NCBI GenBank assembly: GCA_017520425.1
Contig: JAFXFO010000038.1
Span: 1 to 42,728 of the forward strand
Source of the DNA: Lachnospiraceae bacterium
GTDB taxonomy: Bacteria; Bacillota; Clostridia; Lachnospirales; Lachnospiraceae
DNA length: 42,728 nt
Direction: 5' to 3'
Part shown: piece by piece, positions 1-42,728 of the stretch
Position numbering within the stretch: position 1 is the stretch's first letter
Layout: each line of letters starts with the position of its first letter
Translations under genes and position numbers: made by a program
The notes under the pieces: model-generated
What the model was told of the DNA's origin: nothing
The model's input: the letters and a program-made list of their open reading frames with translations, nothing else
The model's database searches: none

Positions 1-505
1 CTACCGGGTCATACTGTTCTCCGGTGAAACCGAAACGGTTAGCTACGGTTTCTTCCCTGACAGTAAAGTCACCGAAGGCATCATACTCGTAGTGGTTGCA
101 TACATTTCCTGCTTCATCTGTGATGTGGGTGATACTTCCCAGCTCGTCAGAAGCATAGTGGTAGTAGGTACGGGCCTTTTCACAGTCGGAGCTGACAAGC
201 TCATAGCCGCGGATATAACGGATAACGTTTTGGTCACAGTCCGTTTCTGCCACTACCTTGTCTCCGTCAAACAGGAATTGTACCAGTCTGCCGTTTTCTT
301 CCATTTCCGCACGCAGTCCCTCACCGTCATAGCGATTTACCTGAGTGTTTCCCTCTTTTGTGGTTACGTGGCTTAGGCGGTTTGCAGCATCATAAGTAAA
401 GCTTCTCTTTCCGTCAGAAAGCATATTTCCCTGAGGGTCGTAAGCATACTCATGACTTTCTCTTGTCAAAGTACCATCACTGTGCGTTCCGCATACTATA
501 TTTTT
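1..505 (-). pseudogene. RHS repeat core fragment, 5'-truncated, runs off the left edge
   Basis: The minus strand is open from 505 to the window edge (168 codons) and encodes typical RHS/YD repeats: EYAYDPQGNMLSDG, SFTYDAANRLSHVT, NRYDGEGLRAEM, YHYASDELGSITHI, HYEYDAFGDF and finally RFGFTGEQYDPV. RHS proteins are large surface or secreted polymorphic toxins whose core forms a shell around a C-terminal toxin. An in-frame TAA at 508-506 lies immediately upstream, only 6 bases after the stop codon of the thiamin pyrophosphokinase gene, so there is no room for an N-terminus. The first in-frame ATG is at 424 and has no convincing ribosome site. The piece is therefore either a remnant or the core portion of an orphan RHS tip cassette whose toxin and immunity genes would lie left of the window. 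Confidence 0.75.
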
Positions 506-514
506 TTAGGTTTA

Positions 515-1177
515 TCACTCCTCCTCACTCACATAATTCACAATCCCCACCAACTCACCGTCCGCCACGCTAATCGTAGCTTCTTTCCCGATAAACTCAT
601 TACTAACCCCAATCGGGAAATCATTGGTCATGGTATAGTCCTCTAACTCGTATTTCATGCCCTTTATAGTCACACCCTTCGCTTCCTTGCCCAGGCAGAA
701 CAGAGAAAAATAACCCTCCAGATTATCTCGCAGCTTCACTTCTTCATTCTTCATGACAAAAATCATGCCACTGCCATCCATAAGATACCCTACTGCATCA
801 TGATTTTTCAGATACAGCAGGCACTGGATATTGGCCAGAGTATGCTCCAGTCTGCCTCCGGTAGCTCCATAAATCAGGAAATAATCATAACCCATCTGCA
901 GGCCCAGCTTCAGAGCTGCCAGCATGTCCGTATCGTCCTTCTCCGGTTTCAGAGCGATGACTCTGTCCGGTACCTCTTCCTTCATAGCTAATATAGCTTC
1001 TCTCTGTGCTTCATTCACCGAATCAAAATCACCCAGAATAATATCCGGCTCGATTTCCAATATGCCGCAATAATTGATGCCACCGTCCACAGCGATGACC
1101 AAATCTTCTTCTCCCACATTCACGGCACCTACCGTTAAATCACCGGCACCGATTACAATACATTTTTTATCTGCCAT
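515..1177 (-). CDS. thiN: thiamin pyrophosphokinase
   Basis: This 220-residue cytoplasmic enzyme would transfer pyrophosphate from ATP to thiamin to make thiamin diphosphate. It has the family's motif series: DGG at 31-33, LGDFDS at 48-53, KPEKDDTDM at 77-85 (metal/pyrophosphate binding) and GATGGRLEH at 104-112. Length matches bacterial ThiN. I start it at the ATG at 1177 (MADKK), which has AGGAAG six bases upstream; an upstream start would extend into the divergent promoter. In many Firmicutes this gene follows the rpe/rsgA block, but here it stands alone, divergent from a YgjP-like gene. No TPP riboswitch is visible in its short leader. An RHS fragment begins directly after its stop and no terminator separates them. 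Confidence 0.93.
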   Translation of the reverse strand: MADKKCIVIGAGDLTVGAVNVGEEDLVIAVDGGINYCGILEIEPDIILGDFDSVNEAQREAILAMKEEVPDRVIALKPEKDDTDMLAALKLGLQMGYDYFLIYGATGGRLEHTLANIQCLLYLKNHDAVGYLMDGSGMIFVMKNEEVKLRDNLEGYFSLFCLGKEAKGVTIKGMKYELEDYTMTNDFPIGVSNEFIGKEATISVADGELVGIVNYVSEEE

Positions 1178-1199
1178 ACGCCACTTCCTATTTTCAATC

Positions 1200-1225
1200 A
1201 AATTATAATATTGTATAATTATAGC
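1200..1225. promoter_or_regulatory. overlapping divergent -10 elements
   Basis: The 75-base gap between thiN (minus) and the YgjP-like gene (plus) holds an AT-rich stretch with TATAAT on the plus strand at 1204-1209 and 1214-1219, and on the minus strand at 1202-1207 and 1218-1223. No good -35 boxes are seen, so assignment of individual start sites is uncertain. Confidence 0.45.
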
Positions 1226-1252
1226 ACAAATCACCCAAGAAAGGAAACCCTA

Positions 1253-1660
1253 ATGCCACCTTTATATACAGCGGAAGAACAAAAAAGAATAGAGGTTTTT
1301 GACAACCGCTACCGTAGTGCTGCCAAGACCCATTTCACCAATCGGGTACAGCATTTTCTACCCCTTACCGGCGGCAGCTATACCCGTATCACCATCCGGG
1401 ACCAGAAAACACGCTGGGGAAGCCGTTCCTCCTCGGGCACCTTGTCCTTCAATTACCGCCTTTTGTATGCACCTTCCAGAGTGCTGGATTATGTGGTGGT
1501 ACATGAGCTTTGCCATATTACCCACATGAACCATTCCAAGGAATTCTGGAATATGGTAGCTTCTATCCTTCCGGATTATAAGGAATGCCGACTTTGGCTC
1601 AAAGAACATGGTTCAGAGTTAAACGCAGCTGCTCATATGAAGAAAATTGGATTACTGTAA
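1253..1660 (+). CDS. YgjP-like (DUF45) zinc metallopeptidase-like protein
   Basis: The 135-residue product contains an HExxH-type metal site, HELCH at 84-88, followed by HMNHS (H91, H94), and the family hallmark TRWGSRSSSGTLSFNYRL just before it. This matches the YgjP/DUF45 family, predicted metal-dependent hydrolases related to the M48/WLM peptidases whose substrate is not established. It is short for the family (often ~170-240 residues), lacking much of the N-terminal half. The ATG at 1253 is chosen because AAGGA lies eight bases before it. There is no signal peptide, so it should be cytoplasmic. It is divergent from thiN and is followed by a structured repeat element. Confidence 0.85.
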   Translation: MPPLYTAEEQKRIEVFDNRYRSAAKTHFTNRVQHFLPLTGGSYTRITIRDQKTRWGSRSSSGTLSFNYRLLYAPSRVLDYVVVHELCHITHMNHSKEFWNMVASILPDYKECRLWLKEHGSELNAAAHMKKIGLL

Positions 1661-1664
1661 GAAT

Positions 1665-1893
1665 ATGATTTGCTTATTTGTACCCTTGAAACTCTTTCAA
1701 CTATAGGCAATAGGGACATAATTTCCTACAAGCAGGTCTTGGAAAACGTCGGCCCTTAGTGAGGTAAAGCCGCTTGCGGCTTCGAACTTAGTGCCGCTAC
1801 GTTTTCCACGAAGTGAGAACGCCCTGCGGTAGGATGTTATGTTCCTAATTGCCTATTTCCAGAGATGTATCAGAGTACAAATAAGCAAATCAT
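1665..1893 (+). repeat. nested-palindrome intergenic element, copy 1
   Basis: Between two convergent genes lies a 229-base structure of nested inverted repeats. Outermost is a perfect 19-bp arm pair (1665-1683 with 1875-1893), then a 9-bp pair ATAGGCAAT/ATTGCCTAT (1703-1711 with 1848-1856), then TCCTAC/GTAGGA (1724-1729 with 1829-1834). Inside are GGAAAACGT/ACGTTTTCC (1741-1749 with 1799-1807), CGGC/GCCG (1750-1753 with 1793-1796), a hairpin AAGCCGC-TT-GCGGCTT (1767-1782) and a GT-GAGA-AC tetraloop (1813-1820). The core matches copies at 16029-16167 and 37039-37280, including CTTAGTGAGG, CTTAG, ACGTTTT and CCTGCG, all on the plus strand. Arms differ between copies but each stays self-complementary. 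No protein is encoded. Identity is unknown. Confidence 0.88.
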
Positions 1894-1907
1894 TTTATAT
1901 CACTCAA

Positions 1908-1937
1908 CACAAAAACAGCGACCCATAGGGCCGCTGT
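1908..1937 (-). terminator. Rho-independent terminator of pilT
   Basis: On the minus strand ACAGCG pairs with CGCTGT around a GCCC/GGGT inner stem (1915-1937) and is followed by TTTTTGT. It sits just after the pilT stop codon. Confidence 0.85.
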
Positions 1938-1948
1938 GATTATTTCTA

Positions 1949-3001
1949 TTAGATCTTTTGCTCCATACCGTCCACATCCTGAGCGAACTGGATAGCGAGT
2001 TCTCTATCGATTTTACCATCATAGTAAAGCTGTAAAATCGCATCATCCATGGTAATCATACCGATCTTACGATTGGTCTGCATGATGGACTGTAACTGAT
2101 GTGACTTACCTTCACGAATCAGGTTACGTACCGCATGGTTCGCATGCATTACTTCGAATGCTGCACAACGGCCTCTACCATCGGAGGTAGGAATCAGCTG
2201 CTGGGAGATAACCGCTTCCAATACGTTGGAAAGCTGTACTCGGATCTGCTGCTGCTGATGAGGCGGGAATACGTCGATTACACGGTCGATGGTACTTGCT
2301 GCACCGATGGTATGTAAGGTTGACAATACCAAGTGACCTGTTTCTGCTGCGGTGATAGCAACACTGATGGTTTCGAAGTCACGCATTTCTCCTACCAGAA
2401 TAACATCAGGGTCTTCACGGAGTGCTGCACGAAGTGCATTTGCATAATTCTCAGTATCCAAACCGATTTCTCTCTGGTTTACCATAGACATCTTATGCTG
2501 ATGCAAATACTCGATAGGGTCTTCCAATGTAATAATATGAGCATCTCTGTTACTGTTTACCTTATCAATAATTGCTGCAAGAGTAGTAGATTTACCACTA
2601 CCGGTAGGTCCTGTTACCAGAATCAGACCTCTCTTACGCTGATACAAATCAACAACGGATGTAGGTACACCCAACTTCTCGGGAGACGGTATTTCAGTAG
2701 CAACCACACGGAATGCCAATGCTGCAGAACCTCTCTGCTTAAATGCATTTACACGGTAACGGGCAACATTCGGTACCGCAAAAGACATATCGTACTCACC
2801 CTTCTCCTCATAACGTTCACGCTGTGATTCAGTCATAATACTTAAAATAACATCCAGGGTATCTGCCGGAAGCATTTTAGGAAAATCCATGGTGACCAGG
2901 TTACCGTTTACACGCATCTTAGGCGGAATACCTACTGTTAAATGTACATCGGATGCACCGGCTTCTTTCGCCGCTGTCAAAATTTCTTCTATTGTAGCCA
3001 T
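1949..3001 (-). CDS. pilT: PilT-type twitching ATPase
   Basis: The product is a 350-residue secretion/retraction ATPase of the GspE/PilT family, a cytoplasmic hexamer that powers disassembly of type IV pili. It shows Walker A GPTGSGKST at 131-139, the Asp box IITLEDPIEY near 156-165, Walker B DVILVGEMRD at 199-208 and the His box GHLVLSTLHT at 222-231. The N-terminal PAS-like region (1-100) and overall length are those of PilT rather than PilB, which is longer. The ATG at 3001 has GAGGAG just upstream. No other pilus gene lies within the window, so it is a solitary pilT here. It has its own promoter (3054-3083) and terminator. Confidence 0.94.
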   Translation of the reverse strand: MATIEEILTAAKEAGASDVHLTVGIPPKMRVNGNLVTMDFPKMLPADTLDVILSIMTESQRERYEEKGEYDMSFAVPNVARYRVNAFKQRGSAALAFRVVATEIPSPEKLGVPTSVVDLYQRKRGLILVTGPTGSGKSTTLAAIIDKVNSNRDAHIITLEDPIEYLHQHKMSMVNQREIGLDTENYANALRAALREDPDVILVGEMRDFETISVAITAAETGHLVLSTLHTIGAASTIDRVIDVFPPHQQQQIRVQLSNVLEAVISQQLIPTSDGRGRCAAFEVMHANHAVRNLIREGKSHQLQSIMQTNRKIGMITMDDAILQLYYDGKIDRELAIQFAQDVDGMEQKI

Positions 3002-3053
3002 CTTTTCTCCTCCACACGATTGTCGGCAGACTTATCAATCCACCTTTGGCAAT

Positions 3054-3083
3054 AGTATACCACAAAGCATGTATATTTTACAA
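3054..3083 (-). promoter_or_regulatory. sigma-A type promoter for pilT
   Basis: Minus-strand TTGTAA (3083-3078) and TATACT (3059-3054) are separated by 18 bases and lie about 50 bases upstream of the pilT start, directly after the sigK stop. Confidence 0.6.
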
Positions 3084-3084
3084 C

Positions 3085-3723
3085 TTATTTATCATTTTCA
3101 AAACAATTCTTTAATTTCATCAAAGCTTTTTTCTCAATACGACTCACATAACTTCTGGAAATACCAAACATTTCCCCAAGTTCACTTTGGGTCAATTCCC
3201 GGGTTCCGCCTAATCCGTAACGAAGAAAAAGGATTTTCCACTCTCTGTCCGTCAGACATTCCTTTCTATAGCGTTCCAGCTTTTCTATATTGTTTTGAAG
3301 TTCCATACGTTCCACCACATCAAGGGGCGGCTGCTCGATGATATCCAGCAAACGTATTTCATTGCCTTCCTTATCCTGTCCGATAGATTCAAACAAGGAC
3401 ACCTCTCTGGAGTATTTTTTCTTGCCCCGAAGCATCATTAAAAGCTCATTGTCAATACAACGGCAGGCATAGGTGGCCAGCCTGCCCTTTTCCACATCAA
3501 AGGAATCAATAGCTTTAATCAGTCCGATACAACCTATAGACAATAAATCGTCCAACTCCTCATCCACATTCTGATATTTTTTCACGATATGCGCTACCAG
3601 GCGCAAATTACGCTCCACTAATATATCCTTTGCCCTCATGGCAGCTTCTTTATCCCCACCATGCAATTGCTTCAGATATTCGGCTTCCTCTCCTGCGGTT
3701 AATGGTTTTTGAAAGGTTTTCAA
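3085..3723 (-). CDS. sigK: mother-cell RNA polymerase sigma factor SigK
   Basis: This is a late sporulation sigma factor of the sigma-70 family. The N-terminus KTFQKPLTAGEEAEYL and region 2 (NLRLVAHIVKKY, DDLLSIGCIGLIKAIDSFD) match SigK. Region 4 ends with ELTQSELGEMFGISRSYVSRIEKKAL, the helix-turn-helix that reads -35. I start it at a TTG at 3723 because GGAGG lies six bases upstream, giving 212 residues; an alternative TTG at 3774 lacks a ribosome site and adds 17 basic residues. Either way there is no hydrophobic pro-sequence, unlike Bacillus pro-SigK but like the reported C. difficile SigK. The gene is intact, with no skin-type element. It follows hemW on the same strand by 82 bases. Confidence 0.9.
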   Translation of the reverse strand: MKTFQKPLTAGEEAEYLKQLHGGDKEAAMRAKDILVERNLRLVAHIVKKYQNVDEELDDLLSIGCIGLIKAIDSFDVEKGRLATYACRCIDNELLMMLRGKKKYSREVSLFESIGQDKEGNEIRLLDIIEQPPLDVVERMELQNNIEKLERYRKECLTDREWKILFLRYGLGGTRELTQSELGEMFGISRSYVSRIEKKALMKLKNCFENDK

Positions 3724-3805
3724 TCGAAACCTCCGTAGGATTTCTCTTATCAATATCTTATGTGGGTGGGACAATGAACGTGAAACACAACAAAGATTTA
3801 CTACA

Positions 3806-4975
3806 CTATATTTTCGGCTCCAGGAAATCAGCCATTACATAATTGCTCACATCCAATCCCTTGTCTGTAAGCCTGATAAATCCCTCGCCGTTTTCTGACC
3901 ACTGCTCCAAAAGGCCATTCTCCATATGTTTTTGAAGTACATCCCCAAAAACATCCTGCAGGCTTCTGCCATATTCCTCCATCCATGCTTTTTCACTTAC
4001 TCCGCTCACCATGCGCAGACCTAAAAACATGGTTTCTGACATCCTGTCTTCCGTTGAAAGAATCTCTTTGTCCTCCATCATTTCACAAGGATTGTTTATA
4101 TATGTTTCCAAATCCCTTCCATTGGTAAACCGCACATTATCCACCAAGGAAGCCGCACCGATGCCAAAGCCCACATAGTTTCTTCTGTACCAATAGCCTG
4201 TATTATGCTTACATTCCTTCCCCGGCTTAGCATAATTGGATATTTCATACCTATCGTATCCATGCTGCTCCAGTACCTGCTTGGTCAGATAATACATTTC
4301 CCGCTCTTCCTCTTCTGTAGGAAGCATAAGTCTGTCTTCTTCGTAAGCTTTGTAAAAAGGCGTACCCTCTTCTACAATCAAACTATATGCCGAAATATGC
4401 TCCGGTGGCGGTATCAGTCCCAGCACCTTTTCCAGTGATTCCCTATATTTCTGCGGGGTCTGACCCGGCAAACCACTCATCAAATCCACATTTACATTGG
4501 CAAATCCGGCTTCCCGTACATATGTATAGGTCTCCAAAAACTTCTCATAGGTATGAATCCGTCCCAGACTCTTAAGCTCCTCATTGCAGGCGGATTGCAA
4601 GCCCATACTCAGACGATTGATTCCTGCAGCAGCGTACACAGTCATATCCTTTTGGGATACCGTCCCCGGATTCATTTCCATGGTAATCTCTGCGTCTTCC
4701 GCAATATGATAATCTTCCCTAAGAAGCTGCATAATTTGTCTTATCCATTCCGGGTCTACCGCCGTAGGGGTACCTCCACCGAAGAAAATACTGCTCACCT
4801 CATAATCCCTGTAATCCCGGCTCTTTTCATGAATCTCCCGGCACAAAGCCTCCATATATGCCTTCTTAGCAGCATCATCCGCAGGTGCTGACAAAAAATC
4901 GCAATACAGGCATTTCCTCACACAAAAAGGAATATGAATATATATCATCAGTTCTTTCACGCATTCTTTTTTCAT
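3806..4975 (-). CDS. hemW: HemW-type radical SAM protein (heme chaperone)
   Basis: The 389-residue protein has the radical SAM cluster motif CxxxCxxC at C18, C22 and C25 within YIHIPFCVRKCLYCDF, the GGGTPT motif, and the CKHNTGYW segment typical of HemW/HemN-like proteins. It is named oxygen-independent coproporphyrinogen oxidase-like, but family members of this type are thought to insert heme rather than oxidise coproporphyrinogen. The start at 4975 (MKKECVKEL) has GGAAGAGG just upstream. It lies directly downstream of lepA, as in Bacillus subtilis. There, hrcA-grpE-dnaK follows; here sigK follows instead. Confidence 0.92.
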   Translation of the reverse strand: MKKECVKELMIYIHIPFCVRKCLYCDFLSAPADDAAKKAYMEALCREIHEKSRDYRDYEVSSIFFGGGTPTAVDPEWIRQIMQLLREDYHIAEDAEITMEMNPGTVSQKDMTVYAAAGINRLSMGLQSACNEELKSLGRIHTYEKFLETYTYVREAGFANVNVDLMSGLPGQTPQKYRESLEKVLGLIPPPEHISAYSLIVEEGTPFYKAYEEDRLMLPTEEEEREMYYLTKQVLEQHGYDRYEISNYAKPGKECKHNTGYWYRRNYVGFGIGAASLVDNVRFTNGRDLETYINNPCEMMEDKEILSTEDRMSETMFLGLRMVSGVSEKAWMEEYGRSLQDVFGDVLQKHMENGLLEQWSENGEGFIRLTDKGLDVSNYVMADFLEPKI

Positions 4976-4989
4976 GAACCTCTTCCTTA

Positions 4990-5017
4990 TGCAAGAAGAG
5001 AGCCGCAAGCGACTCTC
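4990..5017 (-). terminator. hairpin between lepA and hemW
   Basis: On the minus strand GAGAGTCGC (5017-5009) pairs with GCGGCTCTC (5006-4998), including one G-U pair possible only on this strand, followed by TTCTTG. The U-tract is weak, so it may attenuate rather than fully terminate before hemW. Confidence 0.6.
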
Positions 5018-5023
5018 CTTATC

Positions 5024-6838
5024 TTAGTTTCTTTCATCCAGCTTCAATACGCTCATGAAGGCCTTCTGCGGGATTTCCACATTGCCTACCTGACGCATAC
5101 GCTTCTTACCCTCTTTCTGCTTCTCTAAGAGCTTCTTTTTACGGGTAATATCACCACCGTAGCACTTCGCCAATACGTCCTTACGCATAGCCTTTACGGT
5201 CTCTCTGGCGATAATCTTGCCCCCCACTGCAGCCTGAATGGGAATCTCAAACAAATGTCTCGGAATCTCGTCCTTCAGTCTCTCGCACATTCTGCGGCCA
5301 CGTTCATAAGCCGAATCCGCATGCACGATAAAGGACAGGGCATCCACTTCCTCACGGTTAATCAGGATATCCAGCTTCACCAGCTTGGACTCTTCATAGC
5401 CCTTAATATCATAATCAAAGGATGCATATCCCTTAGAGCGGGACTTCAATGCATCAAAGAAGTCGTAAATAATTTCATTCAACGGAAGCTCGTACTTAAT
5501 CAGTGCACGATTCTCCATGTAATCCATACCTAAGTAACGGCCGCGTCTTTCCTGACAAAGCTCCATAATGGAGCCGATGAATTCCTGAGTCACCATGATT
5601 TCCGCACTGACAATAGGCTCCTCCATATGCTCGATTTCCGAAGGATCCGGCAGGTTGGAAGGATTGGTCAGCTCAATCATCTCACCATTGGTCTTAAATA
5701 CCTTATAAATAACGCCCGGTGCTGTGGTTACCAGGTCTAAATTGTACTCTCTTTCCAAACGCTCCTGGATAATCTCCAGATGAAGCAGTCCTAAGAAGCC
5801 GCAACGGAAGCCAAAGCCTAAGGCAATGGAGGTCTCCGGTTCATAATTCAGGGAAGCATCGTTTAACTGCAGTTTCTCCAAAGCATCACGCAAATCCGGG
5901 TACTTGGCACCATCAGCAGGATACATACCACAGTACACCATGGAATTTACCTTCTTATATCCGGGCAAAGGCTCTGCACAAGGGTTCTTATCGTCTGTTA
6001 CCGTATCACCAACCGCAGTATCCTTTACGTTCTTAATAGAAGCGGTAATATAGCCTACCATACCCGCAGAAAGTTCTTCACAGGGATGGAACTGACCTGC
6101 ACCGAAGTAGCCCACTTCCACCACTTCTTCCTTGGCACCGGTAGCCATCATACGAATGGTTGTCCCCTTCTTTACGGTACCTTCCATAATTCTGCGGAAG
6201 ATAATAACTCCCTTATAGGAATCATATACAGAGTCAAAAATAAGTGCTTGTAAGGGCTTATTGGGGTCTCCCTTAGGTGCGGGTATTTTCTCTACGATAG
6301 CTTCCAGTACATCCTCGATATTCAGTCCGTTCTTTGCGGAAATCAAAGGTGCATCCTGGGCTTCGATACCAATCACATCCTCGATTTCGTCAATCACACG
6401 TTGGGGTTCCGCACTGGGCAAATCAATCTTATTAATCACAGGGAATACATCCAGATCATGATCTAAAGCTAAATATACGTTTGCCAAGGTCTGTGCTTCA
6501 ATACCCTGTGCCGCATCCACTACCAATATGGCTCCGTCACAGGCAGCCAAAGAACGGCTTACTTCATAATTAAAGTCCACATGTCCGGGGGTATCAATCA
6601 GGTTGAAGATATACTCCTCCCCGTCCTTTGCCTTATATACGGTACGAACGGACTGAGCCTTTATGGTGATGCCTCTTTCTCTCTCCAGCTCCATATTGTC
6701 CAGCACCTGTGCCTGCATCTCTCGACTGGTCAGAAGTCCCGTCTTCTCGATAATACGGTCTGCCAGGGTGGACTTGCCGTGGTCTATATGTGCAACAATA
6801 CAAAAGTTGCGGATTTTACTCTGGTCTGTATATGCCAT
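5024..6838 (-). CDS. lepA: elongation factor 4 (LepA)
   Basis: This 604-residue GTPase is full length for LepA, which binds the ribosome and can back-translocate or assist 30S biogenesis. G1 is AHIDHGKST (16-24), G3 is DTPGHVDF, and G4 is NKIDLPSA. The LepA-specific C-terminus includes [13 protein letters not shown] and ends with the basic region [18 protein letters not shown] (split here only by eye). The ATG at 6838 follows GAGAGAGG. It sits in the conserved order gpr-spoIIP-lepA-hemW. Confidence 0.97.
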
Positions 6839-6910
6839 TGATAACTTTCCTCTCTCTAAGCCATAATTAGAGTTATTTTAACACAAACCATAGCTTATAC
6901 GCAAGTATTT

Positions 6911-8122
6911 CTATGCACCACTGAGCACCATATCCAAAATATGTGCAATGGGGTCGCAGGCATTCATGACTTCCTCCACCGTATTGTTCTGGGCTCCCAG
7001 CTCTATCAGGGTGGTTCGCCCGCATACATGCATATTGTATCGGTAGGCATTGATATAGTTTTTCCTGGTCAGTCCCGGATAATATTCCTCTGCTGCTTTC
7101 TTTAGCTGAAAGGAAAAGGCGAGATTCTCTTCCAGGTTCGGATTATGTAAATAGTCGATATTGCCGGACTTCTTTCCGCAGCTGACTCCATTGAAAAACA
7201 TAAACCGTGCAGTGGGTCTGCCGTCCAAATCCATCACCAGCTTTGCTGCCCCCTCCGCCAAGCCGTCCCGGTGCAAATCGATAACCACCTGTATGGTAGG
7301 ATTCTCCTCCAGAATCTTCTGCACCTCCGGCAAGGCTCTGGAATAGGCATTATCTCTGGTCTGCACATCATATGCTCCCGTATGATGCAGAACGTTATAA
7401 CCATACCTACTCCGCAGGATTTCCGCCAGATGCTCTCCCACCCCTACGATGGATGTACTTGGATCCCCGGGTATGGAATCTGCAAAAGCCTCCCTGGAAT
7501 GGGTATGATAAATCAGAATCTGCGGTCCTTCTGTGGTTTTGGTGATTCGCAAATCCTTTTCATTTAAGGTCTTGGCATTTAACATATTCCCATCCACCTT
7601 AGCCACCCCATCCACGGTATAAAAGGCTCCTACCAGTGCATCCAATTCCTCCAAGGGTTTGATATCCACGATTGTTTGTAAGGTGTGAGGGATAAAAGGC
7701 ATTGCTGACGTAGTCTTTATGGGCGGTTCGGCAGTTGTTGTCGGTGGTACAGTGGAACTTTCCGGAATTTCTTCCGCTTCTTGCTTCGTAGCCTCCGGCA
7801 CTGCCGCCGCTTCTTTTTCCGGTAACACCTCTTCCAGATTCTCCACACTCATCATGGTCAGCAGCTCCACCGGTTTCATATATTTCAAAAGAAAGCGGTC
7901 CTGCCTGTGTATTTCCACCCTTTTCCCCTGATGAAAAGACAAAACCGGGAGGATATGCTCCACCGATTGCCACAGTCCGCTATCGTTTTCGCCTTCCATC
8001 AGGTAGGAAAATACCGGAATACAGCTTCGTATCCCCTTTTCCCGTACACCGTTGAACATCACGCCAAAAAGGATTGCCGCCAAAATCCCCAACAAAGCAG
8101 GCCGTCCAAATTTCTTCACCAT
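6911..8122 (-). CDS. spoIIP: stage II sporulation protein P
   Basis: SpoIIP is the amidase/endopeptidase of the DMP engulfment complex that degrades septal peptidoglycan with SpoIID and SpoIIM. The 403-residue product has an N-terminal membrane anchor (about residues 9-28), a Pro/Thr/Glu-rich linker (about 100-145) and the C-terminal amidase-3-like domain with HTHSREAF (206-213), DLHRDG (282-287) and the closing segment LIELGAQNN. Metal-binding His and Glu residues are present. The ATG at 8122 lies only two bases from GGGGAG; the GTG one codon later has better spacing and may be the true start. It follows gpr, as in Bacillus. A candidate second complex member, SpoIIM, is at 24436-24993. Confidence 0.93.
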   Translation of the reverse strand: MVKKFGRPALLGILAAILFGVMFNGVREKGIRSCIPVFSYLMEGENDSGLWQSVEHILPVLSFHQGKRVEIHRQDRFLLKYMKPVELLTMMSVENLEEVLPEKEAAAVPEATKQEAEEIPESSTVPPTTTAEPPIKTTSAMPFIPHTLQTIVDIKPLEELDALVGAFYTVDGVAKVDGNMLNAKTLNEKDLRITKTTEGPQILIYHTHSREAFADSIPGDPSTSIVGVGEHLAEILRSRYGYNVLHHTGAYDVQTRDNAYSRALPEVQKILEENPTIQVVIDLHRDGLAEGAAKLVMDLDGRPTARFMFFNGVSCGKKSGNIDYLHNPNLEENLAFSFQLKKAAEEYYPGLTRKNYINAYRYNMHVCGRTTLIELGAQNNTVEEVMNACDPIAHILDMVLSGA

Positions 8123-8185
8123 ATCTCCCCATCCTTCTCACCTTTTCGTCTGTTCAGTATATGATTAGGACGGGCAATCTATACC

Positions 8186-9094
8186 TCAGATAAGCGCCAT
8201 ATTCAGTGCTTCCGACAAAGTATAACTGACCTTCTTAATCATGGAATCCACATCCTTACCGGTCATATACATACTGTTTAACTGGGTTACAGCCTTGTGG
8301 ATACGTTCCATATCCTTCCATTCTTCCGGCTTGTTTTGGTCCTTTAACACTCTCTCCATGGCATCCACCACGATGGTAGCCGCATCCACTACGGTAGGGA
8401 CTCCTATGGCAATCACCGTTCTACCTAAGCTTTCCTCCGTCAATGCATTCCGATGATTGCCCACACCGGAGCCGGGCTGTATCCCAGCGTTACTAATCTG
8501 AATGGTTCGATTCAATCTCTTAGTGCTTCTGGCCGCCAAGGCATCGATAACCACCACCACATCCGGCTGTGTTTCTTCTACCACACCCTTCACGATTTCC
8601 GCTGTCTCCATACCGGTTTTCGCCATGACGCCGGGCTCTATGCTACTGATTTCATTGACGCACTTATTCTCATAGGCCGCCTTCCCATAGGTACGCATGA
8701 TATGCCTGGTGATCATCAGATTATCAAGTACCCTGGGGCCCAAAGCATCCGCCGTCACCTCCCGATTGCCCAGACCGACCACCAATACGGAAAGCCCCTC
8801 TTCCTTTTTAGGTAGCATACTTAACAACTCTTTCGAAATGCATTCCGAGATTTCCCTGTGATAATCTTCATCCGGCTCTAGTATTTCCGGCGCTTCTATG
8901 GTAATATAGGTTCCGATGGGTTTACCCATGGACTTGGCTGCGTTTTTGGTTTCAATGAGAACTCTGGTTACATGAATATGATCTTCCTCGATTTCATATT
9001 CTTCTACCTGTATTCCATGAAGCTTTTTCTTTGCTTCTGCCATACTTTCCCTTGCCTCTAACGCAAGGTCCGTTCTTACTTGAAAACCAGCCAT
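8186..9094 (-). CDS. gpr: spore germination protease GPR
   Basis: GPR degrades the small acid-soluble spore proteins early in germination. The 302-residue product starts MAGFQVRTDLALEARE, matching the start of the family including the short pro-segment removed during activation, and carries the conserved VVVGLGNREVTADALGP, SSIEPGVMAKTGMET and IDALAARS blocks. The length is a little shorter than in Bacillus (~370). GGAGG lies five bases before the ATG at 9094. It is transcribed divergently from rpsT and is followed by spoIIP after 63 bases, so the two are probably cotranscribed under forespore/mother-cell control. I could not assign a SigF/SigG promoter with confidence. Confidence 0.95.
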   Translation of the reverse strand: MAGFQVRTDLALEARESMAEAKKKLHGIQVEEYEIEEDHIHVTRVLIETKNAAKSMGKPIGTYITIEAPEILEPDEDYHREISECISKELLSMLPKKEEGLSVLVVGLGNREVTADALGPRVLDNLMITRHIMRTYGKAAYENKCVNEISSIEPGVMAKTGMETAEIVKGVVEETQPDVVVVIDALAARSTKRLNRTIQISNAGIQPGSGVGNHRNALTEESLGRTVIAIGVPTVVDAATIVVDAMERVLKDQNKPEEWKDMERIHKAVTQLNSMYMTGKDVDSMIKKVSYTLSEALNMALI

Positions 9095-9160
9095 ATCTGC
9101 CTCCGCAATCCTGAATTATTGTTTATCTCCTATTTTTTCTCAAAATCCGCAAAATATGTA

Positions 9161-9189
9161 TTGACAAATTGGAAAACCTTGTCTATTAT
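9161..9189 (+). promoter_or_regulatory. strong sigma-A promoter for rpsT
   Basis: TTGACA (9161-9166), 17-base spacer, TATTAT (9184-9189). The transcript would have a leader of about 80 bases before the TTG start. Confidence 0.88.
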
Positions 9190-9276
9190 GTAATAGTATG
9201 TGTACTTAGTCTTCCGTGTCTGGCTAATTACATATGTTTACAGAATTGGAATTCAATATATTGGAGGTGTAGAACT

Positions 9277-9540
9277 TTGGCTAACATTAAATCTGCAAAG
9301 AAGAGAATCGAAGTTGCTAGAATCAGAACCGAGAGAAATAAGTCTATTAAGTCTGGTGTTAAGACTGCTATCAAGAAGGTTTATGCTGCAATCGAAGCTG
9401 GTGACAAGGCTGCTGCTCAGGCTGAGCTTGCTAACGCTACCAAGGCTATCGAAATGGCTGCTTCTAAGGGCATCTATCACAAGAACAACGTTGCAAGAAA
9501 AGTTTCACGTCTTAGCAAGGCTGTTAATCAGATGGCTTAA
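9277..9540 (+). CDS. rpsT: 30S ribosomal protein S20
   Basis: The 87-residue, Lys/Arg/Ala-rich product begins MANIKSAKKRIEVARIR and ends RKVSRLSKAVNQMA, a clear S20, which binds 16S rRNA early in 30S assembly. Translation must start at a TTG (9277): the sequence before it in the same frame lacks S20 homology, and GGAGG lies ten bases upstream. Escherichia coli rpsT also uses UUG, where it takes part in autogenous control. The gene is monocistronic, with a strong promoter and terminator, and is divergent from gpr as part of the conserved Firmicutes block. Confidence 0.97.
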   Translation: MANIKSAKKRIEVARIRTERNKSIKSGVKTAIKKVYAAIEAGDKAAAQAELANATKAIEMAASKGIYHKNNVARKVSRLSKAVNQMA

Positions 9541-9561
9541 TTTAAAATTTTTATATATAAA

Positions 9562-9596
9562 AAAGAACTCACACCGTCATGTGAGTTCTTTTTTGT
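9562..9596 (+). terminator. Rho-independent terminator of rpsT
   Basis: AAAGAACTCACA (9562-9573) pairs with TGTGAGTTCTTT (9580-9591), continuing into a run of T. The A-run before it makes it potentially bidirectional. Confidence 0.93.
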
Positions 9597-9616
9597 TGTT
9601 CTTTTATTTTTTCTAT

Positions 9617-9674
9617 TTGGCGATTAGCCAAACATTCGCAAAAGGAAAGCTGTGTAACAGCGATTTTGCGAATG
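9617..9674. repeat. two hairpins, the second a nested palindrome
   Basis: TTGGC-GATTA-GCCAA (9617-9631) is followed by CATTCGCAAAA/TTTTGCGAATG (9633-9643 with 9664-9674). The second pair encloses a triloop hairpin GCTGT-GTA-ACAGC (9649-9661). They lie between convergent rpsT and the TPM-protein gene. The inner hairpin has the same AGC-NNN-GTA-NNN-GCG pattern as one in the gap-pgk gap (minus strand, 17517-17531), with different but complementary stem bases. Role unknown; termination of the minus-strand gene is possible. Confidence 0.6.
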
Positions 9675-9697
9675 GGCTCTGACGCATTAATTACAAC

Positions 9698-10639
9698 CTA
9701 AAACCTTCTGCTACCGCCGCCATGTACCCGACCGGAACTACTGATATGTCTACCGCCACCACCGGAACTTCTTACACCGCCACCGCCACCTCCGGTGGAA
9801 GTGGTATTGCGGGGTATTCTTCTGGAAGTAACATTCTTTCTAACAAATTCATCCCTAATTATATTATTGCTGGATCTTTCGCTTACGTAAGTATGACTGC
9901 TGGTGGTCACACTACCCTCTTTGCTAATGGATTTAACTGCCACAAAGGAGCTTGCCACAATAATAGGAATAATTGCCGCTGCTAACAAAAACAAAAATAT
10001 TGCATAGGGTGGCAATCCAATGCCCATCAATGATACCGTCTTATTCACATATGCTTTATATGCCTTATAGGGTGAACCGCCTGACAAAATAACATTTGCC
10101 ACAGAATCAATAACCTGGTCAATCTTTCTTGTGGAGAACTTATCCATCACCTTACCACAAGTGGATAAATGAGCGCCTCTCTGGCTTCCTTCCTCATCTT
10201 CATACCAGTTCATCAAAAGCAATGCGCCGCTATATTCCTCATCATAGCCAAACATATTTTCATCGTAAAAATCGTCAGCGATATCTTGCATATTTGCATC
10301 CCAGTAATAAGAACGATAACCGTATTTTTCCTTGGCCTCATCACCTTCTACTGACTTATCGATTGTCACCAGTACGATATCCGCCTGAATCTTTTTCTCA
10401 GATTTGGCAATCAGCTTTGTCAGTTTTTCTTCTTCTTCGTCTGTCAAAACATCTGCATAATCAAATACTCTCTCATCCGGTGCCTCATCATTGGTACGCT
10501 CACCCTTACCAAACAGATTCCTTGCAAAGACTACACCTGACAAAACCAGCATAATTGCTACTACTACAAACCAACCACGAAAGTACTTAAGGTAATGCTT
10601 TCTGGCTTCTTTTTTTGCATTAAATTCTTCTACTGACAT
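9698..10639 (-). CDS. TPM-domain membrane protein with Gly/Ser/Arg-rich tail
   Basis: The 313-residue product has a transmembrane segment near residues 28-46 (WFVVVAIMLVLSGVVFA). A TPM (YgcG/repair-of-PSII) domain follows from VFDYADVLTDEEEEKLTKLI through ADIVLVTIDKSV. A second membrane segment lies near 215-240, and the tail is low-complexity Gly/Ser/Arg ending GGGSRRF. TPM domains in other proteins have been linked to phosphatase activity or photosystem/membrane protein turnover, but the bacterial function is unclear. The ATG at 10639 has GGAGG eight bases upstream, overlapping the end of the preceding zinc-ribbon gene's downstream region (19-base gap), which suggests one operon and a shared membrane complex. 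Confidence 0.85.
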   Translation of the reverse strand: MSVEEFNAKKEARKHYLKYFRGWFVVVAIMLVLSGVVFARNLFGKGERTNDEAPDERVFDYADVLTDEEEEKLTKLIAKSEKKIQADIVLVTIDKSVEGDEAKEKYGYRSYYWDANMQDIADDFYDENMFGYDEEYSGALLLMNWYEDEEGSQRGAHLSTCGKVMDKFSTRKIDQVIDSVANVILSGGSPYKAYKAYVNKTVSLMGIGLPPYAIFLFLLAAAIIPIIVASSFVAVKSISKEGSVTTSSHTYVSERSSNNIIRDEFVRKNVTSRRIPRNTTSTGGGGGGVRSSGGGGRHISSSGRVHGGGSRRF

Positions 10640-10658
10640 CCCTTTCTCCTCCCTCAAA

Positions 10659-11645
10659 CTAGAAATTCGTCACGATATAACCGGCCATCAAAATAATAGC
10701 TGTCAGAGATGCCCACAGCGTAAATCCGTAAGCCTTTACCTTTGCCTTAGACACAGGTGCCTTACCGATAATCTTTCCGGTCTGACCGTTAATATAGAAA
10801 GGATATTCTTCGCCTTTATACTTATATATGTATTTCCATACCGGAAGCAGGCAGAACTTACCATCGGTTCTCTTAGGCGTTACCTGCCTGTCAGTAGCAA
10901 CCACCTGGGAATAACCGTTAATACTATTACGAAGTATGGTATCTGCACTGGAACGCAACTTTTCAATCGCTCTCTTCTCCAAAGTATCTACCGACATATT
11001 ATATTTCTGTCCGTTAAAACCGGACATGAACTCAGGCACAAAATCCACCATGTAATCATAATTATATGGCTCCATCAAATCCATGATATGGTCCGGCATG
11101 GCAATGGATGCATCTACCGGGATATCACTGTATCCCACATTCATATCTCTGATAATATTGTAATAAGAGGTCTCCGTATAATGCATTTCACCGCTGGACC
11201 AGCTACGTGTCTTTGTTCCCTCACCCCGATAAACACAGCGTGCATCATAATCATACAGCCAAAAAGGAACATATTCTCCGGTCATACTATTCAGTCTTAC
11301 TTCCGACAGAAAATCCGTAGGTGCAAACACTCTGCTCTTGAAATTATCTCGCATCAGTTGCTTCACCATATTCTTGCTGTACTTAAAGGGTATCATCTTC
11401 TTAGGGGTAAACTCACCCTCCACCCTTTCGTTTAGGATAATGTAATTACTACAATAAGGGCACTGCAATGCAGAGGTATACTCCCCTATCTCCAGTTCAC
11501 CGGAACAATCCGGACAATGTGTAATATTGTACAAATCATGCTTTCTCTCATGACTCTTCTCACTTTCACAGTAAGGACAGAACATGCCCTCATGCTCCGG
11601 ACTGTATACGGTATTGCCTCCACAATTCTTACATTTAAAAATCAT
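10659..11645 (-). CDS. membrane-anchored double zinc-ribbon protein
   Basis: The 328-residue product opens with four CxxC knuckles: C5/C8, C23/C26, C44/C47 and C62/C65. That is enough for two zinc ribbons of the TFIIB/replication-factor style. A globular region rich in Tyr and aromatic residues follows (about 85-300). The protein ends with one hydrophobic segment (TLWASLTAIILMAGYIV), so it is probably tail-anchored with the body in the cytoplasm. I do not recognise a defined function. It is cotranscribed with the TPM-domain gene just downstream. The ATG at 11645 has GGAGAG seven bases upstream. Confidence 0.82.
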   Translation of the reverse strand: MIFKCKNCGGNTVYSPEHEGMFCPYCESEKSHERKHDLYNITHCPDCSGELEIGEYTSALQCPYCSNYIILNERVEGEFTPKKMIPFKYSKNMVKQLMRDNFKSRVFAPTDFLSEVRLNSMTGEYVPFWLYDYDARCVYRGEGTKTRSWSSGEMHYTETSYYNIIRDMNVGYSDIPVDASIAMPDHIMDLMEPYNYDYMVDFVPEFMSGFNGQKYNMSVDTLEKRAIEKLRSSADTILRNSINGYSQVVATDRQVTPKRTDGKFCLLPVWKYIYKYKGEEYPFYINGQTGKIIGKAPVSKAKVKAYGFTLWASLTAIILMAGYIVTNF

Positions 11646-11709
11646 CGTGTTTCTCTCCTTTCTCCCCCTGAAAAATAGTCGCCTGCGGCGCAAAAAAACA
11701 CTTGAACAC

Positions 11710-11738
11710 ATTATAACATAATTCTACAAAAAATACAA
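11710..11738 (-). promoter_or_regulatory. sigma-A promoter for the zinc-ribbon/TPM operon
   Basis: On the minus strand TTGTAT (11738-11733) and TATAAT (11715-11710) are 17 bases apart, about 65 bases upstream of the zinc-ribbon gene. Confidence 0.7.
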
Positions 11739-11742
11739 TTTC

Positions 11743-11778
11743 AAAAAGGACGACGGCCTTAAAACCATCGTCCTTTTT
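11743..11778 (-). terminator. terminator of the GntR/ABC operon
   Basis: AAAAAGGACGA/TCGTCCTTTTT arms (11743-11754 with 11768-11778) form a long stem with A and T runs on both sides, downstream of the permease stop. It is symmetric, but only the minus strand has a gene leading into it. Confidence 0.88.
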
Positions 11779-11795
11779 ATGCTTATGTAATTACA

Positions 11796-12554
11796 TTAAA
11801 CACTAATCCTTTTATCCAAAAGCCATGTGGTTCCAAAGTAACAAAGTACCATTGCCACAGCATATATACCCATATAAATCCACGAATCGGCATTAAGTCC
11901 CAATGTTTCTGATGACATCATATTTTTTGTTACATAATCAGCCACTTTCTCCAGTAATATCTGTAATACAACGTAGATACCAAAACTAATCACACCTTTA
12001 TAACGCTTATTAGCAAATAAAGTAGTAGATAATGTAATGGCCAACATACACATGAGTACAAACTCTACCCAAACCACAAGCACTGCGCTGACTATATATA
12101 TTATTTCTGTTGTATTCAACGGAATTCCTGCAATCTGTTCAAATATCATCTTAATCATTTCAATCATTTCTTTGATTTCGCCTTTTTTCGCAGATATTGC
12201 AAACACGTCAACCACAAAGATTGCTACAAATGCAGCACCTACCAGCAAAATCTGGAGAAAGGTGGTAATCATCTTTGCCCCTACTACCTGATACATATTA
12301 CGTGGTATCAGAAACAGCATATAGCTTTGCTTGGTCTTTAAATCATTAGAATATGTCACGATTGTTTCAAAGCTAAAATAAAACATGGCTGCAAATCCTA
12401 ATATAGAAAGAATACCGATTCCACTGGCGGACCAATCAGGATTATCTATCAATAAACCCACAAAAAATATCACCTGGCTGATTGCTGCCACCACTCCCAC
12501 TATGATTTTCGACAGCATCTGCTTCTTTAATTCATATTTAATCAATTTTCCCAT
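11796..12554 (-). CDS. ABC-2 type transporter permease
   Basis: The 252-residue protein has about six hydrophobic segments (for example IIVGVVAAISQVIFFVGLLI, GILSILGFAAMFYF, FLQILLVGAAFVAIFVV, IIYIVSAVLVVWVEFVLMC and a last pair near 205-245). The soluble N-terminus is short and positive. This fits the membrane half of an ABC-2 exporter. The ATPase gene ends 15 bases upstream and a GntR gene precedes that, the usual YtrA-type arrangement. The substrate cannot be read from sequence; related operons respond to cell-wall antibiotics or act on lipids. GGGGGAG precedes the ATG. Confidence 0.85.
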   Translation of the reverse strand: MGKLIKYELKKQMLSKIIVGVVAAISQVIFFVGLLIDNPDWSASGIGILSILGFAAMFYFSFETIVTYSNDLKTKQSYMLFLIPRNMYQVVGAKMITTFLQILLVGAAFVAIFVVDVFAISAKKGEIKEMIEMIKMIFEQIAGIPLNTTEIIYIVSAVLVVWVEFVLMCMLAITLSTTLFANKRYKGVISFGIYVVLQILLEKVADYVTKNMMSSETLGLNADSWIYMGIYAVAMVLCYFGTTWLLDKRISV

Positions 12555-12569
12555 TGTCTTCTCCCCCTC

Positions 12570-13256
12570 TTATGCATATACTTCCTTGTACAGTTCTACG
12601 ATGGACTTACCACGTTCGATACGTACTTCTTCTGCATCTCCGGCCAGTACCAGACTTCCCTGCTTTAAGAAAACCACACTGTCCACGATAGCCTCCAGCT
12701 CATCCACCAAATGACTGGAAATCACCAAGGTTTTATCTTCCCCTGCCACTTCTACGATAGCCTTCAAAATCTGCTCTCTGGCAATGATATCGATACCATT
12801 TAAAGGTTCATCCAGCATATAAAGCTGTGCATCCCTTGCCATAGTGGCTGCGATTTTTAACTTTGCCGCCTGACCGGAAGAAAGCTCCTTTGCTTTATCC
12901 TCCATATGTAAATCCATTCTGCTAATTAGCTCTTCGTATTTCTCCACTGAAAAATCTTCAAAGAAATCAGCAAAGTATTTTCCCACATCCTTAATGGTCA
13001 TGTATGCATAAAAGAAGGGCTCTGTAGACATATATGCCACTCTTTTCTTGGACTCCACACCGATGGGACCATTGTTAAAGGTCACCGTACCGGAAGTAGG
13101 CTTGATAAGTCCTGCCACCATCTTCATAAAAGTAGTTTTTCCACTTCCGTTAGGTCCCAGCAATGCATAAATCTTCCCCTTTTCCAGCACCAAATCCACA
13201 TCTCTCAGTGCCCATCTTCTCATGTATTTTTTTCCTAATTTATTCGCTTCTACCAT
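12570..13256 (-). CDS. ABC transporter ATP-binding protein
   Basis: The 228-residue ATPase carries Walker A GPNGSGKTT (34-42), signature LSSGQ (125-129), Walker B LYMLDEP (145-151) and the H-loop in VISSHLVDEL. At the expected Q-loop position the sequence is AYMSTEP, so the usual Gln is not obvious, as in other short exporter ATPases of this group. It would dimerise and drive the permease encoded just downstream. It is the middle gene of the gntR-ATPase-permease operon, 32 bases after the regulator. Confidence 0.92.
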   Translation of the reverse strand: MVEANKLGKKYMRRWALRDVDLVLEKGKIYALLGPNGSGKTTFMKMVAGLIKPTSGTVTFNNGPIGVESKKRVAYMSTEPFFYAYMTIKDVGKYFADFFEDFSVEKYEELISRMDLHMEDKAKELSSGQAAKLKIAATMARDAQLYMLDEPLNGIDIIAREQILKAIVEVAGEDKTLVISSHLVDELEAIVDSVVFLKQGSLVLAGDAEEVRIERGKSIVELYKEVYA

Positions 13257-13288
13257 CTCTTCCTCCTCGAAATCATTCTTTCTTTTTG

Positions 13289-13639
13289 TTAATAGTTTTC
13301 GTCTAAGAGCTTATGCACATCTTCTTTGGTATATCCCAAATTCTTAAACTCTGCCACTAAGCTCTGAATTAATTGTTCTGCCCGTTCGTTTCGTAGCTTC
13401 TCTACCATCCCCGGGTCTTCGGTAATATATGTACCAAGTCCTCGTTTGGTAAAGCATAACTCTATAGCTTCCAATTCCTTATAAACCCTGGCCGCTGTAT
13501 TGGGATTAATTTGATATCGTAGTGCCATATCCCTTGCAGACCAAAGCTTTTCACCGGGCTTCAGTTCGCCGCTGATCATCAGCCGCTTAATCTCTTCCAC
13601 CACCTGTAGATAGATTGGTGTACTTGCGGAAAACTCCAT
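13289..13639 (-). CDS. GntR-family regulator, YtrA subfamily
   Basis: The 116-residue product has a winged helix at the N-terminus (PIYLQVVEEIKRLMISGELK, SARDMALRYQINPNTAARVY, KRGLGTYI) and only a short C-terminal helical tail. That combination defines the YtrA subfamily of GntR repressors, which lack a large ligand domain and usually control a neighbouring ABC exporter. The gene is first in its operon and its promoter is covered by a perfect inverted repeat (13667-13688), so it should repress its own operon. The ligand or stress signal is unknown. Confidence 0.93.
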   Translation of the reverse strand: MEFSASTPIYLQVVEEIKRLMISGELKPGEKLWSARDMALRYQINPNTAARVYKELEAIELCFTKRGLGTYITEDPGMVEKLRNERAEQLIQSLVAEFKNLGYTKEDVHKLLDENY

Positions 13640-13666
13640 ATATCGCTCCTTTCTTTACGTGTATCG

Positions 13667-13708
13667 GTGTACTAGTTACATAGTACACTATGTTTTTATG
13701 GTTGTCAA
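13667..13708 (-). promoter_or_regulatory. promoter with YtrA-type operator
   Basis: Minus-strand TTGACA (13708-13703), 17-base spacer, TACTAT (13685-13680). A perfect inverted repeat GTGTACTA-N6-TAGTACAC (13667-13688) covers the -10 box, so a bound regulator would block RNA polymerase. The position directly before gntR points to autorepression. Confidence 0.9.
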
Positions 13709-13732
13709 TAGTGATTTTACATTTTTTTCAAA

Positions 13733-13758
13733 TAAAAAGAACGGGGATACCGTTCCCC
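13733..13758 (-). terminator. terminator after the HAD remnant
   Basis: On the minus strand GGGGA (13758-13754) pairs with TCCCC (13747-13743), or AACGG with CCGTT, followed by CTTTTTATTT. It ends the short HAD-like reading frame. Confidence 0.7.
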
Positions 13759-13772
13759 ATTTACAATACTTT

Positions 13773-13868
13773 CTACTTCCATTTGTATGTAAAAGATGGT
13801 ACTGCTTCCGTCTCAAACTCATCCGGTGATATGTATAATGTATCATCCAGATCAAAGGATACTTTCAT
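13773..13868 (-). pseudogene. HAD-family hydrolase remnant (N-terminal 31 codons)
   Basis: A 31-codon frame begins MKVSFDLDDTLYISPDEF with GGAGG six bases before its ATG. FDLDDTL is HAD motif I, containing the nucleophile Asp and the DxDxT signature. The frame stops after VPSFTYKWK and is followed directly by a terminator, so motifs II-IV and the cap are missing. The ribosome site, an upstream TTATACT-like -10 (near 13915) and a terminator suggest an internally deleted hydrolase gene that kept its ends. Expression as a 31-residue peptide is possible but no function is implied. Confidence 0.65.
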
Positions 13869-13956
13869 ATGGGTCCTCCACTATATTACGTGCATATTCT
13901 TCTACCGATTTCAGTATAACATAAACTTTACCCCAAAAACATTATTATTAAGCACA

Positions 13957-13986
13957 AAAGGGCCAAAGCACTTGCTATGACCCTTT
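13957..13986 (-). terminator. terminator of the XRE-TPR gene
   Basis: AAAGGG (13957-13962) pairs with CCCTTT (13981-13986), with an inner AGCA/TGCT stem. On the minus strand it is followed by TGTGCTT, and it lies 20 bases after the XRE-TPR stop codon. Confidence 0.65.
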
Positions 13987-14005
13987 CTTCGAATAATCTC
14001 ATTAT

Positions 14006-15037
14006 TCACTTCGCACCTACCAAATCTTTTAACTGCTTAATTTCACTGTTCGCCCATTCCACATCATTGCCTTCTGTCAGTCCGTAATCCTCTTTAAGCA
14101 CCTGCAGAATACATTCCCAGGCCTTAACAGCTTCTTCAAAACGTCCCAGCTTTTTGTACAGGAAAGCCAAGGAATATACCATATCCAATGCTCGTTTAGG
14201 CGCTTTCTGTAAGTCAAAGGCTCTCTTAAAGTAAGCAATCGCATTATCATACTCATTCAGGCGGTTCAAGCGTTCTCCCACCTCATACTGTGCAGCCCAA
14301 TCCTCTGTAGAAACAGTAGCCCAGATTTCCTTAGCCTCGTTAACATTTCCTCTCTTTACCTGTACATCACCCAGCAAAATCTCCTTCATGAATTTCTGTT
14401 CGTCAGAAGGCTGCATCATACGGATGATTTCTTCCGCCTTATCAAAATACTTTTGGCTAATCATAGCTTCTACCAGACTATTGCATAAGCCTTCATTTTG
14501 CGGATATTTCCTTGCATAAGGTTCACAGACTCTGATAAACCAATCATTGGCGCTATGGTATTTGTACTCGTTTCCTCCGCGTACCCAACGATAGAGACTG
14601 TAGATTTCATCATCCAAAGGACTGACTTCCATAGCCTTTTCCAAAAGCTTACCTGCCGCAAGCAATTCCTCATTTGACTTGTTCAAAACTACCTTTGCAT
14701 ATGTTTTAATAGCATCCACATTTTTCGAATTCTCGCTCAGCATCGTATCCAAGGTACGCTTCGCATAAGCAAAATTTCCATCATTCATCTTTTCATAGTC
14801 CAGAATGTGTCTGATGCGTTCCATTTCATCCTCATGACTGATGGAAAACAGTTCATCAATTCTCACTCCGAAGAAAACGGCTATCCCGGGCAGCAATGTG
14901 ATATCCGGCAATCCTACACCGGTCTCCCATTTGCTGACCGCCTGATAAGATATCCCCAAATACTCTGCCAAATCCTCCTGTGTCACGCCCTGTGCGGTTC
15001 GTAATTTCTTTATTACACTTCCAATATTCATATCCAT
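14006..15037 (-). CDS. XRE-family regulator with TPR repeats
   Basis: The 343-residue protein has an N-terminal helix-turn-helix (IGSVIKKLRTAQGVTQEDLA, YLGISYQAVSKWETG; about residues 5-60). It is followed by a helical region with TPR-like units such as YFDKAEEIIRMM, GNVNEAKEIW, EYDNAIAYFKRAF and RFEEAVKAWECIL. This architecture resembles peptide- or protein-responsive regulators (PlcR/Rgg-like) and is common in Lachnospiraceae with unknown signals. The ATG at 15037 follows AGGAG; a second ATG two codons later is also possible. A palindrome overlapping the ribosome site region (15052-15067) may be its own operator. No peptide gene is visible beside it. Confidence 0.85.
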   Translation of the reverse strand: MDMNIGSVIKKLRTAQGVTQEDLAEYLGISYQAVSKWETGVGLPDITLLPGIAVFFGVRIDELFSISHEDEMERIRHILDYEKMNDGNFAYAKRTLDTMLSENSKNVDAIKTYAKVVLNKSNEELLAAGKLLEKAMEVSPLDDEIYSLYRWVRGGNEYKYHSANDWFIRVCEPYARKYPQNEGLCNSLVEAMISQKYFDKAEEIIRMMQPSDEQKFMKEILLGDVQVKRGNVNEAKEIWATVSTEDWAAQYEVGERLNRLNEYDNAIAYFKRAFDLQKAPKRALDMVYSLAFLYKKLGRFEEAVKAWECILQVLKEDYGLTEGNDVEWANSEIKQLKDLVGAK

Positions 15038-15051
15038 TTCTATTTTCTCCT

Positions 15052-15067
15052 TTAAGTACTCACTTAA
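15052..15067. promoter_or_regulatory. possible operator, TTAAGT-N4-ACTTAA
   Basis: A perfect 6-bp inverted repeat lies just upstream of the ribosome site of the XRE-TPR gene. A related half-site GTGACTTAAA occurs about 90 bases further upstream near 15157. Autoregulation is an inference from position. Confidence 0.4.
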
Positions 15068-15171
15068 TATTTCGTATCAGCTGATGAATTTAGCATATCG
15101 AAATTTTCAAAAAAGAACAATAACCTTTAGTTTGAGGGGACTCAACGGATAGGTGAGTGACTTAAATATAC

Positions 15172-15206
15172 AAAAACACCGGATAGTGATGACACACTAC
15201 CCGGTG
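15172..15206 (-). terminator. terminator of the gap-pgk-tpi operon
   Basis: On the minus strand CACCGGGTAGTG (15206-15195) pairs with CACTATCCGGTG (15188-15177) and is followed by TTTTTG. It lies 20 bases after the tpiA stop. Confidence 0.93.
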
Positions 15207-15225
15207 CATGATACATATTTATATT

Positions 15226-15978
15226 TTACTTATTGTAGTTAACGATAGCGCCGAAGTCAGGCTTCAGAGAAGCGCCACCTACCAAACCACCGTCAATATC
15301 CGGCTGTGCGAATAATTCAGGTGCGCTGGAAGCAGATACAGAGCCGCCGTACTGGATACGGATAGCTGCTGCAGTAGCATCATCATAAACTTCTGCGATA
15401 CAGTCACGGATTGCCTTACATACTTCCTGAGCCTGCTCAGTAGTAGCAACCTTACCGGTACCGATAGCCCAGATAGGCTCATAAGCGATTACTGCAGTTG
15501 CAGCCTGCTGCGCGGTAACGTTTAAGAAAGCAATCTTAATCTGCTGACGGATGAAGTCGATGGTAACGCCCTGCTCTCTCTGAGTCAAGGTTTCACCACA
15601 GCATACGATAGGGGTAATGCCGTATTCGAATGCCTTTAATACCTTCTTGTTTACGGTTTCGTCGGTTTCTGCGAAGTATTCTCTTCTCTCAGAATGTCCG
15701 ATGATTACATACTTAACTCCAACATCAGTAAGCATGTTAGGAGCGATTTCACCGGTAAATGCACCCTTATCTTCGAAGTACATATTTTCAGCACCGATGT
15801 TGATATTAGAACCCTTAGCAGCTTCCATAGCAGGAATGATGTCGATTGCAGGTACGCAGAATACTACGTCTACATCGTCATTAACTACGAGGGGCTTTAA
15901 AGTATTTACAAGTTCAACTGCCTGGCTGGGAGTCATGTTCATCTTCCAGTTACCAGCGATAATTTTTCTTCTTGCCAT
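15226..15978 (-). CDS. tpiA: triosephosphate isomerase
   Basis: This 250-residue TIM-barrel enzyme interconverts dihydroxyacetone phosphate and glyceraldehyde 3-phosphate in the cytoplasm. Catalytic residues are in place: K12 (GNWKMN), H95 (IIGHSERRE) and E167 ([11 protein letters not shown]), with the flexible loop following and the phosphate-binding GGS and GG motifs near the C-terminus. GAGG lies about eight bases before the ATG, and a small GGTGC/GCACC hairpin precedes the ribosome site. It is the last gene of the operon, separated from pgk by the structured repeat at 16029-16167. Confidence 0.98.
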
Positions 15979-16028
15979 GATTTATATCCTCTTTCTGGTG
16001 CAGATGCACCATATGTTATGTTGTGTAA

Positions 16029-16167
16029 GAGATTGAATGATATATACTCCTTTAAGCAAGGCCTTGAAAATCGTCGGTTCTTAGTGAGGTTCTTTCGAAC
16101 TTAGAACCGTTACGTTTTTCACGGAGCGAAAGCGTCCTGCGTAAGGAGTATATATTATGAAAATCTC
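16029..16167 (+). repeat. nested-palindrome intergenic element, copy 2
   Basis: This copy lies between pgk and tpiA inside the glycolytic operon. Outer GAGATT/AATCTC (16029-16034 with 16062-type partner at 16162-16167) is followed by a perfect 13-bp pair, ATATATACTCCTT/AAGGAGTATATAT (16040-16052 with 16143-16155). Inside are TGAAAA/TTTTCA, CGGTTC/GAACCG (near 16075-16080 and 16104-16109), a hairpin GTTC-TTTC-GAAC (16089-16100) and a GC-GAAA-GC tetraloop (16126-16133). CTTAGTGAGG, CTTAG, ACGTTTTT and CCTGCG are shared with the other copies on the plus strand, which here is antisense to the operon. It is the shortest copy because its inner hairpin is reduced. Confidence 0.85.
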
Positions 16168-16173
16168 GTAATT

Positions 16174-17397
16174 TTACTTATCGTCTGCTGCATCTACTCC
16201 GGGAAGAACCTTACCCTCTAAGAATTCAAGGGAAGCACCGCCACCGGTAGAGATGTGGCTCATCTTGTCGCCAAAACCTAACTGGTTAACAGCTGCTGCA
16301 GAGTCACCACCACCGATAATGGTAGTTGCTTCTGTTTCAGCCAAAGCCTTAGCTACTGCGATAGTACCAGCTGCTAAAGTAGGGTTCTCGAATACACCCA
16401 TAGGTCCGTTCCAAACAACGGTCTTAGCAGACTTAACAGCGTCAGCATACATAGCTGCGGTCTTAGGTCCGATATCCAAACCTTCCATATCTGCAGGAAT
16501 TTCGTTAGCATCTACATAAGTAACTTCGATTTCAGCATCGATAGGGCTGGGGAAACCAGCTGCAACGGTGGTATCGATAGGAAGTAATAACTTCTTACCA
16601 AGCTTCTCAGCCTTATCCATCATTTCCTTACAGTAATCGATCTTCTCATCATCAACTAATGAGTTACCGATTTCCTTACCCTGAGCCTTTAAGAAGGTGT
16701 ATGCCATACCACCACCGATGATAAGGGTATCACACTTCTCTAACAGGTTAGAGATAACATTTAACTTATCAGCAACCTTAGCACCACCAAGGATTGCTAC
16801 GAAAGGTCTTACAGGATTTTCTACTGCATTACCTAAGAAGTCGATTTCCTTCTGCATTAAGTAACCAACTACGTTAGAACCACCCTTCTCGGTGATGAAC
16901 TTGGTAACGCCTGCTACAGATGCATGTGCTCTATGAGAAGAACCGAATGCATCACATACATAATCGTCAGCTAAATCAGCCAATTCCTTGCTGAATTCTT
17001 CGCCGTTCTTTGTCTCTTCTTTGCCACGGAAACGAGTATTCTGAAGTAATACTACATCGCCTTCGTTCATAGCTGCTACAGCTGCGGTAGCTGCTTCGCC
17101 GGTAACATTGTAATCTGCTACGAATACAACTTCCTTACCCAGCTTCTCAGAAAGTCTCTTAGCAACAGGTGCTAAAGATTCCTTCTCGTTAGGACCTTCC
17201 TTAACCTTACCAAGATGTGAGCAAAGGATAACCTTTCCACCATCGTTGATTAACTTCTTGATTGTAGGAAGTGCTGCGTTGATACGAGTTTCGTCAGTAA
17301 TCACGCCTTCCTTAAGAGGCACGTTAAAGTCACATCTTACGAGTACTTTTCTGCCCTTAGCATTGATATCATCTACTGATTTCTTGTTTAAGCCCAT
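16174..17397 (-). CDS. pgk: phosphoglycerate kinase
   Basis: The 407-residue enzyme transfers phosphate from 1,3-bisphosphoglycerate to ADP. Family signatures are present: [15 protein letters not shown] near the N-terminus, LCSHLGK, the [12 protein letters not shown] segment of the nucleotide domain, [10 protein letters not shown] and GGGDSAAAV near the C-terminus. I start it at the ATG at 17397 ([10 protein letters not shown]), which has GGAGG eight bases upstream. A longer frame from 17490 would translate the upstream hairpin and has no homology. It is the second gene of gap-pgk-tpi. Confidence 0.98.
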
Positions 17398-17438
17398 TTT
17401 GATGACCTCCACTTTCTTTGTTTTTTTAATATAAATAT

Positions 17439-17592
17439 AGGGTCCGGCCCATGAGACCGGACCCTTATAAGGTCGTTTAAACATAGCCACTCCAAAATCC
17501 TCCTGCTGCGCAGGAACGCAACTACGTTGCTATTGATTTTCTCGTGGTCGTTCGGGTGAAAACAAATGTCTGCTTTGCAGCCGCTTGTTTTC
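17439..17592. other. structured gap-pgk intercistronic region
   Basis: The 203-base gap between gap and pgk holds three hairpin structures. One is AGGGTCCGG/CCGGACCCT (17439-17447 with 17457-17465). The second is a three-way arrangement closed by AAAATC/GATTTT (17494-17499 with 17535-17540) around triloop hairpins TCCTGC-TGC-GCAGGA (17501-17515) and GCAAC-TAC-GTTGC (17518-17530). The third is GAAAACAA/TTGTTTTC (17558-17565 with 17585-17592) around CTGC-TTT-GCAG. They could adjust the relative amounts of GapA and Pgk by processing, stability or partial termination. The first hairpin is followed on the minus strand by an AU-rich but not T-pure tract. Confidence 0.65.
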
Positions 17593-17600
17593 CTTCCTCA

Positions 17601-18614
17601 CTAAGCCAATTCAGCGAAGTACTTGATAGTACGAACCATCTGAGAGGTGTAGCTGTTCTCGTTGTCATACCAAGAAACAACCTGTACCTGGGTGTTGCCA
17701 TCTTCCATAGGAGCTACCATGGTCTGAGTAGCATCGAAGATAGAACCGAAGGTAGAACCGATGATATCAGAAGAAACGATTTCATCAGTGTTGTAACCGA
17801 AGCTTTCGGTAGCTGCTGCCTTCATAGCTGCATTGATTTCGTCCTTGGTAACTGCACCCTTAACAACTGCTACTAAGATAGTAGTAGAACCGGTAGGGGT
17901 AGGAACACGCTGTGCAGAACCGATTAACTTGCCGTTCAATTCAGGAATAACAAGACCGATTGCCTTAGCTGCACCGGTAGAGTTAGGAACGATGTTGCAA
18001 GCGCCTGCACGGCTTCTTCTCTTGTCGCCCTTTCTCTGAGGACCGTCAAGGATCATCTGATCACCGGTATAAGCATGAACGGTGGTCATGATACCAGACA
18101 TGATAGGAGCTAAATCGTTAAGTGCCTTAGCCATAGGAGCTAAGCAGTTTGTGGTACAAGAAGCTGCAGAGATAACAGTATCTTCAGCCTTTAATGTATT
18201 GTGGTTTACGTTGTAAACGATGGTAGGAAGATCGTTTCCTGCAGGAGCAGAGATAACTACCTTCTTAGCGCCAGCCTGGATGTGAGCTTCTGCCTTAGCC
18301 TTAGAGGTATAGAAACCGGTACACTCTAATACAACGTCTACATCTAATTCACCCCAAGGAAGTTCAGCTGCGTTAGCCTTAGCATAGATGGTGATAGTCT
18401 TACCATTTACGGTAATGTTGTCTTCGCCAGCTACTACGCTGTCAGCATACTTGTACTTACCCTGAGCGGTATCATACTTTAATAAATGAGCAAGCATTTC
18501 AGGACTTGTTAAGTCATTGATTGCTACTACTTCATAACCTTCTGCATCAAACATCTGTCTGAATGCAAGACGACCAATACGGCCAAAACCATTGATTGCT
18601 ACTTTTACTGCCAT
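17601..18614 (-). CDS. gapA: glyceraldehyde-3-phosphate dehydrogenase
   Basis: The 337-residue NAD-dependent enzyme oxidises and phosphorylates glyceraldehyde 3-phosphate. The Rossmann motif [13 protein letters not shown] is at the N-terminus, the catalytic Cys is C153 in [10 protein letters not shown], and [12 protein letters not shown] is near the C-terminus. N35-D-L after the second strand fits NAD rather than NADP preference. AGGAGG precedes the ATG. It is the first gene of gap-pgk-tpi. The upstream 318 bases separate it from a divergent PHP-domain gene; no CggR-like regulator is next to it. The stop codon region contains CTTAGTGAGG on the minus strand, a 10-base match to the repeat-element core, probably by chance. 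Confidence 0.98.
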
Positions 18615-18932
18615 TTTAGTTTCCTCCTAAAATATATTGAATTTTATATTTTTTGACTTACTCACCTATTATTCGTCCAAAACTATAAGAGAGATTGTCA
18701 AAATTTTATCAGCAGTCTTATTTTACCTAATTCCTTCGCATAATTCAAGATGTAAATCAAAAATATTTTTAATTTTGGTTGATTTTTACATTTTCTTTAT
18801 TTTTCGGGGGTTTTTTCGTACATTTTACTAAAAATGCGCCCTATATACAGCACCAAACCCTTTTGAGAATTGCAGTTTTCTTCGGAATGTTTTATACTAA
18901 ACAATATTGATTATAGAAAGTGAGGATTTTCC
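18615..18932. other. divergent intergenic region gapA / PHP phosphatase
   Basis: This 318-base AT-rich gap holds no convincing reading frame. Going right from gapA it contains a TTGACA on the minus strand near 18698 without a well-spaced -10 partner. An imperfect palindrome follows around 18750-18795 (ATGTAAATCAA against TTGATTTTTACAT), then T-rich sequence, then the plus-strand promoter at 18870-18898. The palindrome is a candidate regulator site for the glycolytic operon, but I cannot name a regulator. Confidence 0.5.
18870..18898 (+). promoter_or_regulatory. sigma-A promoter for the PHP gene
   Basis: TTGCAG (18870-18875), 17-base spacer, TATACT (18893-18898), 34 bases before the ATG. Confidence 0.75.
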
Positions 18933-19751
18933 ATGGCTATTACCGCCGATTTTCATATGCACTCTTCCTTCTCGGGGGACTCCGATACTCCCATGGAGGA
19001 AATGATTTTAAAAGGAATCGAACTGGGACTGACCCATATGTGCTTTACCGAACACAACGACTTCGATTTCCCTATTACGGAAGAAACGCCGGAAGGTATG
19101 TTTACTTTAAATCCGGATGCCTATTTATTTGATTTATTGAAATATCGTCAAAAATATGCAGACCGCATTAGCATCTTATTCGGTATGGAATTAGGTTTGC
19201 AACCCCATTTGCTTCGTCAAAACTCTGTTCTGGCCAAGAGCTATGATTTTGATTTTATCATCGGCTCCTCCCACCTCTGCAACAAAAAGGACCCTTACTA
19301 CCCGCCCTTCTATGAAGGGCGCAGTGAAGAAGATGCTTACAGGGAGTATTTTGAGTCGGTATTAGAAAATATAAAGAAGTTTTCGAACTTTGATGTATAC
19401 GGCCACCTGGATTATGTGGTGAGATACGGTCCTAATAAGGATCAGCATTACACCTTCGAGAAATATCAGGACATTTTAGACCCCATCCTGAAACTGCTTA
19501 TTGAGAACGGCAAAGGAATCGAATTAAATACCGGCGGCTTAAAAAGCGGTTTGAAAGAATTTAATCCCTGCAGTGCCATTCTGAAACGTTATCATGAATT
19601 TGGCGGTGAAATCATTACCATCGGCTCCGACGCCCATACAGCAGAGCACATTGCGGGACAGTTTGAAAAAGCTTCTGCGGTTTTACAGGATTGCGGTTTC
19701 AAATATTACACCATTTTCGAAAAGAGAATCCCTGAATTCAAAAAACTCTAA
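18933..19751 (+). CDS. PHP-domain histidinol-phosphatase family protein
   Basis: The 272-residue protein begins with the PHP metal motif DFHMHSSFSGDS (H8, H10) and contains TEHNDFD, GMELGL, IGSSH, GHLDYV and ITIGSDAHT, the set of metal ligands of HisJ-type phosphatases (L-histidinol phosphate to L-histidinol). No other his gene is in the window, so another phosphoester substrate is possible. The ATG at 18933 follows GTGAGG. It is a single-gene unit with its own promoter and a strong terminator. Confidence 0.88.
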   Translation: MAITADFHMHSSFSGDSDTPMEEMILKGIELGLTHMCFTEHNDFDFPITEETPEGMFTLNPDAYLFDLLKYRQKYADRISILFGMELGLQPHLLRQNSVLAKSYDFDFIIGSSHLCNKKDPYYPPFYEGRSEEDAYREYFESVLENIKKFSNFDVYGHLDYVVRYGPNKDQHYTFEKYQDILDPILKLLIENGKGIELNTGGLKSGLKEFNPCSAILKRYHEFGGEIITIGSDAHTAEHIAGQFEKASAVLQDCGFKYYTIFEKRIPEFKKL

Positions 19752-19761
19752 TCACAACAAA

Positions 19762-19793
19762 CGGCACCGTTCATAACGGTGCCGCTTCTTTTG
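19762..19793 (+). terminator. terminator of the PHP gene
   Basis: CGGCACCGTT (19762-19771), loop CAT, AACGGTGCCG (19775-19784), then CTTCTTTTG. Confidence 0.9.
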
Positions 19794-19800
19794 CCTTCAT

Positions 19801-20325
19801 TTAGCTGTTTTGACATAATACAACCACTTTTTCCGGCGTGGTCTTGGCCGGTATACTTCTGGTAGTATTGGTATAAGTCACTACCAAATCTTTATTAGCC
19901 GGATTGCCTAAGAACTTTTGATTATTGGTTGTAACTACATCCACTGCGCCTTCCATATTAAGCTGTAACGCCGCATCTGCACTGATTAACTCCTCATCAA
20001 AATGCCCCACATATACAAATCGGCCTTCCCGCTCAGGTACAACCACCACCGCACCGAACTGGGGCGGAAAGATTAATGGTGCAGGTGCATCGGCCCGATA
20101 ATAAAAGGTCGCATTCATACCAACCTTTAAGGTTTCATAATCAAGCACATATGTGGCCGATGTCACCATGAAATTTACGTAATTCTCGTTTTCTCCTTCT
20201 ACTCCCATAAGCATCATGCATCCATAGGCCTGCTGACTTCCGTATCCTACGGGCTCGATGGACTTAATCCTTCCGGACATACTCAAATACTGATTCATCG
20301 GCATTTGTTCAAATCTGTAATCCAT
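19801..20325 (-). CDS. conserved protein of unknown function
   Basis: I do not recognise this 174-residue protein. It has no signal peptide or membrane segment. The sequence looks mostly beta (SGRIKSIEPVGYG, CMMLMGVEGENENYVNFMV, GMNATFYYRADAPAPLIFPP, FGAVVVVPE) with a later VVVTY strand; an OB-like fold is a guess only. The ATG at 20325 has GGAG seven bases upstream. A TTG at 20349 behind GGAGG is an alternative start that adds eight residues. It lies alone between the PHP gene and mnmA. A close match to a Spo0A box sits just upstream of its -10 element (20364-20386), so it may be developmentally controlled. Confidence 0.75.
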   Translation of the reverse strand: MDYRFEQMPMNQYLSMSGRIKSIEPVGYGSQQAYGCMMLMGVEGENENYVNFMVTSATYVLDYETLKVGMNATFYYRADAPAPLIFPPQFGAVVVVPEREGRFVYVGHFDEELISADAALQLNMEGAVDVVTTNNQKFLGNPANKDLVVTYTNTTRSIPAKTTPEKVVVLCQNS

Positions 20326-20363
20326 ATGGTCTCTCCTTTTACAATACAAATAACCTCCATGTT

Positions 20364-20386
20364 ACTATATGCTCTATTTCGACAAA
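20364..20386 (-). promoter_or_regulatory. candidate promoter with Spo0A box
   Basis: On the minus strand TTTGTCGAAAT (20386-20376) matches the Spo0A-box consensus TTTGTCRAAAA except at the last base. TATAGT (20369-20364) follows six bases later. The box would overlap the -35 region. A single box can arise by chance, so this is tentative. Confidence 0.45.
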
Positions 20387-20421
20387 AGCATCCCAATAAC
20401 TTAGACCTTTGCGCAAGATTT

Positions 20422-21501
20422 TTATGATATGATGGTTCCTCCCCCAAGTACATATTCTCCGTCATAAAATACCACTGCCTGTCCCGGTGTGGCAGCTCTC
20501 ACCGGTTGTTCGAAACGACACAAGACCTTACCGTCAGGAAGCTTTTCCAGCATACAATACTCTCCTTTATGATTGTAACGTATTTTGGCAAAAGCTCTGC
20601 GAGGTTCGTTCAAGTCTTCCATTGCCATATAGTTGACATTTTCACACACCACTTCCGTGGTGAATATATCCTCATTCTTTCCAATCACCACTTCATTGGT
20701 TTCCGGACGGATATCCACCACAAATACCCTCTCACCCATGGGCAAATCCAATCCTCTTCTCTGCCCGATGGTATAATGGGTGATTCCCTTATGGGTGCCC
20801 AACACCTTTCCGTCCACGGTCACAAAATTGCCCGGCTTAGGCACTCTGTCACCGGCCATCCGCTCAATCAAAGACGCATAATCTCCGTCCGGTACAAAGC
20901 AAATATCCTGGCTGTCTGCCTTATGTGCCACAGGTATACCTGCCTCTATTGCAATATTTCTTATCTCTTCCTTAGTATATTCTCCTACCGGCATGAGGGT
21001 TTTCGCCAACTGCTCCTGGGTCAGATTGTACAATGCATAAGTCTGGTCCTTGGCCGCCGTCACGCTGTTTCTGATAGCCATTCTTCCGTTTGGCAGCTTA
21101 TCAATTCTGGCATAGTGTCCGGTGGCAATATAATCCGCCCCGATTTCCAGACTCCTTTGCAAAAGAGACTCCCACTTTACATACCGGTTGCAGGCAATAC
21201 AGGGGTTGGGCGTTCTGCCCTGCAAATACTCTTCCACAAAATAATCCATAACCCTGCACCTAAATTCTTCTTTAAAATTCATCACATAATAAGGAATCTC
21301 CAGATGCTCAGCCACTCTTCTGGCATCCTCTACTGCACCGTTTCCGCAACAACCGCCGTTTTCCTCCTGTGCTGCCACTTCCTCATCCTGCCATATCTGC
21401 ATGGTTACGCCAATCACATCGTAACCCTCTTTTTTCAACAAATATGCCGCCACAGAGGAATCCACACCTCCGGACAAGCCCACTACTACTTTTTTACTCA
21501 T
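20422..21501 (-). CDS. mnmA: tRNA-specific 2-thiouridylase MnmA
   Basis: The 359-residue enzyme adds sulfur to U34 of tRNA-Lys, -Glu and -Gln using ATP and a sulfur donor. It has the N-terminal PP-loop SGGVDSS (10-16), the catalytic cysteines C101 (TPNPCIACN) and C201 (SQDICFVPDG), and a C-terminal beta-barrel ending in GQAVVFYDGEYVLGGGTI. GGAGG lies six bases before the ATG. No cysteine desulfurase gene is adjacent, so the donor is encoded elsewhere. It is divergent from the flippase gene at 21611. Confidence 0.97.
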   Translation of the reverse strand: MSKKVVVGLSGGVDSSVAAYLLKKEGYDVIGVTMQIWQDEEVAAQEENGGCCGNGAVEDARRVAEHLEIPYYVMNFKEEFRCRVMDYFVEEYLQGRTPNPCIACNRYVKWESLLQRSLEIGADYIATGHYARIDKLPNGRMAIRNSVTAAKDQTYALYNLTQEQLAKTLMPVGEYTKEEIRNIAIEAGIPVAHKADSQDICFVPDGDYASLIERMAGDRVPKPGNFVTVDGKVLGTHKGITHYTIGQRRGLDLPMGERVFVVDIRPETNEVVIGKNEDIFTTEVVCENVNYMAMEDLNEPRRAFAKIRYNHKGEYCMLEKLPDGKVLCRFEQPVRAATPGQAVVFYDGEYVLGGGTIIS

Positions 21502-21610
21502 TTCTCGCCTCCGTTATTTCACTCAATATTTTACCCGTTTTTAATTTGTTCTGTCAACACTGCCCGCTGAATATGCTTATAATAATTCCCCTTCTAAGGT
21601 AGTTTCATTT

Positions 21611-22999
21611 ATGAGCAATTACTTATCCAAAATAAAAATGGCCGGCGAAAAACATCCACTGATTACCGGTAGCTTCCTATTGACTTTGGCAGGATTTATT
21701 TCCCGTCTTATCGGCTTCTTCTACCGCATGTTTTTATCACGTCAATTCGGCGAGGAAGGCATGGGTATCTACCAGCTGATTGGCCCGGTTATGGCCTTGG
21801 CCTTTTCTCTATCAGCTGCCGGTTTCCAGACCTCCATCTCTAAATTTGTGGCGGAATACACCGGCAAACATCAAGGCAACTCAAAACAGATTAAAGATTA
21901 TCAGCCCTTTCTTTTGGGTCTTAGCATTTCCCTGCCTCTTTCCGTATTGATTATGCTATTCGTACAAACCAACTCCGCATGGATTGCCGGTACCTTCTTG
22001 CAGGAACCTCGAACCGCTCCTCTTCTTCGCATTCTCGCTCTTTCCTTGCCGTTAAGTGCCGCGCACGCCTGTATCAACGGATATTTCTATGGAAAAAAAC
22101 AAGCTGTGATACCTGCAATCTGCCAATTAGCAGAACAGTTTGCCCGAGTTTTAAGTGTTTACTTCCTTTGCCAAAATATGCTCATTAAAGGTCAGACACC
22201 TTCCTTATCCATCACCGTAACAGGTATCCTTATAGGCGAAATGGTATCTGTCATTCTTTCACTTTTCGCCTTACTTTACACCACCCGAACCGGTCCGGAA
22301 CGCAGACCAAACCACATAACGAACGTCTCTACGGAACAAGGCATCACTTACCCTATTCTTTTAGGCATGGCCATTCCGCTGATTGCCAACCGCATCACCA
22401 TAAATCTGCTCCAAAGCATCGAAACTGTTTCCCTCCCGGCCAAGTTACGCCTTTATGGGTACGACACCTCTACGGCACTAAGTGTGTACGGTGTATTAAC
22501 CGGCATGGCGTTCCCGCTCTTGTTCTTTCCAAATGCTCTGACCAGTGCCATTGCAGTGATGCTTTTGCCCCTCATATCCGAACGGAGTGCTCAGGGAGAC
22601 AAAGGAGGAGTCCAAAAGCTCATCATCAAAACCATTCGTTACAGCTCGCTTTTGGGTTTTTCCTGCTTATTGGTCTTTCTGATATTTGGCGAAAAACTGG
22701 GACTTCTCTTGTTTCACAGTCCCCTTGCAGGACTTTTTATTCGGGCTTTAAGCTTTATGTGTCCCTTTCTTTATCTGAATGGCACCTTGTCAGCTATATT
22801 ACAGGGTCTTGGAAATGTAATTCCTCTTTTTTTTATCAATGTCACCGCCCTCTTGGTACGTCTGGCGTTTATCCTGTCACTGGTACCGGCTTTCGGAATC
22901 CGGGCGTATTTATGGGGACTATTAGCCGGACAGATTCTGCAAAGCACTTGCTACCTGTTTCTCCTAAATCACGCATCAAACAAGAAAACTCTGTTTTAA
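21611..22999 (+). CDS. polysaccharide/lipid flippase, SpoVB-like (MATE/MVF fold)
   Basis: The 462-residue protein has about 12-14 membrane segments and the N-terminal signature of the polysaccharide biosynthesis/SpoVB/MurJ group: LTLAGFISRLIGFFYRMFLS, FGEEGMGIYQLI. The Clostridia often carry several such flippases, acting on lipid II or on capsule or spore-cortex precursors. It is shorter than SpoVB (about 520) and than the second flippase in this window. The ribosome site is weak (AAGG about 11 bases before the ATG). The adjacent genes do not indicate its substrate. Confidence 0.82.
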   Translation: MSNYLSKIKMAGEKHPLITGSFLLTLAGFISRLIGFFYRMFLSRQFGEEGMGIYQLIGPVMALAFSLSAAGFQTSISKFVAEYTGKHQGNSKQIKDYQPFLLGLSISLPLSVLIMLFVQTNSAWIAGTFLQEPRTAPLLRILALSLPLSAAHACINGYFYGKKQAVIPAICQLAEQFARVLSVYFLCQNMLIKGQTPSLSITVTGILIGEMVSVILSLFALLYTTRTGPERRPNHITNVSTEQGITYPILLGMAIPLIANRITINLLQSIETVSLPAKLRLYGYDTSTALSVYGVLTGMAFPLLFFPNALTSAIAVMLLPLISERSAQGDKGGVQKLIIKTIRYSSLLGFSCLLVFLIFGEKLGLLLFHSPLAGLFIRALSFMCPFLYLNGTLSAILQGLGNVIPLFFINVTALLVRLAFILSLVPAFGIRAYLWGLLAGQILQSTCYLFLLNHASNKKTLF

Positions 23000-23007
23000 G
23001 AAACCGA

Positions 23008-23035
23008 TTGCTTATATTATCGATTATGCTATAAT
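23008..23035 (+). promoter_or_regulatory. sigma-A promoter for the small lipoprotein
   Basis: TTGCTT (23008-23013), 16-base spacer, TATAAT (23030-23035), about 45 bases before the ATG. Confidence 0.65.
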
Positions 23036-23080
23036 ATTCCCATACCAAAAGTGCCATGCATGAGGAGGAGTATACATAAC

Positions 23081-23281
23081 ATGAAAAAGAAAATAGCAAT
23101 TTTATTGTTAACTGTATTGGCAGTAATCTCTTTAACTGCCTGCGGAAGTGAAAGTTTTACCTGCGATCTCTGTGGAGAAGAAAAAACCGGAACCAAATAC
23201 ACATCTACCCAAGATGAGGATGTTGTATATTGTAAAGAATGTATTGATATGGTACAAGATTTAATGAATAATTTACAGTAA
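23081..23281 (+). CDS. small lipoprotein with two CxxC knuckles
   Basis: The 66-residue product has a classic lipoprotein signal: MKKK, a hydrophobic run, and lipobox LTAC with C21 as the lipidation site. The mature part is about 45 residues and contains CDLC (C28, C31) and CKEC (C51, C54), spaced as a single zinc ribbon or rubredoxin-like knuckle. It would sit on the outer face of the membrane. GGAG lies ten bases before the ATG; an upstream frame has no signal peptide and is ignored. It has its own promoter and a shared terminator with xerD. Confidence 0.82.
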   Translation: MKKKIAILLLTVLAVISLTACGSESFTCDLCGEEKTGTKYTSTQDEDVVYCKECIDMVQDLMNNLQ

Positions 23282-23305
23282 TGGGAAATTTACTGTAGTA
23301 TTATG

Positions 23306-23346
23306 AAAAAGGAGCCGTCCATTCATTTATTTTGTATGGGCGGCTC
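23306..23346 (-). terminator. terminator shared by the lipoprotein gene and xerD
   Basis: GAGCCGTCCAT (23312-23322) pairs with ATGGGCGGCTC (23336-23346), allowing one G-U. On the minus strand it is followed by CTTTTTC, which suits xerD. The plus side has only a weak T-tract. Confidence 0.8.
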
Positions 23347-23373
23347 AACTTATTAAAAGCAACTTTTCTCTTT

Positions 23374-24258
23374 TCATCCTCTCGGATGTGCCTTTGCATA
23401 CACATCTCTAAGCTGATTATTATTTATCTTGGCATACTTCTGGGTGGTCGCAATATCCGAATGTCCCATCATCTCCTGGACACTTCGCAAATCTGCTCCG
23501 TTCTCCACCAAATGTGCCGCAAAGGAATGACGAAGGGTATGCGGAGTAATCTCAGCTTCGATTCCTGCCAGTCTGGCATAGTATTTGATAATCTTCCAAA
23601 AACCCTGTCTGCTCATGGCTTGTCCCGAACAATTCACAAACAGTTCTTCCACTCCATAATTTACCAAAAGGGCATCTCTTCCCTTCTCAAGGTATCGCTG
23701 CAAAGTCTTCTTCGCCGTATTTCCAAAAGGAATCATACGCTCTTTGCCACCTTCCTTACAGATTACGCAACCTAGATTTAAGTTGATATCCGATTGCTTT
23801 AATCCAATCAACTCACTTACACGAATCCCCGTAGCATATAGTAGCTCCAGCATAGCTCTGTCGCGCAGCTCCTTCGGCTTATCACCTTTCGGTTGCTCTA
23901 CTAACTTCACAGCCTCCTCTATGGTCATAATCTCCGGCAATTTCTTTTCCACCTTAGGTGCATGCAAGCAACAGGAAATATCTTCCTTCACCAGGTTCTC
24001 TTTATACAAATAATGGTAGAACGCCTTTAAAGATGCTATATTTCTGGAAATGGTTGAAGTCTTAAATCTCTTTGCTTCCAGATATTTGATAAAATCCTGC
24101 AACTCATGTTCCCGAACCGATTCAATTCCGTCAATACCGATGCTTCCCATATAGTCGGCCCACTTCAGCAAATCCCTTTTATAGGACAGAATGGTATTGT
24201 TGGAAGTATTCTTCACATTATGCAGATATTCCAAGAAATCCTCTATCAGCCTTTCCAT
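23374..24258 (-). CDS. xerD: site-specific tyrosine recombinase XerD
   Basis: The 294-residue recombinase has the N-terminal SAM-like core-binding domain and the C-terminal catalytic domain. All catalytic residues are present: R146 (ATGIRVSEL), K172 (KEGGKER), H240 and R243 (HTLRHSFA), H266 (GHSDIATT) and Y275. With XerC it resolves chromosome dimers at dif; this length and motif set fit XerD/XerC rather than a phage integrase. A spoIIM-like gene lies upstream on the same strand, as in Bacillus subtilis where spoIIM and xerD (ripX) are neighbours. Confidence 0.92.
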   Translation of the reverse strand: MERLIEDFLEYLHNVKNTSNNTILSYKRDLLKWADYMGSIGIDGIESVREHELQDFIKYLEAKRFKTSTISRNIASLKAFYHYLYKENLVKEDISCCLHAPKVEKKLPEIMTIEEAVKLVEQPKGDKPKELRDRAMLELLYATGIRVSELIGLKQSDINLNLGCVICKEGGKERMIPFGNTAKKTLQRYLEKGRDALLVNYGVEELFVNCSGQAMSRQGFWKIIKYYARLAGIEAEITPHTLRHSFAAHLVENGADLRSVQEMMGHSDIATTQKYAKINNNQLRDVYAKAHPRG

Positions 24259-24305
24259 ACCACATGTCCTTTCCTCTGTTTATCCTTTTAAAGAGAACAA
24301 GGCTA

Positions 24306-24334
24306 ATTATACTGATTTCTTATAAGAATTGCAA
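24306..24334 (-). promoter_or_regulatory. sigma-A promoter for xerD
   Basis: On the minus strand TTGCAA (24334-24329), 17-base spacer, TATAAT (24311-24306). Confidence 0.75.
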
Positions 24335-24339
24335 TTGCC

Positions 24340-24365
24340 AAAATGCCCATTTTTCGGCATTTTTT
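24340..24365. terminator. terminator between spoIIM-like gene and xerD
   Basis: AAAATGCC (24340-24347) and GGCATTTT (24356-24363) form a stem flanked by T runs on both strands. It would end the SpoIIM-like transcript before the xerD promoter. Confidence 0.65.
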
Positions 24366-24383
24366 CAGTGGTTTTGACCAATG

Positions 24384-24430
24384 ATACCATATGATGAAAA
24401 TCTCGATTTATCTCACACAAGATATGGTAT
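24384..24430. repeat. 9-bp inverted repeat after the SpoIIM-like gene
   Basis: ATACCATAT (24384-24392) is repeated inverted as ATATGGTAT (24422-24430), just after the stop codon of the SpoIIM-like gene, with TTTTT following on the plus strand. It may be a weak 3'-end hairpin; no plus-strand gene feeds it. Confidence 0.4.
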
Positions 24431-24435
24431 TTTTA

Positions 24436-24993
24436 CTATATTATCTTTATGATTTTTTTCATCAAAACCGGTGCTATCATAGTTTCGCTGACACACCCTA
24501 ATATGACTATGACTTCCAATATGACCAGCTGTACAGCAAACTTCCGATTTGCCACCCGTCGCTCTCTCAACAGTTTTAAGCTAAACACAAATGCCCACAC
24601 ATAGAAAAGATAATGCGGCACGGACGCCCCCAACAACAAAAGGATGCCCTTGACTCCATATCGCAATAACAGAGCCCCCAGTACTACTCCCATCCCCATA
24701 CCGTACCAGGCACTTATCAGATATCTCGTGACATTCCCCAGATATGTAGTAGACATCATAAACATAAGCGGAACAGGCCACCACCTCTCCCTAAGCACAT
24801 AGACCAGTAAGTCCGATGTCTTCGAAGCTTCCGTCCCCAATCCGGTCATAGAACGGACATCCAGCAATGTGCCGTATATTACAGCCTCTCGTCCCCATAA
24901 TAACATCCCAAACACACTGACAAGAAATGTTGCCACAAATATCCTTCTTTCCGAAACCCTCTTTACTTTTACTGTATTTATGTACTCTCCCAT
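24436..24993 (-). CDS. spoIIM: SpoIIM-like membrane protein
   Basis: The 185-residue protein has about five hydrophobic segments (IFVATFLVSVFGMLLWG; PLMFMMSTTYLG; GMGMGVVLGALLL; GILLLLGASVPHYLFYVWAF; VQLVILEVIVILGC) and the SpoIIM/DUF95-like topology, in which GxxxG-like and LGASVPHYLFY segments are typical. SpoIIM anchors SpoIIP and SpoIID at the septum in engulfment. It lies directly upstream of xerD, as spoIIM does in Bacillus. A CATACAAT element matching the SigE -10 consensus lies about 40 bases upstream. The sequence is divergent, so the assignment leans on topology, gene neighbourhood and promoter type. Confidence 0.72.
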   Translation of the reverse strand: MGEYINTVKVKRVSERRIFVATFLVSVFGMLLWGREAVIYGTLLDVRSMTGLGTEASKTSDLLVYVLRERWWPVPLMFMMSTTYLGNVTRYLISAWYGMGMGVVLGALLLRYGVKGILLLLGASVPHYLFYVWAFVFSLKLLRERRVANRKFAVQLVILEVIVILGCVSETMIAPVLMKKIIKII

Positions 24994-25011
24994 GACATCC
25001 CACCTTCATCA

Positions 25012-25056
25012 CATACAATATCTTATGTATTGTATGCGATGGTAGGTCCTATCATG
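25012..25056 (-). promoter_or_regulatory. candidate SigE promoter and inverted repeat
   Basis: On the minus strand CATACAAT (from 25036) matches the SigE -10 consensus CATACANT, with GATAGG about 13 bases further upstream as a possible -35. The same bases belong to a perfect 9-bp inverted repeat CATACAATA-N7-TATTGTATG (25012-25036). Confidence 0.5.
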
Positions 25057-25069
25057 TCCATTTACCCAT

Positions 25070-25098
25070 ACAAAAACGAGTAGGTTACCCTACTCGTT
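25070..25098 (-). terminator. terminator overlapping the aminotransferase stop codon
   Basis: On the minus strand AACGAGTAGG (25098-25089) pairs with CCTACTCGTT (25084-25075), followed by TTTGT. The stem contains the last codons and the stop of the aminotransferase gene. Confidence 0.88.
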
Positions 25099-26373
25099 TA
25101 ACAATTTTTCCACACTAACTAATTTTACACATAATACAAATAAATTTGTTGCCATGGCCATCTCTTCCGGTGTCGGGAAGGAAGGTGCAATACGAATATT
25201 GCTGTCCTTAGGGTCCTTTCCGTAAGGATAAGTAGCACCGGCTCCGGTCAATACCACACCGGCTTCTTTACATTTTGCCACAATCGCCTTTGCACAGCCA
25301 TCCATAGCATCAAAAGAGATAAAGTATCCGCCGTAAGGCTTGGTCCAGCTACCAACACCTAAGCCACCTAACTCTTTCTCCAATACATCCAATACCGCTT
25401 CAAACTTAGGACGCATCAAATCCGCATGCTTCTTCATATGCTCCTTCATTCCGTTAATATCCTTGAAATAACGTGCATGACGAAGCTGATTAATCTTATC
25501 ATGACCAATGGTCTGTACCGTCATCTGGCTTTCGATAAAAGCAATATTCTCCAAAGACGATGCTACTGCTGACACACCGGATCCCGGGAAGCTTACCTTT
25601 GAGGTAGAGGCAAACATATATACCATATTAGGGTTGCCTGCTTTTTCACACTCGTCCAGAATATTTAGGATTTCGTCCTGCTTATCCTCATATAAATGAT
25701 GAATACAATATGCATTATCCCAATAAATACGGAAATCTTCTGCCGCCGGCTTCAAATTTGCAAATCTCTTGATTACTTCATCGGAATAAGAAACACCGGT
25801 AGGGTTGGAGTACTTAGGCACACACCAGATGCCCTTTACAGCATCATCATTGTTTACATACTGCTCTACCATATCCATATCCGGACCGTCCTCATAAAGA
25901 GGTATATTGATCATTTCGATACCGAAATACTCGGTAATCTTAAAATGTCTGTCGTATCCCGGTACGGGACAAAGGAATTTCACCTTATCCAGCTTCGCCC
26001 AAGGAGTGGAACCATTCACACCCTTAGTCATAGAGCGGGAAACTGTATCATACATGATATTCAAACTGGAATTACCACATACTACCACATTATCCTTCTT
26101 TACAGACATCATATCCGCCATCAATCTTCTGCACTCGCCAATCCCGTCCAAATCACCATAGTTACGTGTATCATTACCGAGTACTGTCTTCATATCGGAT
26201 TCTGAATTTATGACATCCAACATAGGCATAGACAACATAAGCTGTGATGCTCCCGGTTTTCCTCTGGACATATCCAGCTTCAAACCTTTACCTTTTGCAT
26301 CTTCGTATTCTGCTGTCAGCTGTTCTTTTAATTTGATAAGTTCTTCGCGTGTTAACTCCTGATATTTCTTCAT
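25090..26373 (-). CDS. PLP-dependent aminotransferase (aspartate aminotransferase type Ic)
   Basis: The 427-residue cytoplasmic enzyme has fold-type I features: GNSSLNIMYD near residue 100, PVPGYDRHF (136-144), KYSNPTGVSY (187-196), YWDNAYCIH (217-225) and the PLP-lysine K259 in FASTSKVSFPGSG. It belongs to the subgroup that includes aspartate and aromatic aminotransferases of Firmicutes and Corynebacterium, but substrate preference cannot be read here. GGAGG lies four bases before the ATG at 26373; a longer frame upstream is not supported. It is a single-gene unit between rny and the SpoIIM-like gene. Confidence 0.92.
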   Translation of the reverse strand: MKKYQELTREELIKLKEQLTAEYEDAKGKGLKLDMSRGKPGASQLMLSMPMLDVINSESDMKTVLGNDTRNYGDLDGIGECRRLMADMMSVKKDNVVVCGNSSLNIMYDTVSRSMTKGVNGSTPWAKLDKVKFLCPVPGYDRHFKITEYFGIEMINIPLYEDGPDMDMVEQYVNNDDAVKGIWCVPKYSNPTGVSYSDEVIKRFANLKPAAEDFRIYWDNAYCIHHLYEDKQDEILNILDECEKAGNPNMVYMFASTSKVSFPGSGVSAVASSLENIAFIESQMTVQTIGHDKINQLRHARYFKDINGMKEHMKKHADLMRPKFEAVLDVLEKELGGLGVGSWTKPYGGYFISFDAMDGCAKAIVAKCKEAGVVLTGAGATYPYGKDPKDSNIRIAPSFPTPEEMAMATNLFVLCVKLVSVEKLLNE

Positions 26374-26487
26374 ATTTCCTCCACAAATACCAATTGGATA
26401 ATCGTATACAATCATACATTTCACCATATGATACTACAAAAAGCCTTATTGCACAAGAGTTTTTTTTATATATTTTTATTTCTCCCA

Positions 26488-26525
26488 CAAAAAAACCGTT
26501 GCACCTAAGCACAACGGTTTTTACA
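26488..26525 (-). terminator. terminator of rny
   Basis: AAAACCGTTG (26492-26501) pairs with CAACGGTTTT (26512-26521), with A and T runs outside. Strong in both directions, serving minus-strand rny. Confidence 0.9.
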
Positions 26526-26563
26526 CTTATGAAATTTTCAGTCAATCGAACTGTAGTCCGGTA

Positions 26564-28108
26564 TTACTTAGCGTAATCAACAACACGTGATTCACGGATT
26601 ACGTTTACCTTAATCTGTCCGGGATATTCCATATCAGCTTCAATCTGCTTTGAAATATCACGTGCCAACAGAACCATATCAGCATCAGTAATCTGCTCAG
26701 GTACTACCATAACTCGAACTTCACGACCTGCCTGAATAGCAAAAGATTTGTCTACACCTTTGAAATTGTTTGTTATTTCTTCTAATTGTTTTAATCTGCT
26801 AGTATAGGTTTCCAATGTTTCCCTTCTAGCTCCCGGTCTTGCAGCAGAAATTGTATCAGCAGCTTGTACAATGCATGCAATCAGGGAAGTTGCTTCCACA
26901 TCACCATGATGTGATTCTACAGCATTGATAACTGTAGCGTTTTCCTTGTATTTCTTACAAAGTTCAACACCAAGCTGGATATGAGAACCTTCCATCTCAT
27001 GGTCAACTGCCTTACCGATATCATGCAATAAACCGGCACGCTTTGCAAGTCTCACATCCAAGCCAAGCTCTGCAGCCAAAAGGCCTGACAACTGAGCCAC
27101 CTCAATGGAGTGCTTCAATGCATTCTGACCATAACTGGTTCTGAACTTCATCTTACCAAGTAATCTTACGAGTTCGGGATGAATACCATGTACTCCTACT
27201 TCCAGAGTTGCGGATTCCCCTTCCTCCTTAATCATTACTTCCACTTCTTTTTGTGCCTTCTCCACCATCTCTTCAATACGAGCAGGATGGATACGACCAT
27301 CAATAATCAGTTTTTCCAGGGCAATTCTTGCCACTTCACGGCGAATGGGGTCAAATCCTGATAAAATGACTGCTTCGGGAGTATCATCAATAATCAAATC
27401 AACACCTGTCATGGTCTCCAAGGTACGAATATTTCTACCTTCACGTCCGATGATTCTACCCTTCATTTCATCATTTGGAAGCTGAACAACCGAAATCGTA
27501 GTTTCTGAGACATGGTCTGCTGCACATCTCTGGATAGATGATACCACGTATTCCTTCGCCTTCTTGTCCGCCTCTTCCTTTGCACGGCTCTCATATTCTT
27601 TAATCATAACAGCCGTTTCATGTTTTACTTCGTCTTCAACAATTTTCAATAAGTAGTCTTTTGCTTGTTCAGAGGTTAATCCTGAAATTCTTTCCAGTTC
27701 CTGTAATCTTTGTTCATTCAGCTTGGAAATTTCTTCCTTCATCTTATTGATGTTTTCTTCCTTCGCTGCTAAACTAGCTTCCTTCTTCTCGATTGCATCC
27801 GTCTTCTTATCAATGTTCTCTTCTTTTTGCTGAATTCTGCGTTCCATACGCTGAGCTTCTGCTCTGCGCTCCTTAATCTCTTTGTCGAGTTCATTCTTTG
27901 TCTTAATTGACTCTTCCTTTACCTCTAACAAAGCTTCACGCTTTTTGGTTTCAGCTGTTTTTAAAGCTTCATCAATAATCTCTCTGGCCTTCTCTTCTGC
28001 ATTTCCAATCTTAGAATCCGCATTCTTCTTCATCAGACCGGTTGTTACCACATAGGTAATTGCAGCTGAGACAATAACAGCAATCAAGGCGGTGATAGCA
28101 TACCACAT
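26564..28108 (-). CDS. rny: ribonuclease Y
   Basis: This membrane-anchored endoribonuclease starts mRNA decay in Firmicutes. The 514-residue product has an N-terminal transmembrane helix (about 1-25), a long charged coiled coil (about 30-190), a KH domain ([13 protein letters not shown] near 220-232) and an HD domain with [12 protein letters not shown] (metal-binding H362, D363). I start at the ATG at 28108 (MWYAIT) because GGAGG lies eight bases upstream; a GTG three codons earlier lies inside that site. Order recA-recX-rny resembles the recA-rny adjacency in Bacillus. It has its own promoter and terminator. Confidence 0.97.
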
Positions 28109-28204
28109 ACAGGACACCTCCTTATTAAATTATCATTGTACAAATATCTAATATAGAACATTACAAATATGTATCTGTCCTAACAAGCAATTTACAACAC
28201 TTAA

Positions 28205-28233
28205 ATTTTATACGTTATTCCTTGTTATGTCAA
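28205..28233 (-). promoter_or_regulatory. sigma-A promoter for rny
   Basis: On the minus strand TTGACA (28233-28228), 17-base spacer, TAAAAT (28210-28205), about 97 bases before the start codon. Confidence 0.8.
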
Positions 28234-28316
28234 GTAAAATTGACCATAACTTCCAAAAAAACTTTGTTATTTTTCGCCAAACATCAACAGAATATACAAA
28301 CTCCATTCTTCACACA

Positions 28317-28925
28317 TCAGAATGCTCTCATGGCTTCCTGTATTTTATCAGGCGAAAAACCTTTTCTAAGAAGAAATCCATAAATTCGATTTTTCTCCTT
28401 TATGTCACACTCAGCATCATAATTCTTCTTTTCCAGAAGCTCACGGATCATACTCTCTTCATTCTGTATGCCTCCCTGCTCCCGCCAACGCATAAAAGCC
28501 ACTCTGATATTTTCTTTCGAAATCCCCTTGGAAATCAGCTGAATTTCCAACATTTTTGTAGATTTACGAGACTCATAGCAGGTGATATAATCCACTGCAT
28601 ACTGTACATCATCTACATAATGATAGGATTTTACATATTCGATAGCCTCTTCCAGAATTTCTGTCGGATATCCGCCCTCCTCCAGCTTATCCCGCAGTTG
28701 CTTCTCCGTATACGCTCTCTTCTGCAATAAATTCATGGCCCGTAATTTCGCTCTGCGGGGCAATACCACCTTGGTCAGTTCTTCATAATCTTTTTGCGCT
28801 ATTTCTTTTCCTTCAGCCACCTTGTATAGACGCAATTCGCCTTTGTACAATACAAAGGCGAATTCCTGGTCAATATAAACTTTACATCGGCTCTTGGACA
28901 ATTCTGTTATTTGCGTAACGACCAT
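28317..28925 (-). CDS. recX: RecX regulatory protein
   Basis: RecX binds RecA filaments and modulates RecA activity. The 202-residue product has the family's three-helix repeats and signatures such as RAYTEKQLRDKLEEGGYP and LLRKGFSPDKIQEA. Its start codon lies one base after the recA stop, and the two are surely cotranscribed and translationally coupled, so recX shares LexA control. Length is typical for Clostridia. Confidence 0.93.
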   Translation of the reverse strand: MVVTQITELSKSRCKVYIDQEFAFVLYKGELRLYKVAEGKEIAQKDYEELTKVVLPRRAKLRAMNLLQKRAYTEKQLRDKLEEGGYPTEILEEAIEYVKSYHYVDDVQYAVDYITCYESRKSTKMLEIQLISKGISKENIRVAFMRWREQGGIQNEESMIRELLEKKNYDAECDIKEKNRIYGFLLRKGFSPDKIQEAMRAF

Positions 28926-28926
28926 C

Positions 28927-29928
28927 CTATTCTCCGTTCAAACCATAATATTCCCTGATTTTATTCTCAATCTCAGCACAGATTACAGGGTTCTCCTTTA
29001 AGTAAAGCTTTGCGTTCTCTCTACCCTGACCAATCTTATTACCCATATAGGCATACCATGCACCGGATTTGTTCACTACATCAATATTTGCCGCCAGATC
29101 CAGAATATCTCCCACAGCAGAAATACCTTCTCCAAACATAATATCAAATTCTGCTTCTTTAAACGGAGGGGCAATCTTATTCTTCACAACCTTTACACGG
29201 GTTCTGTTTCCAATCACTTCGCCACCCTGCTTTAAAGACTCGATTCTTCTTACATCCAAACGAACAGAGGAATAGAACTTCAATGCGCGTCCGCCGGTGG
29301 TTGTCTCCGGATTACCAAACATAATACCTACTTTTTCACGCAACTGGTTAATAAATACTACCGTACAATTTGATTTGCTGATAACAGCGGTCAGCTTTCT
29401 TAATGCCTGAGACATAAGTCTTGCCTGTAATCCAACATGAGAATCTCCCATATCGCCATCAATTTCTGCCTTGGGAACCAATGCTGCAACTGAGTCCACT
29501 ACTACAATATCTATTGCTCCGGAACGTACCATAGTTTCCGTAATCTCCAGCGCCTGTTCACCGTTATCCGGCTGTGAAATATATAAATTATCAATATCCA
29601 CACCTATATTCTTCGCATAAACAGGGTCTAATGCATGTTCTGCGTCAATAAATCCCGCAATACCGCCACGCTTCTGTACCTCTGCAATCATATGTAATGT
29701 AACTGTGGTCTTACCACTGGATTCCGGTCCGTATATCTCTATAATTCTTCCCTTTGGAATACCACCCAGACCAAGCGCAATATCCAAACTCAGGGAACCG
29801 GTAGGAATAGTCTCCACATTCATCTGTGCGGAAGGGTCTCCCAACTTCATAACCGCTCCCTTACCATACTGCTTTTCTATCTGGCTGATAGCTGCGTCCA
29901 ATGCTTTTAATCTTTCATCTCTTTCCAT
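28927..29928 (-). CDS. recA: recombinase RecA
   Basis: The 333-residue recombinase has Walker [10 protein letters not shown] (67-75), the Walker B strand ending VVVDSVAAL, and the loop region with [11 protein letters not shown] and [14 protein letters not shown]. It forms the filament for homologous recombination and triggers LexA self-cleavage. The ATG at 29928 (MERDERLK) has AGGAG eight bases upstream; the frame extends upstream but into the promoter. Upstream are a good promoter and two LexA-type boxes. The gene overlaps nothing but is followed by recX after one base. The order pgsA-recA fits the Firmicutes cluster, without cinA. Confidence 0.98.
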
Positions 29929-29947
29929 GATTTTCTCCTTTTCAAAG

Positions 29948-29999
29948 GAACAAATGTTCTTAATGATTATAGAATAAAACATTTGTTCGGTTTTGTCAA
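29948..29999 (-). promoter_or_regulatory. recA promoter with two LexA boxes
   Basis: On the minus strand TTGACA (29999-29994) and TATTCT (29976-29971) are 17 bases apart. One LexA (Cheo-type) box, GAAC-AAAT-GTTT, lies in the spacer (29988-29977). A perfect box GAAC-N4-GTTC lies in the leader (29948-29959). A LexA dimer on either would block transcription, so recA-recX should be SOS-inducible. Confidence 0.9.
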
Positions 30000-30092
30000 C
30001 ACTTATTTTTTATTTACAATTTCATTTTACATGATTTTGTGTCCCATTTTCCACCCTCAATGGCAGCCACCTCCTTCATTATTCATTTTTTG

Positions 30093-30153
30093 CTTGAATT
30101 CAGTAGCGAAATGCCGGGAAAGTATAGTCAGACACTATACCTGAGAATTCAAG
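30093..30153. repeat. nested palindrome between pgsA terminator and recA promoter
   Basis: CTTGAATTC (30093-30101) pairs with GAATTCAAG (30145-30153), enclosing GTATAGT-N5-ACTATAC (30122-30140). The rest of the gene-free stretch 29929-30286 holds the recA promoter on the left and the pgsA terminator on the right, and I see no reading frame in it. Function unknown; it lacks the conserved core of the three large elements. Confidence 0.55.
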
Positions 30154-30177
30154 ATATATTAGATTAAAACATAAAAG

Positions 30178-30216
30178 AAAAGAGTACTGTAAAAGATACT
30201 TCTACAGTACTCTTTT
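30178..30216 (-). terminator. terminator of the yicC-to-pgsA gene group
   Basis: AAAAGAGTACTGTA (30178-30191) pairs with TACAGTACTCTTTT (30203-30216), a 14-bp stem followed on the minus strand by CTTTTATG. Confidence 0.93.
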
Positions 30217-30286
30217 ATATGCTATTTATAACATAATTTCTACCATATTACAAGTCCGTTTAGATCCGAAACTCTACAATTTGCAC

Positions 30287-30883
30287 CTACTTGGTATCCT
30301 TCATAACGTCCTTATTTTTCCACAAATAATCAATTAGGGAAACTACCGTTAACACCAATGCAATCCACATAATCACATTAGTAACTACTGCAATTGCTTC
30401 AATATTCGCAATCATGAGACACACCATAATCATCTGGAAAGTGGTCTTAAATTTGCCCCAATAGCTGGCAGCAATTACCACTCCATTGTCAGATGCTACG
30501 GTACGGAAGCCACTGATAATAAACTCTCTGCTGATAATTACAATTACAACCCAGGAAGGAATTCTGCCCATTTCCACCAATGCAACCAATGCAGCACAAA
30601 CCAGTAACTTATCAGCCAAAGGATCCATAAACTTACCGAAATTGGTTACCAGATTATATTTACGGGCAATCTTGCCATCAATCAAATCGGTCAGACTGGC
30701 AATGATAAAAATAGCCAATGCAATATAATCCACATATTCCAAGATGCCGCCGAACAATGAGGTAAACCAGCCCCACTGCTGATGATTCCCCAACAGCAAT
30801 ATTACAAATGGTACAATCATAATCATTCTGAAAATCGTCAATTTATTAGGTAAATTCATTTTTTGTTTTTCTGCTTTACTCAT
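30287..30883 (-). CDS. pgsA: CDP-diacylglycerol-glycerol-3-phosphate 3-phosphatidyltransferase
   Basis: The 198-residue membrane enzyme makes phosphatidylglycerophosphate, the precursor of phosphatidylglycerol. It carries the complete CDP-alcohol phosphotransferase motif with D69, G70, A73, R74, G83, D87 and D91 and about five membrane segments. The start codon overlaps the last 8 bases of rimO, and GGAG lies within the end of rimO, so translation is coupled. In Bacillus the neighbours are cinA and recA; here recA follows after 300 bases without cinA. Confidence 0.95.
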   Translation of the reverse strand: MSKAEKQKMNLPNKLTIFRMIMIVPFVILLLGNHQQWGWFTSLFGGILEYVDYIALAIFIIASLTDLIDGKIARKYNLVTNFGKFMDPLADKLLVCAALVALVEMGRIPSWVVIVIISREFIISGFRTVASDNGVVIAASYWGKFKTTFQMIMVCLMIANIEAIAVVTNVIMWIALVLTVVSLIDYLWKNKDVMKDTK

Positions 30884-32204
30884 GATACAGTTCTCCTATC
30901 AAATCATATTCGTTACAATCTGTTACCAGTACCTTTACCAGGTCACCGGTCATCAGATTTGCGCTTGTCTTTATAAACAGATAGCCATCCACATTGGGTG
31001 CATCACGATAAGTTCTTGCCACATACACATCATCCTCGGCAATTTTCCCCTCTATCATCACCACCAGCACCTGTCCGACCATAGCTTCCGCCTTTTCAAA
31101 AGCGATAAACTGCTGCAATTCCATCAGCTCCCGCTGACGCTTAAGCTTCACATCTTCCTCAATCTGGTCCGGCATCAAAGCCGCCGGTGTATCCTCTTCC
31201 TGAGAATAGGTAAATACTCCCAATCGGTCAAATTCACAGTCATCCACGAAATCAATCAACTCTTCATGATCTTCCTGTGTTTCTCCCGGAAATCCGGTAA
31301 TCAAGGTGGTACGCAGACAAATATCCGGTATTTCCTCACGCAAGCGTGCAATCATGGTTCGTAACTGTTCCTGATTGGTCCTGCGTCCCATACGCTTCAA
31401 TACATTATCCGAAGCATGCTGTATAGGGATATCCAGATAATGGCACACTTTAGGCTCTTTCTTAATGGTCTGAATCAACTCATCCGTGATTTCCTCCGGA
31501 TAACAATACAGGATACGAATCCAGAAAATCCCCGAAATTTCCGCCAGCTTTCGAAGCAGCTTAGGCAATGATTTCTCTCCATATAAATCCATACCGTAAA
31601 GAGTGGTCTCCTGGGCTACCAGGATCAATTCCTTTACACCCTTGTCCGCCAATTCCTTCGCTTCTTCCACCAAATCTTCCATGGGAACACTTCGAAAATC
31701 TCCTCGCACCTTGGGAATAATACAATAAGTACAGTGCTTATTGCAGCCCTCTGCAATCTTTAAATAGGCAAAATGTCCGCCGGTAGTCATCACACGCTTC
31801 ACACCGGTCAGCGGCTTTGCATTTAAATCAGCATAGTGATTGTTGCATTTTCCTTTCAAAGCCTCATCTATGGCTTCTACAATACTATCAATGGCTGTGG
31901 TACCGATAATCACATCCACTTCCGGAATCTCTGTCTGAATCTCCTCTTTATAGCGCTGAGCCAGACAACCTGCCGCTACCAGAAGTTTTATCTGGTCGCT
32001 TGTTTTTAGCTCTGCCATTTCCAAAAGAGTATTGATACTTTCTTCCTTGGCATCTCCGATGAAGCAACAGGTATTGACCACTGCAATATCCGCTTCTGCT
32101 TCATCATCCGTAAATTCATATCCCTTTTGTAACAATTCCCCCATCATCATTTCCGTATCAACCAGGTTCTTGTCACAGCCCAGGGAAACAAACAATATCT
32201 TCAT
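30876..32204 (-). CDS. rimO: ribosomal protein S12 methylthiotransferase RimO
   Basis: The 442-residue radical SAM enzyme adds a methylthio group to an Asp of S12. The N-terminal MTTase domain has C10 (SLGCDKN), C46 and C80, which bind one cluster; the radical SAM motif CNKHCTYC (154-161) binds the other; a C-terminal TRAM domain follows. SLGCDKN distinguishes RimO from MiaB. The gene lies between rpoZ and pgsA and overlaps pgsA by 8 bases. The ribosome site before its ATG is weak (GGAAAC about 12 bases upstream). Confidence 0.96.
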   Translation of the reverse strand: MKILFVSLGCDKNLVDTEMMMGELLQKGYEFTDDEAEADIAVVNTCCFIGDAKEESINTLLEMAELKTSDQIKLLVAAGCLAQRYKEEIQTEIPEVDVIIGTTAIDSIVEAIDEALKGKCNNHYADLNAKPLTGVKRVMTTGGHFAYLKIAEGCNKHCTYCIIPKVRGDFRSVPMEDLVEEAKELADKGVKELILVAQETTLYGMDLYGEKSLPKLLRKLAEISGIFWIRILYCYPEEITDELIQTIKKEPKVCHYLDIPIQHASDNVLKRMGRRTNQEQLRTMIARLREEIPDICLRTTLITGFPGETQEDHEELIDFVDDCEFDRLGVFTYSQEEDTPAALMPDQIEEDVKLKRQRELMELQQFIAFEKAEAMVGQVLVVMIEGKIAEDDVYVARTYRDAPNVDGYLFIKTSANLMTGDLVKVLVTDCNEYDLIGELYHE

Positions 32205-32227
32205 CGTCTACATCGTTTCCTTTCCAT

Positions 32228-32261
32228 GAAAAGAAAAGGAGAAACCTGCTACGATTTCTCC
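32228..32261 (-). terminator. terminator or attenuator after rpoZ
   Basis: On the minus strand GGAGAAA (32261-32255) pairs with TTTCTCC (32244-32238) and is followed by TTTTCTTTT. It lies 11 bases after rpoZ and just before rimO. Confidence 0.8.
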
Positions 32262-32272
32262 CCACTATCTGT

Positions 32273-32512
32273 CTAGTCTTCTACTTCGTCAGATAAAATC
32301 TTGATTTTTCCCTGATTTAACTCTTCTACTGCCACAGAGAGGGGCTTATCACATTTGCCGTTTACCAGTGCTTCCCTGCCGGAAATCAACTGTCTTGCTC
32401 TTTTTGCGGTAGCCATAACGATGGAATAACGGCTGTTTACTACAGGTGCCTCACCGGGCTCTACTTCACTATTAACTACCTTCATTAAGTCTGAATAAGA
32501 TGGATGTAACAT
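32273..32512 (-). CDS. rpoZ: RNA polymerase omega subunit
   Basis: The 79-residue protein assists folding and assembly of the beta-prime subunit. It shows the omega motif NSRYSIVMATAKRARQL. The ATG at 32512 overlaps the gmk stop codon by one base (TAATG) and uses AAAGGAG inside the end of gmk, so it is coupled to gmk. The order yicC-gmk-rpoZ is the usual Firmicutes arrangement. A longer frame in this register lies inside gmk and is not the gene. Confidence 0.96.
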   Translation of the reverse strand: MLHPSYSDLMKVVNSEVEPGEAPVVNSRYSIVMATAKRARQLISGREALVNGKCDKPLSVAVEELNQGKIKILSDEVED

Positions 32513-33147
32513 TAATTTGCTCCTTTCGAGAACTCTTTCAGTTCTTCCCTGATTTGATTTATAAATTCTGCACAACGTTTGGGTGCGTAATGAGCGTTGA
32601 TAACGATACTGTGAAGCTGTTTCACACATTCCTCCAAATCGTCATTTACCACTATATAATCATAGGCTTCAATGCCTTCTGATTCTTCACTTGCTCTGGA
32701 AAGTCTCTTGGCAATAACCTCCGGTGTTTCCGTACCTCTTCCCACCAGTCTGCGCTCCAGCTCCTTGGCATTAGGCGGTGTCACAAACAAAAGCAAGCTT
32801 TCCGGGAACTTTTCCTTAATTTTTAATGCTCCCTGAATCTCAATCTCTAAAATGACGTCCTTGCCGGCTTGCAGCTGCTCCTCCACATACTCTCTGGGAG
32901 TGCCGTAATAATTGTCACAATAGCAGGCATATTCTATCAATTTATCCTCTGCAATCTTTGCCTCAAACTCTTCTCTGCTTGCAAAGAAGTACTCCACACC
33001 ATGTCTCTCCCCTTCTCTGGGCTTTCTGGTGGTCATGGATACGGATAATGCATAATTGTCGTAGGTTTCCATCAGCTTACGCATCAGGGTACCCTTTCCT
33101 GCACCGGAAAATCCGGAAACCACGATTAATATTCCTTTATCGGTCAT
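32512..33147 (-). CDS. gmk: guanylate kinase
   Basis: The 211-residue enzyme phosphorylates GMP to GDP with ATP. P-loop GFSGAGKGT is at 12-20, followed by the GMP-binding stretch SVSMTTRKPREGERHGVEY. The ATG at 33147 has GGAGG five bases upstream; a longer frame is not supported. It follows yicC by 19 bases. The small gene remA, found between these two in Bacillus, is absent. Confidence 0.97.
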   Translation of the reverse strand: MTDKGILIVVSGFSGAGKGTLMRKLMETYDNYALSVSMTTRKPREGERHGVEYFFASREEFEAKIAEDKLIEYACYCDNYYGTPREYVEEQLQAGKDVILEIEIQGALKIKEKFPESLLLFVTPPNAKELERRLVGRGTETPEVIAKRLSRASEESEGIEAYDYIVVNDDLEECVKQLHSIVINAHYAPKRCAEFINQIREELKEFSKGAN

Positions 33148-33166
33148 TATATCCTCCAACAGTACC

Positions 33167-34045
33167 TTACTCAATATTCTGTATCTGTTCACGTACCTTT
33201 TCGATTTCTGTCTTCAATTCAATCGCACAATTGGAAATCTCCAAATCATTGGACTTGGACAATGTGGTATTGGCCTCCCTGTTCATCTCCTGAGCGATGA
33301 AATCCAGCTTTCTACCGATACTTCCGCCTTCCTGTAATGTCTTTTTGGTGGTTTCAATATGACTGCGCAAACGCACGATTTCCTCATCCACACAAGCCTT
33401 ATCCGCAAAGATAGTCACTTCAGTCAACAGACGGTTCTCATCCACCTGCACATCACCCAGCATATCCTGAATCTTCGCTAACAGCTTATCATGGTATTCC
33501 TTAATAATCTGAGGCGATCTTTCGGATATAAAATCTACCAAAGAAAGCATATTGTCCAGCTTGGCAATCAAGTCATCTCTAAGGTTCTCGCCCTCAGTAA
33601 TACGGGTCTGTACAAAGCCTTCTGCAGCCCCCTTGATGGTCTTCTGCAAGGTCTTCCACAGTTCCTCCTCATCCATGGTCTGCTCTTCCATGGTAAACAC
33701 TTCCGGATATCTGGATAAGGTAGATACTCTGATATCATTGTCCAGCTGGAAATCCTCTGCCATTTCCTTTAAGTACTTCAAATACTCTGTGGCAATCTCC
33801 TTATTGTAACGAATGGTGGTATTATTTTCCGTAAAATCTTCATAAGTAATGAAAACATCCACCTTACCACGTGAAATATAGTTCTTCAATTCTCCACGAA
33901 TGGCTGACTCGAAGAAATTTAACTTCTTAGGCATCTTGATGTTTACATCCAGATATCTGTGGTTTACGGACTTCATCTCCACCGTAAATTTACGGTTGTT
34001 CTCGGTAATCTCGCACCTACCGAAGCCTGTCATGCTCTTTATCAT
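33167..34045 (-). CDS. yicC: YicC/YloC-family endoribonuclease
   Basis: The 292-residue product starts MIKSMTGFGR, the family's signature, and ends in the conserved segment KLDFIAQEMNREANTTLSKS. Members of this family have been shown to cleave RNA. GAGG lies eight bases before the ATG at 34045; a longer upstream frame is unsupported. It is the first gene of the yicC-gmk-rpoZ-rimO-pgsA run and is divergent from rqcH. Confidence 0.93.
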   Translation of the reverse strand: MIKSMTGFGRCEITENNRKFTVEMKSVNHRYLDVNIKMPKKLNFFESAIRGELKNYISRGKVDVFITYEDFTENNTTIRYNKEIATEYLKYLKEMAEDFQLDNDIRVSTLSRYPEVFTMEEQTMDEEELWKTLQKTIKGAAEGFVQTRITEGENLRDDLIAKLDNMLSLVDFISERSPQIIKEYHDKLLAKIQDMLGDVQVDENRLLTEVTIFADKACVDEEIVRLRSHIETTKKTLQEGGSIGRKLDFIAQEMNREANTTLSKSNDLEISNCAIELKTEIEKVREQIQNIE

Positions 34046-34178
34046 CTGTTCTTCCTCTCCGGGTGCGACTCTTTTTCTTTCAAAATATCTGGTCGCACAC
34101 CTCATAATATTATAGAATATAATCGCCATAGCGTCAAGCAAATTTATCAAACCGGAGGCACAGGGTATCAATAAAGGC

Positions 34179-34208
34179 TGGACAGTCAAAACCCGTATCT
34201 GATATAAT
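34179..34208 (+). promoter_or_regulatory. promoter for rqcH
   Basis: TGGACA (34179-34184), 18-base spacer, TATAAT (34203-34208), 30 bases before the ATG. Confidence 0.65.
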
Positions 34209-34238
34209 ACAAATCAAACATTGCAAGGAGGTCCTGCT

Positions 34239-35981
34239 ATGGCATTTGACGGTGTTACAATTGCAAATCTTGTCAAAGAAATGAATGATACCATCATCGG
34301 TTGTCGTATTTATAAAATTGCTCAGCCGGAAAACGATGAGCTTATCTTAACCATAAAGGGAAGCTGTGGACAAAAGCGCCTTTTTCTGTCCGCCAGTGCT
34401 TCTCTTCCTTTGGTATACTTTACAGATACCAATAAACCCAGTCCCTTGACTGCTCCCGGCTTTTGTATGCTGCTTCGCAAACATTTACAGAACGGCCGTA
34501 TTGTGAAAGTATACCAACCCGGTCTGGAACGTGTTATCCATATCGATATTGAACATTTAGACGAAATGGGGGATTTATGCCAGAAAACCTTGATTGTAGA
34601 AATCATGGGTAAGCACAGCAATATTATCTTCTGTCATGCAGACGGCACGATTATCGACAGTATCAAGCATGTATCCGGTCTGGTCAGCAGTGTCCGCGAG
34701 GTACTGCCCGGCAAGCAGTACTTTATACCACAGACCCAGGACAAGTTGAATCCTTTGGATTTGGACACCGACAGTTGGAAATCATCCGTCCTCACCAAGC
34801 CCACCGCTGTTTTTAAGGCTATTTATGGTAGTTATACAGGCATCTCTCCCATACTGGCGCAGGAAGTATGTTTCCGTGCAGGCGTGGACGGTGATAGTTC
34901 TACTGCAGCCCTATCCTCTGAAGATGCCACGAAGCTTTATAAAAGCTTTGAAACGCTCATATCCGATATCAAAAACGGTGACTTTTCCCCTCACATTGCT
35001 TATACAGGCAAGCAGCCGGTGGAATTTGCAGCCATCCCTCTGTCCATGTATGAAAAAGAACCTGACCATATTGTAGCTTACGAATCCATCTCCACACTTT
35101 TAGAGCATTACTATGCTGAAAAGAATACCATCACCCGCATCCGGCAGAAATCTGCGGATTTGCGTAAAATAGTACAAACTGCGCTGGAACGTAATGTAAA
35201 AAAATACGATTTACAGCTTCGTCAAATAAAAGATACTGAAAAAAGAGACACTTATCGTATTTATGGTGAGCTTCTTAACACCTATGGCTATGGTATTGCT
35301 CCTCAGTCTAAGTCCATGGAAGCTTTGAATTACTACACCAATGAAATGATTACCATTCCTCTGGACCCGGACTTAACACCTCAGGAAAATGCAAAGAAAT
35401 ACTTTGATAAATACAGCAAGCTGAAGCGTACCTTTGAAGCTCTTACCGAGCTGACCGCACAGGTAAAGGAAGAAATCGAACATTTAGAATCCATCTCCAC
35501 CGCCCTGGATATTGCTTTGCAGGAAGAGGATTTGGTACAGATTAAGGAAGAATTAACCGAAAACGGATATATTCGCCGAAAAGGTGGTTCCAAAAAGGAA
35601 AAAGTCACCAGCAAACCTTTTCACTATATCAGCAGTGATGGTTTCCATATATATGTGGGCAAAAACAACTACCAGAATGATGAACTGACCTTTAAATTTG
35701 CTACCGGCAATGACTGGTGGTTCCATGCCAAGAATATGCCCGGCTCCCATGTCATCGTGAAATGCGACGGTGCCGACGAACTTCCCGACAGAACCTTTGA
35801 AGAAGCCGGTCGTCTGGCCGCCTACTACTCCAAAGGCAGGGAACAGGACAAAGTGGAAATCGATTATATTCAGAAAAAGCATGTGAAAAAGCCCGCCGGT
35901 GCCAAACCCGGCTTTGTAGTATATTACACCAATTACTCCCTGATGATTGATTCCGATATATCCGGAATACAACAGGCGTAA
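34239..35981 (+). CDS. rqcH: RqcH (NFACT) ribosome quality-control protein
   Basis: The 580-residue protein has the NFACT-N domain at the start (MAFDGVTIANLVKEMND), a helix-hairpin-helix and coiled-coil middle (about 270-440) and the NFACT-R domain with DWWFHAKNMPGSHVIVKC near the C-terminus. Family members bind stalled 50S subunits and add C-terminal alanine tails that mark the peptide for degradation. Older names include fibronectin-binding protein FbpA. The ATG at 34239 has GGAGG seven bases upstream. It is a single-gene unit. Confidence 0.95.
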   Translation: MAFDGVTIANLVKEMNDTIIGCRIYKIAQPENDELILTIKGSCGQKRLFLSASASLPLVYFTDTNKPSPLTAPGFCMLLRKHLQNGRIVKVYQPGLERVIHIDIEHLDEMGDLCQKTLIVEIMGKHSNIIFCHADGTIIDSIKHVSGLVSSVREVLPGKQYFIPQTQDKLNPLDLDTDSWKSSVLTKPTAVFKAIYGSYTGISPILAQEVCFRAGVDGDSSTAALSSEDATKLYKSFETLISDIKNGDFSPHIAYTGKQPVEFAAIPLSMYEKEPDHIVAYESISTLLEHYYAEKNTITRIRQKSADLRKIVQTALERNVKKYDLQLRQIKDTEKRDTYRIYGELLNTYGYGIAPQSKSMEALNYYTNEMITIPLDPDLTPQENAKKYFDKYSKLKRTFEALTELTAQVKEEIEHLESISTALDIALQEEDLVQIKEELTENGYIRRKGGSKKEKVTSKPFHYISSDGFHIYVGKNNYQNDELTFKFATGNDWWFHAKNMPGSHVIVKCDGADELPDRTFEEAGRLAAYYSKGREQDKVEIDYIQKKHVKKPAGAKPGFVVYYTNYSLMIDSDISGIQQA

Positions 35982-36085
35982 CTTGGCAGAAAACCTTATA
36001 TTTTTTAAGAAACCATACTTGTATTTACCTCTCCTTTGTTCTATGATAGAAGTATAAAAAACTATCTATAGGGAGAGGTATTATT

Positions 36086-37033
36086 ATGATTATAACAGAA
36101 AGAAATGGTATGGCAACACCCTTCGGTATCCACGGCAAGCTTCATGTAGACGGGGCTAAACTGATGGACGAGCATCAGAATGTTTGTCAGTTAAAGGGCA
36201 TCAGCACCCACAACATTTCCCTTTATCCGGAATATGTGAATGAAGGCTGCTTCACCCAGCTGACCGACAAATTCGGTATGAGTACCTTACGTATTGCTAT
36301 GTACTCCGCAGAAGCAGATGATGTAAAGGGTTATGCGGATGGGGATGACGCGCATCGCGACGAATTAGAAAAGATGGTTCTTGAATCTGCCGAAATTTGT
36401 GCGAAACTGGGTATTTATATGATATTAGACTGGCATATTCTTTTAGACTATGATCCGAATATGCACACCGATATGGCAATCCGCTTTTTCAAAAACGTAT
36501 GCCCTGCATTAAAGAAATACGACAATATTATTTATGAAATCTGCAACGAACCCAATATGGATACCACCTGGGCACAGATTTGCAACTATGCAAACCAGGT
36601 TATTCCCGCAATCCGTGAAATCGACCCTGATAAGGTAATTATCGTAGGTACTCCGGTTTGGTCCCAACGTGTAGATGAGGCAGCCAAAGCTCCTCTCGCC
36701 TACCCCAATCTGGTATACACCTTACATTTCTATGCTGATACCCATAAAGAAGATTTAAGAAACCTTATGGTAAATGCCATCAAGGAGGGTCTTCCTGTAT
36801 TTGTTTCCGAATTCGGTATCTGCGATGCCTCCGGAAACGGCCCCATCAATGATGAAGAAACCGGTAAATGGATTGACCTTATGAACGAATATGATGTCAG
36901 CTTCGTTCTCTGGAATCTTTCCAATAAAGCAGAAACCTCTGCTATTCTGGCTCCTACATGTACCGTTACATCCGACTTCGCAGAAGATGATTTCTCTGAG
37001 TGCGGTAAACGAGTGGCAGGCTACTTAAAATAA
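36086..37033 (+). CDS. GH5 family endoglucanase without signal peptide
   Basis: The 315-residue protein is a glycoside hydrolase 5 catalytic domain. The N-terminal GIHGKLHVDGAKLMDEHQ and QLKGISTHNISLYPEY resemble GH5_2 cellulases. The acid/base glutamate is E155 in YEICNEPN and the nucleophile is E242 in VFVSEFG, with H117 in LDWHI. There is no signal peptide, anchor or carbohydrate-binding module, so it probably works inside the cell on imported oligosaccharides. GGGAGAGG precedes the ATG. It is convergent with a SpoVB-like gene, separated by the third repeat element. Confidence 0.9.
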   Translation: MIITERNGMATPFGIHGKLHVDGAKLMDEHQNVCQLKGISTHNISLYPEYVNEGCFTQLTDKFGMSTLRIAMYSAEADDVKGYADGDDAHRDELEKMVLESAEICAKLGIYMILDWHILLDYDPNMHTDMAIRFFKNVCPALKKYDNIIYEICNEPNMDTTWAQICNYANQVIPAIREIDPDKVIIVGTPVWSQRVDEAAKAPLAYPNLVYTLHFYADTHKEDLRNLMVNAIKEGLPVFVSEFGICDASGNGPINDEETGKWIDLMNEYDVSFVLWNLSNKAETSAILAPTCTVTSDFAEDDFSECGKRVAGYLK

Positions 37034-37038
37034 AGCCG

Positions 37039-37280
37039 AAAAGGAGTCCCTGTTTCGTTCGCTGGAATATTTACAAATAATAAGACGATTGGGAATATAA
37101 CTTCCTACAAGCAGGTCTAGCAAAACGTCGCCCCTTGGCGAGGTATTAAGCCGAACTTGTTCGGCACGAGCCTAGTGGCGCTACGTTTTGGTCGAAGCGA
37201 GAGCGCCCTGCGGTAGGATGATATATTTTCAATCGTCTTTTGTACATGTGGGTCCAGCGAACGAAACAGGGACTCCTTTT
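37039..37280 (+). repeat. nested-palindrome intergenic element, copy 3
   Basis: This copy lies between two convergent genes. The outer arms are a perfect 27-bp inverted repeat (37039-37065 with 37254-37280) with A4 and T4 ends, so the pair is also a good bidirectional terminator. Next is AAGACGATTG/CAATCGTCTT (37082-37091 with 37230-37239), then TCCTAC/GTAGGA (37103-37108 with 37213-37218), CAAAACGT/ACGTTTTG, CGCC/GGCG, a hairpin GCCGAAC-TT-GTTCGGC (37150-37165) and a GC-GAGA-GC tetraloop (37197-37204). The core is most like copy 1 (CCTACAAGCAGGTCT and CCCTGCGGTAGGATG shared). No frame of useful length is seen. Confidence 0.9.
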
Positions 37281-37282
37281 TA

Positions 37283-38920
37283 TTATTTCATCAATCTCAT
37301 CTTCTTGGCTATTCTTACCAGCATGTATCCCTTGGGCATGACTTTCAGCTCGGCTTCATCCACTCCTCTGAATAGTATCAGAAAAACAAAGTAGACAATC
37401 ATGCCAATTACTATAGCCGGTATTAAAGAAAGTATATTGGACTTGGTTAGCAGATACAAACCCTGATATACGCCCCATGCTGCAACTCCCATAAAAATCG
37501 CTGAAACAGCAGGAATTCCAAAGGTAGTGATGATCTCTTGTCTATATTCTAAGGCCTTCCTTGCTGACCATTGATTCAATATACAAATCACACCGGAGTA
37601 TACAACACCGGCAATGGCTAAAGCATATACATTCCAATCCGTCCAAAGTAAAATCGGTACTAAAACAGCCGTTTGTACCACTATCGCTATAAGCGAATTC
37701 TTAATAGGGGTATTTACCTTTCCTATTCCCTGAAGGATGGAATTAGTAAGGGTGGATAATGCATAGAACACCACGGAAAGTGCAAGTGCCATCAATACAC
37801 CGGCCGCCAAATCAGGATTTTCAGCTTTGGGATATATTAATCCCACAACAGGCTTTGCCAGTACCAATAAGCCAACCGCAGAGGGTATGGAAAGTAACAT
37901 AATGGTTTTCACAGCCTGATATACCTTGCGTCTGGCACCCATCATATCCTTTTGTGCTACTGCATTGGCTACCGTAGGGATAATCGCTGCCGCCATGGCA
38001 GATGCGAAAGCAATGGGGATATTGGAAATCTTGGAAGCCTCACTAAAGACTCCGTATTCCGCATTCACCAGGCTCTCTTCTACCTTCTTATAACCCAGCA
38101 TAATTTCTTGAAACAGCTTTGTATTTAAGGATGCACAAAGATTGTAGGCTGCAGTACTTAGAATAAAAGGTAATACTACTCCTGCTATGACTTTCGATAT
38201 TTCCCGGTAGGAATCCACCTTGCCTGTCCGGTCTCTTTGCACTCTTTTCAGGAAATAATCCCTGTTCAGCATATAAATACCAAACATAAACAGAAGGGCC
38301 ATCAGCACGCCCGCTCCGGTACCAATAGCACTACCCATGGCACCGTATACGGCCACATTTACGTCCTTGCCGTCTGCAACGGCTCTCGTAGCCATCTTCA
38401 CAAAAATCCATGCTGCCAAGACACTGATAATAGCATTTACAATCTGTTCCAGTATCTGGGAAACGGAAGTCTGTACCATGGTTTTATGTGCCTGAAAATA
38501 TCCTCGCAACACTCCCAACATACCATAGAGGAAAATGGTAGGAGCTAAAACACGAAGTATGGGGATTGCCGACTCTTCCACAAAGAGCCCTGCCCCAAAG
38601 TACAAAAACAAGCTGGCTATTAACCCCACCCCTAAAACATAGTACATGGAGCAAATAAATATCCTGTGAGCATTCCGATATTCCCGCAATGACAGCCTTT
38701 GGGCAATCACCTTGGAAATAGCGGAAGGTATACTATAGGATGATATTAACAATACTATGGCATAATAATTGTATGTTGAGGAATAATACCCCAGCCCTTC
38801 GTCTCCAATGATGGCCTGCACAGGACTGGTATACAACATTCCTATGATTCTGCTGATAAAACCTGCTGCTGCCAAAATGCCCGCCTGCATAATAAAATCA
38901 TTTTGTTTCCGGTTTGTCAT
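37283..38920 (-). CDS. SpoVB/MurJ-like flippase
   Basis: The 545-residue protein has about 14 membrane segments and the N-terminal motif ILAAAGFISRIIGMLYTSPVQ typical of SpoVB and related lipid-II or polysaccharide flippases. Length matches SpoVB (about 520) better than the flippase at 21611. I start at the ATG at 38920, ten bases after the glgA stop, with AAGGA seven bases upstream; a longer frame overlaps glgA. Cotranscription with glgA is likely. A sporulation role is possible, but vegetative wall roles are equally plausible. Confidence 0.88.
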   Translation of the reverse strand: MTNRKQNDFIMQAGILAAAGFISRIIGMLYTSPVQAIIGDEGLGYYSSTYNYYAIVLLISSYSIPSAISKVIAQRLSLREYRNAHRIFICSMYYVLGVGLIASLFLYFGAGLFVEESAIPILRVLAPTIFLYGMLGVLRGYFQAHKTMVQTSVSQILEQIVNAIISVLAAWIFVKMATRAVADGKDVNVAVYGAMGSAIGTGAGVLMALLFMFGIYMLNRDYFLKRVQRDRTGKVDSYREISKVIAGVVLPFILSTAAYNLCASLNTKLFQEIMLGYKKVEESLVNAEYGVFSEASKISNIPIAFASAMAAAIIPTVANAVAQKDMMGARRKVYQAVKTIMLLSIPSAVGLLVLAKPVVGLIYPKAENPDLAAGVLMALALSVVFYALSTLTNSILQGIGKVNTPIKNSLIAIVVQTAVLVPILLWTDWNVYALAIAGVVYSGVICILNQWSARKALEYRQEIITTFGIPAVSAIFMGVAAWGVYQGLYLLTKSNILSLIPAIVIGMIVYFVFLILFRGVDEAELKVMPKGYMLVRIAKKMRLMK

Positions 38921-38930
38921 TTCAAGTTCC

Positions 38931-40376
38931 TTATCCAATGAGCCAATCGTACATCTCCTGATATTTCTTTGCGGATACATCCCAAGAGAAGTCAGCGGCC
39001 ATTGCACGATCTACAATTTTATTCCACTCACGTTTTTTATCATAATAAATCTGTTCTGCGTATCGGATGGTTGCCAGCATCTCATGCGCATTATAATTCG
39101 CGAAGCTAAATCCGGTACCGGTACCTTCATACTGATTATATGGCTGTACGGTATCCTTAAGTCCTCCTGTCTCACGTACAATGGGCACGGTTCCGTAACG
39201 TAGTGACATCAACTGACTCAGACCGCAGGGTTCAAATAAGGAAGGCATTAAGAACGCATCACAAGCTGCATAAATTCTATGCGACAGTTCTTCAGAATAG
39301 TAAATATTCGCAGATACCTTGTCACTGTATTTCCAGTCAAAATGACGGAACATATTCTCATACTGCTCCTCACCGGTACCTAAGACTACCAGCTGAATAT
39401 CATCCTGACACAGTTCATCCATCATATACGCAATGAGGTCAAAGCCCTTCTGGTCGGTAAGACGTGATACAATACCTATCATCATCTTCTTTTCGTCCAC
39501 CTTAAGGCCTAACTGCTCCTGTAAAGCCTTCTTATTCTTCACCTTTTCCTTACGGAAGTTGATGGCATTATACTGCTTCACAATATAAGGATCTGTCTCC
39601 GGATTGAAATCCTCGTAATCAATACCGTTCACAATACCTCTCAAATCACCGGAACGTGCACGAAGCAAGCCGTCCAAGCCCTCTCCGTAAAAACCGGTCT
39701 TAATCTCTTCTGCATAGGTATCACTTACAGTAGTTACTGCATCCGCAAATACGATACCACCTTTTAAAAGGTTGGCATCATCATAGGCTTCCAGCTTATC
39801 CGGGGTAAAATAATACTCCGGCAATCCGGTGATACTCTGTACCGTCTTAGGATCCCACTTACCCTGGAACTTCAGGTTATGAATGGTAATAACTGACTTC
39901 ACACCACGGAAGAAGTCATTGCCCTGGAATCGTTCCTTCAGATATACCGGCACCAAACCTGTCTGCCAGTCATGACAGTGAATCAGGTCAGGTCTGAAAC
40001 CGATAAGAGGTAATGCAGACAGTACTGCCTTAGAAAAGAAAGCATACTTTTCGATTTCAAACAATGCATTATCTCCATAAGGCTTCATTCCGTTAAAATA
40101 AAATTCATTATCAATAAAATAATACTGGATACCGTCTACTTGGGCTCCCAAGATACCCACATAGACATCCTGCCAGTTATAGTCCATATAGAAATGAGTA
40201 ATATATTCCATTTTATCCTTCATTTCCTGCTTCATACAGGCATATTTAGGCAAAATCACTCTTACATCAAAATACTGCTTATCAATACACTTCGGTAAGG
40301 AACCAACAACATCCGCAAGACCACCTGTCTTAATAAAAGGAACACCTTCTGATGCTGCAAAAAGTATCTTTTTCAT
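38931..40376 (-). CDS. glgA: glycogen synthase (ADP-glucose)
   Basis: The 481-residue GT5 enzyme extends alpha-1,4-glucan with ADP-glucose. It has the substrate motif KTGGLADV (16-23), PSLFEPCGLSQLMSLRYGTVP in the C-terminal domain and the GT-B two-domain length. The ATG at 40376 has GGAGG seven bases upstream. A TATAAT lies at 40423-40418 without a strong -35. No glgC or glgD is adjacent. The gene upstream encodes a Spo0A-like regulator; in solventogenic clostridia glycogen (granulose) storage depends on Spo0A. Confidence 0.95.
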   Translation of the reverse strand: MKKILFAASEGVPFIKTGGLADVVGSLPKCIDKQYFDVRVILPKYACMKQEMKDKMEYITHFYMDYNWQDVYVGILGAQVDGIQYYFIDNEFYFNGMKPYGDNALFEIEKYAFFSKAVLSALPLIGFRPDLIHCHDWQTGLVPVYLKERFQGNDFFRGVKSVITIHNLKFQGKWDPKTVQSITGLPEYYFTPDKLEAYDDANLLKGGIVFADAVTTVSDTYAEEIKTGFYGEGLDGLLRARSGDLRGIVNGIDYEDFNPETDPYIVKQYNAINFRKEKVKNKKALQEQLGLKVDEKKMMIGIVSRLTDQKGFDLIAYMMDELCQDDIQLVVLGTGEEQYENMFRHFDWKYSDKVSANIYYSEELSHRIYAACDAFLMPSLFEPCGLSQLMSLRYGTVPIVRETGGLKDTVQPYNQYEGTGTGFSFANYNAHEMLATIRYAEQIYYDKKREWNKIVDRAMAADFSWDVSAKKYQEMYDWLIG

Positions 40377-40462
40377 CTGAAAACCTCCATAACACAAAGA
40401 AATAAATAGTTATTAAAATTATACTACAATTTATTCTGTAAGAAAAGAGTTTTTTCATAATT

Positions 40463-40495
40463 AAAAAAGCAATGACATCCATTGGATATCACTGC
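40463..40495 (-). terminator. terminator of the Spo0A-like gene
   Basis: On the minus strand GCAGTGATATCC (40495-40484) pairs with GGATGTCATTGC (40480-40469), with two G-U pairs that exist only in this strand's RNA, followed by TTTTTTAATT. Confidence 0.88.
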
Positions 40496-40504
40496 TCCTT
40501 TTTA

Positions 40505-41020
40505 TCATTTCCCTCTATATCTCAGTCTTATTTTGTCCGCAATTAATGCTATGAATTCTGAATTTGTAGGCTTTCCTTTTCCGGTATGTATGGTATATCC
40601 GAACAAGCCATCCAGGGTCTCTATCTTGCCTCTGGACCAAGCCACCTCAATGGCATGTCGGATTGCTCTCTCCACTCTACTGGATGTAGTCTGAAACTGT
40701 TTTGCTATGGTAGGATACAATACCTTCGTAATAGAGCTTATCATGGCAGGCTCCTTTACAGACATCATAATCGCTTCCCGTAAATACTGGTACCCTTTTA
40801 TATGTGCCGGGACGCCGATATCATGAATCATATCGGTAACATCCTGCTCCAAATCATGTGTAATCGGCTTCTGAATCACTTCTGACTCTTCGTGCTTTGG
40901 TCTCTCGACGGAAGGAACGGTAATCATTATCTGGAATTCTTTATCCTGATTCATCAAATCACTTAATATTCTGTACACCTCTCTGTTGTCCTTGGTAGAA
41001 ACAAGATTCATTTTTTCCAT
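40505..41020 (-). CDS. Spo0A paralogue with internally deleted receiver
   Basis: The 171-residue protein ends in a complete Spo0A DNA-binding domain (about 55-171): [54 protein letters not shown] and [17 protein letters not shown]. Residues 1-35 ([20 protein letters not shown] and on) align with the first strand and helix of the Spo0A receiver, where full-length proteins read ADDNRE; the first acidic residue is replaced by Lys. The rest of the receiver, including the phosphorylated Asp and the switch residues, is missing, and residues 36-55 act as linker. GGAGG lies seven bases before the ATG. Own promoter (41074-41102) and terminator. It is not next to spoIVB, so a normal spo0A probably exists elsewhere. 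Confidence 0.9.
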
Positions 41021-41073
41021 GGTTTTTCCTCCAATTTACACCGGTTATTTCCTTGTTTACTCTACAGTAACTC

Positions 41074-41102
41074 ATTATAAATTGCTTTTTTCGTGGTTAC
41101 AA
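41074..41102 (-). promoter_or_regulatory. promoter of the Spo0A-like gene
   Basis: On the minus strand TTGTAA (41102-41097), 17-base spacer, TATAAT (41079-41074). Confidence 0.78.
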
Positions 41103-41196
41103 GCCAAACACATCGCAATGTTTTATAAATCCCTACAATTATTGTCCAATTCTCTTAACAAAAGTACTCACTTCTACAAATCCCATCAAAAACTGA

Positions 41197-41250
41197 TTGC
41201 CATAAAGCCCAAGGATACGCTATACTATTATTAGCGTTTTCGTCGACAAA
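41197..41250 (+). promoter_or_regulatory. promoter of the DUF4317 gene with a Spo0A-box-like site
   Basis: TTGCCA (41197-41202), 18-base spacer, TATACT (41221-41226). On the minus strand TTTGTCGACG (41250-41241), a partial Spo0A box, lies just downstream of the -10. Confidence 0.5.
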
Positions 41251-41274
41251 GATACGAAAATGTAGGAGGTTCAT

Positions 41275-42423
41275 ATGATTAAACAGGAAATTTCAGAAAT
41301 CAAGAAATTATTCACCCAAAACAACTGCTCCATCACCCGTATCTGCGGATGCTATGTAGATGGAGAGAAAAATAAAAAGGCGGAGTTTAAGCAGGCATTC
41401 CTTGCTCTGCCCGAAGAGGAAATGTTTAAATACTTCGAAATATTACGCAAAAATCTTTCCGGTAGTATCGGCAAAAATCTGCTCAATTTGGAGTTCCCGC
41501 TAAAGGCTGAGGAAGTCGGCGGTACCCAGGAATTCCTTTTAAAACTACGTGACAGCAAGTTAAAGGATGATGCTTTATTAAATGATTTTTATGACCGTAT
41601 TATCAATGCTTATGATTATGTAGGCAATTATCTCATCATAGTCATCCATGATGTCTATGATGTACCCGGCAGAGCTTCCGACGGTATCGACATGGACGAT
41701 GCTTCTGATGAGGTCTACGAATATATCATGGTCAGCATCTGTCCCGTTAATCTTTCCAAACCGGGCTTAAGCTATAATGTAGAGGAAAACAACTTCCAAA
41801 ATCGTATCCGTGACTGGGTAGTTGCTGCACCGGAAACCGGATTCTTATTCCCGGCCTTTAACGACCGCGGAACAGACCTTCACAGCACCCTTTATTATTC
41901 CAGAAACTCCGAAGAGCTAAAAGAAGATTTTGTGAATTTGATTTTAGACTGTCCTCTTCCATTATCCGCCGGAGGCCAAAAGGAATCCTTCCAAATGCTT
42001 ATCGAGGAAACTTTGCAGGAAACCTGCAGTATAGAAGCAGTAATTCAGATTCACGAAAAGCTGAATGAAATGATCGAGGAACATAAGGAAGACCCTGCTC
42101 CTCTTGTTTTGGACAAAGAAGAGGTAAAAACTGTCTTTGCAAGCAGCGGTGTTTCCAATGAAAAGCTGGAAATGTTCGACCGTTGCTATGATGCAACTGC
42201 CGGCGAAAAGACTGAGCTGGTAGTAAATAATGTGGTAAATACCCGTAACTTTGAAGTGAAAACTCCAAATGTGGTCATCAAGGTCAATCCGGAACGTATG
42301 GATTTGGTAGAAACCAAGACCATCGATGGCCGGGAATGCCTGGTTATTGAATTAGGCTCTGATGTGGAGGTAAACGGCATCACCGTACGCCGGTCTTTCC
42401 ATGAAGATGGTTATGATGAATAA
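41275..42423 (+). CDS. DUF4317 family protein
   Basis: The 382-residue protein begins IKQEISEIKKLF and ITRICGCYVDGEKNK, the recognised start of DUF4317, a family common in Lachnospiraceae and without known function. It is acidic, without signal peptide or membrane segment. The middle carries YLIIVIHDVYDVPGR and the C-terminal part is helical followed by a beta-rich stretch (VVNNVVNTRNFEVKTPNVVIKV). GGAGG lies five bases before the ATG. It is divergent from the Spo0A-like gene. Its terminator lies inside the reading frame of an RHS remnant on the opposite strand. Confidence 0.9.
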   Translation: MIKQEISEIKKLFTQNNCSITRICGCYVDGEKNKKAEFKQAFLALPEEEMFKYFEILRKNLSGSIGKNLLNLEFPLKAEEVGGTQEFLLKLRDSKLKDDALLNDFYDRIINAYDYVGNYLIIVIHDVYDVPGRASDGIDMDDASDEVYEYIMVSICPVNLSKPGLSYNVEENNFQNRIRDWVVAAPETGFLFPAFNDRGTDLHSTLYYSRNSEELKEDFVNLILDCPLPLSAGGQKESFQMLIEETLQETCSIEAVIQIHEKLNEMIEEHKEDPAPLVLDKEEVKTVFASSGVSNEKLEMFDRCYDATAGEKTELVVNNVVNTRNFEVKTPNVVIKVNPERMDLVETKTIDGRECLVIELGSDVEVNGITVRRSFHEDGYDE

Positions 42424-42728
42424 TAAAAGGCCCGGTTCTTTCGAACCGGGCTGTTTTATGCTCTCCATCCATACCGCACCCAGAGCTTTCGTCCCTTCAC
42501 CAACACCTGTTACGAATGGAATGAGATCTACCGCATCTCCGCCTAGCCCGGCCCATGCCCATCCGTCTTTGGGATTATTCCAGACATCAATCAGGCTGGC
42601 GCCAAGCGAAATGAAATCAACAAAAGTATCCCAGAATCTACCCTCAGTATCACTTCTGTTTACCGGATTATTCCCACAATAAGCAAACATATTGTAGCCC
42701 ATGATGCCCTGACCTGTGGATACATAGC
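42352..42728 (-). pseudogene. RHS protein C-terminal part lacking its toxin domain
   Basis: The minus strand enters the window reading YVSTGQGIMGYNMFAYCGNN, PVNRSDTEG, the end of an RHS core, then a pre-toxin segment AVDLIPFVTGVGEGTKALG. A toxin should follow, but after about 12 residues the frame runs into the terminator hairpin of the DUF4317 gene (about 42451) and continues through the antisense of that gene to a stop at 42352. The junction lies near 42455-42480. The toxin tip has thus been lost by deletion or rearrangement. The core and N-terminus lie right of the window. Confidence 0.8.
42430..42456 (+). terminator. terminator of the DUF4317 gene
   Basis: GCCCGGTTC (42430-42438), loop TTTC, GAACCGGGC (42443-42451), then TGTTTT. 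Confidence 0.92.

Follow-up and report, generated by a model that had tools for sequence, protein, structure and literature searches.

Three palindromic elements in the window

The window is a stretch of 42,728 nucleotides (positions 1 to 42,728 of contig JAFXFO010000038.1 in the Lachnospiraceae bacterium assembly GCA_017520425.1). It carries three copies of a palindromic element (Table 1), all of which fall in intergenic gaps according to ORF calls. Copy 1 is neighbored by an ORF with a YgjP-like match and an ORF with a T2SSE match, and copy 3 by a convergent pair matching Cellulase (GH5) and MurJ. An initial annotation of this DNA had reported the three copies, and their positions are confirmed: a single covariance model, R1, built from 18 cores of the window's own genome (alignment A2; the three window copies and 15 others), matches all of them on the plus strand. 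A comparison of occupied and empty sites, which that annotation had suggested, was informative: in the relative genome G092 the sites of copies 1 and 2 carry no element. The copy 1 insert falls within 1655-1908 by this comparison. Copy 2 had been located correctly but not delimited correctly (16029-16167); comparison with the empty site gives the longer insert listed in Table 1. RNA folding of copy 1 gave -109.2 kcal/mol (z -13.3) and DNA folding -60.3 kcal/mol (z -12.0), and none of 200 shuffles reached either value.

Table 1. Coordinates of the three element copies and their parts in the window
Feature	Position	Strand	Basis
Copy 1, whole palindrome with 19-bp outer arms	1665..1893	+	Sequence reading, model match, empty site, fold
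Copy 1, conserved core, 138.3 bits	1713..1845	+	Covariance model R1 match
Copy 1, apical hairpin CTTAGTGAGG...CGAACTTAG	1755..1791	+	Sequence reading
Copy 1, side hairpin AGTGAGAACG, GNRA-type loop GAGA	1812..1821	+	Sequence reading; family pattern
Copy 2, insert, between ORFs matching Pfam PGK and TIM	15997..16173	+	Empty-site comparison
Copy 2, conserved core, 118.7 bits	16037..16158	+	R1 match
Copy 2, apical hairpin CTTAGTGAGG...CGAACTTAG	16080..16104	+	Sequence reading
Copy 3, with 27-bp outer arms resembling a bidirectional terminator stem between convergent genes	37039..37280	+	
Copy 3, conserved core, 132.7 bits	37092..37229	+	R1 match
Copy 3, apical hairpin CTTGGCGAGG...CGAGCCTAG, a variable hairpin inside it	37134..37175	+	Sequence reading

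The copies share a branched fold with strong covariation

The core motif named in the initial annotation is real and reads, in order, AAGCRGG, a stem, CTTAGYGAGG, CTTAG or CCTAG, ACGTTTT, a GNRA-type loop and CCTGCG. The fold common to the copies consists of an extended paired arm, a branch that bears a small hairpin with a GNRA loop, and an extended inner stem. This inner stem contains an invariant U.U mismatch and a tandem G.A/A.G step, and its tip varies. The conserved core contains no T run. We aligned 44 divergent cores out of 58 non-redundant ones (alignment A4; 14 with long apical loops were omitted, the long L001 was kept), and the U.U mismatch and the tandem G.A/A.G step are kept in all 44. 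A CGYC motif sits within the paired inner stem (columns 41-44). Across the 27 pairs tested (outer stem 6, inner stem 18, tip 1, side hairpin 2), 91.7% of 1187 cells are paired, and sliding the partner by 1-3 columns lowers this to 31-41%. Both sides have changed at 22 of the 27 pairs; such cells number 193 versus 56.4 in shuffles, with none of 500 shuffles as high. The covariation is thus very strong and nearly all Watson-Crick. The compensatory changes described earlier for three copies are therefore a family-wide property, and the proposed selection on folding is supported.

Since the 58 cores had been filtered for a GNRA-like hairpin, a filter that 109 of 114 copies pass, we took the GNRA frequency from 124 unfiltered copies. 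Here, the side hairpin is readable in 117 (7 are unreadable), its loop is GNRA in 116 of these, and a pyrimidine is never seen at the third place of the loop. Extra hairpins (AAGAATTGCTTCGCAATTCTT and similar) are found at the tip or next to the GNRA hairpin in L016, L021, L026 and L028 of the own genome.

A large family in Lachnospiraceae

Covariance-model searches of the genome and its relatives, another of the checks suggested, gave 39 R1 matches for the own genome; counting it, 42 of 61 genus genomes have one match or more. Two of the 61 reached 55 scored candidates, so that their counts are lower bounds. With 150 candidates scored in each, the relative genome G017 (3.6 Mb) has 147 matches and G043 has 45. 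In many gut Lachnospiraceae, copies per genome run from a few to more than 100. The window copies are thus by no means the only ones, and the outcome named beforehand as speaking against the proposal, three copies without covariation, was not seen. Plain blastn returned 27 pieces in the own genome and, over 40 relatives, one weak 28-base match (2 of 41 genomes including the own); it is nearly blind in relatives, and covariance models were therefore needed. A broader model, R2, run on a 216-genome sample of the class, matched six genomes (own included), all of the window's taxonomic family, apparently Lachnospiraceae, and one genome of that family is among those listed without a match. The apical-hairpin pattern occurs in at least 120 stretches of GTDB contigs; among the 80 matches listed, nearly all are titled Lachnospiraceae or genera of that family, and one in Pelagibius comes without the remainder of the core.

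The apical hairpin (CTTRGYGAGG...CGARCYTAG) was also found without long arms (L101, L118, L129, L140, L154, L166, L172, L174 and others), often in tandem about 44 bp apart and close to the starts of genes or next to tRNA genes. Of 95 hairpins scored as arm-less, 27 have a second tandem G.A step, some of the 95 being big elements clipped by a contig end, and Rfam gave no match over the arm-less apical hairpins. Inverted pairs of elements, 5' end to 5' end, are common in G017 and G043 (e.g. L076-L085), with a spacing of 77-311 bp in 18 pairs read from the match list; by eye, 8 of 10 pairs fetched combine one of each of two subtypes.

The element is mobile

Besides copies 1 and 2, G092 is without the element at the sites of L009 and L015, and its L025 site is empty except for 6 nt. 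One element of G092 has an empty corresponding site in the own genome. The PGK-TIM gap that holds copy 2 contains no element in G008, G129 and G131, whereas G048 and G074 have oppositely oriented elements there. These comparisons together show that the element is mobile.

Two junctions are clean (L009 and copy 2), and neither has a flanking repeat of 3 bp or more. Among the other five insertion sites compared, four have 6-26 unaligned bases and one, L010, reads as a possible inner deletion, its outer arms being present in G092 and the centre missing. L024, L028 and L029 of the own genome resemble deletion forms.

In L246, compared with L272 (aligned column 4557), the insert end reads as an inverted copy of flank bases present in the empty site, and so does the insert end near 1627 in L009 (6-8 bases across the two cases). 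Copy 2, L015 and L025 show no sign of such a copy. With two suggestive cases against none at these three sites, we make no claim that the flank is copied inversely upon insertion. Where one G092 insertion has its empty counterpart in the own genome (L353 17296-17321), the site holds a small palindrome, GAATTATTCTGAATAATTTC; a preference for hairpin targets is possible, given this palindrome and the position of copy 3 in a terminator-like stem.

Outer arms vary between copies and match within them

The arm of copy 1 (TGATTTGCTTATTTGTACC) recurs in diverged form in other own-genome copies, and a diverged outer arm, TTTGCTTATTTGTAC, is common to several of them. The 27-bp arm of copy 3 forms a terminator-like stem (AAAAGGAGTCCC.../...GGGACTCCTTTTT), and a relative has a plain hairpin (AAAACTCCCATT.../...AATGGGAGTTTT) after the homologous ORF. 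This arm thus looks like a resident stem, likely that of a predicted terminator. The outer arms of L009, L015, L285 and L312 were matched in no other copy by inspection. The view that the window arms are all unrelated does not hold, although unshared arms do exist elsewhere; the observation of variable terminal arms around a conserved core is correct, but some arms are common to several copies and one seemingly belongs to a terminator. We considered whether unshared arms are palindromes that pre-existed in the target and rejected this for L009 and L015, whose arms are absent from the empty sites and arrived with the insert; for copy 3 it is likely.

An arm fits its own partner best in 34 of 42 G017 copies, with a median score of 23 versus 6, for an arm stretch that was picked after weaker ones, and in 14 of 17 own-genome copies. 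Other arm stretches are weaker (8 of 17 in the own genome, 21 of 42 in G017), and a further G017 stretch, lying beyond most G017 arms, gave 8 of 42.

We also compared copies at the same locus. Between the own genome (G000) and G092, compensated changes in the arms are visible by eye at L012/L280 and L017/L282. The letters of a core tract at L017/L282 match another copy, and this core difference looks like a tract swapped in from there. In nine pairs of copies from corresponding loci of G017 and G043, within blocks that agree at 91-96%, the base pairs comprise 501 unchanged, 50 with a single change, 10 with a double Watson-Crick change and 11 with a double non-Watson-Crick change; the non-Watson-Crick states counted for single changes are A-C 17, G-U 11 and other 30. 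Beyond these nine, two G017 elements are missing or incomplete in G043. In-place compensation does occur, yet it is incomplete, as the 50 uncompensated changes exceed the 10 compensated ones and 11 non-Watson-Crick doubles come in addition.

Pairing chemistry and gene orientation

The initial annotation had left it between folding as RNA and as single-stranded DNA. In an RNA under selection, G-U pairs should be better tolerated than A-C pairs. In the inner stem and side hairpin of A4, we counted 879 Watson-Crick, 4 G-U, 11 A-C and 29 other cells and one gap, which places G-U at 4/923; the less well aligned outer stem has 195 Watson-Crick, 11 G-U, 12 A-C and 46 other cells. In a small control of 14 tRNAs taken from the loci of the elements, acceptor stems have 8 G-U in 98 and no A-C, and T stems 3 G-U and 1 A-C in 65. 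The difference between the element and the acceptor stems is significant (Fisher p 2e-6). Isolated mismatches in the outer arms are G-U 35, A-C 28 and other 31, against 3752 matches. The counts thus scarcely show the expected tolerance, and a folded DNA strand is favored. Within 38 nt of the hairpin, isolated mismatches are G-U 24 versus A-C 8 (p 0.007), a bias that the aligned-core count did not repeat; the excess agrees with single-strand folding in this polarity, also as RNA. An RNAalifold table has about 30 G-U cells and one A-C cell, counted by eye, for pairs chosen by the program itself, and our conclusions rest on the isolated-mismatch and A4 counts instead.

Simple ORF calls placed 98 elements relative to genes (co-sense 39, co-antisense 27, convergent 18, divergent 14), with a further 12 inside a called ORF. 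There is little orientation bias (39:27, p 0.18), and convergent context is found for 18 of 98 elements versus 97 of 698 background gaps. This gene context fits mobile DNA. The scarce G-U pairs and the weak orientation bias therefore tip the choice toward DNA, while the GNRA loop, an RNA habit, and the near-hairpin G-U bias speak for RNA.

Search for a transposase partner and for a named family

A Y1_Tnp (PF01797) match is present in 20 of 61 genus genomes, including that of the window, which has one Y1 gene and 39 R1 matches. None of the seven genomes with at least 40 R1 matches (73-94% complete) has a Y1_Tnp match, and the hairpin pattern occurs at none of 21 Y1 loci searched with their flanks. 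We thus set aside a resident Y1 partner (RAYT, IS200/IS605) for the high-copy genomes, and with it the earlier suggestion of an IS200/IS605 relic, at least as far as a resident partner is concerned.

Rfam at gathering thresholds gave no match in the window. Around element loci it gave 11 matches in 16 loci and 1 in 18 loci, none over an element in these 34 loci, and a search around copy 1 with E up to 10 gave four weak matches. A literature search by keyword and motif letters found no description in titles and the starts of abstracts (preprints and most subscription papers lay outside its scope), and among the motif-string matches listed none concerns bacterial repeats. The Rfam scan that had been suggested thus found no well-described Rfam family, the statement that no named family is recognizable stands, and the idea of a HEARO-like RNA is not supported.

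Interpretation

The family is a variant of the small palindromic mobile repeats that is real, large and well structured. We consider it to be, with a probability of roughly 0.5, a non-autonomous palindromic mobile family of about 120-250 bp, scattered over the intergenic DNA of Lachnospiraceae, that is recognized as a folded strand, most likely of DNA. The scarcity of G-U pairs and the small orientation bias favor such a mobile element over a functional RNA. A candidate enzyme would recognize the strand in its folded form, most probably as a hairpin of single-stranded DNA or as a cruciform, and would move the element without target duplication. Arm complementarity may be kept at the DNA level by recopying one arm from the other (template switching in a hairpin) or, alternatively, through movement via a fold-back intermediate. 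In either case, the arm sequence would drift between copies while the arms within a copy stay matched. It is a tentative and rather doubtful extension of this account that the family is a new kind of mobile DNA, which would travel as a folded single strand, have its arms remade from each other at each jump or replication, and be moved by an enzyme other than a resident Y1 transposase. If the DNA reading is true, strong covariation can arise naturally without RNA, which bears on the use of covariation as evidence for functional RNA, and the family would point to the existence of a mobilizing enzyme.

The most serious competitor, a lesser but real possibility, is a structured RNA family. Here, a putative transcribed core would act as RNA (in an RNP, ribozyme-like or as a retro-mobile RNA), and selection on its folding would produce the covariation. 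The branched fold, the almost invariant GNRA loop, the invariant U.U and tandem G.A positions, the very stable RNA fold of copy 1 and the excess of G-U over A-C near the hairpin all agree with it. The scarce G-U pairs compared with tRNA acceptor stems and the little orientation bias relative to genes argue against it, and tandem YGAR steps and GNNA loops are stable in DNA as well.

An ordinary MITE, in which a DDE transposase would recognize terminal inverted repeats and the interior would happen to be unusually palindromic, would likewise be mobile, short, non-coding and intergenic, and the arm TTTGCTTATTTGTAC common to several copies could be such a repeat. We find this unlikely, as the centre is conserved rather than the ends, four copies have arms matched in no other, and the two clean junctions carry no repeat of 3 bp or more. 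Still less probable is a REP/REPIN-like element moved by RAYT or another Y1 (HUH) transposase that works on hairpins of single-stranded DNA: folded-strand recognition, a mismatched hairpin, no target duplication seen, the inverted pairs in G017 and G043 and the one Y1 gene of the own genome are compatible with it, but the empty result in the seven highest-copy genomes and at the 21 Y1 loci speaks against it. Fixed transcription terminators or attenuators evolving in place would be intergenic, and copy 3 does lie within a terminator-like stem, but insertions absent from relatives contradict this as a full account, the gene context is near background and the conserved core lacks a T run, which makes this explanation highly improbable.

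Comparison with known systems

REP/REPIN elements are short, palindromic, high-copy, intergenic and structured, are thought to be moved in trans and can occur in pairs; REPs of the RAYT GTAG and CGTC families measure 20-40 bp and have an unpaired GTAG or CGTC tag (main text of PMC3733652). Clostridi-, Eubacterium, Roseburia, Butyrivibrio and Firmicutes are absent from that main text, whose passages show no clostridial case, and the two mentions of Clostridium in PMC2267715 are both table rows. Our family resembles REP/REPIN in being short and palindromic, high-copy, intergenic, structured and found in pairs. It differs in that its elements are 120-250 bp long and branched, with variable long arms, in that its CGYC is paired rather than a tag, and, as to a RAYT, in that the seven highest-copy genomes have no Y1 match.

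HEARO and omega-RNA elements are mobile and structured and often have no ORF. The family is similar to them in mobility, structure and size, but gives no Rfam match in the window or over the elements in the 34 loci. Bacterial MITEs and ERIC/IRU-type repeats are, like our elements, non-autonomous, hairpin-forming, intergenic and mobile. In MITEs the terminal repeats are conserved and the target is duplicated, whereas our family conserves its centre, varies its arms by compensated changes and shows no duplication at either clean junction. Integron attC sites are recognized as a folded single DNA strand, with stem letters that vary and pairing and unpaired bases that are kept. The family shares with attC a stem whose letters can change as long as pairing and the unpaired bases persist; unlike an attC site, the element itself is the mobile unit.
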